A stretch of 64,000 bases of DNA from Gemmatimonadota bacterium (GTDB lineage: Bacteria; Gemmatimonadota; Gemmatimonadetes; Gemmatimonadales; GWC2-71-9). Where the stretch lies: the NCBI GenBank assembly GCA_009692185.1, contig SHZT01000001.1:62001-126000 (forward strand). Reading direction: 5' to 3'. The stretch's first letter is position 1. The number at the start of each line of letters is the position of its first letter. Made by a program: the position numbers and the translations under genes. Below, piece after piece: positions 1 through 64,000 of this stretch. The notes below the pieces were generated by a model. The model was not told the origin of the DNA. It made no database searches and was given only the letters and a program-made list of their open reading frames with translations.

Positions 1-351
1 TCAACACTCGACCGCTACGGCGCCGAACGTGGCCTCTCCCGCGTGGACCTCATCAAGATGGACGTGGAGGGCGCGGAACTCATGGTGCTCAAGGGGAGTG
101 AGACGCTTTTCTCCCTCACCCCACCACCCATCTGGCTCCTGGAAGTGAATTTCGCAACCAGCCGGGCATTCGGCTACCAGCCCAGCGACCTGTTTGCATT
201 TCTTTCCGCCCGGCACGACTTCCGGTTCTTTCGGGTGGTGGGGGGCTGGGGGAAGCTTGTCCCAATGCGAGATGCGCGTGAATGCGGCCCCTCCGACAAC
301 GTCTTCTGCGTCCCCGTGGAACGGCTGGACAGAATCTCGCCACTCCTGTGA
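1..351 (+). CDS. FkbM-family SAM methyltransferase (3' part)
   Basis: The frame is open from the first base, so the N-terminal part lies outside the window; 116 residues and the TGA stop are visible. The stretch DLIKMDVEGAE (visible residues 16-26) is the typical FkbM methyltransferase signature, followed by the usual C-terminal half of that fold. FkbM enzymes are SAM-dependent O-methyltransferases and are common in polysaccharide loci, so sugar methylation is the likely role; the substrate is unknown. The stop overlaps the GTG of the next gene (GTGA), so the two are probably translationally coupled. Confidence 0.85.
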   Translation, partial: STLDRYGAERGLSRVDLIKMDVEGAELMVLKGSETLFSLTPPPIWLLEVNFATSRAFGYQPSDLFAFLSARHDFRFFRVVGGWGKLVPMRDARECGPSDNVFCVPVERLDRISPLL

Positions 352-1670
352 CCACCACGTTTGTCCACGCCGACTTGCTCAACTCGCACTACGTCGAGTG
401 GGGCGCGTTTCTTCGGGACGCCGATCGCTGGTCTTCCCAACAGATCGCCGACTACCAGCTGACGCGGCTTCAGCACGCGGTCCGGGTCGCCAATGAGACA
501 GAGGGTTATCGCGAGCGCTTCGCGGCGGCTGGAATCACGCCGGCGGACCTTCGCTCGCTCGACGACCTGCGCCGGTTTCCACTCATTGAAAAGGACACGA
601 TACGGGACCGCCTGCGTGACTTCAGCCGGGAGGTGCCGGACCGCGAGTACGTCACCACCGGCGGCAGCACCGGGGTTCCGTTCGGCTTCTACCGTGACAA
701 AGTGGCGTTCGCGCGGGAGCTGGCGTCCAAGGCGCACCAATACCACCGGATCGGCTGGCGCGAAGGCGACCCCCAGCTGGTTTTTCGGGGTCTCCCGATC
801 ACCAGCCCGGACCACGTGCAGATGGTCCCCGAGTTCAACGAACTCCGGTGCTCATCATATCACCTCGTGCCCGAATGGATGGAGCGCTTCACCGCGCGGG
901 CATTCGAGTATCAGCCGCTCTGGCTCCGGTGCTACCCGTCGTCCGGGCACATCTTCGCGCGCTGGCTCAAGGACACGGGACGGCGGTTCCCCGCCATCAA
1001 GGGTGTCCTGTGCGCCTCGGAAAACCTCTATGATTTTCAGCGGGACCTGATGCGGGAAGTGTTCAACGCGCGGGTCTTCAGCCACTATGGGCACTACGAG
1101 CTGGCGGTACTCGCCGGGTTCTGCGAGCACGAGGACACGTACCACGTGCTCCCGCAGTACGGGCTCGCGGAGCTGCTGGACCCGGATGGCCGGCCGGTGA
1201 CAACCCCCGGGGCGGTCGGGGAAATCGTGGGCACGTCGTTCCTGATGGCCGCCACGCCCTTCATTCGTTACCGGACCCGGGACTATGCCCGTCTGAAGGG
1301 GGTGGGCTGCGCGGCCTGCGGGCGCCCCTACCAGGTGTGGGACCGAATCGAGGGCCGGCTCCAGGAGTTCATCGTCACGGGAACGGGCCGGTGGATTTCC
1401 ATGACCGCGATCAACATGCACGACGACGTGTTCGACCACGTAGCGCAGTTTCAGTTCCACCAGAAGGAGCGCGGCAAGGTGACGTTCCGGTATATCCCCA
1501 GGGAGACGTGCGGACCAGACCAGCTGATGGACATCCGGCGCCGGCTCATGATCAAGCTGGGGGATGACACCGACCTCCGCCTGGAGGCCGTCAGCGAGAT
1601 CCCGCCAACCGCGCGTGGCAAGCACCGCTTCCTGCTGCAGGATCTGAAACTGGCGTTCGGCGATGCCTGA
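348..1670 (+). CDS. CapK / phenylacetate-CoA ligase-like adenylate-forming enzyme
   Basis: 440 residues from a GTG at 348 that overlaps the previous stop; a longer frame from 282 would lie inside the upstream gene and looks spurious. TTGGSTGVP (about residues 103-111) is the P-loop-like adenylation motif. HYGHYE (about 244) and a CxxCGR segment (about 320) match the PaaK/CapK subgroup of adenylate-forming enzymes. Members activate carboxylic acids as acyl-AMP and are frequent in capsule and exopolysaccharide loci, where the true substrate is usually unknown. Acylation of a sugar or linkage to a non-sugar substituent is possible. It overlaps the DUF362 gene by 8 bp, which suggests a shared pathway. 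Confidence 0.85.
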   Translation: MTTTFVHADLLNSHYVEWGAFLRDADRWSSQQIADYQLTRLQHAVRVANETEGYRERFAAAGITPADLRSLDDLRRFPLIEKDTIRDRLRDFSREVPDREYVTTGGSTGVPFGFYRDKVAFARELASKAHQYHRIGWREGDPQLVFRGLPITSPDHVQMVPEFNELRCSSYHLVPEWMERFTARAFEYQPLWLRCYPSSGHIFARWLKDTGRRFPAIKGVLCASENLYDFQRDLMREVFNARVFSHYGHYELAVLAGFCEHEDTYHVLPQYGLAELLDPDGRPVTTPGAVGEIVGTSFLMAATPFIRYRTRDYARLKGVGCAACGRPYQVWDRIEGRLQEFIVTGTGRWISMTAINMHDDVFDHVAQFQFHQKERGKVTFRYIPRETCGPDQLMDIRRRLMIKLGDDTDLRLEAVSEIPPTARGKHRFLLQDLKLAFGDA

Positions 1671-3183
1671 GCTGCCTCCGCCGCCCTCGCGCGTCGCCAT
1701 CGCCCGCGCGAGCCTCGCCGCGTACCCGGGCATGTCCCCGTATCACCCGTCCGAGCCGTACCCGGAGTATCCATTCCCGGACGCGTTCGCCACCGACACC
1801 AACGCGCCATACGGAGCGGTGCGCGACGCGTTCCGCCTGCTGGGCTATGACGCGGAGCGGTTCGGAAAGCGGGACTGGAACCCCCTGGGGCACCTGATTC
1901 GCCCCGGCATGACCGTGTTCATCAAGCCGAACTTCGTGCTGTCGCGCCACGCCAGGGGCGGCGACCTCTGGTCCATCGTCACGCACCCGTCCGTGCTGCG
2001 CGCCGTGGCCGACTACTGCTGGATCGCCCTTGGCGACCGGGGCCGGATCATCCTCGGCGACGCACCCCAGTATGACTGCAACTTCGAGGAGCTCTCGGCG
2101 GCAGGTGGACTCGAGGAACTCAAGACGTTCTACGCGGGGCGCCGCGGGCCATCGTTCGAGCTGCTCGACCTGAGGCGCTACTGGTCACGCTGGAAACACT
2201 TCCCGTCCCTGCTCGAGTCCCTGCCGGGAGACCCCAGCGGCTCGGTGCGGGTCAACCTCGACGGGGCGAGCGCGCTGGAATCCCTGCCCAATCGAGACCT
2301 GCTCTACGGCGCCGTCTACCACCGGGAAGAGACCATTCGTCACCACACCGGCGGGCGCCACGACTACGAGATCTCGCGCACGATCATGGAGGCCGACGTC
2401 GTGGTTTCTGTCCCCAAGCTGAAAGTGCACAAGAAGGTTGGGGTCACGCTCAACATCAAGGGCCTCGTCGGGACGTCCACCAACAAGAACCTCATCGTCC
2501 ATTACCGGGTGCGCCCTCCCTCACAGGGAGGTGACCAGTTCCCCGACGGCCTGCTGACGCCGGTCGAGCAGTTCCTCATCGCCACCGAGCGCTGGATGTA
2601 TGACCACCTGCTCGCGCCGAGGATCAAGCCACTGGAGTACCTGCACCGCTCCATTTACTGGCTGCACAACCACACGACCAGGAAACTCGGCCTCAAGGTG
2701 GACGAACGAAAACGGGTCATGGACGCGGGCAACTGGCACGGCAACGACTCCGCCTGGCGGATGGCCGTGGACCTGCTTCGTCTGTTCTACTTCGCAGACC
2801 GGGAGGGAAACCTCCATGACACGCCCCAACGCCGCACACTCAGCGTGATTGACGGCATCATTGGCGGTGAGAACAACGGCCCGCTCACGCCGGACGCCCG
2901 GGCCGCGGGTGTGATCGTCGCCGGGGAGAACTTCGTCTCGGTGGATGTCGCCGCGACTCGCCTGATGGGATTCGATCCCCTGAAATTGCGGACGTACCAG
3001 GCCATCTTCGCAGACCCCTTGCTCCGGCTCGGCATTGAGCGGCCGGACCAGATCGAGGTCGCGACCGACGTGCCTGAGTGGCGTAACCCGCTCGGCAACG
3101 CCACGGACCGGTTCCTCGGGTTCCGGCCGCACCCAGGGTGGATCGGCCACGTCGAAGTTGACGCCCCCGCAGGCGCCCGCTAA
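1663..3183 (+). CDS. DUF362 domain protein
   Basis: 506 residues starting at an ATG inside the end of the adenylate-forming enzyme gene. The N-terminal part has the DUF362 hallmarks FIKPNFVLSR and, further on, SVPKLKVHKKVGVTLNIKGL-type sequence, followed by a long insertion and a C-terminal part with GENNGPLTPDA and VSVDVAATRLMGFDP. The 4Fe-4S ferredoxin cysteine motifs found in many DUF362 proteins are not visible here, so this is the non-ferredoxin type. No biochemical function can be assigned. The tight overlap with a CapK-like gene suggests the two act together, perhaps on the same activated intermediate. Confidence 0.8.
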   Translation: MPELPPPPSRVAIARASLAAYPGMSPYHPSEPYPEYPFPDAFATDTNAPYGAVRDAFRLLGYDAERFGKRDWNPLGHLIRPGMTVFIKPNFVLSRHARGGDLWSIVTHPSVLRAVADYCWIALGDRGRIILGDAPQYDCNFEELSAAGGLEELKTFYAGRRGPSFELLDLRRYWSRWKHFPSLLESLPGDPSGSVRVNLDGASALESLPNRDLLYGAVYHREETIRHHTGGRHDYEISRTIMEADVVVSVPKLKVHKKVGVTLNIKGLVGTSTNKNLIVHYRVRPPSQGGDQFPDGLLTPVEQFLIATERWMYDHLLAPRIKPLEYLHRSIYWLHNHTTRKLGLKVDERKRVMDAGNWHGNDSAWRMAVDLLRLFYFADREGNLHDTPQRRTLSVIDGIIGGENNGPLTPDARAAGVIVAGENFVSVDVAATRLMGFDPLKLRTYQAIFADPLLRLGIERPDQIEVATDVPEWRNPLGNATDRFLGFRPHPGWIGHVEVDAPAGAR

Positions 3184-3217
3184 CCTACCTGCCCCTAAAC
3201 CCAACAAGCAGAAGAAG

Positions 3218-4570
3218 ATGACCGATAGCGTGTCCCTCGTCGGCCTGGGCAAGCTGGGACTCTGCCTGGCCGCCGTGTTCGCCAAGAAGGGGCTCAACAC
3301 GATCGCCGTGGACATCGAGCGGACCGTGGTGGACGAAGTCAACCAGGGACGCTCCCCCATCGTCGAGCCCGGCCTGCCGGAGCTGATTGCCCAGGTCGCC
3401 GGCAAGACGCTTCACGCGACGCTGGATCACGCAGAGGCCATTGCCAAGACGGACGTCACGTTCGTGCTGGTCGCCACGCCCAGCAATGCCGACGGGTCTT
3501 TTTCCAACCGGCACGTCGAGTCGGCCCTGCGTTCGCTCGCCACCGCGTTCGGGAAGAGCAAGAAGAAGTACCACCTGTTCGTCATCAGCAGCACCGTCGT
3601 CCCCGGCTCGGTGGACGGCTCGTTCATTCCGCTGATCGAGCAGGCGTCCGGCCGCAAGCTCCACGAGGACTTCGACGTCTGCTACGACCCCGACTTCGTC
3701 GCGCTGGGCGACGTCATCAACGGGTTCCTGAAGCCCGAGCTGGTGATCATCGGCGAGAGCGCCACGCGAGGGGGCGACATCGTCGAGGCGATTCACCACA
3801 AGGTGTGCGAGAGCAAGCCGCACATCGGACGCATGTCCCTGGTGAGCGCCGAAGTCGCCAAGGTGAGCCTCAACAGCTACATCACGCTCAAGATCAGCTT
3901 CGCCAACACCCTCGCGAATATCTGCCAGCGCATTCCCGGCGCCGACGTGGACGCGATTACCCGCGCCATCGGCGCGGACCGGCGCATTTCGCCGTACTAC
4001 CTGAAGGGCGGCCCGGCGTACGGGGGCACCTGTTTCCCGCGGGATACCCGGGCGTTCATCACGTTCGCCAGGCACCACCAGAACGACGCGGCGATCATTC
4101 GCGCGGTCGAGGCGGTGAACGAACACCAGCACCGGGAGCTGCTCGACCTGGTGTTGCGGCACGGCGGCACGGCGCAGAAAACCGTCGGCGTGCTCGGCCT
4201 GGCATTCAAGCCCAACACACCAGTCATCACAGAGTCTCCCGGCTTCCGGCTCATCGAGGAATTGCTGAAACGGGACGTCGAGGTGGTAGCATTCGATCCC
4301 CTGGCGATCCCGGCGGCCAAGGTGGTGCTGGAAGGAAAAGTCGAATTCGTCAGCTCGCCGTGGAAATGCCTCTCGCTGGTGGACGTCTGCGTCGTGACCA
4401 CGCCGGACAAGGCCTACGTGGAGGCCCTCGAGACGTGGAAGGTGGACCGCCCGCTCACCGTGATCGACTGCTGGCGCCTGCTCAACCCCGCCAGGCTGGA
4501 CCCGAAGATCACATACGTCGCGCTGGGCTACGCTGACAGCACGCCTCCGGCGGGCGGACGCCCCGCCTGA
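3218..4570 (+). CDS. UDP-glucose / GDP-mannose dehydrogenase family
   Basis: 450 residues. The ATG at 3218 was chosen because the Rossmann motif VGLGKLGLCLA follows directly; the frame is open upstream to 3035 but that part overlaps the DUF362 gene. The catalytic nucleophile is in GGTCFPRD, Cys at about residue 272. The family oxidises a nucleotide-sugar C6 alcohol to a carboxylate with 2 NAD+, giving UDP-GlcA, UDP-GalA-type or ManNAcA-type donors; the substrate cannot be told from sequence alone. The GT2 gene starts on the base after its stop. Confidence 0.87.
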   Translation: MTDSVSLVGLGKLGLCLAAVFAKKGLNTIAVDIERTVVDEVNQGRSPIVEPGLPELIAQVAGKTLHATLDHAEAIAKTDVTFVLVATPSNADGSFSNRHVESALRSLATAFGKSKKKYHLFVISSTVVPGSVDGSFIPLIEQASGRKLHEDFDVCYDPDFVALGDVINGFLKPELVIIGESATRGGDIVEAIHHKVCESKPHIGRMSLVSAEVAKVSLNSYITLKISFANTLANICQRIPGADVDAITRAIGADRRISPYYLKGGPAYGGTCFPRDTRAFITFARHHQNDAAIIRAVEAVNEHQHRELLDLVLRHGGTAQKTVGVLGLAFKPNTPVITESPGFRLIEELLKRDVEVVAFDPLAIPAAKVVLEGKVEFVSSPWKCLSLVDVCVVTTPDKAYVEALETWKVDRPLTVIDCWRLLNPARLDPKITYVALGYADSTPPAGGRPA

Positions 4571-5467
4571 ATGACACCGCCCACCGTCTGGGTGGTGGCG
4601 CCGGTTCACAACCGCCGCCATTTCACCGAACCCTTCCTCGCCTGCCTGCACCGCCAGACCTACGGGCCGATCAAGGTCGTGATCTTCGACGACGGATCCA
4701 CCGATGGCACGTCCGACATGATCCGCACGAAGTTCCCGAACGTCATCACCCTCCGGGGCGACGGGAACGTCTGGTGGACCGCCTCCGTCAACCGCGCGGT
4801 GCACCGGGCGCTTTCCGAGGCCGCCGCGCAGGACTACATCCTGGTGATGAATGACGACGTGGAAGTAGAACCCGGTTTCGTTGAGACGCTTGTGCGACTG
4901 GGCACGGCCCACCCGAAGAGCCTCGTTGGCGCCCTGCACGTCGACCTCCGCACGACGCGCATCGACGATGGCGGCGTGATCATCAACTGGTGGACGGCCA
5001 AGCACAGCGTGTTGAACCGGGGTCGCCGGCCCGCCGAGTTTGCACCGGGGCACTTTGAGCGTTGTTCCTACCTGACGGGCCGGGCGGCGCTGATTCCCAG
5101 CCGCGTCTTTCGCGAGATGGGTCCCTACGACGAGCAGCACTTCCTGAACTGCGCGGACACGGAGCTGCCGGTGCGGGCCGCAAGGCGGGGGTACGAGCTG
5201 CTGGTGTGTTACGGCGCCGCCGTGCATGGACACGTGCAGGCGATGGCGGATGAGAACAAGCCCGATACGTACCGGCTGGGGATGCTGGGACGCTATTTCT
5301 TCGGCGTGAAGTCCTACGCGCGGCTCAACTACCGCTTCTATTTTGCCCGAACCGGGGCGGGACCTAACCCCATCCGCCTCGCGGCCTACCTCGTCGCGGA
5401 CTTCGCGCGAATCACCGCCTACTTCATCCGCGGTATGTTCTCACCGCCCATCACGCCGGTCCGCTAG
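4571..5467 (+). CDS. Glycosyltransferase family 2
   Basis: 298 residues, ATG directly after the dehydrogenase stop. It has a GT-A fold start (VWVVAPVHNRRHF), the nucleotide-binding FDDGSTDGT at about residues 38-46 and a DDV metal-binding motif in VMNDDVEVEPGF. The C-terminus is hydrophobic. The family transfers a sugar from a nucleotide donor to a polysaccharide repeat unit in the cytoplasm. It is the last gene of the left plus-strand group and its 3' end overlaps the converging methyltransferase by 17 bp, so there is no room for a conventional terminator. Confidence 0.88.
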   Translation: MTPPTVWVVAPVHNRRHFTEPFLACLHRQTYGPIKVVIFDDGSTDGTSDMIRTKFPNVITLRGDGNVWWTASVNRAVHRALSEAAAQDYILVMNDDVEVEPGFVETLVRLGTAHPKSLVGALHVDLRTTRIDDGGVIINWWTAKHSVLNRGRRPAEFAPGHFERCSYLTGRAALIPSRVFREMGPYDEQHFLNCADTELPVRAARRGYELLVCYGAAVHGHVQAMADENKPDTYRLGMLGRYFFGVKSYARLNYRFYFARTGAGPNPIRLAAYLVADFARITAYFIRGMFSPPITPVR

Positions 5468-6230
5468 CCCCTGTCCGGAGCACCACGCCGATCATCATGT
5501 TGCCGCACCACCACAACGTGGCATCCAGGACACCGTAAACGAGCCTGGCAAGCGCCAGCCCGGCACGCCCCCCCCCAACCAGCCGCCCGACCCGCCCCAT
5601 CACCACGTTGTGGTCCCACACGCGAATGGCCCGCACCCGGGCGGCATCGAGACAGTAGCTGTTGGTCAATTGTTCAAGCATGGTCCGGTTCCACCGGAAC
5701 ACCCAGTTGGTCGCCCCATCCTCCCGCTCCCAGTTCGTGCCGAGCGCGCTGGCGACTATGCCTGTGTGGGGCTCCACCACGATCGCGGCGTGGCGGGCGA
5801 CACGCAGCATTTCCGTGAACCCCAGCGCCGGCCGGGGAAGGTGGTGCAGGCCGTCCTGCACCAGGACGACGTCGTAGGAAGCGTCGGGCAATTCGAGCCG
5901 CTCGGCATCGAGCACGATGGTTTTCAGGCGGGGATCGCGGCCCCGGCACACGTCGAGGGCGCTCGCGGAAAAGTCGGACACGGTGACGGACCGGAACCCC
6001 AGGTTCGCCAGCAACGTCCCTTCCCCCCCGACCCCGCCGCACACGACCAGCGCGTCCAGCTCTCCGGCCGGCCGACGGAGCTGCCCCAACGCATACGCGA
6101 CCCCGATCCGGATGCGGCGATCCCGCAGGTAGCGGACCAGAGGGTCCTTGGTGTCGTGGAACCACCAGTAGGACGGATCGAGGTCAGCGTGCTGCTTGTC
6201 GAACGCCTGCTGCTGTTCGTCGACGCTCAT
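5451..6230 (-). CDS. Class I SAM-dependent methyltransferase
   Basis: 259 residues. The SAM-binding loop is ALVVCGGVGGEGTLLA, followed by the acidic VSDFSASALD and the post-II motif DVVLVQDGLHHL, which together define a class I methyltransferase. A hydrophobic C-terminal segment may bring it to the membrane. It is the last gene of the minus-strand series starting at 12357 and its start overlaps the GT4 stop by 4 bp (ATGA). Substrate is unknown; methylation of a sugar or lipid-linked intermediate fits the context. Confidence 0.8.
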   Translation of the reverse strand: MSVDEQQQAFDKQHADLDPSYWWFHDTKDPLVRYLRDRRIRIGVAYALGQLRRPAGELDALVVCGGVGGEGTLLANLGFRSVTVSDFSASALDVCRGRDPRLKTIVLDAERLELPDASYDVVLVQDGLHHLPRPALGFTEMLRVARHAAIVVEPHTGIVASALGTNWEREDGATNWVFRWNRTMLEQLTNSYCLDAARVRAIRVWDHNVVMGRVGRLVGGGRAGLALARLVYGVLDATLWWCGNMMIGVVLRTGASGPA

Positions 6231-7360
6231 CGGGACATTGCGTACCGAGCCGCCGCCAGAAATCCGTCCGTCATTTTTGTGTTATCCCAGGCCGCAATCA
6301 ACCGCCTCGCGCCTTCACTGAGGCGGCGCCGGTACCCTTCATCCTCAAGAATCCGGCCGAGTGCCTCCCCCAGCGCACGTGCGTCACGCTCGGGCACCAT
6401 CTCCCCGGTTTCCCCAGGTCGCACCAGCCCGCCCTGCGCCGCCCCGACCGCCGTTGTCGCTATTACGGGCACCCCCTGGTTCATCGCTTCGTTGACGACC
6501 AGGCCCCACGGCTCCGAACCGGCCCGCCCGCTCACCGAGGGGAGCACCATCACCTCCGCCATGGAGAAGAACCGAACGGTATCCTCAGGACTCACGTATC
6601 CGGTGAACACCACGCGGTCCGCCACCTGCAGTTCGGCGACCCGGGCCTCGAGCGCCGGTCGCTCGGCGCCCTGCCCGACGAGCACCAGCACCAACCCCTT
6701 CACTGTGAGGTTGGCGAACGCCTCGAGGAGGTAGCCAATTCCCTTCGACTCCTCCAGCCGGCCCACGTAGAGCACTATCCGGCGATCCCCCAATCCGTGG
6801 CGCGCGCGCAACTCGTCCCGTTCACCGGGCGGGACCGCTCGCCCATAGGCCGCGTTGTCCACCGCGTGGGGGGCAACGAACACGCGCCCCGCCGGAATGC
6901 CGAGCGACAGCAGGTAGCGCCGCACGTGCTCGCCGTACGTAACGACCGCATCCGCATGCCGATAGATGTACCGGGTGAGCGGAAACGTGAGCCGGTGGAA
7001 GATCGTTCGCGGATGCTCCCAGAGGCCGGTCCACAAGACAAACGGGATCCGCCGCAATTTGGCGATGAGAAACGTTACCGGCAGGGCAAACCGCCCGTTG
7101 ATGCACTTGATGATGACGTCGCCATCGAAGCGGGCCACGACCGGTACCAGTTTGGGCGTGACGCGGACCCAGGGCGTCAGCGAGAAACCGCGAAGGTATT
7201 CATGGGGAAAGTCACCACTCTGGCGCCCGTGCGCCTGCCCCCAGTACCACTCGTCCCCGGGCGAGAAGAATACGAACCGCGTGTCCGCCCGCTTCGCCAG
7301 CATCTCGTACGTCCGCACCCGGTAGTGGGGGCAGAAGTTGGAGACAAAAAGGATCTTCAT
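6227..7360 (-). CDS. Glycosyltransferase family 4
   Basis: 377 residues with the GT-B layout. The N-terminal domain starts MKILFVSNFCPHYRVRT. The C-terminal donor domain has IVLYVGRLEESKGIGYLL and the EX7E-type segment SEPWGLVVNEAMNQGVP. It is a retaining glycosyltransferase acting on nucleotide-sugar donors in the cytoplasm. It overlaps the downstream methyltransferase by 4 bp and lies 3 bp after the MetW-like gene, so it is part of one transcription unit. Acceptor and donor are unknown. Confidence 0.87.
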   Translation of the reverse strand: MKILFVSNFCPHYRVRTYEMLAKRADTRFVFFSPGDEWYWGQAHGRQSGDFPHEYLRGFSLTPWVRVTPKLVPVVARFDGDVIIKCINGRFALPVTFLIAKLRRIPFVLWTGLWEHPRTIFHRLTFPLTRYIYRHADAVVTYGEHVRRYLLSLGIPAGRVFVAPHAVDNAAYGRAVPPGERDELRARHGLGDRRIVLYVGRLEESKGIGYLLEAFANLTVKGLVLVLVGQGAERPALEARVAELQVADRVVFTGYVSPEDTVRFFSMAEVMVLPSVSGRAGSEPWGLVVNEAMNQGVPVIATTAVGAAQGGLVRPGETGEMVPERDARALGEALGRILEDEGYRRRLSEGARRLIAAWDNTKMTDGFLAAARYAMSR

Positions 7361-7363
7361 GCG

Positions 7364-8053
7364 CTACCGGCGGGCAAGAACCATGATCTCGGCGGACAGC
7401 CACTCGCGCTTGAGTGCCCCCAACACCGGCACGCCGTCCGCCACCGCTTCGAGAAACCGTGGGCGGGTGAACACCCCCACGGAATTCTCGATCGTCATCC
7501 CGGACTGCGCGACCAGCTCTTCCACGTTGCGGCGGCAGAAGTAGTGGATCGTTCCACCGTCGTAGCCCGGGTCCTGCGATACCCGGGGAAACCGCCCCAT
7601 CAGCAGGCGGCCCACTCGTATCAAGGTGCGCATGTTCGGGAACCCGATGAGCGCCCTGCCCCCCGGAGCCAGCACGCGGCGTATCTCGAGCATCAAGGCG
7701 GCGGGATCGAACACGTACTGGAGGACCGACAGGTTGGTGACCGCGTCGAACATTCCATCGTCGTACGGAAGGCGGGCATTCAGGTCCCCGACTCGCGCCT
7801 GCACCCCTCGGCGCTTCGCCGCGTCCACCGCCCTCGCCGAAAGGTCAATGCCGTGGACCTCGCGATACCGCCCGTGGAGGAGCAGCGCCAGCGTTCCGGC
7901 TCCGCACCCGAGGTCCAGGAGGCGGACACCGCCTGCCAGGTGGCGGACCGCCGCCTCCGCCCGGAGGTTCGCACCGGGTACGTATTCCCCGTCGAGGGCC
8001 GCCTGGGGCTTCGCCTCCCAGGTGCGCTGCAGCAGCTCCTCGAGCTCCTTCAC
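7364..8053 (-). CDS. MetW-like / class I methyltransferase
   Basis: 229 residues from a GTG that overlaps the aminotransferase stop. The SAM motif VRLLDLGCGAGTLALLL is clear, with ALIGFPNMRTLIRV and NSVGVFTRPRFLEA resembling MetW-like methyltransferases found in polysaccharide clusters rather than methionine biosynthesis. The downstream spacing of 3 bp to the GT4 gene supports one operon. Its substrate is unknown. Confidence 0.78.
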   Translation of the reverse strand: MKELEELLQRTWEAKPQAALDGEYVPGANLRAEAAVRHLAGGVRLLDLGCGAGTLALLLHGRYREVHGIDLSARAVDAAKRRGVQARVGDLNARLPYDDGMFDAVTNLSVLQYVFDPAALMLEIRRVLAPGGRALIGFPNMRTLIRVGRLLMGRFPRVSQDPGYDGGTIHYFCRRNVEELVAQSGMTIENSVGVFTRPRFLEAVADGVPVLGALKREWLSAEIMVLARR

Positions 8054-9186
8054 CGCGGTTCGAGCACGCCGATTTCCCGAACGGCGTCAATCACCCGCTC
8101 CGCCTCGGACACCGTGAGGCCGGGATACAACGGCAACGACACCACCTCGTTGCACGCCTGCTCCGACACCGGGAACTGCCCGCGCCGACCCAGCCGCCCT
8201 TCGTACGCAGGCTGGAGGTGAATGGGCCACGGATAGTGCACCAGCGTTCCGACGCCACGGTCCCGAAGCTTCTGCCGGAATTCCTCCCGGACCGGGCTGC
8301 GTACGACATACTGGTGGAAGACATGTTCCGCCTCGGCGCGGGTCACCGGCGTAGGCATTACATCGGCCAGGCCGGCACTGTAGGCCGCCGCCAGCCGGCG
8401 CCGCTCCCCGTTGTCGGCCTCGAGCGACGGAAGTTTCGCCCGGAGCACCGCCGCCTGGACCTCGTCGAGCCGAGAGACGTCCCCGGGAATGTCGCTCAGG
8501 TACCGCGTTTTCCATCCGTACTGGCGGAGCATGCGCACCCGATCGGCGAGGGCGGCATCGTCGGTGACCACCATGCCCCCGTCTCCCAGGGCGGCCAGGT
8601 TCTTCGTGGGGTAGAAACTGAAGCACCCCAGCGCCCCGAAGCCACCCACCCGGCGTCCCAGCCACTTCGCCCCGTGCGCCTGGGCCGCATCCTCGACCAG
8701 CGCCACGCCGTGCGAGCGGGCTACGGCGCCAATCGCGGTCAGATTCGCCGCCTGGCCGTACAGGTGTACTGGGACGATGGCTGCGGTCCGGGGCGTGATG
8801 GCGGCCTCGACACCCGACGGAGACATGCCGTATGTGTCGGGCTCGATGTCCACGAGGACGGGGGTGGCGCCGACTCGTTCGACGGCCACGATCGTGGCCA
8901 CGGCCGTGTGCGCGGGAACGATCACCTCGTCGCCCGGTCCGACCTCCAGCCCCCACAGGGCGAATCGCAGCGCGTCCGTTCCGGAGCCAAGACCCACGGC
9001 ATGGCGAACGCCACAGTACGCCGCAAACTCCCGTTCGAACGCTTCGACCTCCGCGCCCAGGATGTACCAGCCCGACCGGAGTACGCGCGCGATGCCGGCC
9101 TCGATCTCGGCCTGGTGACGGCGGTACTGCAAACCGGGATTTGCCTGCGGGATCATGACGGGATTTCCGTCGGCGTGCGGAGTCAC
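8050..9186 (-). CDS. DegT/DnrJ/EryC1/StrS sugar aminotransferase
   Basis: 378 residues from a GTG at 9186 overlapping the stop of the SDR gene; an internal ATG (MIPQANPGLQ) is a second possible start. The PLP lysine lies in SFYPTKNLAALGDGG (Lys about 195), and VEDAAQAHGA carries the cofactor-binding aspartate. Such enzymes aminate keto-sugars on nucleotides using glutamate or glutamine. The two flanking genes (an SDR upstream and a MetW-like methyltransferase downstream) suggest formation of an amino-sugar that is then methylated, but the ring position is not readable from sequence. Confidence 0.88.
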   Translation of the reverse strand: MTPHADGNPVMIPQANPGLQYRRHQAEIEAGIARVLRSGWYILGAEVEAFEREFAAYCGVRHAVGLGSGTDALRFALWGLEVGPGDEVIVPAHTAVATIVAVERVGATPVLVDIEPDTYGMSPSGVEAAITPRTAAIVPVHLYGQAANLTAIGAVARSHGVALVEDAAQAHGAKWLGRRVGGFGALGCFSFYPTKNLAALGDGGMVVTDDAALADRVRMLRQYGWKTRYLSDIPGDVSRLDEVQAAVLRAKLPSLEADNGERRRLAAAYSAGLADVMPTPVTRAEAEHVFHQYVVRSPVREEFRQKLRDRGVGTLVHYPWPIHLQPAYEGRLGRRGQFPVSEQACNEVVSLPLYPGLTVSEAERVIDAVREIGVLEPR

Positions 9187-10157
9187 CAGTAGTGGCGTCC
9201 ATTCGTGCGAAAGTAGGCCATCGTCTTTTCCAGTCCCCGGTCAACCGTGAAGGCCGGCCGCCACCCCGTCGCCGCGCGCAGCGCGGAATCGTCCGCGCGG
9301 AAGCTGCCAATGTCTATGCGCGCCCGCTCGGGCGGAAACGGTATCAGCCGGTGGGTGCCCTGGCCGGCGATCCCTATGACCAGTTGGGCAAGCTCGAGGA
9401 GGGTGTGTTCCTCCCCGCCCACATTGAATACCGGGACGTCCCGCGTCCCCACACCCGCCGCCGCGAGGAGCGCCGAGACGACGTCGTCCACGTAGCTCAG
9501 GTCCCGCACCTGGGTGCCATCGCCAAATATCGGGATTTCGCCGCCTTCCAGCGCCAGCCGCACCCAGTGGCCCAGGAACGTCTGCCGCGCGTCGCGCACC
9601 CGCATCCCCGGCCCGTAGGTGTTCGTCAGCCGGAGAATAACCCCGCGCGTGCCGTAGACCCGGCCGTACAGACGGCAAAACTCTTCCGCGGCCAGCTTGT
9701 TGACCGCGTTCACGTCTGGCGGGGTCACCGGGTGGCTCTCCGCCACAGGAAGCGATCGGGCCCGCCCATACACCTGTCGCGTACTGGTGAACACAACCAC
9801 TGCGTCGGGGGCGCGGGCCCGCACGGCTTCCAGGACGCGCAACGTGCCGGCCGCGTTGGACGACAAGTCGGCCAGCGGATCGCGCATGCTGGCCTCGTGG
9901 CTGATTTGCGCCGCCAGGTGAAAGACCCGCGTGGCACCGTCGAACGCGGTTTCCCACGCCCCGCCTGTCCCGATGTCCGCCTCGATGAACCGGTCCAGCC
10001 GCGGCGACAGCTCGTCGGCGTGACGCCGGTTGGCTCCGGAGCCTTCGACCATGGCGTCAATCACCCGCACGCGCGCGCCGTCATCGAGCAGCCGCCGTGC
10101 CAGCGCGCTCCCGATGAAGCCGGCGCCACCGGTAACCACCGCGACCGTCGTGGTCAC
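9183..10157 (-). CDS. NAD-dependent sugar epimerase/dehydratase (extended SDR), Asn at Tyr site
   Basis: 324 residues from a GTG at 10157 that overlaps the GT4 stop (GTGA); longer starts fall inside the upstream gene. The NAD motif is VTGGAGFIGSAL. The usual YxxxK catalytic pair is replaced by NAVNK (Asn in place of Tyr) within DVNAVNKLAAEEF. LRLTNTYGPGMRVRDARQTF and a C-terminal DLSYVDDVV region keep the rest of the fold. It may be an SDR subfamily that uses another residue, or a binding protein. Its place directly before a DegT aminotransferase suggests it makes or remodels the keto-sugar substrate. Confidence 0.8.
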   Translation of the reverse strand: MTTTVAVVTGGAGFIGSALARRLLDDGARVRVIDAMVEGSGANRRHADELSPRLDRFIEADIGTGGAWETAFDGATRVFHLAAQISHEASMRDPLADLSSNAAGTLRVLEAVRARAPDAVVVFTSTRQVYGRARSLPVAESHPVTPPDVNAVNKLAAEEFCRLYGRVYGTRGVILRLTNTYGPGMRVRDARQTFLGHWVRLALEGGEIPIFGDGTQVRDLSYVDDVVSALLAAAGVGTRDVPVFNVGGEEHTLLELAQLVIGIAGQGTHRLIPFPPERARIDIGSFRADDSALRAATGWRPAFTVDRGLEKTMAYFRTNGRHYW

Positions 10158-11323
10158 GCGACCAGCTCGTCGAAGACGCCCTGCCACCGCGCCGCCCAGA
10201 CGGGCTCGGCGAACTCCTCGGCCGCCGTCCGCCGCGCCCCCGCCGACAACGTCGCCCACAACCGGGGATCATCCCGGACTTCGCGCATGGCCTCCGCGAG
10301 GCCGCGCGCATCCCCCGGGGCCACGAGGACGCCATTGACGCCGGGGCGCACGTACTCGGGGATCCCGTTGATGCGTGAGGCGATCACTGGCCGCCCCAGC
10401 GCGAACGCCTGGGTGACCACCATCGGGAGGTTGTCGTACCACTCCGATGGCACGATGACCGCCATGACCTCGGCCATGCGCCTCGCTAGCGCGTCGCCGT
10501 ACTCCGGGCCGATCAGCGTCACGCGTCCCGAGGTCACCGCCTCGTGGCGCTCCATGGCCGCGCGTTCCTCGCCTCCACCCACCATCAGGAGGGCCGGCAG
10601 GTCCGCCTCCAGCATGGCCGACAGCAGCGTCAGCACGCCCTTCGCGCGGGACCACCGCCCAAGGTAGAGCGCGGTGCCGTTGTGCCCGGGGCGATACGCG
10701 GCCGTCGGGGGCTCCATTGGGTTTGGTATCACCCGGAAACGCTCCTGCGGAAGACCCCACGCCACCAGCTTGTCCTGCAGAAAACGGTCCGGCGCGACAA
10801 ACCGCTGCACGGTTCTGCGCCAGATCCCGTCCCGCCGATTGGCGAACGCGACCCGCGCCGCGACAGCGCTGGTCCCGAAGCCGCCGCGATAACAGCGCCG
10901 CGCGACACCGTGCAGGTAGTTGCCGCCGGCGCAGCGCTCGCAGATTTGCCCACCGGTGTACAGCTCACCGTTGAGGCAAAGATACCGGTAGTTGTAGAGG
11001 ACTTGAATCACCGGGACCCCCCGGTGGGCCAGGGCCTCATGAGCGGCAAAGGAAATGAGCGGAAACGTGTTCTGGATGATCGCCGCCTGGGGGCGCCAGT
11101 CGGCCACGACCGCCGAGACGTCCGCGTACACGTCCGGGTCGAAAACAGCACGGCGGGCCGCGCGCCACCTGCTCGCCGCCCGCCGCTCCAGCATTTCCGC
11201 GTTGTCACGCTCGAATACGCGAACCTCGTGCCCGGCGCGGCGCCACAGTGCCACGGCGGTATCGAACGCCACGTCTTCCCCGCTCCGGATCTGGTACCGG
11301 TTGTGACAGCACAACAGCCGCAT
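10154..11323 (-). CDS. Glycosyltransferase family 4 with cysteine-rich insert
   Basis: 389 residues from the ATG at 11323 (MRLLCCHNRYQIRSGED); the open frame extends upstream into the epimerase gene but without homology. The N-terminal domain has a cysteine cluster, YLCLNG...CERCAGG...RRCYRGG, a feature of some GT4 enzymes and possibly a zinc site. The C-terminal domain shows ALYLGRWSRAKGVLTLL and the EX7E-like PSEWYDNLPMVVTQAFALG. It likely adds one sugar of the repeat unit. Its stop overlaps the next gene's GTG. Confidence 0.87.
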   Translation of the reverse strand: MRLLCCHNRYQIRSGEDVAFDTAVALWRRAGHEVRVFERDNAEMLERRAASRWRAARRAVFDPDVYADVSAVVADWRPQAAIIQNTFPLISFAAHEALAHRGVPVIQVLYNYRYLCLNGELYTGGQICERCAGGNYLHGVARRCYRGGFGTSAVAARVAFANRRDGIWRRTVQRFVAPDRFLQDKLVAWGLPQERFRVIPNPMEPPTAAYRPGHNGTALYLGRWSRAKGVLTLLSAMLEADLPALLMVGGGEERAAMERHEAVTSGRVTLIGPEYGDALARRMAEVMAVIVPSEWYDNLPMVVTQAFALGRPVIASRINGIPEYVRPGVNGVLVAPGDARGLAEAMREVRDDPRLWATLSAGARRTAAEEFAEPVWAARWQGVFDELVA

Positions 11324-11346
11324 GCCCGACCGCGGCGGGCCGGCGA

Positions 11347-12357
11347 TCAGGCTACCGCGGCACTCGCGGTCCGCTGCGCCCCGCGCAACAGGCCCCGCTC
11401 GCGCAACTGACCCTCGATCCAGTGATAGGTCTCGCCGAGACCACTCTCGAGCGTCATGGGCGGCTCCCAGCCGAGCACGCGACGCAGCAGGCTGTTGTCG
11501 CTGTTCCGCCCGCGAACCCCTTGGGGCTTGGTCAAGTCGTGCCGCTTCCGCACCCGTTTCCCCGCCACCTTGGCGACGATGTCCACCAGCTCGTTGATCG
11601 TGACCAGCCGGTCGGAACCCAGGTTCAGCGGATCGGAGAACGTGGACTGCATGAGGCGGTAGATGCCCTCCACGCAATCATCAATGAAGCAGTACGAGCG
11701 GGTCTGCTCCCCGTCCCCCCACACCTCGATTTCGTCGCCGTCTTTTGCCATCGCGACCTTGCGGCAGATGGCCGCAGGAGACTTTTCCCGGCCGCCGTCA
11801 TACGTGCCGAGCGGACCAAAAATGTTGTGAAAGCGGACCACCCGTGTTTCGAGGCCGTAGTCTTCCTTGTAGTGCCGGCATTGCCGCTCCGAATAGAGCT
11901 TTTCCCAGCCGTAGCCGTCTTCCGGATCGGCGGGGTAGGCATCCGACTCCTTGAGTGCCTTGACGTCCGGCGAATCCTGCTTGTAGCCGGGATAGATGCA
12001 GGCGGATGACGTGTAGAGGTACCGGGCAATCCCGTTGAGCCGGGCAGCTTCCAGCATGTGGATGTTGATCAGCACGTTGTCGTGCATGATCTCGCCCTTG
12101 TGACTCTCGATAAACCCGATTCCGCCCATGTTGGCGGCAAGGTTGTATACGTGGTCAATGCCACGCGTGGCCTGCAGGCACTCCGCCCAGCGACGCAGAT
12201 CCAGGAGCGCGAACTCATGCGCCGGGGAGTTCTCATACTCGGGCGGCTTCCAGTCCACACCCCTCACCCAGTACCCGCGGGCAACGAGGTACTTCGTGAG
12301 GTGGTGGCCGATGAAGCCACCAGCGCCCGTTACCAGCACCTTCTTCTTGCTTCCCAT
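11347..12357 (-). CDS. GDP-mannose 3,5-epimerase-like SDR
   Basis: 336 residues, ATG with a GGGGAG ribosome-binding site just upstream. VTGAGGFIGHHL binds NAD; NMGGIGFIESHK, SSACIYPGYKQ, DGYGWEKLYSE (Tyr-x3-Lys), RFHNIFGPLGTYDGGREK and EGVRGRNSDN-like sequence match the GDP-mannose 3',5'-epimerase family known from plant vitamin C synthesis closely. The reaction would give GDP-L-galactose or GDP-L-gulose. In this setting it probably supplies an L-sugar donor for the polysaccharide. A candidate promoter lies in the 55-bp gap upstream, so this gene may begin the transcript that runs down to 5451. Confidence 0.87.
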   Translation of the reverse strand: MGSKKKVLVTGAGGFIGHHLTKYLVARGYWVRGVDWKPPEYENSPAHEFALLDLRRWAECLQATRGIDHVYNLAANMGGIGFIESHKGEIMHDNVLINIHMLEAARLNGIARYLYTSSACIYPGYKQDSPDVKALKESDAYPADPEDGYGWEKLYSERQCRHYKEDYGLETRVVRFHNIFGPLGTYDGGREKSPAAICRKVAMAKDGDEIEVWGDGEQTRSYCFIDDCVEGIYRLMQSTFSDPLNLGSDRLVTINELVDIVAKVAGKRVRKRHDLTKPQGVRGRNSDNSLLRRVLGWEPPMTLESGLGETYHWIEGQLRERGLLRGAQRTASAAVA

Positions 12358-12395
12358 CTCCCCTGCTCCGATCAGCTAAGTCTGTAGCGGTTCAT

Positions 12396-12423
12396 AAGAT
12401 AACAACGGTCGTTTAGTGCGCAA
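12396..12423 (-). promoter_or_regulatory. Candidate extended -10 promoter for the GME-like operon
   Basis: Read on the minus strand, TATCTT (12401-12396) is preceded by TGT, giving an extended -10 element. A weak -35 (TTGCGC, 12423-12418) lies 16 bp upstream. Transcription would start about 30 nt before the ATG at 12357, leaving the GGGGAG ribosome-binding site in the leader. The same TGTTATCTT string occurs upstream of the gene at 14798. The consensus of this organism is unknown. Confidence 0.4.
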
Positions 12424-13252
12424 CCGATGAGCGGGGAGCCTTGTCCGGCCCCCGGCGAATGCCCAGCAACTGCTTGAGAACCAGTCCAACGAACACCGGA
12501 TTGTTGTAGGCGTAACGGCGCCACAGACGGCGCGGCTCCTGGATCAGCCGATAGGCCCACTCGAGCCCCGCCCGCTGCGCCCACGACGGGGCATACCGCA
12601 GGCGTCCGGTGTGGTAGTCGAACGCTGCGCCAACCGACACCAGGACCTTGACCCGAAGGGCGTCACAAATGGCGCCGATCCAGCGCTCCTGTTTCGGCGT
12701 GGATAGACCCACCCAGACGATGTCGGCGCGAGACCGGTTGATGGTGTCGGCGATCGACTTCATCTCTTCAGGACTCAATGCCCGAAACGGCGGGCAGTAG
12801 GTTCCGGCCACCTCGACGCCTGGGTACCGCGACGAGAGCCGCTTTCCCAGCTCCTCGGCCACACCCGGCTCGCCGCCGTAAAAGAAATGTCGAGTCCCCC
12901 GCGGGCTCTTCTGGCAAATGCGGAGCATCAGCTCCGGCCCGAACATCCGCTCCATGGACCGCTTGCCGAGGATTCGACCTACCCAGACGAGCGGCACGCC
13001 GTCGGGGGCAACCAGGTCCGCCTGGTTCAGGATCGTGGCGAACGAGGCATCCCGGGCGGCGGTGACCACGCCGTGCACGCTGGTGGCGCATGCATACCGG
13101 GCGCGTCCCACGTGCTCCCCGCCTGCCCACCCTGCGATGCGCGCTGCGGCTGAATCCAGCGAACAGCACGACACGCCGATTCCCAGGATTTCGACCTTCG
13201 GAACGACATCGAAATCCGGCTCGTCGCGCCGGCTGGCGGGTTCCGTTGTCAT
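12413..13252 (-). CDS. WecG/TagA/CpsF-family glycosyltransferase (GT26)
   Basis: 279 residues from the ATG at 13252; upstream in-frame sequence lies in the neighbouring gene. ILGIGVSCCSLDSA, NQADLVAPDGVPLVWVGR, FFYGGEPGVAEELG, WVGLSTPKQERWIG and SVGAAFDYHTGRLRYAP are the conserved blocks of the GT26 family. These enzymes add the second sugar (ManNAc- or ManNAcA-type, or glucose) to the undecaprenyl-linked first sugar. It directly follows the initiating phosphoglycosyltransferase gene, which fits the first and second steps of one repeat unit. Confidence 0.9.
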   Translation of the reverse strand: MTTEPASRRDEPDFDVVPKVEILGIGVSCCSLDSAAARIAGWAGGEHVGRARYACATSVHGVVTAARDASFATILNQADLVAPDGVPLVWVGRILGKRSMERMFGPELMLRICQKSPRGTRHFFYGGEPGVAEELGKRLSSRYPGVEVAGTYCPPFRALSPEEMKSIADTINRSRADIVWVGLSTPKQERWIGAICDALRVKVLVSVGAAFDYHTGRLRYAPSWAQRAGLEWAYRLIQEPRRLWRRYAYNNPVFVGLVLKQLLGIRRGPDKAPRSSVAH

Positions 13253-13274
13253 CGGGAGAACGGTGCTCGGCAGG

Positions 13275-14798
13275 CTAGAACGCCCCGGCGCGGCCGAACA
13301 CGGCGGGAATGGTCCGGGCCATGATCTTGAGATCGAGCCAGAGCGACCACTGCTCGATGTATTCCCGGTCGAGACGCACGACCTCCTCGAAGTCCACAAC
13401 ATCACTTCGCCCGCTCACCTGCCAGAGGCCGGTAATGCCCGGCTTCGCGCCGAGCCGGCTGAAGTGGTGATCGCGGTAGGCGTCGAGGTCGGACTCGAAG
13501 AACGGCCTCGGACCGACGATGGACATGTCCCCGATCAGCACATTCCACAACTGGGGCAGCTCGTCCAGGCTGAACGGCCGCAGGAACGCGCCAACCCGGG
13601 TGACGCGCGGATCGTTGGGAATCTTGAAGAGCCGTGGGTCTCCGGTGTGGTTGAGGTGCGCCATGGACGCCTTTTCCTCGTCGGCGCCGTCGCGCATCGT
13701 GCGGAACTTGTAGAATCGGAACACCCGCCCGCCGAGCCCCACCCGTTCCTGCGAGAAAAACGCCGGACCCGGACTGTCCAGGCGAATCGCCAGCGCGATG
13801 AGGCCGAAGAACGGCGCGAGCAGGATCAGGCCGATGGCGGCGCCCAGCACGTCTATTACCTGCTTCACGAACAGCTGCTGGTCCTGCAGGGACGGCACGG
13901 CGAGCTCGATGAACGGAAGCCCGCGGTGCCACACAACCCCAGGGCGCATCTTGGCCATGCCGTCGTACCGGGGAACGATGAGAATACGGCAGCCGGCGGC
14001 CGTCGAGGCCTCGACAACCGAGTGGAATACTTCATCGGGAAGGTGACCGGACACCACGACGGTGTCGGCGGCCAACCGGTGCAAGGTCGCCCAGTACTCC
14101 ATTTCGTAGGAGCTTCCGTTGCCGGAGTTTCCGTTGCCGGCATGGGAGCCGTTCACCCAGCCGAGCGATACCACGCCGCCACTGCCCATGAGCTTGGAGG
14201 ACACGAACTGCGCCGCGGGATCGTCCGGATTCCCCACAAACAACACGCGTTCGACGCGCTGCGGCACCGGCCAGGCCCGCGACACGAGAAATTCGACTGT
14301 CAGCCGGCCGGCCACGATTGGAACCCACAGGAAGCCGACGGTGGCGACGAATTGAAGGGCCACTCGGCTGCCCCCGATGACCCAGGCGTTCTGCCACACG
14401 CACAAGGCCGTGCCGAACGCCACGCCCGCAAGCAACGCGCCCACGTCCCGGCGGGCACCGGCGCGGCCGTACGTGCCCGCAAATGCGAGCCCCAGCACCA
14501 TGGCAATCGGGAACTGCCACCCGGCGTGATACTGGGCCGGGAAGAGAGTCCCCGTGAGCCGGGTAATGAACGAATCCTGGACAGCGCGATTCAGGGCGAA
14601 GTCCACAACCGCCCGAAACAGGAAGAACAGACCGAGGTCGCAGGCCAGCAATGCGACGACCCGGGCAGTCGAGAACAGCGGATGCCGGCGGGCGACTTCG
14701 GGAGCGCGACGGTGGAGCGAGACCCGTGCGGAGTCCGAGCGGCGCGGCGCGACCGTCTGTTGGGACGGGCGCGAATGGCTGGCAGCTGTAATCGTCAC
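13275..14798 (-). CDS. Polyprenyl glycosylphosphotransferase (WbaP/CpsE type)
   Basis: 507 residues from a GTG. The N-terminal half has several membrane segments followed by a nucleotide-binding-like domain (VLFVGNPDDPAAQ). The C-terminal catalytic domain has one membrane segment and the bacterial sugar transferase blocks RVGLGGRVFRFYKFRTM, FSLDELPQLWNVL, MSIVGPRP and KPGITGLWQVSGR. It transfers a hexose-1-phosphate from UDP-sugar to undecaprenyl phosphate at the inner membrane. A short Asn-Gly-Ser-rich repeat (GNGNSGNGSS) near residue 225 lies between the domains. This is one of two initiating enzymes in the window. Confidence 0.92.
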   Translation of the reverse strand: MTITAASHSRPSQQTVAPRRSDSARVSLHRRAPEVARRHPLFSTARVVALLACDLGLFFLFRAVVDFALNRAVQDSFITRLTGTLFPAQYHAGWQFPIAMVLGLAFAGTYGRAGARRDVGALLAGVAFGTALCVWQNAWVIGGSRVALQFVATVGFLWVPIVAGRLTVEFLVSRAWPVPQRVERVLFVGNPDDPAAQFVSSKLMGSGGVVSLGWVNGSHAGNGNSGNGSSYEMEYWATLHRLAADTVVVSGHLPDEVFHSVVEASTAAGCRILIVPRYDGMAKMRPGVVWHRGLPFIELAVPSLQDQQLFVKQVIDVLGAAIGLILLAPFFGLIALAIRLDSPGPAFFSQERVGLGGRVFRFYKFRTMRDGADEEKASMAHLNHTGDPRLFKIPNDPRVTRVGAFLRPFSLDELPQLWNVLIGDMSIVGPRPFFESDLDAYRDHHFSRLGAKPGITGLWQVSGRSDVVDFEEVVRLDREYIEQWSLWLDLKIMARTIPAVFGRAGAF

Positions 14799-14844
14799 GT
14801 CAGGCGAGCCTTGTCACGGGCAAATCAGCTTTCTGAAGAGAAGC

Positions 14845-14873
14845 AAAATGCACCCGATCTCTCGTCGCGTCAA
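14845..14873 (-). promoter_or_regulatory. Candidate sigma70-like promoter for the WbaP-type gene
   Basis: On the minus strand TTGACG (14873-14868) and CATTTT (14850-14845) are 17 bp apart. The -35 is good and the -10 is poor. An alternative start is the TGT-TATCTT element at 14941-14936. Either would drive the genes from 14798 to 12413. Confidence 0.35.
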
Positions 14874-15022
14874 TTGGTTAGCAAACTCCGGATGTGACCG
14901 GGGCGATCGCCGCTCTCCCACCTTCCCCAGGGGACAAGATAACACCGTAACTACCTGCCACACCGTGGTTTGCGTCACAAGGTGTGGGTATCGAGCCCCA
15001 CTACCCTGCGCGCGGATATAAG

Positions 15023-15040
15023 ACCGGGTGAAGACCCGGT
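15023..15040 (-). terminator. Terminator-like hairpin after the WbpL-like gene
   Basis: Read on the minus strand, ACCGGGT and ACCCGGT form a 7-bp GC-rich stem with a CTTC loop. It starts 3 nt after the TAA stop at 15043-15045. The following sequence (CTTATAT) is only weakly T-rich, so termination could be partial. It separates the WbpV/WbpL pair from the next transcript. Confidence 0.55.
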
Positions 15041-15042
15041 TG

Positions 15043-16086
15043 TTAACGGTCTGGAAGGAGCAACGTTGAGCCTGACGTTGGTGAGAAACGTCGTTCCATG
15101 AAAACATACGCGACGCCAACACCGACCACACCTACCGCCAGGGCCCACGGAAGGAACCCCCGCCAGCGCCACGCCGCGGCGGCGAGCAGAGAGAGCACCA
15201 GGTTTGTGCCAAGAACCGCCCCATCTACCTTCCCGTGCGACCACCCGGACTGCACCAGCCGCTGATACAGGTGGCTCCGATGCGCGGTGTACCACGGTTC
15301 GCCGCGCATCATGCGGCGCGCCACCACGATCGTGGCGTCGGCCACGAAGGCGCCGAGCAGGATCACCCAAATCAGTGCGGGCGCCCCCTCTTTCTCCCCC
15401 GCGAACGCGAGCCCGGCCAGCATGAAGCCAAGGAGGCCGGACCCCGCATCGCCCATGAAAATCCGGGCCGGGGGGCGGTTCCACACCAGGAAGCCGGCGC
15501 TTGCCGCCGCGATCACTAGGGCCACCAGGGCCAGGCCGTTCGCCCCGCTCAACAGGAGTAGTGCCCCGCCCACCGAGGCGACGCACACCGCCTCGACTCC
15601 CGCGATGCCGTCAATGCCGTCCATGAAGTTGTACAGGTTGGTGGACCACACGATGGACAGGACGGCGAGCGCGCTGCCGAGGGGGCCGAGCGGCAGGCGC
15701 ATGACGCCGGCATCGACCGAGTGGACCCCGCCGAGCAAGGCTACCAGCCAGGACGCAGCCGCGACCTGGGCCACGAGGCGGAGTCCCGCGGACAGTCCCA
15801 CGCGGTCATCAATCCATCCCACGACGGCGACCGCAAGGCCTCCGACACCCAGGCCCCACGCCGGGCCGCGATCGAGCCAGCCCAGGAGGTAGGCCAAGAC
15901 GACCGCGCCAATCGCCGGGATGGCGATTCCCCAGCCCCCGCCTAGCGGCGTCGGGACGATGTGGGCACTCCGCTCGTTTGGCGTATCGAGGATCCCACGA
16001 CGCAGCGCGTAGCGGCGCGCCGCGCCCGTCAGGGCCCACCCCGCGAGGAACGCGCCCCCGACAAGGCCGATGAGCTGGGCGGTCAG
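15043..16086 (-). CDS. WbpL/WecA-like polyprenyl-phosphate sugar-1-P transferase, CTG start
   Basis: 347 residues if translation starts at the CTG (16086-16084) whose last bases overlap the preceding stop (CTGA). No ATG, GTG or TTG exists in this frame between an upstream stop at 16113-16111 and a TTG at 15897. The conserved LRRGILDTPNERSAH and PTPLGGGWGIA blocks lie upstream of that TTG, so a start there would truncate the protein. NLYNFMDGIDGIAG, FMGDAGSGLLGF and HRSHLYQRL are catalytic blocks of the MraY/WecA superfamily. About 10 membrane helices are expected. With the WbpV-like neighbour it probably transfers QuiNAc- or FucNAc-1-phosphate to undecaprenyl phosphate. Confidence 0.88.
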   Translation of the reverse strand: MTAQLIGLVGGAFLAGWALTGAARRYALRRGILDTPNERSAHIVPTPLGGGWGIAIPAIGAVVLAYLLGWLDRGPAWGLGVGGLAVAVVGWIDDRVGLSAGLRLVAQVAAASWLVALLGGVHSVDAGVMRLPLGPLGSALAVLSIVWSTNLYNFMDGIDGIAGVEAVCVASVGGALLLLSGANGLALVALVIAAASAGFLVWNRPPARIFMGDAGSGLLGFMLAGLAFAGEKEGAPALIWVILLGAFVADATIVVARRMMRGEPWYTAHRSHLYQRLVQSGWSHGKVDGAVLGTNLVLSLLAAAAWRWRGFLPWALAVGVVGVGVAYVFMERRFSPTSGSTLLLPDR

Positions 16087-17036
16087 ATGGCCACCGCCCG
16101 GCGGAGTCCCTCATCCACGGTGAACGGCGGGCTCCACCCCAGTACGCGTCGCGCCTTGGACGTGTCTACCTCAAGACTCTCGCAGAGTCGCTGGACCATG
16201 TCCCGCCGTCCCAGGAGCGCGGCGCCCGCCTTGAGCAGCGCGACCGGTACGGGTACAAGGCGCGCCTGCACGCCGAGCGCGGCCGCGGTCCGCCGAAGCA
16301 GACCAGTCGTGGACAGGGATTCACCGTCGCCAGCGACAAAGACCTGGTTCGCTGCTGCGGGATGCATCGCGCATGTCAAGATGAGATCCACCAGGTTGTC
16401 GAGTCCGATCAGCGTCCGACGATTGTCCGTGATGGCGCCCAACGGGAGCGGCACGCCGCGCGCGAGCCAGCGCACCATGGAAAGAAAGTTGGCCTTTACA
16501 CCGGGGCCGTAGACGAGTGGCGGACGAATCACGACGACCTCCATTCCAGTCGATGATGCCACGGCCATCAACCCCGCCTCCGCCTCCGCTTTCGACCGGC
16601 TGTACGGATCCGCGGGAGCCGGGAGATCGGCCTCGGTGAACGCCCTCCCCGCGGTGGTGCCCTCCCCGTTGACCTTGATCGAGCTCAGGAAGATGAACCG
16701 GCGCACGCCGGCGCGCGCCGCTTGGCGGGCCAGGGCTTCGGTTCCCGCCGTGTTCGCCCGGCGGAAAGCGCCCAGCGGGTCAGCGGCCTGGTCCTGCATG
16801 ACGTGGACCCGCGCCGCCAGGTGCACGACCGTTCCCACCCCGTCGAACGCCCCCGACCAGTCCGTATCGCCCGCCAAATCGCCGACCCTGCGGTACTCGA
16901 TGCCGCTTGCCTCCCCGGTGGGCGCGTTCCGGGACGTGCCGCGCACCTGGAACCGGCCTTCCCGCCCCAGGCGATGCACCAGGGCGGCGCCTACGAACCC
17001 CCTGGCGCCGGTGACCAAGACTGTGGCGGCGGTCAC
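16083..17036 (-). CDS. WbpV-like UDP-4-keto-6-deoxy-HexNAc reductase (SDR)
   Basis: 317 residues from a GTG at 17036 (VTAATVLVTGARGFVG); an ATG at 17138 would add a 34-residue extension without family resemblance. VVHLAARVHVMQD, FLSSIKVNGEGT, DPYSRSKAEAE (Tyr-x3-Lys), IRPPLVYGPGVKANF and TLIGLDNLVDLI are typical of the WbpV group, which reduces the 4-keto sugar made by a WbpM/CapD enzyme to UDP-QuiNAc or UDP-FucNAc. The matching WbpM-type dehydratase is at 38389. The stop overlaps the CTG of the WbpL-like gene, the usual partner. Confidence 0.87.
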   Translation of the reverse strand: MTAATVLVTGARGFVGAALVHRLGREGRFQVRGTSRNAPTGEASGIEYRRVGDLAGDTDWSGAFDGVGTVVHLAARVHVMQDQAADPLGAFRRANTAGTEALARQAARAGVRRFIFLSSIKVNGEGTTAGRAFTEADLPAPADPYSRSKAEAEAGLMAVASSTGMEVVVIRPPLVYGPGVKANFLSMVRWLARGVPLPLGAITDNRRTLIGLDNLVDLILTCAMHPAAANQVFVAGDGESLSTTGLLRRTAAALGVQARLVPVPVALLKAGAALLGRRDMVQRLCESLEVDTSKARRVLGWSPPFTVDEGLRRAVAI

Positions 17037-17140
17037 GGTTAACGGGCCGTTCGGCGCACGGTCCGGGAGTGCCCCGAAGCACCTTGCGCCACTCTCAAAA
17101 CGGTCGTATATGTCGGTGTTAATGTCACATAGCAGCATTC

Positions 17141-18133
17141 TTGCGTAGACGGAGCGGCTGGTCCGCCCCCTTCGCAGCGGTGTTTCTTGCCGCCTGCGCG
17201 GCCGATGGCATTTCCGGAGGTCCGCAACCCGCCAGCCTTTCGAGCAGCGCCGAGGCCACGCCCGCCGCGCTGTGGCAGTTGCCGTCTCAGCAGTGCCGCG
17301 CCGGTGACCCGACCGACTGCGCGCAAACCAACAGTTATGTAATGCAAACCCGGAATGGAAGCCTCATCGTCATGGACGGTGGCTCCATGCACGACGCCCA
17401 GTACCTGCGCCAGTTCCTCACGGATCACAGCGATTCGACTCCCCATGTTGCCGCCTGGTTCATATCCCACCCACACGTCGATCACGTCGGCGCGCTGACC
17501 AAGATTCTCCAGGACGGCAAGTACAAGCCCGAGTTGGCCGTGCACATTGACCGGATTTACGGCTCGATGCTGCCCGCAGACACGGTGGCGAAGTACCCGT
17601 GGCCGGAGGCGGGACCCGAGGAAGTCCAGACCGTGAACGCCTTTGAGACCGCGGTGACGGCGATCAACGCGGTGGTCACCGAAGTGGAGGCGGGCCAGGT
17701 CATCGTGATTGACAACGTGACGATCGAGATCCTGGCCGCGAAGAATCTCGAGATCACCTGGAACGTGGTGAACAACTCCAGCGTGGTGATGCGCGTCTCC
17801 GACGGAACCAAGTCTATCCTGTTCACCGGCGATCTCGGGTCCGAAGCCAGCCAGAAACTGCTGAAGAGCCGCTTCGCGAGCCGGCTGAAGGCGGACTACC
17901 TGCAAGTGTCTCATCACGGCCAGAAGGGCGCGGACCGGGCCTTCTACGACGTGGTCGCCCCCACGTACTGCCTCTGGCCGACTCCGCGCGCGGTCTGGAA
18001 CCTGCCGACCACCAAGACCACGCTGGACTGGATGAGCCAGATGGGCGTCCTGCGCCACTATCGCCAGTTCGATGGCCTGGTCGGCATCGATACGCTGACG
18101 AGGGCCTCCCGGCGTTCCCCCCCGCCGCGTTAG
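17141..18133 (+). CDS. Metallo-beta-lactamase-fold lipoprotein, ComEC-like hydrolase domain
   Basis: 330 residues from a TTG start. The N-terminus (SAPFAAVFLAACAADG) is a lipoprotein signal with lipobox LAAC. HPHVDHVG is the metal-binding motif of the metallo-beta-lactamase fold; LFTGDLG and QVSHHGQKG match the ComEC/Rec2-like subgroup. It would be an extracytoplasmic hydrolase; the substrate is unknown. It is a single plus-strand gene in the middle of minus-strand polysaccharide genes and its 3' end overlaps the next gene by 4 bp in convergent orientation. Confidence 0.82.
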   Translation: MRRRSGWSAPFAAVFLAACAADGISGGPQPASLSSSAEATPAALWQLPSQQCRAGDPTDCAQTNSYVMQTRNGSLIVMDGGSMHDAQYLRQFLTDHSDSTPHVAAWFISHPHVDHVGALTKILQDGKYKPELAVHIDRIYGSMLPADTVAKYPWPEAGPEEVQTVNAFETAVTAINAVVTEVEAGQVIVIDNVTIEILAAKNLEITWNVVNNSSVVMRVSDGTKSILFTGDLGSEASQKLLKSRFASRLKADYLQVSHHGQKGADRAFYDVVAPTYCLWPTPRAVWNLPTTKTTLDWMSQMGVLRHYRQFDGLVGIDTLTRASRRSPPPR

Positions 18134-19341
18134 GGATTTTCCCGCCGTTCTCCGCCCTGAAGCCCCGCAACGATCTGCTTCACCGCTGTCCCCGGAGCGA
18201 ACAACGTCCCCGCCATCTCGCGCCCCTGTGACGCCATGACCTCGCGCCCGGCCCGGTCGTCCGCCATGGATTCGGCAACCGTCCGCAGGGCTTCGACCGC
18301 ATCGTCAACCACCACCCGGCCCACGCCCCCGTTCTCGATGAGACCGACCAGGTCGTTGTTCGCATTGGTTCGGGCGAGCACCGGGAGCCCGGCGCGCAGG
18401 TAGGCCAGGAACTTGCCGGGGATATTGTGCGTGCGGTGCCGAACGTCCAGCGCGACCAGCCCCACGTGGCACTGCGCCAATAACCCGGGCACCTCGGCGG
18501 GATCTATTTCGTCGCGGAAGAGCACATTGTCCAACCCCAGTCGTTCGGCACTCGCCCGGAGCCGCGGCAGTTCACTCCCCCGCCCCACGAACAGGAAACC
18601 GATGTCCTTCCGGTGCTTCAGGCGCTCGGCCAGGTCCACCAGCGCGTCCGGCGCCTGCGCGACCCCCATGTTCCCGGCGTAGACGAATATCGTGCGGCTG
18701 GCCAGCGTGGTCGCCGCGACGGAAATGCTGCACCCCGTGTCGGGCGCCGGCGCGAGCCAGTTCCACAGCACCTCGATGCGGAGCCCCTGCTTCTGCCCCA
18801 GGTGCTCGAGGTACGGGCCATTGGACGGCGCCTGGATGCCGATGACGTCCGCCGCGTTGTGCTGCTGCCGCTCGAACATCTTGAAGACGCGATACGCCAG
18901 GCCCCGGCGCATCAGGCCAAGGTCAACCGCCCATTCGGGAAAAATATCTCGCAGGATGAGATAGCTGCGGCAGTTGGACGCCTGCTTGAGCGCGCTGACC
19001 AGCGGCCCGAAGAAAATGGACGGCGAATACCACACGACGCCATCCCATCGCGTCGCCGCGAGCGGGCTTTTGCGAAGGCCGCGGAGCATGGCCCATGGGA
19101 GCGCCATTTCGGCCACGGTGCGCCGGAGGTAGCCGGTATCCCGGGTGCGCGGCGCCCGGAGCCTGAGTACCTGGATGCCATCCACGGCCTCGAGCGTCCA
19201 CGGCCGGCCCAGGGTTTCGTCGGGCACCATGACCGTGGGCTCGTGTCCCTGCGCCATGAACTCGTGCGCGAGGTCCTGCATCTGCACCGCAACGGAGTAC
19301 CGCGCGGGCGGATACGCGACGGCGATCAAGGCCACGCGCAC
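18130..19341 (-). CDS. WbuB-like glycosyltransferase family 4
   Basis: 403 residues from a GTG at 19341, 2 bp after the epimerase stop; the open frame continues upstream but inside that gene. SYLILRDIFPEWAVDLGLM is typical of WbuB-type enzymes that transfer L-FucNAc or L-QuiNAc. VYAGNMGVAQAPDALV and the C-terminal HNIPGKFLAYLRAGLP complete the GT-B donor site. It sits directly downstream of the 2-epimerase that finishes UDP-L-HexNAc synthesis, so it probably transfers that sugar. It is the last gene of the 20-gene block. Confidence 0.87.
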   Translation of the reverse strand: MRVALIAVAYPPARYSVAVQMQDLAHEFMAQGHEPTVMVPDETLGRPWTLEAVDGIQVLRLRAPRTRDTGYLRRTVAEMALPWAMLRGLRKSPLAATRWDGVVWYSPSIFFGPLVSALKQASNCRSYLILRDIFPEWAVDLGLMRRGLAYRVFKMFERQQHNAADVIGIQAPSNGPYLEHLGQKQGLRIEVLWNWLAPAPDTGCSISVAATTLASRTIFVYAGNMGVAQAPDALVDLAERLKHRKDIGFLFVGRGSELPRLRASAERLGLDNVLFRDEIDPAEVPGLLAQCHVGLVALDVRHRTHNIPGKFLAYLRAGLPVLARTNANNDLVGLIENGGVGRVVVDDAVEALRTVAESMADDRAGREVMASQGREMAGTLFAPGTAVKQIVAGLQGGERRENP

Positions 19342-19343
19342 GG

Positions 19344-20426
19344 CTAGAAGAAGTTCGTGATTTGACTGCGAAGCGCGTTGATCACCACGTTGGACGGGGA
19401 GTGCCCCTCGGCAAAATCGTACTCCACGGCCCAGGGCTCCGTGACTGCCGTGGCCACGGACTCCTCGATGTTGACGGGGTCCATGCCGGAAACGATCGTG
19501 CCGCCGCTCTCGACGGTTTCGGGACGTTCTGTCGCCATGCGGAGCGCAACGTTCGGGACCCGGTAGAACAGCCCCTCTTCCGCCGCCGTGCCGGAATCGG
19601 ACACGACGCAGAACGATTCCTTCAGCAGGCGATTCCAGTCGTAGAACCCGAGCGGCGCCATGACCCGCACGCCCTTCGGGATTGGGATGGCGCCGAGCTT
19701 GCTCTTGGTGCGGGGGTGCATGGGGTAGATCACCTCGCGCTTGAACCGCTCCGCGATGCGCCCGCAAGCCGCAATAATCCCCTTCAGTGATTCCGGACGA
19801 TCTACGTTCTCGCTCCGGTGCGCCGACATCAGGATGTAGCCTTTCGCGGTAAGTCCGAGCTGCGCAAGGATATCGCTCTGCTCCACCTGCGGCGCGAACG
19901 CCCGCATGGCCTCGAACGTCGTGTTGCCGGTGACGAAGATCTTGGACGGGTGGATATTCTCGCGGATCAGGTTCTCCCGGTGGTACTGGTTGTATGGGAG
20001 CAGAATGTCACTCATGTGGTCGATCAGGATGCGGTTCCGCTGCTCCGGCATCCGCCGGTCCCAGGCGCGGAGCCCTGCTTCCATGTGGAAGACCTTGATC
20101 CCCCGGTTGGCCGCCGGCATGACGGAGAGGCCGCTGTAGGTGTCTCCCAGGATCAGCAGGGCATCCGGCTTCACCTTCTCCATGAGCGCATCGGACTTGA
20201 CCACCACGTCTGCGACTTCCTTGCCATAGCTCGAGGTATCGATCCCCAGCTGGTAGTCCGGCTCGCGGAGCTTGAGGTCGCGGAAGAAGAAGTCCTTCAA
20301 TTCCGTCGTGAAGTTCTGGCCCGTGTGCACCATGACGTGCTCGAAATTGAGCTCGTCGAGTTTCTTGAGCGTTCCCCACATCTTGATCATTTCGGGACGG
20401 GTCCCGAATACCGACATGACTTTCAT
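19344..20426 (-). CDS. UDP-N-acetylglucosamine 2-epimerase family (WecB/FnlC/WbvD type)
   Basis: 360 residues with the non-hydrolysing epimerase blocks VFGTRPEMIKM, VHTGQN, ILGDTYSGLS, HMEAGLRAWDRRMPEQRNR, YILMSAHRSENVD and SDSGTAAEEG. In the L-amino-sugar pathway this class inverts C2 of UDP-L-talosamine- or rhamnosamine-type intermediates, giving UDP-L-FucNAc or UDP-L-QuiNAc. The dehydratase and RmlD-like reductase of the same pathway are two and three genes upstream. A plain WecB role (UDP-ManNAc) is the alternative. Confidence 0.88.
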   Translation of the reverse strand: MKVMSVFGTRPEMIKMWGTLKKLDELNFEHVMVHTGQNFTTELKDFFFRDLKLREPDYQLGIDTSSYGKEVADVVVKSDALMEKVKPDALLILGDTYSGLSVMPAANRGIKVFHMEAGLRAWDRRMPEQRNRILIDHMSDILLPYNQYHRENLIRENIHPSKIFVTGNTTFEAMRAFAPQVEQSDILAQLGLTAKGYILMSAHRSENVDRPESLKGIIAACGRIAERFKREVIYPMHPRTKSKLGAIPIPKGVRVMAPLGFYDWNRLLKESFCVVSDSGTAAEEGLFYRVPNVALRMATERPETVESGGTIVSGMDPVNIEESVATAVTEPWAVEYDFAEGHSPSNVVINALRSQITNFF

Positions 20427-21730
20427 GGGCTCACTTCAGGGAAGGTCGGCATCGCAACCGAGGATAGATGCGGAGTCACGGGAAAAGAGATCATTCGCAC
20501 CTCGGGCAGCGGCACAATCATCCGCCCCCCTTTCTCAAGGTACATCTCGTTCTTCTCAGCGATTTCCTCGATGAAGCTCCACGCAAACACCAGTACATAG
20601 TCCGGCGGGGTTGCCTGATCCAGAATCGTCCGCGGATGAATGACGAAGTGGGACCCCGGCGTGTAGAACCCCGCCTTGGCCGGCGCATCGTCAATCATAT
20701 ACTCCAGGTGACGATGGTCGATTCCGCAGTACTGAATGACCGTGTTCGCCCGACCCGAGGCGCCGTAGCCCGCCACGGTCTTCCCGCTTTGCCGGAGCCT
20801 GTTCAACAGATGCCTCAATTGCGCCTTGCGCTCACCAACATCCGCGGCAAAACGAAGAAACGTTTCAGGCCGATGAAACCCCTTCGCCAACTCCTCCTCC
20901 CGAAGCGCGTTGACCGCCGGTGAGACGGTGGCGCTGTGCTTACTGCCCTTCTTGCAGACATAGAACCGCATTGACCCGGCGTGAATCGGGATCGGCTTCA
21001 CGTCGAACACCATCAGGTCGTACCGGTCGAAATGCTTCATGGCCGAGAGGAGCGAATAGTAGTACAGGTGCTCGTGATAGATCATGTCGTACTGCAGTTC
21101 TTCGATGACCTTGCCGAGGTAGTGCACCTCGAACACGAATACGCCATCGTCGTTCAGCGCGTTACGCACGGTACGGGTAACCCCCTGGATGTCAGGGATA
21201 TGCGCGTACACGTTGCTGGCCATCACGAGGTCGACCTTACCGTGATTCGCTACGATCCGTTCACCGACCGCCTCGGTGAAGAAATCGTTGATCACGGTCA
21301 CTCGGGGATCGGCAATAGTGTTCACAATATTGGTCGCTGGGTCTACGCCGATCACGGTGCGGATCTTTTGGTCTGCGAGTGGGCGAAGGAGGACTCCGTC
21401 GTTGCACCCGAACTCGATGACCGTCGAAGTCTCCGGAGTGAGGAACCGCGACGTCACCTCCATAGCATGCTCCCGAAAATGGGCCCGCAGCGTTCCGATC
21501 GACGACGAAAAGTAGAAATAGTCCTGAAAGAGAACTGTTGGACTCACTTTGTCGATGACCTGAACGGCGAAGCAATGGTCGCAGAAGTACAGGCGCAGGG
21601 GGTAGGTCGCCTCGCCGGCGAACTGCTCCGGCTTGAGAAAGGCGCCGGCAAGCGCGACCCGCCCGAAGTCGATGACTTCGGACATCGCCGTGCTGTCACA
21701 AAAGGAACAGCGAGGAGGACTACTTGCCAC
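20423..21730 (-). CDS. Sugar C-methyltransferase (TylC3-like, three-domain)
   Basis: 435 residues from a GTG, starting 11 bp inside the end of the dehydratase gene. Cysteines CSFC and CDHC form the N-terminal zinc-binding domain. TVIEFGCNDGVLLRPL is the SAM motif, YHEHLYYYSL is the conserved catalytic block, and GYGASGRANTVIQY starts the C-terminal domain. These enzymes C-methylate keto-sugar nucleotides, usually at C3. It is a distant paralogue of the enzyme at 26947. Its place inside the UDP-L-sugar genes suggests a second branched sugar, or that it acts on the CDP branch. Confidence 0.87.
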   Translation of the reverse strand: MASSPPRCSFCDSTAMSEVIDFGRVALAGAFLKPEQFAGEATYPLRLYFCDHCFAVQVIDKVSPTVLFQDYFYFSSSIGTLRAHFREHAMEVTSRFLTPETSTVIEFGCNDGVLLRPLADQKIRTVIGVDPATNIVNTIADPRVTVINDFFTEAVGERIVANHGKVDLVMASNVYAHIPDIQGVTRTVRNALNDDGVFVFEVHYLGKVIEELQYDMIYHEHLYYYSLLSAMKHFDRYDLMVFDVKPIPIHAGSMRFYVCKKGSKHSATVSPAVNALREEELAKGFHRPETFLRFAADVGERKAQLRHLLNRLRQSGKTVAGYGASGRANTVIQYCGIDHRHLEYMIDDAPAKAGFYTPGSHFVIHPRTILDQATPPDYVLVFAWSFIEEIAEKNEMYLEKGGRMIVPLPEVRMISFPVTPHLSSVAMPTFPEVSP

Positions 21731-22736
21731 GCAGTTCCCGCTGGATGAACTCGAGGGTCAGCAACAACTGCTTCACCTTCGCCACGTCGAGCCGCTCGGT
21801 ATTGTGGGAGGTGTAGTCCTCCCGGCGGGACACCCCCTCTTCGCCGACACTCAAATACTTGCTGTAATTGAGGTCCCGGTCATCGGCCGGCACGCAGTAG
21901 TAGCGCTCGGTCTCCACCGCCCGTGCCACCTCCTCGCGGGACAGCAGGGACTCATTGAGCTTCTCGCCGTGCCGGGTGCCGATGACCTTGATCGGGTTGT
22001 CCTTGCTGAACACTTCTTTCAGGGCCTGGGCAAGATCGAGAATGGTGCACGCCGGGGCCTTCTGGACGAAAATGTCGCCCTGTTTCCCGTGCTCGTACGC
22101 GTGAATCACCAGCGCCACCGAATCATCGAGCGACATCAGGAACCGGGTCATGTTGGGGTCCGTCACGGTCAGCGGCTCGCCCCGTTTCAACTGGCCGACG
22201 AAGTGCGGAATCACCGAGCCGCGGGACGCCATGACGTTCCCGTACCGGGTGGCGCACAGCACGGTCTCGCCGTCGTTCTGCCTCCGGGCCCTGGCCACCA
22301 TGATCTTTTCCATCAGCGCCTTGGACATGCCCATGGCATTGATGGGGTAGACCGCCTTGTCCGTACTCAGCACCACGACCCGCCCCACGCCCAGGGCGAT
22401 CGCGGCCGCCATCACGTTCTCCGCGCCGAGCACGTTGGTCTGCACCGCCTCGAGCGGGTAGAACTCGCAGGAGGGCACCTGCTTGAGCGCCGCGGCGTGG
22501 AACACCAGGTCCACGCCCTTCATGGCCTGCTCGATGCTCTTGTAGTCCCGCACGTCGCCGATGAAGAACTTGAGCTTCTCGTGACTCAGCGCGACCCGCA
22601 TGGCCTCCTGCTTTTCCTCGTCCCGGCTGAAAATGCGGATCTCCCGGAGATCGGTGGACAGGAAACGCTTGAGCACGGCATTGCCGAACGAGCCGGTGCC
22701 CCCGGTGATCATCAGGACTTTGTTTGTGAACGGCAT
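21720..22736 (-). CDS. UDP-GlcNAc 4,6-dehydratase / 5-epimerase (FnlA/WbjB/CapE type)
   Basis: 338 residues. MITGGTGSFGNAVLKRF is the NAD site; IFSRDEEKQEAMR, FHAAALKQVPSCEFYP, STDKAVYPINAMGMSKALMEK and ATRYGNVMASRGSVIP are characteristic of the soluble dehydratases that also epimerise C5. The Met in place of the catalytic Tyr (MGMSK) is a known feature of this subgroup. The product is a UDP-4-keto-6-deoxy-L-HexNAc, the first step to UDP-L-FucNAc or UDP-L-QuiNAc. The stop of the RmlD-like gene is 1 base upstream. Confidence 0.92.
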   Translation of the reverse strand: MPFTNKVLMITGGTGSFGNAVLKRFLSTDLREIRIFSRDEEKQEAMRVALSHEKLKFFIGDVRDYKSIEQAMKGVDLVFHAAALKQVPSCEFYPLEAVQTNVLGAENVMAAAIALGVGRVVVLSTDKAVYPINAMGMSKALMEKIMVARARRQNDGETVLCATRYGNVMASRGSVIPHFVGQLKRGEPLTVTDPNMTRFLMSLDDSVALVIHAYEHGKQGDIFVQKAPACTILDLAQALKEVFSKDNPIKVIGTRHGEKLNESLLSREEVARAVETERYYCVPADDRDLNYSKYLSVGEEGVSRREDYTSHNTERLDVAKVKQLLLTLEFIQRELRGK

Positions 22737-23606
22737 CTAGGATCCCTTCGAGACGTGGTCTTCGTGCATGGACCGGATCAGGTCAGGCCAGGCCGGCGCC
22801 ACGTACCCCGTGGCCGCCCGGAACCGGTCGGTGCTGAGTGAGCGATCGATGACAACCCGTTCGTCCGGCTTAAGCGTGATCGCCTTCCCGTAAGCGCCGG
22901 CCACCAACCGCAGCAGCTCGCACTTGGAAATCGGCTGGGCCGCCACGTGGTACACGCCGGTCAGCTCCGGCCGGGGCATCACGAAGTCCCGAATGATCCG
23001 GGCCAGTTCCATCGTCGGCAACCCGGAGAAGATGGCGCGGGTGAAACACCGGCACTCCCCCTCTTGGGCCAGGAACCATTCCAGGAGGCCGTGCGCGGAC
23101 CCGAGTTCGTGACCGATCATGGACGTGCGAATCGTAATCGCGTGCGGGGCGTCCACCTCTCCCTGGAACTTGGCGATCCCGTAGGCGTCCGCGGCGTCCG
23201 GCTGGTCCGCCTCCGAGTACCCGCCACGGGAACCGGAGAACACCCCGTCTGAACTGATATGTATCAGCCGCGCAGAGTAACGCCCGCAGGCGGCCGAGAG
23301 ACGCTGCGGCAAGACAGCCAGCACCGGGTTCAAGCGGGCCGCGTTGCCCTCCTTGATGTCCTTCGACGACGCCGACAGGCAGTTGATCACGACGCCCGGC
23401 TTGACGTACTCCAGGACCCGGTCCAGCTCGGCCTGGTCTTCAAGGTCGCGGCACATCACCAGGCGCTCGGCGAGCCCGCGTGGAAAGAACTTCCCCACAC
23501 CGGGGTCCCGGACCGTTCCCCTCACGTGCAATTCCGGGTTCGCGCCCAGCACGCGGAACACCGTGTTGCCGAGCAACCCGGACGCGCCGAGCACGAGGAC
23601 CCTCAT
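22737..23606 (-). CDS. RmlD-like nucleotide-sugar reductase (WbvR type)
   Basis: 289 residues with VLVLGASGLLGNTVF, ISSDGVFSGSRGGYSE and AYGIAKFQGE (Tyr-x3-Lys). It is an RmlD-family SDR. Known UDP-L-FucNAc reductases of the WbjC/CapF kind carry an extra cupin domain and are about 370 residues; this protein lacks it, so it resembles WbvR, which works with WbvB and WbvD to make UDP-L-QuiNAc. I therefore favour a quinovosamine-type product. The assignment to that branch is inferred from length and neighbours. Confidence 0.82.
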   Translation of the reverse strand: MRVLVLGASGLLGNTVFRVLGANPELHVRGTVRDPGVGKFFPRGLAERLVMCRDLEDQAELDRVLEYVKPGVVINCLSASSKDIKEGNAARLNPVLAVLPQRLSAACGRYSARLIHISSDGVFSGSRGGYSEADQPDAADAYGIAKFQGEVDAPHAITIRTSMIGHELGSAHGLLEWFLAQEGECRCFTRAIFSGLPTMELARIIRDFVMPRPELTGVYHVAAQPISKCELLRLVAGAYGKAITLKPDERVVIDRSLSTDRFRAATGYVAPAWPDLIRSMHEDHVSKGS

Positions 23607-24367
23607 GATTGTGAAATCAGCGAGCGCTTCTCCGCCGCCGTGGGGTAGTTGATCAACACCGCCTTGAACTTCCCCCGGTACACGAACAGGCTCCCGGCCG
23701 AGGCCCCGAGCTGGCCGAACCGGAACAGCAACAGCCGGATATGCTCCAGTGACCCCGCCCCGCCAAGAATGGTCAGGGGCACGTGAATAGCCTCATACAT
23801 CTCTTCCACCAGCTGAAGATCGTAGCCCTCCATGACGCCATCCTGGTCGATCGCGTTGACGATGATCTCGCCCGCGCCGGCACTTTCGAAGTGCTTCCCG
23901 AGCTCGACCGGGGTCTTCCCGCTCCCCTCGGTGCCGCGCCGGGTGAACACCTCGTACTTCCCGCCGACCTTCCGGACATCCAGGATGACCACGACGCTCT
24001 GGTTCCCGACGATGCGCGCCGCATCCGATACCAGGGCGGGCACCTCCAGTGCCGCCAGCCCCACGGCGACCTTTTCGACCCCCAGCTTGATGATGCGCTG
24101 TACTTGCTCGGCGGTTCTGACCCCACCGCCGTAACACAGGGGCATCCGGCATTCCTGGGCCACGTTCGCGATCATCTGGTAGTCCGGCTCCCGCTGCTCC
24201 GCGCTGGCGTCGATGTCCAGGATCACCAGCTCATCAACTTCTTTTTCGTTGAAGATCTTGACGGCATTGATCGGGTCACCGACGTAGCGGTGGTCCTGGA
24301 ACCGGACGGACTTGACCAGTCCCCGGTCCTTCACCAGGAGGCACGGGATGATGCGGGAAACGAGCAT
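23603..24367 (-). CDS. wbuZ: HisF-like cyclase subunit of sugar amidotransferase (WbuZ type)
   Basis: 254 residues of a HisF-like TIM barrel: MLVSRIIPCLLVKDRGLVK, LVILDIDAS, LCYGGGVRTAEQVQRII and EIIVNAIDQDGVMEGYDL. A second, non-histidine HisF next to a HisH and a WbpG/WbuX-type amidotransferase is the standard set that converts an N-acetyl group on a nucleotide sugar into an acetamidino group. No other his gene is present, which argues against histidine biosynthesis. It overlaps the RmlD-like gene by 4 bp. Confidence 0.88.
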   Translation of the reverse strand: MLVSRIIPCLLVKDRGLVKSVRFQDHRYVGDPINAVKIFNEKEVDELVILDIDASAEQREPDYQMIANVAQECRMPLCYGGGVRTAEQVQRIIKLGVEKVAVGLAALEVPALVSDAARIVGNQSVVVILDVRKVGGKYEVFTRRGTEGSGKTPVELGKHFESAGAGEIIVNAIDQDGVMEGYDLQLVEEMYEAIHVPLTILGGAGSLEHIRLLLFRFGQLGASAGSLFVYRGKFKAVLINYPTAAEKRSLISQS

Positions 24368-24369
24368 CG

Positions 24370-24975
24370 CTAGAGCCGGGCGAAGTTCTCAAGCAACTGG
24401 CTTCCCCATTGGTGGCTCTTCTCAGGATGGAATTGGACGCCGAGAATGTTCTCGTGGGCGATAGCGCAGGTGAACGTGCCGTCGTACCCGGTCGTGGCGA
24501 GCACGTCCGCGCCGCTGTCGCACGCGAAGTAGTACGAATGGAGGAAGTAGAACCGCGAGGTGTCGTCCAGGCCTTCCAGCAGGGGGTGCTTCCTGGCCGG
24601 GCTGACGTTGTTCCAGCCCATGTGCGGGATCCGTACGCCCTCGGCAGGCTGGAACTTCTTGACCTCGCCATCAATCCACCCGAGGCCGGGCCGCGCCCCC
24701 TCCTCGCTGGAACGAGCCATCATCTGGAGGCCCACGCAGACGCCGAGGACCGGCACCTTCTGCCGGATCACCATCTCGTCTAGCTGGTCCCGCATGCCGG
24801 ATTCATCGAGCAGGCGCATGGTGCAATCGAACGAGCCGACGCCCGGCAGGAGGATCTTCCGGGCGGGAGCCAGGTCGCCCCGGGACCGGGCGATGCTGAA
24901 CGGCTGACGCATCCGCTCGAAGGCATTGGCAAATGCCTTGATGTTGCCCATGCCGTAGTCCACGATGACGATCAC
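24370..24975 (-). CDS. wbuY: HisH-like glutaminase subunit of sugar amidotransferase (WbuY type)
   Basis: 201 residues of a class I glutamine amidotransferase: VDYGMGNIKAF, LLPGVGSFD, the nucleophile in LGVCVGLQMM (Cys near 80) and the His-Glu pair in GVQFHPEKS. It supplies ammonia to its HisF-like partner, 2 bp downstream. Its start overlaps the stop of the WbuX-like gene by 4 bp. Confidence 0.9.
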   Translation of the reverse strand: MIVIVDYGMGNIKAFANAFERMRQPFSIARSRGDLAPARKILLPGVGSFDCTMRLLDESGMRDQLDEMVIRQKVPVLGVCVGLQMMARSSEEGARPGLGWIDGEVKKFQPAEGVRIPHMGWNNVSPARKHPLLEGLDDTSRFYFLHSYYFACDSGADVLATTGYDGTFTCAIAHENILGVQFHPEKSHQWGSQLLENFARL

Positions 24976-26111
24976 CGGAACACCCGCCGCTCGATCCCCA
25001 GGACGCGGGAGACCTGCGCGCCGAGGGTGATCAGGAACAGGTTGTTCTTGTAGTCCCGGAAGCTCTTGTTCTCGCCGTCGAAGATCGCCTGGAACTCAGG
25101 GATAGTGAGCCCCAGCTTCTTGGCCACGTACTCGAATTCCCGGGTCATCGTGTCTTCATCCAGCTGGGGCGTCGAGACCATCTTCAACGCCTCGTCGCGC
25201 GTCAGCTGGCCGGTCAGGATCTCACTCGACAGGTAGGCCCGGCGCTTGTCGTACCCGAACTTCTTCGGTGTCCAGAACGACTCGTAGAACCGGGTGAAGC
25301 GCGACTCGTAGTGCTTCTGCGGGTAGGGCTGCCAGCCAAATCGCTCGCTGAGTTCCCTGATCGCGTCCTTCCTGATGTACGGCACCGAGTCCAGGAGCTT
25401 GATGACCTGGATGCCCTTGATCCACCGGTAATACGTCCGGTACTTGAGGATATCGCACATCGGGAACGTCGTGAGCGGGCGCGTCCCGAACCGGCGATGG
25501 ATGTCCTTCACGTGCCGCGTGTCGGTGGAGAAGTACGTCCAGTCCAGCGACTCCCGCACGCATTCGGTCGAGTTGTTGCCGCCGGTGATGACGTACTTGA
25601 AGTCGTGCTTCGCGGCAAAGTTGTAGATGGCGGAAAACAGGGCCAGGTCCTGCGGGGTATCCACGAACGGCACCTGGGACCGGAAAAACGCCAGCTGGAG
25701 GTCCTTCATTTCTTCCCAGTTCACCACTTCGGTCACCAGGTCCAGGTGGAGCCCCTCGATGATCTTCTGGATGTTGGAGACACCCAAGTCCGAGTTCCAG
25801 CCCGTATCGCAGTGAAAGATGAGCGGGCGCAAGCCGAACTTGGTCACCGCCGTGTACGTCACGTAGGAACTGTCCAGCCCGCCGCTGATCCCGATCAGGC
25901 AGTCATGATCCTTGCCCCGGCCCTCCGCCTTGATCTTCTCGATCAGGGGCCGGATCAGCGCCTCGCCCTTCGCGTTCGGGTTCCAGTTGGGCAGGATATT
26001 CGCGTGATAGTTTTGGCAATAGTCGCACCACCCACGGTCGTCGAACGTGATCTTGGGGTCGCTCGTGTCCATGATGCAGTTGGTGCAAATCTGGTAGTCT
26101 CGGTGTGTCAT
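24972..26111 (-). CDS. wbuX: N-acetyl sugar amidotransferase (WbuX/WbpG family)
   Basis: 379 residues with the N-terminal zinc-type cysteines CTNCIMD and CDYC, the ATP pyrophosphatase loop GISGGLDSSYV, FHCDTGWNS and TGGNNSTECVRESLDWTY. This family uses ATP and HisHF-delivered ammonia to amidate an N-acetyl sugar. WbuXYZ sets are known for FucNAm-type sugars in O-antigens. The adjacent L-HexNAc pathway suggests the substrate is UDP-L-QuiNAc or a related sugar. Confidence 0.92.
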   Translation of the reverse strand: MTHRDYQICTNCIMDTSDPKITFDDRGWCDYCQNYHANILPNWNPNAKGEALIRPLIEKIKAEGRGKDHDCLIGISGGLDSSYVTYTAVTKFGLRPLIFHCDTGWNSDLGVSNIQKIIEGLHLDLVTEVVNWEEMKDLQLAFFRSQVPFVDTPQDLALFSAIYNFAAKHDFKYVITGGNNSTECVRESLDWTYFSTDTRHVKDIHRRFGTRPLTTFPMCDILKYRTYYRWIKGIQVIKLLDSVPYIRKDAIRELSERFGWQPYPQKHYESRFTRFYESFWTPKKFGYDKRRAYLSSEILTGQLTRDEALKMVSTPQLDEDTMTREFEYVAKKLGLTIPEFQAIFDGENKSFRDYKNNLFLITLGAQVSRVLGIERRVFR

Positions 26112-26950
26112 CTATCCTTCGCAGGGCCTCGCACACCAACCACGCGTGGCGGGTCGAACTGGTTGTCGGGCCGAGACCCGAACCGGAGCAGGTCCCGCCG
26201 GCCGTACTCGTCGGCAATCCGCTCGGCGAGTTCCCGCACCGTCATCGGTACGCCCGAGCAGATATTGACCGGGCCGCTCTCCCCGCCCAGTGCCACCTCG
26301 GCAATCATCCGGCCGGCGTCGCGCACGTCGAGGAAATCGCGCACCTGGGTGCCGCTGGTGAGCCCGGCGACCTCTCCCGCCGCGAGCCGCTCCCGGAGAT
26401 ACGGCACGAGCCGCCGGCCGTCTTCTCCTTCGCCGTACAGGTAGAAGAGGCGGCACCAGGCAAACTCCACCTTCTGGGCCTTCCGCAGTTCCGATAAGGC
26501 GAGAAACGCCGCCGCCTTGCACGCCGCGTAGAGAGACGTCGGGCGTAAGGGCGTGTCCACCGAAAGATTCCCGGCCGAGAGGTCGTATTCGGCACACGAA
26601 CCAACGCCGACCAGGCGCCGGACCGATGCCTTGGCCGCTCCCTCCGCCAACCGCAACGTCCCGATCAGGCAATCCGTGTTCTGCGGCGACTGAAGATACT
26701 TCCCCGGCTCGGCGTACCACGCGGCGTGGACCACCGTGTCCACCCCTTCGCAGGCCCGCGCCCACCACTGCGCCGTCTCCGCAAACAGGTCCGCGGTCCG
26801 CACCACGCCGTCGAGAGCGACGGCATCCACCGGCACTGCCCCGCCCTCCCGCAAAACGAGCCGTACCCGTGCGCCGCGCTCGAGCAGGACACGGAGGACC
26901 TGCCGGCCGACAAAGCCCGTGCCGCCGGTAACCAGGACGAGCTTGCTCAC
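26108..26950 (-). CDS. NAD-dependent epimerase/reductase (SDR), probable CDP-sugar 4-ketoreductase
   Basis: 280 residues from a GTG at 26950 overlapping the C-methyltransferase stop. LVTGGTGFVGRQVL is the NAD site, VGSCAEYDLS follows, and SLYAACKAAAFLAL carries the Tyr-x3-Lys pair. QVRDFLDVRDAGRMI is the substrate-domain block. Located directly after dehydratase, epimerase and C-methyltransferase genes of the CDP branch, it is the best candidate for the final C4 reduction. This role is inferred from order only. Confidence 0.8.
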   Translation of the reverse strand: MSKLVLVTGGTGFVGRQVLRVLLERGARVRLVLREGGAVPVDAVALDGVVRTADLFAETAQWWARACEGVDTVVHAAWYAEPGKYLQSPQNTDCLIGTLRLAEGAAKASVRRLVGVGSCAEYDLSAGNLSVDTPLRPTSLYAACKAAAFLALSELRKAQKVEFAWCRLFYLYGEGEDGRRLVPYLRERLAAGEVAGLTSGTQVRDFLDVRDAGRMIAEVALGGESGPVNICSGVPMTVRELAERIADEYGRRDLLRFGSRPDNQFDPPRVVGVRGPAKDR

Positions 26951-28173
26951 GTGACTGTCAGGCTGGGTACGGCAATGACGAACTGCCCGCCCCATTCGCG
27001 AATGGGCTTGAGCTGCGCCTTGACCTCGTCCGCGAGGTTCCAGGGCAGGATCAGGACGTAGTCCGGGCGCCGCTCCGCCAGCGCCTCCGGCCCGAGAATC
27101 TGAATGTGACTTCCCGGCAGGAACTTCCCCTGCTTGGACGGCGCAGCATCGCAGACCAGTGACAGCAAGTCCGGGCGGACGCCCGCGAAGTTGAGCAGTG
27201 TGTTGCCCTTGGCCGCCGCCCCATACGCCACGACCCGCTTGCCCTGGCGCTTCGCGTCAATCAGGAACGACAACAGGTCGTCTTTGACGCGCTCGGCGAC
27301 CGCCTGGAAGCGTTCATAGAACGCCCCGGTCTTCATGCCCGCCGACATCTCGGCCGCCAGCAGTGCCGGCACGGAGGGCGATACGGGCCGCGGGGCGCCG
27401 TCCGACCGCTCGGCAAACACGCGAAGACTCCCGCCATGCGTCGGCAGCTCGGCGACGTCGAACACCCGCAACCCGTTCCGCTCGAAAATGCGGCTCACCG
27501 TGCCGAGCGAGAGGTACGAGTAGTGCTCGTGGTATGCGGTGTCGAATTGCGCCTGCTCGACCATTCGTAACAGGTGCGGAAACTCGAACGTCGCGACGCC
27601 GGTGGGCTTGAGGAGGCTCGCCACGCCGCCGACGAAGTCGTTGATATCCGGCACGTGGGCCAGGACGTTGTTGGCCACCGCCAGGTCCGCCGCCCGGCCG
27701 CCCCCGGAAAGGGACGCGCCGAGTGATGCGCCCAGGAACTCGCTGATGATCTCGATCCCCTTTGCCCGCGCCGCTTCCGCCGTGCTCCGCGTGGGCTCGA
27801 TACCGTAGCAGGGAATGCCGCGTTCCTTGACGAATTGCAGGAGGTACCCGTCGTTCGCCGCGATCTCCACGACCTTGCTCTTTGCGCCGAGACCGAACCG
27901 TCCGACCATGTCCTGCACATACCGCTCGGCGTGGGCCACCCAGGTGCGCGAGACCGAGCTGAAGTACGCGTAGTCCTCGGTAAACAGCGCCTCGCGCTCC
28001 GCGTGGTCTTCGGTCTGCACGAGCCAGCAATCCGTGCAGACCAGGAGTCGCAAAGGAAACCAGGCCTCGGGCGCGTTCAGCTGGGCCGCCGAGCGGTATG
28101 CGTTGGACGGAGGCGCGCTCCCCAGGTCGAGGAACTGGAGGGAAAGCGCCGCATCGCAGTGACGGCACCTCAC
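26947..28173 (-). CDS. Sugar C-methyltransferase (TylC3-like) of the CDP branch
   Basis: 408 residues from a GTG at 28173 overlapping the RmlC-like stop; the longer frame to 28251 lies in that gene. CRHC and CTDC make the N-terminal zinc site, VVEIAANDGYLLQF is the SAM loop, YHEHYSYLSLGTV the catalytic block and VAYGAAAKGNTLLNF begins the third domain. In pathways with a 4,6-dehydratase and a 3,5-epimerase, these enzymes place a methyl group on C3 of the 4-keto sugar. It follows rfbF, rfbG and the RmlC-like gene in biosynthetic order. Confidence 0.9.
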   Translation of the reverse strand: MRCRHCDAALSLQFLDLGSAPPSNAYRSAAQLNAPEAWFPLRLLVCTDCWLVQTEDHAEREALFTEDYAYFSSVSRTWVAHAERYVQDMVGRFGLGAKSKVVEIAANDGYLLQFVKERGIPCYGIEPTRSTAEAARAKGIEIISEFLGASLGASLSGGGRAADLAVANNVLAHVPDINDFVGGVASLLKPTGVATFEFPHLLRMVEQAQFDTAYHEHYSYLSLGTVSRIFERNGLRVFDVAELPTHGGSLRVFAERSDGAPRPVSPSVPALLAAEMSAGMKTGAFYERFQAVAERVKDDLLSFLIDAKRQGKRVVAYGAAAKGNTLLNFAGVRPDLLSLVCDAAPSKQGKFLPGSHIQILGPEALAERRPDYVLILPWNLADEVKAQLKPIREWGGQFVIAVPSLTVT

Positions 28174-28727
28174 GCCAGCGGACTCCAGTCGTCCCGCACC
28201 GGCGGATGGCTCCGGTCCCGCGCGGACAGGTCGGCGATCGGCAACGGCCACGGAATGGCAAGCCGCGGATCGGAGGGACTCACGCCGCCCTCCGCGCCCG
28301 GGGCGTAGGCCGCCGAGTGCAGGTAGACCAGGTCGCAGTCGTCGGTCAGCGTCTGGAACCCGTGGGCAAATCCCTCGGGAATCAGGAGCGCCCGGCCGTT
28401 CTCAGCCGACAGTTCCTCCGCATGCCATTGCAGGTATCCCGGCGAGCCGGGCCTCAAGTCAACCGCCACGTCCCAGATCGCGCCGCGTACGCAGCTCACG
28501 AGCTTCATGTCCGCGTGGGGGTCGCGCTGGAAATGAAGGCCGCGCACTGTCCCCTTGCGCTGCGTATAGGTGTGGTTGATCTGCGCGATCGGCTTCACCC
28601 AGCCGGCGCTCGCCAGGTCCTCGGCCCCGAAGACGCGCGACAGGAAACCCCGATGGTCGCCAATCGCCTGCCGCTGCACGACCTTGAGACCCGTCAGCAG
28701 CGTATCCGTAATGACGAAGCGACTCAT
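28170..28727 (-). CDS. RmlC-like nucleotide-sugar 3,5-epimerase
   Basis: 185 residues from the ATG at 28727, which overlaps the rfbG stop. GDHRGFLSRVFG, QINHTYTQRKGTVRGLHFQ (catalytic His in GLHFQ), VDLRPGSPGYLQW and LIPEGFAHGFQTL are RmlC-family blocks. Classic RmlC acts on dTDP-sugars; here the neighbours make a CDP-sugar, so it probably epimerises CDP-4-keto-6-deoxyglucose at C3, C5 or both. dTDP-glucose enzymes are absent from the window. Confidence 0.88.
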   Translation of the reverse strand: MSRFVITDTLLTGLKVVQRQAIGDHRGFLSRVFGAEDLASAGWVKPIAQINHTYTQRKGTVRGLHFQRDPHADMKLVSCVRGAIWDVAVDLRPGSPGYLQWHAEELSAENGRALLIPEGFAHGFQTLTDDCDLVYLHSAAYAPGAEGGVSPSDPRLAIPWPLPIADLSARDRSHPPVRDDWSPLA

Positions 28728-29803
28728 CGTGTGCCGCCGGTCGAGGCGCGCTCGTAGGCGTCGAAATCTTCGGCGCACAGCGCACGCGCGTCGCCGCCCC
28801 CATGCTGCCGCTTGTACCACCGCATGGTCTGCTCGACCGCGGTGGCCAGGGGCCAGCGGGCGTTCACGCCGAGGAGCGTGCGCGCCTTGGCCGTGTCGAG
28901 CGCCAGCCAGCCCGCCTCGTGCGGTCCCTCCGCCCCGTCGCCCCACGCTACCTGGCCCGAACCAAAGGCGGTCTTCGCGAGGTGAACGACGTCACGAACC
29001 GTCGCCACATCGCCGGCCTCGGGACCGAAGTTGTACGCCCCGGCGAGCGCCGGGTCCTCCCACAGGCGTTCTGCCAGCCGGAGATACCCGCCGAGCGGCT
29101 CCAGGACGTGCTGCCACGGGCGTACGGCATCGGGCCGGCGTACCTCGAGCACCCGGTTCTCCGCCCACGCCCGGACCGCGTCGGGAATGAGCCGGTCCTC
29201 CGACCAGTCCCCGCCTCCGATCACGTTTCCCGCGCGCGCGGATGCAACGGCCATGCCCTTCTCTGAAAGGAAGGCCTTCCGGTAGCTGGCAATGACGATT
29301 TCGGCCGCCGCCTTGCTGGCGCTGTACGGGTCGTGCCCGCCCAGCGCGTCTGTCTCACGGTACGGCTGGGGGTGTTCAAGGTTCTCGTAGACCTTGTCGG
29401 TCGTAATAGCGACGACGACGCGGACCGAGTTGAGCGGGCGCAACGCGTCCAGCACGTGGGCGGTGCCCTGGACGTTGGTCGCGAACGTTTCCAGCGGCTC
29501 CCGGTAGCCCGCGCGCACCAGCGGCTGCGCCGCCAGGTGAAAGACCACCTCGGGGTCGGCGCGCCGGATCACCGCAGCGGCTGCCGCCGCGTCCCGAATG
29601 TCGCAGAAATGACTCTTGGTGAGCGCGTCGATGCCCGCGAGCGCGAACAGGCTGGGCTGGGTGCGGGGTGGCAGGCTCACGCCGGTCACCTTGGCGCCCA
29701 GACGGTGAAGCCAGAGGGACATCCACGCACCCTTGAACCCACTGTGCCCCGTCAAGAGCACGCGCTTTCCCTTCCAGAAAGCTCCGTCGGCCACTCCGGT
29801 CAC
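28724..29803 (-). CDS. rfbG: CDP-glucose 4,6-dehydratase
   Basis: 359 residues from a GTG at 29803 overlapping the rfbF stop, which matches the usual family length. VLLTGHSGFKGAWMSLWL is the typical RfbG start, followed by FHLAAQPLVRAGYREPLET, ITTDKVYENLE, HDPYSASKAAAE (Tyr-x3-Lys) and GNVIGGGDWSEDRLIPD. It forms CDP-4-keto-6-deoxy-D-glucose. The next gene of the classical 3,6-dideoxyhexose route (RfbH) is absent. Confidence 0.94.
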   Translation of the reverse strand: MTGVADGAFWKGKRVLLTGHSGFKGAWMSLWLHRLGAKVTGVSLPPRTQPSLFALAGIDALTKSHFCDIRDAAAAAAVIRRADPEVVFHLAAQPLVRAGYREPLETFATNVQGTAHVLDALRPLNSVRVVVAITTDKVYENLEHPQPYRETDALGGHDPYSASKAAAEIVIASYRKAFLSEKGMAVASARAGNVIGGGDWSEDRLIPDAVRAWAENRVLEVRRPDAVRPWQHVLEPLGGYLRLAERLWEDPALAGAYNFGPEAGDVATVRDVVHLAKTAFGSGQVAWGDGAEGPHEAGWLALDTAKARTLLGVNARWPLATAVEQTMRWYKRQHGGGDARALCAEDFDAYERASTGGTR

Positions 29804-30573
29804 TCCCACGCCTTCCACGGCGCGGCGTTGGTCGTCCACAGCTCGTCGAGCCGGTTCTTGTCGCGGAGCGTGTCCATGGCGTGCCAGAAGCCGCGGTGCT
29901 CGAACGCCATCATCTGGCCCGTCTCCGCCAGCTTCGTGAGGGGCTCGTCCTCCCAGCTCACCTGGTCGCCCTTGATGAGGTCCAGGACCTTGGGCGAGAG
30001 CACGAAGAACCCGCCGTTGATCAGCCCGCCGCCGCCCTGCGGTTTCTCGGCGAACCGGGTGACGCGGTCCCCGTCCCGCTGGATCGCCCCGTAGCGGCCG
30101 GGCGGCTGGACGGCCGTGATCGTGGCCAGCTTGCCGTGTTTCTTGTGGAAGGCGATTGATGCCCGGATGTCCACGTCGCTGACGCCGTCACCGTACGTGA
30201 AGCAGAAGGGGTCGTCGTTCTTGATGTACGCCGCCACCCGCTTCAGGCGACCACCGGTCATCGTCTCATCGCCCGTATCCACCAGTGTGACCTTCCATGG
30301 CTCCGCCTTCTGCTGGTGCACCTCGATCTGGTTCCGCGCGATGTCGAACGTCACGTCAGAATTGTGCAGGAAGTAGTTGGCGAAATACTCCTTGATGACA
30401 TAGCCCTTGTACCCGCAGCAGATCACGAAATTGTGTATGCCGTGGGCGGAATACAGTTTCATGATGTGCCAGAGGATCGGCCGGCCGCCGATTTCGATCA
30501 TCGGCTTGGGCTTGAGGTGGGTCTCCTCGGAAATCCTGGTTCCGCGGCCACCCGCGAGAATGACGGCTTTCAT
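29800..30573 (-). CDS. rfbF: Glucose-1-phosphate cytidylyltransferase
   Basis: 257 residues, the family length. VILAGGRGTRISEETHLKP is the nucleotide-binding loop specific to the RfbF group; EIGGRPILWHIMKLYS, FVICCGYKGYVIKEYF, FTYGDGVSDVDI and NGGFFVLSPKVLDLI complete it. It forms CDP-glucose from CTP and glucose-1-phosphate, the entry to the CDP-sugar branch. Overlaps rfbG by 4 bp. Confidence 0.95.
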   Translation of the reverse strand: MKAVILAGGRGTRISEETHLKPKPMIEIGGRPILWHIMKLYSAHGIHNFVICCGYKGYVIKEYFANYFLHNSDVTFDIARNQIEVHQQKAEPWKVTLVDTGDETMTGGRLKRVAAYIKNDDPFCFTYGDGVSDVDIRASIAFHKKHGKLATITAVQPPGRYGAIQRDGDRVTRFAEKPQGGGGLINGGFFVLSPKVLDLIKGDQVSWEDEPLTKLAETGQMMAFEHRGFWHAMDTLRDKNRLDELWTTNAAPWKAWE

Positions 30574-30576
30574 GCG

Positions 30577-31581
30577 CTACCTCTTGAAGAGCTGATAGAG
30601 TGTCCAGAGCCGGCCCACCAGCGGCCGCAAGAATGACCCATTCAGGACTTCCAGCGCCCTGACCTTCGCTGACCCGGACAGCTGACCCGCCATGGCCGGC
30701 GCGGTCTTCGCCAGCGACTTCGCGATGCGCTCCACCGTGGCCGCTTCGATCCTGCATCCACGCTGGGACGCGTCCACCAGCGCGTAGATGTAGATGTTGC
30801 GATGGTACCGGAGGAAAAACCCGGGCCCCAGTCTGCGGTACACCTCCCGGCACGCCTCGTCTTCCCGAACAAACCCCTCGAGAAAACCTGCAAGCTGGTC
30901 GAGGCCTTTGACGAACGACGACCACAACCGCGGAACCGATGCCGATTCGCTCTGCGGGTGGATCCGCACCGCGAAGGCATCCCGCGGGTCCGACGCCTTC
31001 CACGACTGCTTCGCCAGGCGGAGCCACAGTGTGTCGTCGGCGAAGAGCAGCTTCTCGAACGGGGGAATGCCCCCAAGGCGATCGTAGTCCGCGGACCGCA
31101 TGACGTACCCCGTGCCGAATACGTCCCGCTGCCACGTGAACCGCGCCGCCAGGTAGTCCGCCGCCGATTCGCGGGCCGGGACCGGCTTCGTGGGGCGAAT
31201 AGTGCGGCCGGCGGAGTCGATCAGCCGGGAGCCGGTTTGATAGAGCGCGGCATCCGGGTGCGCCCCGATGAGCCCCGCGATGATCTCCAGGAACGGCGGG
31301 TCGAACAGGTCGTCATGGCCGATCATCGTCATGAATTCCTGTTTCGGCACGTCCTTGATCCTCGCCCAGCTCTCCTCGATGGACAGCGAACGGGCGGATG
31401 TCGTGACGGTGACCCGCGGATCCTTGAGCCCGCTCACCCACGCGACCGTGTCATCGGTGCTCTGGTTATCCAGGACGTGGAGCTCGAAGTGGGGGTACGT
31501 CTGGGCCAAAATGCTCCCCACGCATTCCTTCACGTATGGCATGCCGTTACGCACCGGCAGCAGCACACTGAAGCGCGTCAT
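30577..31581 (-). CDS. Glycosyltransferase family 2
   Basis: 334 residues from the ATG at 31581, overlapping the preceding GT2 stop. The much longer open frame upstream is only the shadow of the neighbour. FSVLLPVRNGMPYVKECV and LDNQSTDDT are the GT-A nucleotide-binding blocks; MTMIGHDDLFDPPFL holds the metal-binding acidic pair and FADDTLWLRLAKQ the later acceptor-site block. It likely adds one sugar of the repeat unit. Confidence 0.87.
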   Translation of the reverse strand: MTRFSVLLPVRNGMPYVKECVGSILAQTYPHFELHVLDNQSTDDTVAWVSGLKDPRVTVTTSARSLSIEESWARIKDVPKQEFMTMIGHDDLFDPPFLEIIAGLIGAHPDAALYQTGSRLIDSAGRTIRPTKPVPARESAADYLAARFTWQRDVFGTGYVMRSADYDRLGGIPPFEKLLFADDTLWLRLAKQSWKASDPRDAFAVRIHPQSESASVPRLWSSFVKGLDQLAGFLEGFVREDEACREVYRRLGPGFFLRYHRNIYIYALVDASQRGCRIEAATVERIAKSLAKTAPAMAGQLSGSAKVRALEVLNGSFLRPLVGRLWTLYQLFKR

Positions 31582-32471
31582 GCCGCCTCGGCCCCCGGCC
31601 GCTTCCCCGTGACGCCGGCCAGGCCGTGCATCACAGCCACGACGTACGTCGCCAGGTAGCGGCCCTTCTCCGGGACGAACGCCACCTGCACCAGGTTGTG
31701 GACCAATGCGGGAGCGAGTTGCCGCAGGGCGAACACGAACGGCACGTGACGCTTCCTGAACAGCAGGAATGCGTTGCGAACCTTGTAGTACGTCCGCGCC
31801 GGGCCGTGCACGATGCCGCGAAACGGGCCAACCTTCACGGACCGCTGGCCCACGCGGTGCCGCAGCACGGCGGAAGGCACCACGGAGATCGGTACGTTCC
31901 GGCTCCGGCAGCGGAGGCACCACTCGAGATCCACGAAATCGATGAAGAACTCTTCGTCCATCAGGCCGACGGCGGCGAACGTGGCTGCCGTCGCGGCGGT
32001 TCCCGACGCAATCACCATGTCCACCGCGACCGGACCCGGGTGGCCGACGGCAAAGATGTCCACGGGGTAGCCCAGGGATGCCAGCCGCTGCGAGGGGTAC
32101 TCGGTGCCGCTCATCTTGTCGATCGCGACCGGGGCCGCCACGCCGGGCCGACCCGGTTCGAGCGGGCCGAGCAGGGCGGAGAGGAATCCGTCGGATATCG
32201 CGCTGTCCTGATCGAACAGGACGACCGCCTCGGCCCCCTGCGCGAGCGCATGCGTGATGCCGACGTTGAACCCGTGGGCGATTCCCGTGTTGTCGCCGAG
32301 TCGAATGACCGCGACACCGTCGCCCTCGGCCGGCAGCCCCGCCCCGGCCCCCGCCCCCTCGGTGTTGTCCACCACGACGACCGACGCTCCGCCCCTCCGC
32401 AGTGCCTGGCAAAGCGCGCCAAGCCCCTCCCGGTCCGGATGGTAGGCCACGACCACCGCGTACGCCTTCAC
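31578..32471 (-). CDS. Rhamnosyltransferase-like glycosyltransferase family 2
   Basis: 297 residues from a GTG at 32471 (VKAYAVVVAYHPD). VVVDNTEG, LGDNTGIAHGFNVGI and VLFDQDSAISDGFL are typical of GT2 enzymes annotated as rhamnosyltransferases, with DEEFFIDFVDLEWCLR as the later conserved block. The C-terminal part is hydrophobic. Substrate is unknown; a 6-deoxy sugar made in this block is plausible. Confidence 0.87.
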   Translation of the reverse strand: MKAYAVVVAYHPDREGLGALCQALRRGGASVVVVDNTEGAGAGAGLPAEGDGVAVIRLGDNTGIAHGFNVGITHALAQGAEAVVLFDQDSAISDGFLSALLGPLEPGRPGVAAPVAIDKMSGTEYPSQRLASLGYPVDIFAVGHPGPVAVDMVIASGTAATAATFAAVGLMDEEFFIDFVDLEWCLRCRSRNVPISVVPSAVLRHRVGQRSVKVGPFRGIVHGPARTYYKVRNAFLLFRKRHVPFVFALRQLAPALVHNLVQVAFVPEKGRYLATYVVAVMHGLAGVTGKRPGAEAA

Positions 32472-32481
32472 CCGTGGCGCG

Positions 32482-33684
32482 TCATGTGGTGGCCGGCAAC
32501 GAGGCGCCGCCGGGTGGCTGAAGGGCGAGTGGGCGCAGGACCTTGTGCCAGTACCAGACCACGACAAGCAGTCCGGCCGAATTGAAAAGCACCGGGTTCG
32601 TCAGCGAGAGCAGCAGGTACGCGAGCACGACGGCCACGCTGCGTGCCCGGGCGCCGCGATACCGGTCCAGGCGCACAGACGGGAACAGGATAGCCGCGTA
32701 GAGCAAGGGCGTGAGGATGAACCCGAAGTACCGGAGCATGTCGAGCAGCGTGACTTCCGTGTATGCCACCTGGCTCCCGCGCCCCGTGCTGAAGTAGAAC
32801 GACGCCAGCCCTTCGCCGAACACGGCACCGGAAAGGCTCAGGTGATCCATGAACGAGCTCACGTGCCCGATCTTGATGGCGTTGGAGAGCTCCGTGACGC
32901 TGAAGACCTCGGTCGCCGAAAGAAGGAACGCGAGGACGTAGACCACCGGGGGCACGGCCAGCATCACCAGCACGGCCCGTGGCACGTTCCGGGCCCGATG
33001 CAGCAGCACGAATGCCGCGGTCATGAGGCTCGTCAGCATGAGTCCCCGGGACCCGCTGACCATCATGGCCGCCCCGATGATCAGGGCCGCAATGCCGGAC
33101 CACACGCTCCGCCGTTCGACCATGGACACCACGAACAGGGCGAACGGGAGCAGGAGGTACGTCGTCGTGGCCAGCGCGTACGTCATGCTCGGGTCGTCCA
33201 CGAACTGCCGTGCGACGGCGAACCCCAGGCGGTACCGGGTGAAGAACGCGAGCACCGCAGCTGCGATGCCGGACGACTGCGAAAACGCCACCGCCGCGAC
33301 GAAGAGGACCGTGAGCAGGACCAGGACCAGCCCCGTCGCCTTGGCGACGTAGTCCAGGTCGATGTCGTACCACATCACCGGGTAGATCAGGAGCAGGACG
33401 GCGACCGACAGCGCGAACTGCGTGGCGAACTCGAGATCCGCATTGCCCAGCAAGGCCAGCACGAAGCCGTACGCGAAAATGCAGAGGGCAACCAGCGGTG
33501 ACAGCGTCGGCAGGAACGTATCCGCCGGGCGGCTCACCACCCGTACCAGGGTCAGCACCATCAGCACCCCGAAGACCAGCTTGTTCACCATCGTCGTCGG
33601 CACCGCGATCGTGGTCACGAAGAACAACGGCACGACCAGGCGCATCGCCCGGTCGAGCCAGGAGCGTTCCCCGGAAACGATCAT
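32482..33684 (-). CDS. wzy: O-antigen ligase/polymerase-like membrane protein (Wzy candidate)
   Basis: 400 residues from the ATG at 33684, overlapping the upstream methyltransferase stop. About ten to eleven hydrophobic segments are visible, with a periplasmic stretch around FSVTELSNAIKIGHVSSFM before the last helices. The topology and the run VSGSRGLMLTSL match O-antigen polymerase/ligase family proteins. With wzx and a Wzz-like gene upstream it is the best Wzy candidate. Sequence similarity in this family is low, so the call rests on topology and context. Confidence 0.8.
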   Translation of the reverse strand: MIVSGERSWLDRAMRLVVPLFFVTTIAVPTTMVNKLVFGVLMVLTLVRVVSRPADTFLPTLSPLVALCIFAYGFVLALLGNADLEFATQFALSVAVLLLIYPVMWYDIDLDYVAKATGLVLVLLTVLFVAAVAFSQSSGIAAAVLAFFTRYRLGFAVARQFVDDPSMTYALATTTYLLLPFALFVVSMVERRSVWSGIAALIIGAAMMVSGSRGLMLTSLMTAAFVLLHRARNVPRAVLVMLAVPPVVYVLAFLLSATEVFSVTELSNAIKIGHVSSFMDHLSLSGAVFGEGLASFYFSTGRGSQVAYTEVTLLDMLRYFGFILTPLLYAAILFPSVRLDRYRGARARSVAVVLAYLLLSLTNPVLFNSAGLLVVVWYWHKVLRPLALQPPGGASLPATT

Positions 33685-35414
33685 TCCGGCCCTCCCAGCC
33701 GTGCCCGGAGACGCGAGCCGAGCCGGCGGAACCTCCCACGTTGCCGCCGGACGAACGACAGGCTGGGCCGGTGGAGCAGGAACCACCGGAGAATCGACGC
33801 TTCCCGTTTCCGGTCCCTGCCGAACGCGCTGGATTGCAATGCAGACTCGAGCTCGACGAACGCGTCAAAGTCCGGCTCGCCCGGGTCCACCCCCAGCGTA
33901 TTCGCGATCGCCCGAATGAGCCGCTTGCCGCTCCGGGCGTTCAGGGCCGCTGACAGGCCGCTCACACGGTCTACCCTCGACAGGAAATCGTAGATCGCCT
34001 TGATGACGAGGACGTTGAGGGGAATGTCGGCATTCCACACCCACTCCTGGTCGATGACGGTGATTCCCTCAGCGCCGGGGTAGACGTTCGACCACGTGCA
34101 ATCGAGGTGCTCCCCACCGAGGTACTTAACGCCGGCACGAGACGTGGACAGACCCTCGAGGTACCGCACCCATTCCCGGCACGGCTCGAACACCTCGGCC
34201 AGCGTTGCCGTTCTCGACTTGGCGTTCAGGTACACCCGCGTGTGGAGGGAGTGGGAGTCCATCCAGGGTGACTCGCCCTCGACCAGCGTGAGCGGCCCGG
34301 GGACGGCCGGCGCTCGGTCATTCTGTTTCCGCTTCGACGCAACGATCTCACCGTCGGCCCTGCGCACGACACTGGTCCTGGTCCTGAACCGCTCCGCTCG
34401 CTCCGTGGAAAACAGGACCGCCAGCTGGTCGAACGCGGCGTGCCTGAGTTCGCCTTTCCCCGCGACTACCAGGAACGAGTTCGCGAAGAACGGCAGCATG
34501 CGGTTTCGGGACAGCTCCAGCGCGGTAGACGCCTCATCCCACAGCGAGGGCGTTTCCCCCGCATAGTCCCGCGACTTCATCTGCGATACCAGCTCGCCGG
34601 CATGCCCCTGCGAGAGAAACTCCTCGGCGAGGACACAGTCGGGCAGCTTGTAGTCGGGATACGGGTAGTAGAACTGCACCGCCGGAAAGTGCCGGGTCAG
34701 GTTGGTCTCCAGCTCGGTCCTGCCAAACGTCCTCGCCTTGCCTCGGTCGGCGTGGTACCCCTCCAGGCCCTCGAACATCACGCCCAGGTGGTCCTCCCGG
34801 GACGATGCGAAGTATTTGAGGCCGAACTGATTCTCGATCGCGAGGATCACCACCCCGTCGGGCGTGAGGAGATCGCTGAAATAGCGCAGGACCGCGTCGT
34901 ACGGATCAGCGCCCTCGACGAATGACGCCGCGTACTCGTAGACCCCGACGCAGACAATGACGTCGAACCGGCGCGTGAAGTTGATCGCCTGGAACGGCGC
35001 GGCGATAATCGACACGCCCTCGAGATCCCTCGTGCGGAGACGGGCCAGCCGGGCGCGGGGCAAGCTCCCCTCCACTGCGACCACACCGTCGAAGGTCTCG
35101 CCGAGGAACCGGGTGATGGCGCCGCACCCGCAGCCCACCTCCAGCACTTTCGCGGAGCGGTCGAACGCGAACCCCGACAACAGCTGGGCGCGCTTGGGGC
35201 TCAGGTGATACTCGCTGGGCCAGTCCTTAATGTGGCTCGCCAGTTCGCTGGAGCTGCTGCCCAGGTCCACGGCGCCTGTGAGCACTCGTTCCAAGTACCG
35301 CTCGGCCGCCGCCCCCTCGGAATACCAGAACCCCCCGTGCCCGCCGAGGACCCACACGGATGATGGATCCTGGACCAGCTCGTTCGACACGATGGAGGTG
35401 AGCTTCGTCGTCAT
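33681..35414 (-). CDS. Two-domain protein: SAM methyltransferase plus kinase-like C-terminal domain
   Basis: 577 residues from the ATG at 35414 that overlaps the wzx stop. The first half is a class I methyltransferase (VLEVGCGCGAITRFLGE near residues 90-106, VVAVEGSLPRA, VIVCVGVYEYAASF). The second half has RTSVVRRADGEIVASK, LGGEHLDCTWSNVYPG and ITVIDQEWVWN, which resemble the catalytic loop and metal-binding DxE of aminoglycoside- or choline-kinase-like folds. A methyltransferase fused to a sugar or lipid kinase would be reminiscent of chain-terminating enzymes such as WbdD. That function is only inferred. Confidence 0.75.
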   Translation of the reverse strand: MTTKLTSIVSNELVQDPSSVWVLGGHGGFWYSEGAAAERYLERVLTGAVDLGSSSSELASHIKDWPSEYHLSPKRAQLLSGFAFDRSAKVLEVGCGCGAITRFLGETFDGVVAVEGSLPRARLARLRTRDLEGVSIIAAPFQAINFTRRFDVIVCVGVYEYAASFVEGADPYDAVLRYFSDLLTPDGVVILAIENQFGLKYFASSREDHLGVMFEGLEGYHADRGKARTFGRTELETNLTRHFPAVQFYYPYPDYKLPDCVLAEEFLSQGHAGELVSQMKSRDYAGETPSLWDEASTALELSRNRMLPFFANSFLVVAGKGELRHAAFDQLAVLFSTERAERFRTRTSVVRRADGEIVASKRKQNDRAPAVPGPLTLVEGESPWMDSHSLHTRVYLNAKSRTATLAEVFEPCREWVRYLEGLSTSRAGVKYLGGEHLDCTWSNVYPGAEGITVIDQEWVWNADIPLNVLVIKAIYDFLSRVDRVSGLSAALNARSGKRLIRAIANTLGVDPGEPDFDAFVELESALQSSAFGRDRKREASILRWFLLHRPSLSFVRRQRGRFRRLGSRLRARLGGPE

Positions 35415-36736
35415 GTCGCCCACCGGCTCCGGACCAGCGAACCTGCCAGGCACCGCTGGGCGATGATCGCCAGCACCACCGTGCTGATCGTCACGCGTAT
35501 CACCCAGGCCACAGCCGCGCCGGTGATCCCCTGCGACTCGATCAGCCACCACGAGTAGGGCACGTACAGCACGAGCTCCGCGATGTGCAGCTTCGCGGTG
35601 AGGTCGGGACGGCCGTAGGCCTGGATGAGGGCCTGGGACACGTGGCCGAAGCTGTTGATGAACACGCCCCCGGCCAGGAGCTGGGCGACCCGGTAGCCAT
35701 TGCTGGAAAACTCCTCGTTGATCCACCGCGCCAGCCCCGGTTTCGCCAGGATGATGGTGGCAACGGCCAGCGGCAACATGACCAGGCCCAGCTGGAGCAT
35801 CGAGCGCCGATACAGCGCCCCAGCCTCGCGGACGTCCCGCTGGAGCATGAGCGTCAGCGCCGGGAACAGCACCGTCACGACGACGCCGGGAATGACGAGC
35901 AGGTTGATGACCACGTCATACGGTGCCGAGAAGTAGGCAACGGCCGAGGCGGACACGAGAACCGCGATCTGGAGGCGCCCAAGGTAGAGGAGCAACGGAC
36001 CGGCAATATTGCTGACGGTCATCCATCCGCCGAAGGACAACAGCCGCCGCATCAGCTCCGGCGCCAACGGGGCGCGGCGGCGAAGGTCGGGGTAGAGCGT
36101 CAGGCACATCACCAGGTAGACCACCAGCGACAGGAAGCGCGCAGCGACCAGCACCAGCACCATGGACGGCAGCGTGTTCGAGTAGGACAGCATCAAGAGC
36201 GGGCCCAGGTACGTGATGGCGCCCAGCGGGACGCGCACGATGTTCGCCAGGTCGAACCGCTGATGGGCCTCGAGAATACCGCGAAGGCCGGTGGTGCTGA
36301 TCACGACGGGAATCGACAGGGCCAGGAGGTAGAACGCCGGCAGCGTCTCCGCCTTGAGCTCAACGGGTATCTCCAGCACGCTCCCCACGAGCCACGGGGA
36401 GAGAACGGAGATGACACCGGCACCCGCGACCCCCAGCGCGGCCATGAGCGTCATGGAGGCCCAGACGACTGCCGGCACCTGGTCCGTTTGGCCCTTCCCC
36501 AGTTTCTCCGCCACGAGTTGGGTCATGGCGCGGCCGAGTCCGAGGTCGAAGAGGCTGAAGTACCCAACAACGATCCAGGCCAGCGACAGGATGCCGAACC
36601 GCGCGGTACCCAGGCCGTGAACCAGGCGCGGAACCGCGACCAGGGCCACGACCATCGGCAGGCCCGTCCCCAGCAGGTTCCACAGGATGTTCCGGGTGAA
36701 TCGCCTGTCGCTGGTCGGGGTGGTGGTTGAGATCAC
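35411..36736 (-). CDS. wzx: Wzx-type polysaccharide flippase (MOP superfamily)
   Basis: 441 residues with about twelve to fourteen hydrophobic helices. The N-terminus NILWNLLGTGLPMVVALVAVPRLVHGLG and SLFDLGLGRAMTQLVAEKLG are typical of the polysaccharide biosynthesis/MOP family. It would flip undecaprenyl-linked repeat units across the inner membrane. It starts 42 bp downstream of the Wzz-like gene, the largest spacing inside the 20-gene block. Confidence 0.9.
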   Translation of the reverse strand: MISTTTPTSDRRFTRNILWNLLGTGLPMVVALVAVPRLVHGLGTARFGILSLAWIVVGYFSLFDLGLGRAMTQLVAEKLGKGQTDQVPAVVWASMTLMAALGVAGAGVISVLSPWLVGSVLEIPVELKAETLPAFYLLALSIPVVISTTGLRGILEAHQRFDLANIVRVPLGAITYLGPLLMLSYSNTLPSMVLVLVAARFLSLVVYLVMCLTLYPDLRRRAPLAPELMRRLLSFGGWMTVSNIAGPLLLYLGRLQIAVLVSASAVAYFSAPYDVVINLLVIPGVVVTVLFPALTLMLQRDVREAGALYRRSMLQLGLVMLPLAVATIILAKPGLARWINEEFSSNGYRVAQLLAGGVFINSFGHVSQALIQAYGRPDLTAKLHIAELVLYVPYSWWLIESQGITGAAVAWVIRVTISTVVLAIIAQRCLAGSLVRSRWAT

Positions 36737-36778
36737 TGGGGCGGGATCAGGGTCCCGAGCGCCCGGGACGCCGGGAAG

Positions 36779-37837
36779 TCACGGCGATGCCGGCCCGCGG
36801 ATGCGCTTGAACTCCGTCCGCAGCAGGGCCACCGCCGGGTCGTGCCCGATGACTTCTTGCCGTCTCCACGCGTCCCGAAGCAGCACGATCAACACCCCGA
36901 CCGAGAAGGCGGCGAATGTCCCGACCAGCAGGATCAGGGCGGACAGCCGCGAGTTGGGGCGCGCCGCGAGCGACGGACGCTCGATGACCGTGATGACCGG
37001 CGTATTCCGGACTTCGTCTATACGGGCCTTTTCAAAACTCTCCGAGACCGTCTGGAACACCGAGGCCCGGACCTGCATTTCCTGCGTGAGCTGCTGCATT
37101 TCCAGGGTGAGGCGCGGGTCGTTCTGCCACACCCGGTTTCTCTCGAGGAAGCGGCGCTGGGCGTCCTGCGCCGAGTCCAGTTCCGCCCTGACAGCCGTGA
37201 CCCGCTCTTCCAGGAAGCGGCGCTCCTCGCGCGCCTGGCTTTGCCGGGTCACGAGGTTGAAGTGGTTCAGTCCCTGGAGCAGGCGCTCGGCAATTCCGAG
37301 GGAGACCTGGGCTGACCGCGTGCGTATGGAGACCCCGACGACGCCCGTGGGGCGATTGAACCCGGTAGCGATGATGCTCGTCCGGAGGCGGCGCACCGTC
37401 CTCTCCAGCACGACCGCCGAGTCGGCTCCGGAAATGTTCAGGAACTTGGCGAGCGGCATCCGCGTGCTGTCCCCCGGTGCCACGGCGTACGTGTCCAGCG
37501 CGATCGGGGCGAGCACTTCGCGGGTGAGGACCAGGTCGGCATAGAACTGCGGGGACCGCGACAGCCCTCCCCCCGCACCCAGCGAAATCCCAAACTGCCC
37601 GACCAGGCTCGCGATCCCGCTGGTATTCGGGTCCGGGGCTGATTGCAGGACGAAGGAAAATAGGGTCGTGTACGTCCGCGTCCGCAGGAGGGCGGCGGTC
37701 ACGGGCAGGACAATGCCGGCCAGCGTGAACGCGATCATGAGCCGCCGCTCGCGCACCAGCACCGCGAGTATCCACAGCAGCGATACGTCTGCGTTCTCGC
37801 GGCTCGCGCCGCGCTCGTGTACCTGTGGCTCGGTCAT
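36779..37837 (-). CDS. Wzz-type chain length determinant protein
   Basis: 352 residues. Two membrane segments (about residues 34-50 and 309-328) flank a mostly helical periplasmic region with coiled-coil character (REERRFLEERVTAVRAEL and following). VSLLWILAVLVRERRL at the start and a proline-containing IERPSLAARPNSRLSAL before the second helix are typical of Wzz/polysaccharide co-polymerases. There is no Walker motif after the second helix, so it lacks a tyrosine-kinase domain. Its ATG overlaps the regulator stop. Confidence 0.88.
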   Translation of the reverse strand: MTEPQVHERGASRENADVSLLWILAVLVRERRLMIAFTLAGIVLPVTAALLRTRTYTTLFSFVLQSAPDPNTSGIASLVGQFGISLGAGGGLSRSPQFYADLVLTREVLAPIALDTYAVAPGDSTRMPLAKFLNISGADSAVVLERTVRRLRTSIIATGFNRPTGVVGVSIRTRSAQVSLGIAERLLQGLNHFNLVTRQSQAREERRFLEERVTAVRAELDSAQDAQRRFLERNRVWQNDPRLTLEMQQLTQEMQVRASVFQTVSESFEKARIDEVRNTPVITVIERPSLAARPNSRLSALILLVGTFAAFSVGVLIVLLRDAWRRQEVIGHDPAVALLRTEFKRIRGPASP

Positions 37838-38208
37838 TTTTCTGTCAGCTCCGTCTCAGGCGATCTCTCCCGCTCCAGCCCCTCGATCTCCAGCCCGAGG
37901 GCCTCGTACTCCTTCACCTTGATCGCCAGGAACTCCCGTGTGAGGTTGGCCTTTTCCGCGAAGCCGGCCGGGGTCAGGATGTACAGATAGGCGAGCTTGT
38001 TGCTGCTCTTCCGGTAGTTCTGGGCCTTCACGAACCCCTTGGCGATAAGCGCCCGCAGGCAATAGTTCGCCTTCCCCAGGCTCACGCCCAGGTACGACGC
38101 CACCTCACGCTGTGACAGCTGTGGGCGCGCCACCAAAAGGCGCATGACCCCCAGGAGTGTGGGGTCTGGCGCAGATGAGTTCGGAGCTGGCTCGTCGTTG
38201 TCAATCAT
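37834..38208 (-). CDS. MarR-family EPS-associated transcriptional regulator
   Basis: 124 residues from the ATG at 38208; the longer frame to 38364 is not supported. A winged helix-turn-helix occupies about residues 30-75 (SQREVASYLGVSLGKANYCL, then a wing with YRKSSNKLAYLYILTP) and a C-terminal helix follows, rich in Glu and Lys. The pattern matches the small EPS-associated MarR-type regulators found at the head of exopolysaccharide loci. A perfect inverted repeat covers the region just before its ATG, so it probably represses its own operon. It overlaps the Wzz gene by 4 bp. Confidence 0.88.
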   Translation of the reverse strand: MIDNDEPAPNSSAPDPTLLGVMRLLVARPQLSQREVASYLGVSLGKANYCLRALIAKGFVKAQNYRKSSNKLAYLYILTPAGFAEKANLTREFLAIKVKEYEALGLEIEGLERERSPETELTEK

Positions 38209-38228
38209 ATGTTCACGCAATGAACATA
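38208..38228. promoter_or_regulatory. Perfect inverted repeat at the regulator start (probable operator)
   Basis: TATGTTCA (38208-38215) and TGAACATA (38221-38228) are perfect 8-bp arms with a 5-nt spacer. On the minus strand the first arm covers the candidate -10 box and the last base of the second arm is the A of the regulator ATG. It has the size of a MarR-dimer site, and binding would block RNA polymerase. There is no room for a normal ribosome-binding site between the repeat and the ATG. Confidence 0.7.
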
Positions 38229-38250
38229 CCCCCTCCCCCGCCCCTGTCAA
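38223..38250 (-). promoter_or_regulatory. Candidate sigma70 promoter of the 20-gene EPS block
   Basis: On the minus strand TTGACA (38250-38245) is followed after 16 bp by TATGTT (38228-38223). The -10 lies inside the inverted repeat. Transcription would start within about 10 nt of the ATG at 38208, so the message would be nearly leaderless. Confidence 0.6.
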
Positions 38251-38388
38251 CCTGAAGCCGCTAGCTCGGTTGCGGTTCATGGAAGAGGTGGGCCTTTGTG
38301 CGGGTGCTGGCTGGGGCAGAAAACCGGCGGGCGATGGAAGAGTGGAGGCGGGTGATGCGTTCACCCGGACCGGGGCGTACGAAGGACC

Positions 38389-40404
38389 CTACGTGTCCAT
38401 CGGCAGCGCCGCGCGCCGACCCGCCGGAAGCCGGTCCCCCGGCGCAGCGTGGGGAGCGTGTCCGTTCCCCTCCACATGCCCGTTCGAATGGGCGTGACCG
38501 TTTCCGTTCCCGTTTCCGTTCAGGTGGCCTTCGCAGAGCTGCGAAAAGTAGGCAAGGACGCCTGCCTCACGACCCTCGTTCAGCGCGTCCTCCCACGACT
38601 TCACCAGAGACAGGACGCCGCCGAAAGGTGCCACCGTACGCACCAGCCGGACTTTGTGAATTCGCGTTGCAAACGTCTCTTCACCAGGCGCCACCAGCTG
38701 CTCGTGCAGCCGTTCGCCCGGCCGAAGCCCGGTGTAGACGACCCCGCTGGCGCGGGATGACGCTCCCGACAAGCGAAGAAGATTGGCCGCCAGTTCCGCG
38801 ATCCGGACGGGTGCGCCCATCTCCAGCATGGCCACGCTTCCCCGCACTTCCGGGAGCAGGGACGCCTGGAGGATCAGCTGCACGGCTTCCGGAATCGTCA
38901 TGAAATAGCGGGTCGCATCGGGGTGCGTGACCGTGAGCGGCCGCCCTTCCCGAAGCTGCTTCTGGAAGATCGGAATGACACTCCCGCTGCTGCCCAGCAC
39001 GTTACCGAATCGCACAGCCGCGTAGGCAGTCCCGGGGAAACGCTCCTGGAGTTCGAGCACAACCAGCTCGGCCGCCCGCTTCGTGGCGCCCATCACGCTC
39101 ACCGGCCGGACCGCCTTGTCGGTGCTCACCAGCACGAAGTTCGCCGCCTTGTAGCGGCCCGCCGCCTCGGCGACCCGGTACGTGCCAATGACATTGTTCC
39201 GGACCGCCGCCCGCGGGTTGGCTTCCATCATCGGGACGTGTTTGTACGCGGCCGCGTGATAGATGCGGTCCGGCCGGTACTGCCGGAACACGCGCTCCAC
39301 GCCCCCGACATCCACGACGTCGCAAATGATGGGCACCACCGACAACCCGGGGTGCTGTTCCTTCAAGTCCATATCGAGGAAGAACAGGTCCGTCTCGGCC
39401 TGGTCCAGGAGCAACAGCGTCTTCGGCTTGTGCAACGCGACCTGCCGGGCAAGCTCCGACCCGATGGAACCGGCCGCCCCGGTGATCAGCACCGTGGAGT
39501 CGGCAAGATCCGCGGCCAGCTCCGGGAGCGTTAACTGGATGGGCTCACGGCCAAGCAGGTCTTCGATCCGCACATCGCGCAGCTGATTGAGGTGCACGTT
39601 CCCGGCGAGTACCTGGGCAATGCCCGGCAGCACCTTGAACGGCAACTCCGCGCTCTCGCACAGCTCGACGATGCGGCGCAGTTCGGCCGGCTCCGCCGAG
39701 GGCACCGCGATGATGATCATTTCCGCGTGTTCGACCGAAGCGATCTTCGGCAGGTCAACCGCGGCGCCGAGCACTTCGACACCATAGATGCGCTGCCCGA
39801 ACTTGGCGGGGTCATCGTCCACCAGGCCAACGCACCGGTACCCCGTAGGAAAGCGGAGCATTTCACGGGCCAGCAGGTTACCGGCTTCGCCCGCACCGAC
39901 GATCAGGACCCGGCTCGCGTTCCCATTGAAGCCGGAACGCAGGTGCCGAAGCGTTTCGTAGGCCGTGCGATAGACGATCCAGAGTCCCGCGATCGAGAAC
40001 GTCGTGAGAACCCACTCGAGCAGGATGACCGACCGGGGAATGCTCGGGACGAACGGCGGCAACAGGGTGAGCAGGTAGAACAGGACCGTTCCGACGGAGG
40101 TCGCCAGCGCGAGGCGAAGCACATCGCGCGTGCTGACAAACCGCCACCGTCCGGTGGTCAGCTGGAACGTGGCGTTGATCCCCTGCCGAACGACGATCAG
40201 CAGGACGACGCCGATCGCGAAAACGCGATTGTACTCCGGGAGCCAGGTGAAATCGAACCGGAACAGGAACGCGAAGGTGAAGGCGCCGACGGAAATCACG
40301 CTGTAAACGGCGGCGGCCACCGTACGCCGGTAGCGATTGGCCGCCGGGTACAGCAACTCACCAAGCCGTTCAAGAACGCGTTCTAGTTTTGGGTTGAGTT
40401 CCAA
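38389..40404 (-). CDS. WbpM/CapD-type membrane nucleotide-sugar 4,6-dehydratase
   Basis: 671 residues from a TTG at 40404 that has a GAGG ribosome-binding site 7 nt upstream; a TTG at 40440 without such a site is the alternative. Four membrane segments are followed by a CoA-binding-like domain (VLIVGAGEAGNLLAREML) and a large SDR domain (VLITGAAGSIGSELARQV, YHAAAYKHVPMMEANP, STDKAVRPVSVMGATKR, FGNVLGSSGSVIPIF). The Tyr is replaced by Met (VMGATK), as in other WbpM enzymes. It makes UDP-4-keto-6-deoxy-GlcNAc, the substrate of the WbpV-like gene at 16083. The C-terminus is an Asn-Gly-His repeat tail. Confidence 0.9.
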   Translation of the reverse strand: MELNPKLERVLERLGELLYPAANRYRRTVAAAVYSVISVGAFTFAFLFRFDFTWLPEYNRVFAIGVVLLIVVRQGINATFQLTTGRWRFVSTRDVLRLALATSVGTVLFYLLTLLPPFVPSIPRSVILLEWVLTTFSIAGLWIVYRTAYETLRHLRSGFNGNASRVLIVGAGEAGNLLAREMLRFPTGYRCVGLVDDDPAKFGQRIYGVEVLGAAVDLPKIASVEHAEMIIIAVPSAEPAELRRIVELCESAELPFKVLPGIAQVLAGNVHLNQLRDVRIEDLLGREPIQLTLPELAADLADSTVLITGAAGSIGSELARQVALHKPKTLLLLDQAETDLFFLDMDLKEQHPGLSVVPIICDVVDVGGVERVFRQYRPDRIYHAAAYKHVPMMEANPRAAVRNNVIGTYRVAEAAGRYKAANFVLVSTDKAVRPVSVMGATKRAAELVVLELQERFPGTAYAAVRFGNVLGSSGSVIPIFQKQLREGRPLTVTHPDATRYFMTIPEAVQLILQASLLPEVRGSVAMLEMGAPVRIAELAANLLRLSGASSRASGVVYTGLRPGERLHEQLVAPGEETFATRIHKVRLVRTVAPFGGVLSLVKSWEDALNEGREAGVLAYFSQLCEGHLNGNGNGNGHAHSNGHVEGNGHAPHAAPGDRLPAGRRAALPMDT

Positions 40405-40463
40405 AAAAGACCCTCGTGGCAGAAGCCCTGCGCCCAGCAACTAATGCAGCAAATAAGGGGGCG

Positions 40464-40492
40464 AAGATACCGCTAAGTTGTGCATTTGACTA
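40464..40492 (-). promoter_or_regulatory. Candidate promoter of the WbpM-type gene
   Basis: On the minus strand TAGTCA (40492-40487) and TATCTT (40469-40464) are 17 bp apart, four of six matches each. Transcription would begin around 40457, about 50 nt upstream of the TTG at 40404. Confidence 0.4.
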
Positions 40493-40726
40493 GGGTTCCC
40501 GAACATCAAACGACGCCAGAAAAGCCTCGTTTTGCATCGCCTCGGAGCCGTTCGCTTGATTGGTGACCGAACTTACGAATCCGGCCTGCTAGAGTGACCG
40601 TCAGAAAGGCCGGAAAGTCACTGGCCTCGTCCGTTTGCGTCGCCTCGTCTTACACTTCGTTCAAGGGCCACCCGGCTGGCGGGGCGGGATCCGGTTTTGC
40701 CACCCTCCCCAACCACACCTAAGCCC

Positions 40727-40756
40727 TTGACATCACACAGATTACTCCCTTAAGCT
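40727..40756 (+). promoter_or_regulatory. Candidate promoter of the SLBB export gene
   Basis: A perfect TTGACA (40727-40732) is followed after 18 bp by TAAGCT (40751-40756), a weak -10. The start site would fall inside the palindrome at 40755-40769, about 12 nt before the ATG, so the leader is very short and has no visible ribosome-binding site. Confidence 0.4.
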
Positions 40757-40769
40757 TTGTAACACAAAG
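40755..40769. promoter_or_regulatory. Palindrome at the SLBB export gene start (operator candidate)
   Basis: CTTTGT and ACAAAG are perfect 6-bp arms with a 3-nt spacer (AAC). The site covers the expected transcription start and ends 6 nt before the ATG at 40776. Its sequence differs from the repeat at 38208, so a different regulator is likely. Confidence 0.45.
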
Positions 40770-40775
40770 TACATT

Positions 40776-43238
40776 ATGACATTCAAACTGACGTACATCG
40801 CCCGGAAGGCCATTGGCCTCACCGTTGCCGTCGCGGCAATTGCATTCGCGCCGGCAAAAGCGCGCGGGCAGGTGCCGGGGCTCCCCGCCGGCATGTCGGT
40901 AGACCAGGCAATGCAGTTGCTCCAGTCGAACCCGGCCCTGCAACAGCGGGTGCGCGAGCGGCTGCAGCAGTCTGGCTTGTCCCTGGCCGACATTCAAGGC
41001 CGGCTGCGAGATGCCGGCTATAACCCCAACCTCCTCGACGCCTACTACACCCCCGCTGCCGCCGGCGCCGCCGAACCGCCGCCGCAAACCGACCCCGAGT
41101 CCGTGCGGGCCATTGCCCTCCTCGGCCTCGAAGCCCTGAAGCCGGAGCTCACCCAGCTCGGGGAGAGCCTGCTCGCCACTGCCCGGCCCGGGACGGGAAA
41201 CGCCGTGTCCGGACTCAAGCTTTTCGGGCTCGACGTCCTCAGCCAGACGTCCACCCGCTTCCAGGCGGTCTCCGGCCCGGTAGACGATTCGTACCCTCTG
41301 GGACCCGGCGACCAGATCGTGCTCTTCCTGACCGGCGGCGTCGAGGCGACGCATGTCCTCGACGTGATCACACAGGGATTCGTGGTGATCCCGCGGGTGG
41401 GCCAGGTCTACGTGAACTCGCTCACGCTGGGGCAGTTCCGGGAGCTGCTCTACACCAAGCTGGCGGAGGCGTACTCGGGAATCTCCCGTGGCCCGAACCC
41501 GCGCACCCAGTTCGACGTGGCCGTTGCCAAGATCCGCACCCAGAGCGTGCGCCTCGTCGGCGAGGTCCTTCACCCCGGGACGTTCCAGGTCTCCGCCACC
41601 GGCGGCGTGCTCGCCGCGATCTACGAGGCGGGCGGGCTCACCGAGCTCGGCAACTTCCGCTCGGTCGAGGTTCGGCGTGGCACCCGGCTCGTGGGCACCG
41701 TGGATCTCTACGACTACCTGCTCAAGGGCATCGTCCAGAGCGACCCGCGACTCGAGCCGGGAGACGTGATCTTCGTCCCGGTGCACGGCGCGCGGGTGAA
41801 GGTGGCCGGCGAGGTCATGCGGCCCGCGATCTACGAGATCAAGCCCCGCGAAACCCTGCGTGACGCTCTTCGCATCGCCGGCGGTCTCGCGCCCTGGGCC
41901 GCCACCGAGACGGTCTCGATCGACCGCCTCCTGCCGCCCTCGCAGCGCCCTGCCCCGGGGTTCATTCGCACGGTGCTCACGGCGAGTCTCCTGGAACTTC
42001 GGGACTCGAGCGCCGCCCCCACCGCGCTCTTCCCGGAGGACAGCATCACGGTGTTCCGGGTCACCGGCGGCCGGCGGACAACCGTGGCGATCAGCGGCAA
42101 TGTCTGGCAGCCCGGCATGATTCAGCTCCAGGACGGCATGCGGCTCTGGGACCTGATCCGCGCCGCGCTCGGGCTCCGGCCCGACACGTGGGGCGGCCGG
42201 GTGCAAATCCTCCGCGCGCTCCCCGATTCGACGAAACAGTTGCTGGGCTTCGAGCTGGACTCGACGACCCCGGCCAACAATCCCCTGCTCCAGGAATCCG
42301 ACCGCGTCACGGTGTTCGGCACCACGGCCTTCCGACCGCTGCGGTATGTCACTGTCCTCGGAGACGTCCTCCGGCCGGGAACGATCACGTTCGCCGACTC
42401 GATGAAACTGCGGGACGCGATCCTGCTGGCCGGTGGCGTACGGGAAACGGCGTGGCTCGGCGAGGCCGAAATCTCCCGGCTCAGCGAACACCGCTCCGCG
42501 GACGGCGATTCGCTGGCGGTGATTCTCAAAGTGGCCATGGACTCGTCCTACGTCGTGGATTCGACCGGCTATGTGCGGCGGCCGGTGGGCCGCCCGACGT
42601 CACCGGACGCGGTTCTCCAGCCCTATGACAACGTGTTCGTGCGTCGTCAGCCCGGCTGGGAGCTTCAGCGGAACGTCACTCTCGTGGGCGAGGTGCGATT
42701 CCCCGGCCAGTACACGCTGACGGGCAAGGACGAGCGGATCTCGAGCATTATCGCGCGGGCAGGAGGCCTGGCACCCAACGCATACGCGCGGGGGTTCCAG
42801 CTGTACCGGCACACGGCCGATGTCGCGGGCCCGATCGCGGTGGACCTGCCGCGGGTCCTGCGTGACGCGCGCTTCAAGGACAACGTCGTGCTCGCGGCCG
42901 GGGACTCGATCTACGTGCCACCGTTCATCCCGACGGTCAAGGTGGAAGGCTCGGTCAACTTCCCGACGAGCGTGACGTACATGCCGAACGCTGGGGTGGA
43001 CTACTACGTGAGCGCGGCGGGCGGCTACGCGCCCCAGGCGGACAAGAAGCGGTTGTTCGTGCGCCAGCCGAACGGGCTGGTGTCCCGCGCGGACCGGCCC
43101 GAACCCGGCGCCACGGTAACCATCCCGAAACGGGACCCCAACGAACGGCGGGCCCTGATCGAGTTGATGCCACTCTTCGCCGCCGCCGTCCAGGTGCTCG
43201 CCTCCACGGCGACGCTCATCATCGCGCTCAAGCCGTAG
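40776..43238 (+). CDS. SLBB-domain polysaccharide export protein (Wza-related)
   Basis: 820 residues. A signal peptide is visible (IGLTVAVAAIAFAPAKARGQ). A poly-export domain (DDSYPLGPGDQIVLFLTG, VIPRVGQVYVNSLTLGQFRE) is followed by several SLBB repeats, each with a variant of the pattern V-x-GEV-x-x-PG, for example VRLVGEVLHPGTFQV, VAGEVMRPAIYEI and VTLVGEVRFPGQYTL. The C-terminus ends in a membrane segment (LFAAAVQVLASTATLIIAL). It is longer than Wza and would form the periplasmic and outer-membrane export channel. No cysteine lipobox is visible at the signal site. Confidence 0.92.
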   Translation: MTFKLTYIARKAIGLTVAVAAIAFAPAKARGQVPGLPAGMSVDQAMQLLQSNPALQQRVRERLQQSGLSLADIQGRLRDAGYNPNLLDAYYTPAAAGAAEPPPQTDPESVRAIALLGLEALKPELTQLGESLLATARPGTGNAVSGLKLFGLDVLSQTSTRFQAVSGPVDDSYPLGPGDQIVLFLTGGVEATHVLDVITQGFVVIPRVGQVYVNSLTLGQFRELLYTKLAEAYSGISRGPNPRTQFDVAVAKIRTQSVRLVGEVLHPGTFQVSATGGVLAAIYEAGGLTELGNFRSVEVRRGTRLVGTVDLYDYLLKGIVQSDPRLEPGDVIFVPVHGARVKVAGEVMRPAIYEIKPRETLRDALRIAGGLAPWAATETVSIDRLLPPSQRPAPGFIRTVLTASLLELRDSSAAPTALFPEDSITVFRVTGGRRTTVAISGNVWQPGMIQLQDGMRLWDLIRAALGLRPDTWGGRVQILRALPDSTKQLLGFELDSTTPANNPLLQESDRVTVFGTTAFRPLRYVTVLGDVLRPGTITFADSMKLRDAILLAGGVRETAWLGEAEISRLSEHRSADGDSLAVILKVAMDSSYVVDSTGYVRRPVGRPTSPDAVLQPYDNVFVRRQPGWELQRNVTLVGEVRFPGQYTLTGKDERISSIIARAGGLAPNAYARGFQLYRHTADVAGPIAVDLPRVLRDARFKDNVVLAAGDSIYVPPFIPTVKVEGSVNFPTSVTYMPNAGVDYYVSAAGGYAPQADKKRLFVRQPNGLVSRADRPEPGATVTIPKRDPNERRALIELMPLFAAAVQVLASTATLIIALKP

Positions 43239-43254
43239 GCCGCGGCCACGGGGC

Positions 43255-43413
43255 TCAGAAGATGGTGTAGATGAGCGGGGCCAGCACCGACGTCTCGGCG
43301 AACACCAGCAGCGTCCCGATCAATACCAGCACGACCATGATCGGCAGGAGCCACCACTTCTTCCGGGTACGTAAGTAGGCCCAGAACTCCCGCGCGAGAT
43401 TCACGTAGCTCAC
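43255..43413 (-). CDS. DUF5989-type small membrane protein
   Basis: A 52-residue protein too short for ordinary gene calling. It starts at a GTG with a GAGG ribosome-binding site. The sequence has FWAYLRTRKKWWLLPI, one membrane helix and the end VLAPLIYTIF, which matches the small DUF5989 family. Members regularly sit next to a carbamoyltransferase, and here the carbamoyltransferase gene ends 7 bp upstream. Its role is unknown; a membrane anchor or partner for the enzyme is possible. Confidence 0.85.
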   Translation of the reverse strand: MSYVNLAREFWAYLRTRKKWWLLPIMVVLVLIGTLLVFAETSVLAPLIYTIF

Positions 43414-43420
43414 CTCACCC

Positions 43421-45442
43421 TCAGAATTGCCTCATGAGATCGCTCCGGGACTCCCCGGGGCCGTTCCGCGTCCGCCAATACGTGCCACCCGAGGTCTTCC
43501 CCACGTTCCCCCTCTCCCGTATTGGAGAGGGGGTCAGGGGGTGAGGAACCGGGCGCAGCGGGTCCCGTCCAGCCAGCCGCAGGAATGCCCCGGTGGGGGC
43601 CAGCAACAAATAGTACGCTGCGCCTAGCAGGACCGGCGACGTGACGCGTGACAAGGCCCGCCCGAGCAAACCCCACGCGCGACGCAACGTCCTCCAGGCG
43701 CCATGAGGCAGTCCGCCGCCGTCCACGGCGACCGGAGCGGACGATTGGGCGCCCTTGTCCAACAGCACCGGGCCCAGGACCAGGTAGTCGAGGTTTGTCC
43801 GCATGAAGGACCCGTAGGCATCCTCCGGCGTACACACGATCGGCTCTCCACGGAGATTGAACGACGTGTTGAGCAATACCGCGCATCCGGTTTGCCGCTC
43901 GAATTCAATGAGCAGGGAGTGGAACCGTGGATTCCGTTCGCGATCCACGGTCTGGACGCGGGCCGAGCCATCTACGTGGGTCACGGCGGGAATGCCGCGG
44001 TCCGGTTTGACCCTGACGACCAGGGTCATGTACGGCGCGTCGCCATCCAGGGCGAAGTAGTCCGTCACCCGTTCCCGGACAACGCTCGGCGCAAACGGCC
44101 GGAACTCCTCCCTCAGTTTGACCTTCACGTTCACCGTATCCCGCATGGCTGACGCGCGCGGGTCGGCGAGGATCGACCGGGCGCCAAGCGCTCGCGGCCC
44201 GAATTCCATTCGCCCGCTGAACCACCCGATCACCTTGCCCTGCGCGAGGAGCCCGGCCACCTCGGGGAGTAGATCCCGGTCGCCGAGTCTCCGGAACCGC
44301 GCGCCCAGCCGGGTCAGTCGTTGCTCGATGTCGTCGTCCGGAAAGGACGGCCCGAGGAACGAGCCGTGCATGGCGTCATCCACCGGGGCCGCTCGCTCGT
44401 TCTTCAAATGGCGGTGCCACGCGAGCAGGGCGGCACCGAGGGCGCCTCCCGCGTCACCGGCCGCCGGCTGCACCCACACTCGGCGGAACGGCCCCTCGCG
44501 GACCACCTTCCCATTGGCGACGCCGTTGAGCGCCACGCCCCCGGCCAGGCACAGGTTTTCCATTCCGGTGTCGCGGTGCGCGGTGCGGGCCATGCGAAGG
44601 ACAATCTCTTCGCACACGTCCTGCACCGACCGTGCGAGGTCTTTCTCCCGCTGGGTAATGGGTGACTCGGGAACCCGGGGCGGCCCGCCGAACGCCGCGT
44701 GAAACGCGTCGCTGGTCATGGTGAGGCCAGCCAGGTAGTTGAAATACGCCTGGTTGAGCCGAAACGAGCCGTCTTCCTTGAGGTCCACCACGTCGTCCAG
44801 AATGCGCTGCGCGTAGGTCGGACGGCCGTACGGCGCGAGGCCCATCACCCTGTACTCGTCGGAATTGACGCTGAAGCCCGTATAATGCGTGAAGGCCGAA
44901 TACAGCAGGCCGAGGGAATCGGGCCACCGGAGCTCCGACGTGAGCTCTACGTCGTTGCCGCGTCCGACACCGATCGTGGCGGTGGCCCACTCGCCCACGC
45001 CATCCATGGTCAGAATGGCCGCCTCGGGGAACGGCGACGGGAAAAACGCACTGGCCGCGTGAGACTCGTGATGCTCGGCAAAGAGCAACTGGCCCTTATA
45101 GTCCAGGCCGCGCCGAATGCGTCGTTCGGTATCCAGCTTTTCGCGGAGCCACGCCGGGCCCGCGCGCAAGAACGAGCCGAACCCGCGCGGGGCCACCGAG
45201 AGCCAGGTCTCGAGGATCCGTTCGAACTTGAGCAGGGGTTTGTCGTAGAAGGCGACGAGCGCGAGATCCCGGCCGCTGATCCCCGCTGTGCCCAGGCAAT
45301 ACTCCACCGCCCGCGCGGGGAACGCCGCATCGCCCTTCACGCGGGTGAAACGCTCCTCCTGGGCGGCGGCGACAATCTCGCCGTCTTTCAGCAAACAGGC
45401 GGCGCTGTCGTGGTAAAACGCGGAGAGGCCGAGGATATACAC
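43421..45442 (-). CDS. NodU/CmcH-type O-carbamoyltransferase
   Basis: 673 residues from the GTG at 45442 (VYILGLSAFYHDSAACLL, the normal family start); the frame stays open to a GTG at 45460. FAEHHESHAASAFFPSPF, LTMDGVGEWATATIG, LCLAGGVALNGVANGK and FNLRGEPIVCTPEDA are the conserved blocks. It O-carbamoylates a sugar using carbamoyl phosphate and ATP through a carbamoyl-adenylate. After the family end there are extra C-terminal residues from a membrane-like stretch and a repeat-derived tail (PHPLTPSPIRERG). The next gene is its DUF5989 partner. Confidence 0.92.
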   Translation of the reverse strand: MYILGLSAFYHDSAACLLKDGEIVAAAQEERFTRVKGDAAFPARAVEYCLGTAGISGRDLALVAFYDKPLLKFERILETWLSVAPRGFGSFLRAGPAWLREKLDTERRIRRGLDYKGQLLFAEHHESHAASAFFPSPFPEAAILTMDGVGEWATATIGVGRGNDVELTSELRWPDSLGLLYSAFTHYTGFSVNSDEYRVMGLAPYGRPTYAQRILDDVVDLKEDGSFRLNQAYFNYLAGLTMTSDAFHAAFGGPPRVPESPITQREKDLARSVQDVCEEIVLRMARTAHRDTGMENLCLAGGVALNGVANGKVVREGPFRRVWVQPAAGDAGGALGAALLAWHRHLKNERAAPVDDAMHGSFLGPSFPDDDIEQRLTRLGARFRRLGDRDLLPEVAGLLAQGKVIGWFSGRMEFGPRALGARSILADPRASAMRDTVNVKVKLREEFRPFAPSVVRERVTDYFALDGDAPYMTLVVRVKPDRGIPAVTHVDGSARVQTVDRERNPRFHSLLIEFERQTGCAVLLNTSFNLRGEPIVCTPEDAYGSFMRTNLDYLVLGPVLLDKGAQSSAPVAVDGGGLPHGAWRTLRRAWGLLGRALSRVTSPVLLGAAYYLLLAPTGAFLRLAGRDPLRPVPHPLTPSPIRERGNVGKTSGGTYWRTRNGPGESRSDLMRQF
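43508..43533. repeat. REP-like palindrome inside the carbamoyltransferase 3' end
   Basis: CCCCCTCTCC (43508-43517) and GGAGAGGGGG (43524-43533) are perfect 10-bp arms with a 6-nt loop. On the minus strand it is read as part of PHPLTPSPIRERG, a peptide commonly produced when dispersed REP-type elements fall in genes. Its presence in many copies in the genome cannot be seen here. Confidence 0.65.
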
Positions 45443-45481
45443 AGGGGCGAAGATAACCACTGGCGGTGATTACATTCTGCC

Positions 45482-46561
45482 ATGCCGCGCGTGAAACCGT
45501 CTGTCCTCGCCGTCTGCCTTTTCTCGTCTCCGGGTGCCATCGCCGACAGCTTTCAGACGCTCTGCCGCTCTCTCGCGAGCCAGAGCGATCTGTCGGTGTT
45601 GACGTCCGACGTGATTCGGGACCGGGACATTCCGGGCGCAGCGGCTCGCCTGTACATCGATGGACCACGATTTCATCCCGTGCGCTGGATGTCCCCGGCA
45701 ACCTGGGGCCCGATCCGGGAGTTCGTTCAGCGACGGGAGTTCGACCTGCTGTTTCTCTATTCGGAGCACCCGCTCCACGTCCCGGTCGGGATGCTGGCCC
45801 GGGCACGCCGCACGCTCTTCTGGTGCCTCGACCCTAAGTCACATTCGGGAAACCCCACCTACATTCGCGCCCTGCACGGAGCGGCGAAACGGGCCCTGGC
45901 CGCCCGCGCCGACACCGTGGTCGTAGCATGCGAGGCCCTGAAACGGCAAATGTGCGACCGGTACGGGGTGCCGCCGGCGCGGGTGATGACCACCTTTCAC
46001 GGCGTGCTCGACAACCTGATCTTCCCCGACGTGCGGCCCGCGCCGGTGCGGGATATCGACGTCCTGTTCTTCGGCCGGCTGGACTACTACAAGGGACTGG
46101 ACGTGCTGGGGGACGCCATCCGGCTGCTGCAGGCGCGCGGGCGAACGCCGCGGGTCGTGATCGCCGGCGCCGGCCCATACGTCGTGCCGCCAACGCCCGG
46201 CGCGACGCTCGACACCCGCTACCTGCCCGATCGCGAACTCGTGGAGCTCGTCGCCCGCGCGAGAATCGTCGTGATGCCCTACCACGATGCCACGGGCAGC
46301 CAGGTTCCCCAGACGGCGTACTCGTATGGCACCCCCGTAGTCGCCACGACGGTGGGATGTCTGCGCGAATATGTCGAGGATGGTGTGACCGGCCTCCTGG
46401 TGCCGCCCCGGGACCCGGCGCGCCTGGCCGACGCGCTGGAGCTGCTGTTGTCCGATGGTGTGCTGTGGAACTCGCTGAGCAGGAACGCTCTCGACCGGGC
46501 GAAGACCACGTTTGCGAACGAGCCGCTTACAACCCAGTTGCTCGCACGGGCATTGTCATAG
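45482..46561 (+). CDS. Glycosyltransferase family 4
   Basis: 359 residues. The donor-binding half has VLFFGRLDYYKGLDVLGDAI, VVMPYHDATGSQVPQTAYSYG and TVGCLREYVEDGVTGLLV, which fit GT4. The N-terminal half is less conserved. It is transcribed divergently from the carbamoyltransferase with only 39 bp between the starts, and TACATT ends 5 nt before the ATG, so the message may be leaderless. Its 3' end overlaps the rarA 3' end by 6 bp. It marks the right edge of the main polysaccharide locus. Confidence 0.87.
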   Translation: MPRVKPSVLAVCLFSSPGAIADSFQTLCRSLASQSDLSVLTSDVIRDRDIPGAAARLYIDGPRFHPVRWMSPATWGPIREFVQRREFDLLFLYSEHPLHVPVGMLARARRTLFWCLDPKSHSGNPTYIRALHGAAKRALAARADTVVVACEALKRQMCDRYGVPPARVMTTFHGVLDNLIFPDVRPAPVRDIDVLFFGRLDYYKGLDVLGDAIRLLQARGRTPRVVIAGAGPYVVPPTPGATLDTRYLPDRELVELVARARIVVMPYHDATGSQVPQTAYSYGTPVVATTVGCLREYVEDGVTGLLVPPRDPARLADALELLLSDGVLWNSLSRNALDRAKTTFANEPLTTQLLARALS

Positions 46562-47881
46562 GCCGAGTTTGTCGCGCCACGCCGTGAGGCGCTTACCCAC
46601 TTCCTGCTCGAACCCCCGATCGCTCGGCTCGTACCACTTCGCTCCACGAAGGGCGTCCGGCAAGTAGACCTGTCCGGCCGCGAACCCGCCGTCCTCCGCG
46701 TGGTCATACCGGTACCCGGCTCCGTACTTGAGGTCCTTCATGAGCGGCGTCGGCGCGTTCCGGATATGCAGCGGCACGGGCTCAGCGGGATGCTCGCGCG
46801 CGGCGTCCGTGGCCTTGCCCCACGCCGCGTACACCCGGTTCGACTTGGGCGCCGTCGCCAGGTAGACCACCGCCTCGGCCAGCGCCAGTTCGCCTTCCGG
46901 TGACCCAAGGAAGTGATACGCGTCCTTTGCCGTCACGCAGATTGACAGCGCGGCGGGATCCGCCAGGCCAATATCCTCGGTCGCGATCCGTACGATGCGG
47001 CGAGCGAGGTACAGCCCATCTTCGCCAGCCGAAAGCATGCGGGCGAGCCAGTAGAGCGCCCCCTCCACGTCGCTCCCCCGCACGGCCTTGTGCAGGGCGG
47101 AAACCAGGTTGTAGTGCTCCTCCCCGGCCTTGTCATACCGCGGCATCCGCTTTGCCAGGACTGCCTCAATCGCATCGCGGGTAATGGGGGCGCCGCCCGC
47201 ACCGCGACCGTGCTCCATGACAGCCTCAAGCGCGTTGAGCGCCCGCCGGGCGTCGCCGTCGGCCTGCGTGACCAGCACGTCGAGGGCATCGGGGGCGAGC
47301 TGTACGGTTCCCGTTTCCCCTTTCCCTTTTCCCTCCTTCTCGATCGCCCGCTCGACGATGGCCCGCACGTGTTCCGCCTTGAGCGGCTCGAGCACGAAGA
47401 CCCGCACGCGCGAGAGCAACGCCGACGTTATCTCGAACGACGGGTTCTCGGTGGTCGCCCCGATCAGCGTGACGATTCCCTTCTCAACCCACGGAAGAAA
47501 CGCGTCCTGCTGGGCACGATTGAACCGGTGGATCTCGTCGCAGAACAGGATGGTGCCCCGCCCTTCCTTTTTCAGCCGGTCCTCCGCATCCGCGGTGATC
47601 TCGCGGACGCGCGGCACGCCGTCCGTGACGGCGGAGAACGGCTCAAAGTGACGGTCGGTGTAGTTGGCGATCAGGCGGGCGAGCGTCGTCTTCCCGGAGC
47701 CGGGCGGCCCCCAGAACACCATGCTCGTGACCTCGCCGCGGCGGATTACCTCGCGGAGCGGCTTCCCTTCGCCGAGCAGCTGGTCCTGGCCCAGGAAATC
47801 ATCGAGGGTCCGCGGGCGCATCCGCGCGGCGAGCGGCTCGCGGTGGGAGGATGAAAAGAGGGTTGGCTCGTCTTTGGGCAC
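46556..47881 (-). CDS. rarA: Replication-associated recombination protein A (RarA/MgsA)
   Basis: 441 residues from a GTG at 47881, 5 bp after the transporter stop. [16 protein letters not shown] starts the AAA+ domain; Walker [10 protein letters not shown] is at residues 58-66 and Walker B CDEIHRFN near 115. The C-terminal part has AEDIGLAD-like [13 protein letters not shown] and [15 protein letters not shown], as in MgsA/RarA. It acts at stalled replication forks. Around residues 180-192 the sequence [11 protein letters not shown] comes from a purine-rich repeat tract and is not normally in the family. Confidence 0.93.
47308..47341. repeat. Polypyrimidine/polypurine tract inside rarA
   Basis: The plus strand holds runs of TTTCCC and TTTTCCC with small variations (34 bases almost all pyrimidine). 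On the coding strand this is read as EGKGKGETG. Very similar tracts lie in alaS, recX and the recX-alaS gap. Confidence 0.8.
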
Positions 47882-47886
47882 GGGGT

Positions 47887-48609
47887 TCAACCCGCCCCGG
47901 CCATGCGCAGCAATTCGCGGGCGAGCAGGAACCCTGCGGCGCCACTGAAGAATGCGAACTGGAGATACCACCCGTGCTTTCCCTGGAACTCCGGCACGAG
48001 GTTGGACGCACCGACGTAGAGCGTGACGCCGCCGGACAGCGCGAGCCCGTGCACCGACAGGAAGCTCACCCAGTCGGTCACCAGCACACCCACGATGGTC
48101 GCCGCGCCCAGGAGTGCCGCGGAGCCCACCGCCTGGGCCGGCCGCTTGCCGCCGGCAATCTGGAGGCTCGAAATGGTCACGCCCTCGGGCAGCTTGTGCA
48201 GGAACACGGCAAGGAACAGGAGGATGCCCAGCTCACGGGACACTGCGAACCCGCTGGCGATGGCCACGCCGTCGAAGAACGTGTGAAGCAAGAGCCCCAC
48301 CAGCGCGCTCGCGCCGGCGATCTCGCTCACGCTGTGGGTCTCTTCGCCGAAGTGGAAGTGCTGGGTCGCGGTGTGCTGGGTGAGATGAACGAGCAGGTAC
48401 CCCGCCAAGGCGTACCCGGCCGCCAGGTTGCCGCCCCGCGCCAGGGCCTCCGGCAGGACCTCCATGATCGCGACCGAGAGCATGAACCCCGCCCCGAACG
48501 CCAGCATACCCTCGATGAACTTGAGGCCGGCTTTCGCACCGCGGGCCACGGCCAGCCCGCCGACGATGTTGCCCGCGGCCGCCACCACGGCGTAGAGCAG
48601 TGCCGTCAC
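47887..48609 (-). CDS. ZIP-family metal transporter
   Basis: 240 residues from a GTG overlapping the nucleotidyltransferase stop. About eight membrane segments are visible, with the metal-path motifs HTFFDGVAIASG in helix IV and LHKLPEGVTISSL in helix V, both with the histidines typical of ZIP proteins. A histidine-rich loop (THSVSEI region and HTATQHFHFGEE) lies between. It probably imports zinc or another divalent metal. No regulator is nearby. Confidence 0.88.
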   Translation of the reverse strand: MTALLYAVVAAAGNIVGGLAVARGAKAGLKFIEGMLAFGAGFMLSVAIMEVLPEALARGGNLAAGYALAGYLLVHLTQHTATQHFHFGEETHSVSEIAGASALVGLLLHTFFDGVAIASGFAVSRELGILLFLAVFLHKLPEGVTISSLQIAGGKRPAQAVGSAALLGAATIVGVLVTDWVSFLSVHGLALSGGVTLYVGASNLVPEFQGKHGWYLQFAFFSGAAGFLLARELLRMAGAG

Positions 48610-49832
48610 GTCCTGGGCTCCGCCGCCAAGGCCTTCGCGGCTTCCAGGAGGTGCTCTTTCGTATTGCGCGCCGGATCGGCAAGCACGACACCGAGCAGGC
48701 GCCTGAGAATGACGCCGAGACCGGGGCCAGCCGGCACGCCGATGTCCTGTAGGTCCCGGCCGGTCACGACAAGATCCCCCAGTGAAAGCGGCGCGCCGGC
48801 CGCCCGCACACGCGTCACCGCGTCCCCCAGGCGAGCTCCGGCTGTTGGGTCGCTCACCGCCGCCAGGATCACCAGGTCGTCCACGCTGGCGAAGGCCGAG
48901 GACATCCAGCGCCGCACGTCCCCGTCACGCGCGGGATCCGGCCAACGGTCCCGGTGTGCCGCAACTCGGCGGCCGCGTTCCGTCTCTGCGTTCGCCGCCC
49001 GGAGGCGCGTGAGTGTCGCGGCCGGGTCCCTCGACAGGTAGGCAGTCATGAGGACCGGGTCACGAGTGGGGAACCGGTCCAGCCCTTCCGAGCGGGTTTC
49101 ATCGATTTCCGGCAACCACCGTTCCAGGGCCCCAACCTCCCCCCAACGTTTCACGACGTCCGCAGGCCGCTCCGCGGAAACCAGGGCGCCAAACCATTCG
49201 CCCCGCACCCGCTCCGCCGAAAGATGCTGCAGGCCGGGCGACTCGGCGCGAGCCGCGGCCCACGTGGCCGCTTCGATGGCGAATCCAAACCGCGTCGAAA
49301 ACCGGATGGCGCGGAGTATGCGGAGATAATCCTCGCGGAACCGGCGCTCCGGCTCGCCAACCGCCCGCACGATGCCCTTCCCCAGGTCCCCCCGCCCGTC
49401 GAACGGATCGCGCCATTCATGCCGCAGCGGATGGTGCGCGATCGCATTGATGGTGAAATCCCGGCGGGCCAGGTCTTCGTCCAGGCTGACGCCGAACTCC
49501 ACCACCGCGTGACGACCGTCGGTCTTCACGTCGCGCCGGAACGTCGTGACCTCGTGCGGCCTCCGGTGGCGGTCCAGCACTGCGACCGTCCCGTGTTCCA
49601 CCCCGAGCGGAACCGTGTGCGAGAAGATCCGCTGGACATCGCCGGGGGTCGCGGCGGTCGCGAGGTCGAAGTCCTTGTTCTCGCGTTGCAGCAGGTTGTC
49701 CCGCACCGCGCCGCCGACGCACCATGTCTCGAACCCGGCGGCCTCGAGCTGGCGCGCGATGGCGAGAACCTCCTCGGGAATCGGGAGCGCAGGCGGAAAG
49801 GCCGCGGCAGGACCCGGTTTCGGGATGGACAC
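48606..49832 (-). CDS. CCA-adding enzyme / poly(A) polymerase family nucleotidyltransferase
   Basis: 408 residues. The head domain has CVGGAVRDNLLQRENKDFDLAT (Asp-x-Asp catalytic pair in KDFDLA) and RRDFTINAIA, and the neck has the RFREDYLRILRAIRF block. This is the class II nucleotidyltransferase family that includes tRNA CCA-adding enzymes and poly(A) polymerases. No HD domain is obvious. The CCA role is the more likely one as no other candidate is in view. Confidence 0.88.
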   Translation of the reverse strand: MSIPKPGPAAAFPPALPIPEEVLAIARQLEAAGFETWCVGGAVRDNLLQRENKDFDLATAATPGDVQRIFSHTVPLGVEHGTVAVLDRHRRPHEVTTFRRDVKTDGRHAVVEFGVSLDEDLARRDFTINAIAHHPLRHEWRDPFDGRGDLGKGIVRAVGEPERRFREDYLRILRAIRFSTRFGFAIEAATWAAARAESPGLQHLSAERVRGEWFGALVSAERPADVVKRWGEVGALERWLPEIDETRSEGLDRFPTRDPVLMTAYLSRDPAATLTRLRAANAETERGRRVAAHRDRWPDPARDGDVRRWMSSAFASVDDLVILAAVSDPTAGARLGDAVTRVRAAGAPLSLGDLVVTGRDLQDIGVPAGPGLGVILRRLLGVVLADPARNTKEHLLEAAKALAAEPRT

Positions 49833-49882
49833 AGACCAAACGTAGTGAGTACCATTGCTTCACGCGAGAGAATGGAGCATTG

Positions 49883-51541
49883 ATGAGAGTGGTTGTGGGG
49901 GCATGGCTGCTGGTCGTGGCGTTAGCAGCGCCGGTGGACGCGCAGACGCCCGTCGTGCCCGGGGGCGAGCTGGACGCGTATCTGCGCCTGCTCGAGCTCC
50001 GCGGCCAGGTGACCGGCCGACCTCTGATGTTCTTCCCCGGCTCGGCCCGCTGGCCTAGCGCCGTCACCGGCCCCGACCACCCCTGGAGCAACACCTACGC
50101 CTTCCACGCAGGGGGCAAGGCAGTCACGCTCGAGCCGCTCGATGCCGACGCCCGGCTGACGTTCAACTCCGCAATTCCCCACGGCGCAAACGATGGCGTC
50201 CTGTGGGCGGGTCGGGGACTGTCAGGCGTTCTTTCCGCCGGCGCGCGACTGCGGGCGGGCCCGGTCACCGCGACGGTCTACCCCGCGGTGACCTTCGCGC
50301 AGAACCAGCGATTCGACCTGGCGCCGGTCACCTACCCGGGGCTCTCGTCATACGCGTATCCCTGGCAAGGGCTGCAGACGTACCGCGAGTACGCGTACAT
50401 GGACTACCCGCAACGCTTCGGGGACAGGGCGATCACCACAGTCGACTGGGGCCAAAGCGGGGTCCGCCTCAACCTTGGAGCATTCACGGCGGGCGTGTCG
50501 GCTGAGAACCTGTGGTGGGGACCGGCGATGCGTAACCCGATCCTGATGAGCACCACAGCCGGAGGGTTTCCGCACGTCGACCTCGGCACGGGCCGGCCAC
50601 TATCGGGGAACCTGGGCACCCTCGAAGCACGGCTCGTCTGGGGGGGACTCCGCCAGTCGGAATACTTCGACCCCCGCACACTCGCACCGGCATTGAGTTA
50701 TGAGCCGAGAGCGGATGGCTCCCGTTTTCTCACCGGCGTCGTGCTCGGATACCGGCCGCCAGTCCTCCCTGGTCTCACCGTAGGGCTTTCGAGAGTCCTC
50801 TACCAGGCCTGGCCAGACGGCGGCCTCGGTGCCGGTGAACTCCTGGGCTCCATCGGCCGCTCCTTCAACCCGTTCCTGGACACATTGGCCAATGGACAGC
50901 TCGGCAACGACCTCTGGGACCAGATGATCGCTGTCAGCGCCCGCTGGGTCCTCCCAACGAGCGAGTTCGAGGCGTACGTCGAGTGGGCGAGGAATGACTT
51001 CAGCGGCAACCCCCGGGACCTGATACTCGAACCAGATCACAGCCGAGCATTCACCGCGGGGTTTCAGAAGCTCCTTCACTCGGGCCGGGGAACGATGCGT
51101 CTGGCAGGCGAACTCACCACGCTCGGCCGTTCCCTCACGTTCCTCGAGCGTTCGTCGCTTCCATACTACATGCACTACTTCACTCCCCAGGGCTATACCG
51201 ACCGGGGTCAGCTCGTCGGCGCGGGGATTGGCCCCGGGTCACAGAGCCAGTACATGGGGGTAGACCGTTACTTCGCCAGCGGGCGGTGGGGGGTGTTCCT
51301 GGAACGGGTACGATTCGACGACGACGCGGCGTTTTCGCTGCTTCGCCGGGATAGCGACGGCCTGGTGCTGCACGATGTGGCACTGACGGCCGGCGTGAGC
51401 ACCGTCCGTTTTGCGTCCCGCTTCGACATTATCGGCCAGCTGGAGCTGACCCGCCAGCTCAATCGCTTCCTGATCGACGGCAACGACGTCACCAACGTCA
51501 AGCTCACGTTCGGCCTCAGGTGGCGCACCCCCCGCCCCTAG
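49883..51541 (+). CDS. wzi: Capsule assembly Wzi-like outer-membrane protein
   Basis: 552 residues from the ATG at 49883, which has a GGAG ribosome-binding site and a signal peptide (VVVGAWLLVVALAAPVDA). The rest alternates short hydrophobic and polar stretches as in a beta-barrel, with VSAENLWWGPAMRNPI and the acidic-aromatic pattern seen in the Wzi family. Wzi binds exported polysaccharide at the cell surface. It is transcribed divergently from the nucleotidyltransferase with a 50-bp gap and lies 3 kb from the main locus. Confidence 0.82.
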   Translation: MRVVVGAWLLVVALAAPVDAQTPVVPGGELDAYLRLLELRGQVTGRPLMFFPGSARWPSAVTGPDHPWSNTYAFHAGGKAVTLEPLDADARLTFNSAIPHGANDGVLWAGRGLSGVLSAGARLRAGPVTATVYPAVTFAQNQRFDLAPVTYPGLSSYAYPWQGLQTYREYAYMDYPQRFGDRAITTVDWGQSGVRLNLGAFTAGVSAENLWWGPAMRNPILMSTTAGGFPHVDLGTGRPLSGNLGTLEARLVWGGLRQSEYFDPRTLAPALSYEPRADGSRFLTGVVLGYRPPVLPGLTVGLSRVLYQAWPDGGLGAGELLGSIGRSFNPFLDTLANGQLGNDLWDQMIAVSARWVLPTSEFEAYVEWARNDFSGNPRDLILEPDHSRAFTAGFQKLLHSGRGTMRLAGELTTLGRSLTFLERSSLPYYMHYFTPQGYTDRGQLVGAGIGPGSQSQYMGVDRYFASGRWGVFLERVRFDDDAAFSLLRRDSDGLVLHDVALTAGVSTVRFASRFDIIGQLELTRQLNRFLIDGNDVTNVKLTFGLRWRTPRP

Positions 51542-51554
51542 CTCCACACTCCGC

Positions 51555-52292
51555 TCACCCGCAGAGCACGCTTCCCCCATTCACGTTCAGGATCTCGCCC
51601 GTGATATGCCGCGCCAGCGGCGTACAGAGAAACAGGATCGGTCCCGCGATGTCCTCGGCCGACGCGATACGCCGGAGCGGAATCCCCGCCTCCACCATGG
51701 CCCGGTCCGCGCCCCTGAGCGCCGGCGCGGCCATCTCGGTGTCCACCCAGCCGGGCGCCACGCAGTTGACGGTGATGTCGGGGGCGGCTTCGACGGCGAG
51801 AGACTTCACGAATGCAATCACGGCGCCCTTGGACGAAGCGTAGTCGGCGTGCATGGCCTCGCCCCGCTGACCCGCGGTGCTCGACACGATGACCACCGCC
51901 GAACCCGGCCCCATGGCGCGAACCGCTGCACGCGAACCGAAAAAGACCGAGTCCAGGTTGCTCGCCACCGTGTCGTGCCACTGCTCGTCGGTCATGTCCC
52001 GCACCGCGACGCCGGTCGGCGGCCAGATGCCCGCGTTGGCGATAAACGCGTCGAGCCGGCCGAAGGCGTCGAGCGTGCGCTGAACCGCCGCCTCGTTGCC
52101 GGCCGGCGTGCGCAGGTCTGCCTGGAGCGCGACGCCATTCACCTCGCGCGCCACTTGCTCCGCATCCGCGGCCCGCGTCTGGTAGGTCAGCGCAACCTTC
52201 GCCCCGGCCCGGGCGAAGAGGCGCGCCGTCGCCGCCCCGATCCCGCGCGATCCGCCGGTGACCAGCACCGCCCGGCCCGATAGGTCCAGCAT
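51555..52292 (-). CDS. Short-chain dehydrogenase (FabG-like)
   Basis: 245 residues from the ATG at 52292; a GTG at 52298 overlapping the previous stop is equally possible. VTGGSRGIGAATARLF is the NAD(P) loop, NAGIWPP, SSTAGQRGE and DYASSKGAVIAF (Tyr-x3-Lys) are the catalytic blocks and GEILNVNGGSVLCG the C-terminus. It resembles 3-oxoacyl-ACP reductases but the substrate is not fixed by sequence. Confidence 0.86.
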   Translation of the reverse strand: MLDLSGRAVLVTGGSRGIGAATARLFARAGAKVALTYQTRAADAEQVAREVNGVALQADLRTPAGNEAAVQRTLDAFGRLDAFIANAGIWPPTGVAVRDMTDEQWHDTVASNLDSVFFGSRAAVRAMGPGSAVVIVSSTAGQRGEAMHADYASSKGAVIAFVKSLAVEAAPDITVNCVAPGWVDTEMAAPALRGADRAMVEAGIPLRRIASAEDIAGPILFLCTPLARHITGEILNVNGGSVLCG

Positions 52293-52294
52293 CG

Positions 52295-53065
52295 TCACGA
52301 CTGACGGTTGAACAGGCCGGCGAAGCGGCTCATCCAGCCTTCCACGACGTTTGCCGCCGGCACGTCGGTCATGGCGCCATCGCTGACGATCGCGCCCGGG
52401 TTTCGCGTCGTGAGGTGCTCGACTACCGAGCCGCACTGGTGCTCCTGGAGGTACTGCGCACCCGTCGCGAGGCTGCGGCGGTCACCGTGATTGTCCGCCG
52501 CCAGGATATCCGCCAACCCCTCAGCAAGGAGCGCTCGCGCCCGCTGGCCCCTGGTCGTCGGCCGCGTGAGCGTCGTGGCATCCAGCTGGACCCGCGCGCC
52601 GGCCTGCCGCCACTGGCGAACCGCCGGCGGCGAACAGGCATCGTAGCGCTCGGGGTGCGCCACGATCGGCACCACCCCCGCGCGGGACATCTGGTGCAGG
52701 ACCGTTGCGGCGAACTGCGGCACGACACTCAACGGAAACTCGACCAGGTAATACCGGGACCCGGCGAGCGAGAACCGCCGGTCGCCGAGGGCAAGCGCGG
52801 GCATCGGCACATCCAGCATGATCTCGAATCCCAGCGCGAGGCGCGGCGCGGCGGGCGCGCCGCGCGTCAGCTCGTCGAACGCGCGCTGGCGACGCGCCAC
52901 GGCGGCATCGCCGTCAGCCGACACCGTGCTGGCGTTGAGATGCGGAGTCAGCACGACGTCGGTCACCCCCTGCGCAGCAAACAGGGAGAGGACCACGGCC
53001 GATTGCTCCACAGATGGCGAGCCGTCATCGATGGCGGGAAGAAGGTGGCAATGCGTATCGATCAT
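52295..53065 (-). CDS. CpsB/CapC-type PHP phosphatase
   Basis: 256 residues from the ATG at 53065. MIDTHCHLLPAIDDGS is the metal-binding PHP start, followed by VLTPHLN, GFEIMLD, VAHPERYDA and ILAADNHGD. These manganese-dependent protein-tyrosine phosphatases reverse the autophosphorylation of capsule kinases. No BY-kinase is present in the window and the Wzz-like protein lacks a kinase domain, so the partner must be elsewhere or the substrate differs. Confidence 0.87.
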   Translation of the reverse strand: MIDTHCHLLPAIDDGSPSVEQSAVVLSLFAAQGVTDVVLTPHLNASTVSADGDAAVARRQRAFDELTRGAPAAPRLALGFEIMLDVPMPALALGDRRFSLAGSRYYLVEFPLSVVPQFAATVLHQMSRAGVVPIVAHPERYDACSPPAVRQWRQAGARVQLDATTLTRPTTRGQRARALLAEGLADILAADNHGDRRSLATGAQYLQEHQCGSVVEHLTTRNPGAIVSDGAMTDVPAANVVEGWMSRFAGLFNRQS

Positions 53066-53330
53066 CGCATCTCCCCCAGGCGTTCCGGGGCCAACTCGGC
53101 AACGGCTTCGCACGCATAGGTCATGAGGGCATCAGCCGCCAGCAGCGAGAGCGCCGTTTCGCGGGAGGGTGCCGCAGCGGCCGCCTCCGCCAGCAGCCCC
53201 TCGGCCGCCGAGCGGAGCGTATCGGCTACGCTCTCCGCGCCCGGCCCGGGAAGCCCGATGGCGCTCTCCACCCGGCGCCGCAACGCCGGCGGCACCTGGG
53301 CCAGCCGCGGGGCAAGCCAGCGATCCGCCG

Positions 53331-53334
<4 letters not shown>
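53062..53334 (-). CDS. Small uncharacterised helical protein, possible CTG start
   Basis: 90 residues if translated from the CTG (53334-53332) that overlaps the alaS stop (CTGA), or 77 from the first canonical start, a GTG at 53295. The extra residues include WLAPRLAQVPPAL, which read naturally into the rest. The protein is Ala- and Leu-rich, probably all alpha-helical, without signal or membrane segment. I do not recognise a family. It overlaps the phosphatase start by 4 bp. Confidence 0.6.
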
Positions 53335-55970
<2,636 letters not shown>

Positions 55971-55983
55971 GAGAGGAAACTAA

Positions 55984-56092
55984 GGGCGGGAAAAGGGAAA
56001 AGGGAAATGGGAAAAGTAAAACACGCTAATTGGAGCGATGATCTCGACCTCCGGTGCCTAGCTTTCCCGTTTCCCCTTTCCCGTTTCCCCTC
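55984..56092. repeat. Imperfect inverted purine/pyrimidine tracts between recX and alaS
   Basis: The plus strand has a purine run of GGGAAAA units at 55984-56016 and, after 46 bases, a pyrimidine run of TTTCCC/TTTCCCC units at 56063-56092. The two are largely complementary and could form a long stem in the transcript. The right arm is the last coding part of recX; the left arm is just upstream of alaS. Confidence 0.75.
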
Positions 56093-56720
56093 CGTTCTGT
56101 ATCAACTTCTCCACCATTTCCCGCACCTCGCGGCTTCGGAACCCGCGCCTGGCGAGGTATGCCAGCACCCGGCGGCGGCGCGCGGGCAGAGGAAGGGACC
56201 GAAGCGCGGTGACCCGCTTCTCGGCGAGCGTCCGGGCCGCGCTTTCCTGGTCGAACGACTCGGCCACGGAGACCTCAGCCACGGCCTCCTCTGCCACCAC
56301 CCGGGCCACACCCCGCGCGAGCAGATCGTGCACCAGCCGGCTCGGCCCGTGCCCCTTGGGGGCGCGCACCCGGGCGAAGTGCCGGGCGAAGTCGGCGTCG
56401 TTCAGCAGGCCGACCGCCTCCAGCCGTTCGAGCGCCGCTTTCACCGCCTGCGGCTCGTGATTCCGGTCCCGGAGCTTCCGGGCCAGTTCACCCACGGCCT
56501 GCGGCCGAATGCCCAGCATGCGGAGCGCCACTCGCCGGGCTGCATCGACCCGCGCGGCAGCCATGAGAGCCTCGTAACGAGCCGGGGCCAGCTCCTCACC
56601 GGAAGCCAGCCCCAGTTCCTTCACGACTTCGACCGGCAGGCTCGCCACCCGGTCCCCATCTATTTCGACGATGACGCACCCCGCGAGCCGCGGGTCGGGT
56701 CGCAGCGCCGAGACGATCAC
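56058..56720 (-). CDS. recX: Regulatory protein RecX
   Basis: 220 residues from a GTG 10 bp after the recA stop. RRVALRMLGIRPQAVGELARKL, LERLEAVGLLNDADFARHF and LAYLARRGFRSREVREMV are the three-helix repeats of RecX, an inhibitor of RecA filaments. An N-terminal stretch of about 55 residues precedes the RecX core. The last residues (GGETGKGKRES) are encoded by a purine-rich tract and look added. Confidence 0.88.
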   Translation of the reverse strand: MIVSALRPDPRLAGCVIVEIDGDRVASLPVEVVKELGLASGEELAPARYEALMAAARVDAARRVALRMLGIRPQAVGELARKLRDRNHEPQAVKAALERLEAVGLLNDADFARHFARVRAPKGHGPSRLVHDLLARGVARVVAEEAVAEVSVAESFDQESAARTLAEKRVTALRSLPLPARRRRVLAYLARRGFRSREVREMVEKLIQNGGETGKGKRES

Positions 56721-56730
56721 GGCCGTGTCG

Positions 56731-57789
56731 TCAGGCGTCTTCGGCCGGCGCCGGCGTCTTCATGGCAATACCGAGGTGCGCCTTCACCTTGCCCTCGATT
56801 TCGACCATGGTCTCAGGGTTGTCCTTGAGGTACAGCTTGGCGTTTTCCCGGCCCTGCCCCACGCGCTCCTTGCCGTAGGAGAACCAGGCCCCGCTCCTCT
56901 CGATGATGTTCGCTTCGGTTGCGAGGTCTACCAGGAGGGCGATGTGGCTGATGCCCTCGTTGAACATGATGTCGAACTCGGCCTGCCGGAACGGCGGCGC
57001 CACCTTGTTCTTCACCACCTTTACCCGCACCCGGCTCCCGACAATTTCTTCCCGTTCCTTCACCGGGCCGATGCGGCGCACATCGAGCCGCACCGACGCG
57101 TAGAACTTGAGCGCCCGGCCCCCCGTGGTCGTTTCGGGGTTGCCGAACATGACGCCGATCTTTTCGCGCAGCTGGTTGATAAAGATCACGGATGTCTTGG
57201 AGCGATTGATGCTGCCCGCGAGCTTCCGGAGGGCCTGGGACATGAGGCGGGCCTGGAGGCCCATGTGCGAGTCTCCCATGTCGCCCTCGATTTCGGCCTT
57301 GGGCACCAGCGCCGCCACCGAGTCCACCACGATAACGTCTACCGCGCCCGAGCGGACAAGAATTTCGGCGATTTCGAGGCCCTCTTCCCCGGTGTCCGGC
57401 TGGGACACCAGCAGGTCCTCGATTTTCACGCCGAGTTTCTGGGCGTATTCGACGTCCAGCGCGTGCTCGGCGTCGATGTAGGCGGCGACACCGCCATTTC
57501 GCTGCGCGTTGGCCGCGACGTGGAGGGCCAGCGTGGTCTTGCCGCTCGATTCGGGACCGTAGATTTCAGTGATGCGGCCGCGGGGTATGCCCCCGACGCC
57601 GATGGCGGCATCCAGGTTGATGGCGCCGGTGGAGATGAACTCGACCTTGGCCCAGGAATCCTGCCCCATGCGCATGATGGAGCCCTTACCCAGCTGCTTT
57701 TCGATTTGGGCAATGGCGATTCCCAGCGCCTTCCGGCGCTCGTCGCTCAGCTTCGGGGCCTCTTTTTCCTCTTTTTCGTTGACGGCCAT
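56731..57789 (-). CDS. recA: RecA recombinase
   Basis: 352 residues. Walker [10 protein letters not shown] is at residues 78-86; [19 protein letters not shown], the L1/L2 DNA-binding stretches and [21 protein letters not shown] are all present. It drives homologous recombination and the SOS response. An AGAGG ribosome-binding site lies 5 nt before the ATG. RecX follows in the same unit, as in many bacteria. Confidence 0.98.
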
Positions 57790-57820
57790 AAGAACCTCTT
57801 AAAAGATGGGTGGAACGGCA

Positions 57821-57837
57821 CCCGAATATATCCCGAA
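57821..57837 (-). promoter_or_regulatory. recA upstream direct repeat with -10-like box
   Basis: On the minus strand TTCGGG occurs twice, 5 nt apart, 32 bp upstream of the recA ATG. The spacer and second copy contain TATATT (57830-57825), five of six matches to a -10 box. No recognised LexA-box consensus is visible. Confidence 0.4.
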
Positions 57838-57854
57838 CCTGTCCCGGCCGCCAG

Positions 57855-58253
57855 TCACCTGGCCATCCGGAAGGCGTCCTGCATGTGCTCCAGCCCGGAA
57901 ATGACCCCGCACCGGAACACCACTCCGATCACATCGAACCGGTAGGTGTCTTCAGGCCGGCCGTGCCGGTCTACCCAGGCCTGCGCCACCCGCCCGATCT
58001 CCCGGCGCTTGCTCCAAGTCACGGCCTCGAAGGGCGTTCCAAAGCCCTTACCGCTCCGGGTCTTGACCTCGACGAAGGCGACGAGGGCGCCCTTCCGGAC
58101 TACCAGGTCCACCTCGAAGCGGCCCAAGCGAAACCGGTGGTCCAGCACCTGCCACCCATTGTCCCGCAAGAACCGGATGGCCGCCGCCTCACCTTGGAGA
58201 CCCAGGACATGCCGTTTGTCGCGCCAGAGCGCAGGATCTGACTGAATAGGCAC
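57855..58253 (-). CDS. yraN: YraN family protein (UPF0102)
   Basis: 132 residues. GLQGEAAAIRFLRDNGWQVL, RFRLGRFEVDLVVRKGALV and FVEVKTRSGKGFGTPFEAV carry the nuclease-fold acidic residues and the E-x-K motif of the YraN family. The family resembles Holliday junction resolvases by fold, but its role is not established. It stands between recA and ftsK with a 65-bp gap to the recA start. Confidence 0.9.
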   Translation of the reverse strand: MPIQSDPALWRDKRHVLGLQGEAAAIRFLRDNGWQVLDHRFRLGRFEVDLVVRKGALVAFVEVKTRSGKGFGTPFEAVTWSKRREIGRVAQAWVDRHGRPEDTYRFDVIGVVFRCGVISGLEHMQDAFRMAR

Positions 58254-58298
58254 GGGGCGACACTAGCGCCGCCCCGTCAACGCCGCGTCAACAAGCGT

Positions 58299-60581
<2,283 letters not shown>

Positions 60582-60582
60582 T

Positions 60583-61332
60583 TCACCCCCGTGAGGAAGC
60601 CGTCACCCGCCGGTCATCATAGACCGGCACGATGTCGTATTGGTCCGGTGTGGACGCGGCCAGCACGTCGGCCTTGAATCTTAACCGCAGCAGGTCATGT
60701 GCGGCGGCCCCCGCCGAGATCGGGACGGACCAGTTGTCTCCGTACCGGCGCACCAGCTCGATCGCGGCCAGCGCGGCATCGTTCATCTCCAGCGCCTTCT
60801 TCGACCGGCTCTTCCCCGAAAGCGCGGCCCGCGCGTACCGGCCCGCCACGTACGCATCCTCGATCGCGAACTGGCGCTCCCGGCCGGAGCAGACGATGTG
60901 CAGTTCGCCCGCTTCGGCAAAAGCGTGGCGCGCGGCCTCGACGACGGCCGAGAAGTTGGTCACCGCGGCGACGATCACCGGCTGTCCCGACTCGGACGCC
61001 ACCAGCGCGGGAGTGCCGTTGGTCGTGGCCAGTATGATCGTCTTCCCACCCACCGCTTCCGCCGTCATCTCCAGCGGTGAATTGCCGAGGTCGAACCCGG
61101 GAATGGGCAAGCAGCGCCGCTCACCGGCGAGCAGGCGGTCACCTTTCCCCATGTTCTGGGCAATCTTGAGCGCCTCGTCTGCCGTCGGCGCCGGAAACAC
61201 CGCCTTGGCGCCGTTGGCCAGCGCCGCGACGATCGTCGTGGTGGCCCGGAGGATGTCGAGCACGACCACGGGCTTCCCCGCGAGCACCGCGGGTGTCACG
61301 CCGGTCGGCGTGAAATGGACCGAGAGCTTCAT
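60583..61332 (-). CDS. comB: 2-phosphosulfolactate phosphatase family (ComB)
   Basis: 249 residues. [41 protein letters not shown] and [12 protein letters not shown] are the ComB family blocks. The founding member dephosphorylates 2-phosphosulfolactate in coenzyme M synthesis; in bacteria without that cofactor the true substrate is unknown. It overlaps accC by 4 bp and ftsK follows after 1 bp. Confidence 0.88.
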
Positions 61333-62684
61333 TGGGCGGGCTTGAGCAGGCCGGGCTCCCGTTCCAGGAACTTGGTGTCCACCTGGCCGGCGACAAACGC
61401 CGGGTGGTGAATCACGCTCTTCAGGAACGGGATCGTGGTCGGCACGCCTTCCACGATGAACGAATCGAGCGCCTGGCTCATGCGCGCCAGCGCCTCTTCA
61501 CGCGTATTGCCGTGCACAATCACCTTGGCAAGCAGGGAGTCGTAGTAGGGGGGCACCGTGTACCCGGCGTAGACGTGCGTGTCCACCCGGACGCCGGGAC
61601 CGCCGGGCGGATGATACGCCGTAATGGTGCCGGGCGCGGGCTGAAAATTCCTGGACGGGTCTTCCGCGTTCACCCGGCACTCGATGGCGTGGCCGCGGAG
61701 CTGGTCGCCGTAGAGCTTGATGGACAGCGGCTCTCCGGCCGCGACCCGGATCTGTTCCTTCACGATGTCGCACGACGTAACCATCTCCGTCACCGGGTGC
61801 TCCACCTGGACGCGGGTGTTCATCTCCATGAAATAGAAGCAGCCGTTTTCATAGAGGAACTCGATCGTGCCCGCGCCAAGGTACTTGATGTGTTTTGCCG
61901 CCCGCACCGCGGACTCGCCCATCCGGGTGCGCACCTCGGGCGGGAGCCCCGGGCTCGGCGCCTCCTCGATCAGCTTCTGGTGCCGCCGCTGGATGGAGCA
62001 ATCCCGCTCGCCCAGGTGCATGAGGTTGCCGAACTGGTCGCCCATGAGCTGGATCTCGATGTGGCGCGGCCGCTCCAGGAACTTCTCGACGTACACCTCG
62101 GCATTGCCGAACGCGGCCAGCGCCTCGTTGCGGGCGAGGCCGAACGCCTGCATGAACGCGTCCGCGTCATGCGCCACCCGCATGCCCTTTCCACCCCCGC
62201 CCGCCGCCGCCTTGATGATGACCGGGAACCCGATCTCTTCCGCGATGGCCAGCGCCTCGGCCGGATTCTCCACCGGCCCGGGCGAACCGGGCACGACCGG
62301 GATGTTCAGTTCCTGCGCCAGCCGCCGCGCCGACGCCTTGTCGCCCATCTGGCGAATCTGCTCAGCGGTGGGCCCGATGAACGTGATGTTGGAGTTCGCG
62401 CAGGCGTCGGCGAACCCGGCGTTCTCCGCCAGGAACCCGTACCCGGGGTGAATCGCGTCGGCCCCGGTGATTTCGGCGGCCGCGATGATCGCGGGAATGC
62501 GCAGGTAGGAGAGCCGGGACGGCGGCGGCCCGATGCAGACGTCGTCGTCCGCGAACCGCACGTGCAGGGATTCCCGATCGGCTTCGCTGTAGACCGCGAC
62601 GGTCTGGATGCCAAGTTCGCGGCACGCGCGGATCACCCGCAGGGCGATCTCCCCGCGGTTGGCGATCAGGACTTTTTTGAACAT
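61329..62684 (-). CDS. accC: Biotin carboxylase subunit of acetyl-CoA carboxylase
   Basis: 451 residues, standard length. [37 protein letters not shown], the ATP loop [13 protein letters not shown] and [16 protein letters not shown] are all present. It carboxylates biotin on AccB with ATP and bicarbonate for fatty acid synthesis. It starts 4 bp after the PilT-like gene that separates it from accB. Confidence 0.97.
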
Positions 62685-62688
62685 CGCG

Positions 62689-63180
62689 CTAGCGCGCGGG
62701 CTTCCCGCCCTGGCCGCCGCCGCCCGGCTGCGAGAAAGTCTGGTCGGACGATCCCTCGATGCCGCTCAACCGCAGGGCGAACTCACTCGGGTTGGTCGCG
62801 AAGAAAAGCGCCATTTCATAGCTGATCGCGCCCTGGTGATACCACTGCATCAGGGACTGATCGAAGGACTGCATGCCGTACTGCACGCCGCCTTGCTTGA
62901 TCAGGTCCGGGATATTGAGCGACTTCTCGGCGTCCCGGATGTTGTCCTTGTGCTCGGCGAACTCCTTCACCTGGCGCGGCGTCATGATCTGTTCCGCGAG
63001 GCCCTTGAGTTCCTCGGGCTTGAGCGGCTGCTGATGCAACTGCACCAGGTCGCCCGCGACCCGGATGGTCGGCGGCCGGCCAACCTTCAAATGGAGGTCC
63101 GAGCCACCCTGGCGCACCATCTCGGTGATGGCCGCCTTGAAATTGAACGAAGGTGCCGCTGCTGCAGCTGGTTCAGCCAT
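62689..63180 (-). CDS. PilT-related protein lacking the ATPase core
   Basis: 163 residues. Residues 27-34 (SDLHLKVG) and the following [13 protein letters not shown] match the N-terminal domain of PilT-type twitching ATPases. From about residue 85 the sequence [18 protein letters not shown], then [20 protein letters not shown], matches the extreme PilT C-terminus (the GMQ..DQSL block). Everything between, including Walker A, Walker B, Asp box and His box, is missing. A Gly-rich tail follows. It overlaps accB by 8 bp and precedes accC by 4 bp. It cannot hydrolyse ATP; a scaffolding or regulatory role is possible. Confidence 0.88.
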
Positions 63181-63649
63181 TGGGATCCACCCTGAAGAGC
63201 ACGTGACCGAATTCGACGGGTTCCGCGTCCTCGACGCAGACTTCGCGAATCACGCCGGCGATTTCGGCGTCGAGGGGATTCATGATCTTCATCGCTTCAA
63301 TAATGCACAGTGTGCCACCCGGAGCGATCCGGGTCCCCACCCGCACATACGCCTCGGCGCCTGGTTCGGGCCGGGCATAGAAAGTACCGACCATCGGCGA
63401 CTTGATCTCCAGCAAGGGCGTCGCCGCAACTGGCTCCGCTGCCTCTCCTGCCGCCGAGCGCCCAGGCCGGGCGGCAGATGGGGCAGCAGAGGCAGAGGGG
63501 GCAGGCCCCGCCTGGTACACCACCGGACCGTGGTTCCCCCCGCTCTTGGAAACGCGGTAGGTGGTCGTCCACTTCCGGATTTCAATGGTCTCGGCGTTCG
63601 ACCGGTTGAGCAGATCGAGCAGCCGCTCGAGATACTCGAAGTCGTTCAT
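63173..63649 (-). CDS. accB: Biotin carboxyl carrier protein of acetyl-CoA carboxylase
   Basis: 158 residues. The C-terminal biotinyl domain (IKSPMVGTFYARPEPGA) carries the biotinylation site EAMKIMN, Lys near 121. An Ala/Pro/Ser-rich linker joins it to an N-terminal helix domain. It shuttles carboxyl groups between biotin carboxylase and carboxyltransferase. The gene starts the unit accB, PilT-like gene, accC, comB, ftsK; 61 bp separate it from the M24 peptidase stop. Confidence 0.96.
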   Translation of the reverse strand: MNDFEYLERLLDLLNRSNAETIEIRKWTTTYRVSKSGGNHGPVVYQAGPAPSASAAPSAARPGRSAAGEAAEPVAATPLLEIKSPMVGTFYARPEPGAEAYVRVGTRIAPGGTLCIIEAMKIMNPLDAEIAGVIREVCVEDAEPVEFGHVLFRVDPNG

Positions 63650-63710
63650 CGCCCCAAATAGACACCGTCGGCCACCCGTCCGTCAATCTGCCACGCGGGG
63701 CCCACGCGCG

Positions 63711-64000
63711 TCAGTCGCCGAGCTCGATGAGGTCGGTCATGCCGTCGGACAGGAGCTCCGGTCCGCCCGCGGCCAGGTGAACATCGTCCTCGATGCGCAC
63801 GCCGCCCCACCCGGGGATATACACGCCCGGCTCGATGGTGACGACCGCGCCCACCGGCAGCGCGTCGGCGTTCCCCTTGCTCACGCGGGGCGCCTCGTGC
63901 ACCTCGAGGCCCAGTCCGTGACCCAGCGAGTGCCCGAAGGCGTCACCGAAGCCGCGCGCCTCGATCGGCGATCGCGCGAGCGCGTCGGCGTCACGGCCGG
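63711..64000 (-). CDS. M24 family metallopeptidase (Xaa-Pro aminopeptidase), 3' part
   Basis: The frame runs off the right end; 96 residues of the C-terminus are visible. FGHSLGHGLGLEVHE and TIEPGVYIPGWGGVRIEDD are the metal-ligand blocks of M24 peptidases (His, Glu and Glu ligands). It probably is an Xaa-Pro aminopeptidase (PepP/PepQ type), a cytosolic enzyme removing N-terminal residues before proline. It is commonly found upstream of accB and efp. Confidence 0.9.
   Translation of the reverse strand, partial: GRDADALARSPIEARGFGDAFGHSLGHGLGLEVHEAPRVSKGNADALPVGAVVTIEPGVYIPGWGGVRIEDDVHLAAGGPELLSDGMTDLIELGD

Follow-up and report, generated by a model that had tools for sequence, protein, structure and literature searches.

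The WbpL-like gene of the window, the 64,000-nucleotide stretch of Gemmatimonadota DNA analysed here, very probably starts at a CTG on the minus strand (16086-16084), through termination-reinitiation at a CUGA overlap with the end of the upstream SDR gene. From sequence comparison, CTG seems to function here as a start codon, one that standard gene finders overlook. On the comparative evidence, CTG starts are real in this lineage and conserved for infC and pth, and these family-conserved starts are more interesting than the single wbpL gene. The features of the locus are:

15043..16086, minus strand: predicted WbpL/WecA-like polyprenyl-phosphate sugar-1-phosphate transferase, 347 aa from the CTG (PF00953, E 1.1e-34; homologues in relatives)
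16084..16086, minus strand: putative CTG start of the WbpL-like gene (the one codon that could serve at the homologous position; codon-usage onset at 16086)
16083..16086, minus strand: CTGA, a 4-nt gene overlap of the putative CTG start and the SDR-gene TGA stop (from the sequence; ATGA or GTGA in relatives)
16092..16098, minus strand: Shine-Dalgarno-like GGCGGTG, 6/7 bases of GGAGGTG (duplex energy against an assumed anti-SD, -10.6)
16083..17138, minus strand: upstream SDR (WbpV-like) gene, given as the maximal ORF, so that its own start may lie further in (PF01370, E 2.7e-32; ORF list)
13275..14798, minus strand: second initiating sugar transferase, downstream (PF02397, E 4e-65; TIGR03025 above cut-off)
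12413..13405, minus strand: WecG/TagA-type glycosyltransferase, downstream (PF03808, E 5.7e-60)

The transferase frame opens after an in-frame TGA (16113-16111) and ends at 15043, and the first ATG, GTG or TTG within it is the TTG at 15897-15895. Upstream of that TTG lie the NERSAH block (15978-15961) and the PTPLGGG block (15954-15934), and further upstream the CTG shares two bases with the TGA of the SDR gene (16085-16083). The preliminary description had claimed that the frame lacks a canonical start between the TGA and the TTG, that the start-less stretch nevertheless encodes the two family-typical blocks, and that the CTG forming CTGA with the WbpV-like stop is the only suitable codon. 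All its coordinates were correct, and the observation was confirmed. A run of 63 codons without ATG, GTG or TTG is by itself unremarkable in a GC-rich frame. The run in the WbpL-like gene goes beyond chance because the stretch is coding by homology, because codon usage sets in at 16086, and because relatives carry ATG or GTG at the same overlap.

The transferase gave a full match to PF00953 (120.2 bits against a cut-off of 27), fell below the WecA equivalog cut-off (88 against 326 bits), and is a distant relation of the solved MraY structures. It is accordingly described, by profile, as a WbpL/WecA-like (PF00953) member of the PNPT family, with sugar-1-phosphate transfer to undecaprenyl phosphate as its predicted activity. 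The upstream gene is an SDR/epimerase by PF01370, and the gene families present identify the region as a probable surface polysaccharide locus. This one locus (13275-16086 of the window) holds, side by side, initiating sugar-1-phosphate transferases of two kinds, PF00953 and PF02397. The presence of a second kind of initiating transferase next to wbpL raises the possibility that the start codon has been lost, i.e., that the CTG yields little or no protein and that the gene is entering decay while the PF02397 transferase takes over; that sole reliance on CTG for wbpL was seen only in this species points the same way. Decay sits poorly, however, with a reading frame that is unbroken over 347 codons, has normal codon usage and retains the full PF00953 match, and with the use of CTG as the conserved start of essential genes in the family. 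Further, the two transferases are members of different families and not necessarily redundant. We consider loss of the start codon unlikely.

Initiation at the CTG is favored by two features of the DNA around it. A codon-usage model trained on the genome, and so independent of homology, placed the coding onset exactly at 16086. The Shine-Dalgarno-like site is stronger than those of 97% of the genome's canonical overlap starts, its duplex energy of -10.6 being attained by 3.2% of those starts and by 1.4% of random codons; the anti-SD used in this calculation was assumed because no 16S 3' end could be located in the assembly. Two other weak codons were weighed as starts: an ATC five codons downstream of the CTG, ATC being a listed table-11 start, and the TTG at 15897, a canonical start codon that would give a truncated protein. 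Their SD energies are -0.7 (ATC) and -4.1 (TTG) against -10.6 for the CTG, neither is at the homologous start site, and use of the TTG would delete the conserved N-terminal blocks, so that a start at either codon is very improbable.

The homologous start site was then read in relatives with the same SDR-transferase gene order, by taking the codon in the 4-nt overlap in the transferase frame. In this comparison of homologue N-termini, which the preliminary description had proposed, the codon overlapping the SDR stop was ATG in 27 and GTG in 7 of 34 relatives. Loci from the same family carry either ATGA (L005, L006, L009 and L115) or GTGA (L112, L114 and L116). The overlap start of relatives typically lies 34-37 codons before the NERS block, and the CTG lies 36 codons before it. 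A conserved canonical start at another place, which the preliminary description had named as evidence against the CTG, was rejected, as the conserved start site falls exactly at the CTG overlap. In sum, no ATG, GTG or TTG is able to serve the transferase, and a CTG occupies the conserved start position. Because the 34 relatives carry ATG or GTG there, the CTG is the positional homologue of an ancestral ATG or GTG start, reached by a first-base change. CTG was also found at the overlap in L087, L095, L109 and L122, each with an ATG or GTG within a few codons. No relative with wbpL depends on CTG alone, which counts against the CTG reading: among the relatives compared, conservation of CTG at the wbpL start in independent genomes was not found, and this genome, represented by one assembly, is the only one in which CTG is the sole start. 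On this comparison, the wbpL CTG appears to be a species-level case.

The preliminary description had offered two interpretations, reinitiation on the CTG and ribosomal frameshifting that would fuse reductase and transferase. Programmed -1 frameshifting at the end of the SDR gene has in its favor that, within the SDR gene, the transferase frame has no stop in the 8 codons preceding the CTG. No heptamer before the SDR stop permits both tRNAs to re-pair in the -1 frame, however, relatives have ordinary starts at the overlap, and no fused SDR-transferase homologue was found among the relatives' loci compared. With slippery heptamer and fused homologues both absent, the frameshift fusion was rejected as barely credible. 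Reinitiation on the CTG fared better, being supported by the positional homology, the strong SD-like site and the CTG starts of the family.

The CTG starts of the family include that of infC, which encodes IF3. In this genome (L298, G000 C18, locus base 1234, plus strand) a CTG is the only start available to infC between the in-frame stop and conserved sequence. In the comparison loci L274-L303, the infC start was CTG in 17/17 family genomes checked, 11 of which lack a canonical codon within the 22 codons shown, and two other families have ATT or ATC near that site. The peptidyl-tRNA hydrolase gene, pth, likewise starts with CTG in this genome (G000 C12:4042, plus strand). Across loci L214-L243 and L304-L333, the homologous pth start was CTG in 22 of 23 family genomes and TTG in the remaining one; the CTG often follows an in-frame stop by 1-3 codons, and four of these genomes have a canonical codon four codons downstream. 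In the neighbouring family f3 the pth site holds CTG in 3/5 and CTC in 2/5 genomes, and one f10 genome has CTG. In most of the remaining genomes the site is occupied by ATG, GTG or TTG, the exceptions being three f8 and two f7 genomes with a GTG within three codons. The RF1 gene, prfA, has a CTG start with AAGGAG upstream (G000 C12:32557, minus strand). The prfA start is GTG in a same-genus relative and ATG or GTG in most relatives, and four genomes from two other families again show CTG at the homologous position (L267, L271, L272 and L273). Translated from the CTG, the pth, prfA, infC and chromate-transporter products match their profiles from residues 3-10 onward. Within the limited literature searched, no relevant paper on CTG starts in Gemmatimonadota was found.

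Since they are found in many independent assemblies, CTG starts as such cannot be attributed to sequencing error. For wbpL there is a single assembly, a 30-contig draft, and base 16086 might really be A or G; one base change is enough to restore the ATGA or GTGA of relatives. Such an error, whether of sequencing or assembly, would have had to hit precisely a start codon, in a genome whose infC and pth CTG starts recur in independent assemblies, and next to an SD-like site of the unusual strength expected for compensation. Given the single assembly, we assign a base error at wbpL a small probability.

We infer initiation on the CTG, SDR-transferase coupling and a low expression level. The ribosome that finishes the SDR protein at the overlapping UGA would be held by the GGCGGUG just upstream and would reinitiate on the CUG, where the ordinary initiator tRNA would insert formyl-methionine. 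The ancestral AUG or GUG probably became CUG by a first-base change in a family already using CUG for infC and pth. Against this reading, CUG initiates only very weakly in E. coli. An altered initiator tRNA as the cause of CUG tolerance was rejected, because only one sequence matches the initiator anticodon-arm pattern exactly, a normal CAU tRNA carrying three G-C pairs. When IF3 was aligned with that of E. coli and of two other families, no obvious family-specific change was seen, and neither comparison revealed a molecular cause of the tolerance.

To look more widely, 744 kb of the 2.63-Mb genome, with 658 genes, was sampled. Genes with a coding onset at or beside a CTG and no canonical alternative were pth, prfA and a PIN-domain gene. 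Further CTGA overlaps were observed at G000 C12:25905 (minus strand), C14:80788 (plus strand) and C12:55472 (minus strand), in the PIN-domain gene, a membrane-protein gene and a chromate-transporter gene. The PIN-domain gene and the membrane-protein gene lack a nearby canonical start; the profile match of the former begins at residue 4, and the latter has no Pfam match. The nearest canonical codon of the chromate-transporter gene lies 12 codons in. The gene of a DUF402 protein is a further candidate for a CTG start. A CTG exactly at the coding onset, without a canonical start, was found for 14/1309 genes in three family genomes and for 2/604 genes in two genomes outside the family. One outside genome, G130, also has a gene whose onset is at CTG. 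These counts suggest an excess of CTG starts over the genome as a whole, one that is not significant (p = 0.11); a cruder window test of the excess was too noisy for use. A GH38 glycosidase gene (G000 C3:279472, minus strand) lacks a canonical start near its conserved N-terminus, and an ATA there overlaps the upstream TAG as ATAG. The ligA gene of a same-family genome (L210-L213 region, G019 C1:362397, plus strand) has an apparent CTG start after a strong SD-like GGGAAGGG, with the LigA profile match starting at residue 8. At G000 C14:69300-70395, a formate-tetrahydrofolate ligase remnant is seemingly joined in frame to FdhD-like sequence and continues in another frame, which seems to be an indel or a pseudogene.

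A gene finder restricted to ATG, GTG and TTG would set the transferase start 63 codons downstream of the CTG, and it would likewise err on the starts of infC, pth and prfA, essential genes of the lineage. The family-wide CTG of infC and pth amounts to a natural experiment on how IF3 and initiator tRNA handle CUG, and makes the question of CUG as a selected bacterial start codon directly testable. A broader proposal, which we hold with somewhat more doubt than confidence, is that this family employs CUG as a fourth start codon, regular and selected. A CUG start would be common to infC, pth and, in some species, prfA, whose synthesis may thereby follow IF3 activity; ordinary operon genes, wbpL among them, would be recruited by single base changes; and annotation pipelines would truncate or miss all of them.

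Coupled reinitiation at ATGA and GTGA gene overlaps is established (Huber et al. 2019, PMC6728339). The wbpL case has the same 4-nt stop-start overlap of co-directed genes, at the same site as the ATGA and GTGA of relatives, and differs in that the start is CTG and the coupling a predicted one. The AUU start of E. coli infC, with its autocontrol, is classical (Butler et al. 1987, as cited in PMC9845219). There as here the start is a rare non-AUG codon, and the rare start of infC in this family is CTG, in contrast to the ATT or ATC of other families; wbpL, unlike infC, encodes no translation factor. CUG accounts for a quoted 0.024% of annotated genes (PMC9845219), and it forms initiation complexes of lower stability (PMC11497404). 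In bacteria, fixation of a switch to CUG is a rare event (2 of 61,358 AUG and 1 of 5,080 GUG starts), and weak starts are associated with a stronger SD (Belinky et al. 2017, PMC5622118). The first-base change from AUG or GUG to CUG is the same in those switches as in the present case, whereas here the CTG of infC and pth is conserved across the whole family. Finally, compared with other WbpL/WecA-like PF00953 transferases, the protein has the same full-length match and the same conserved N-terminal blocks, and its gene adjoins an SDR gene as in Pseudomonas relatives; what sets it apart is the CTG start, in place of ATG or GTG.
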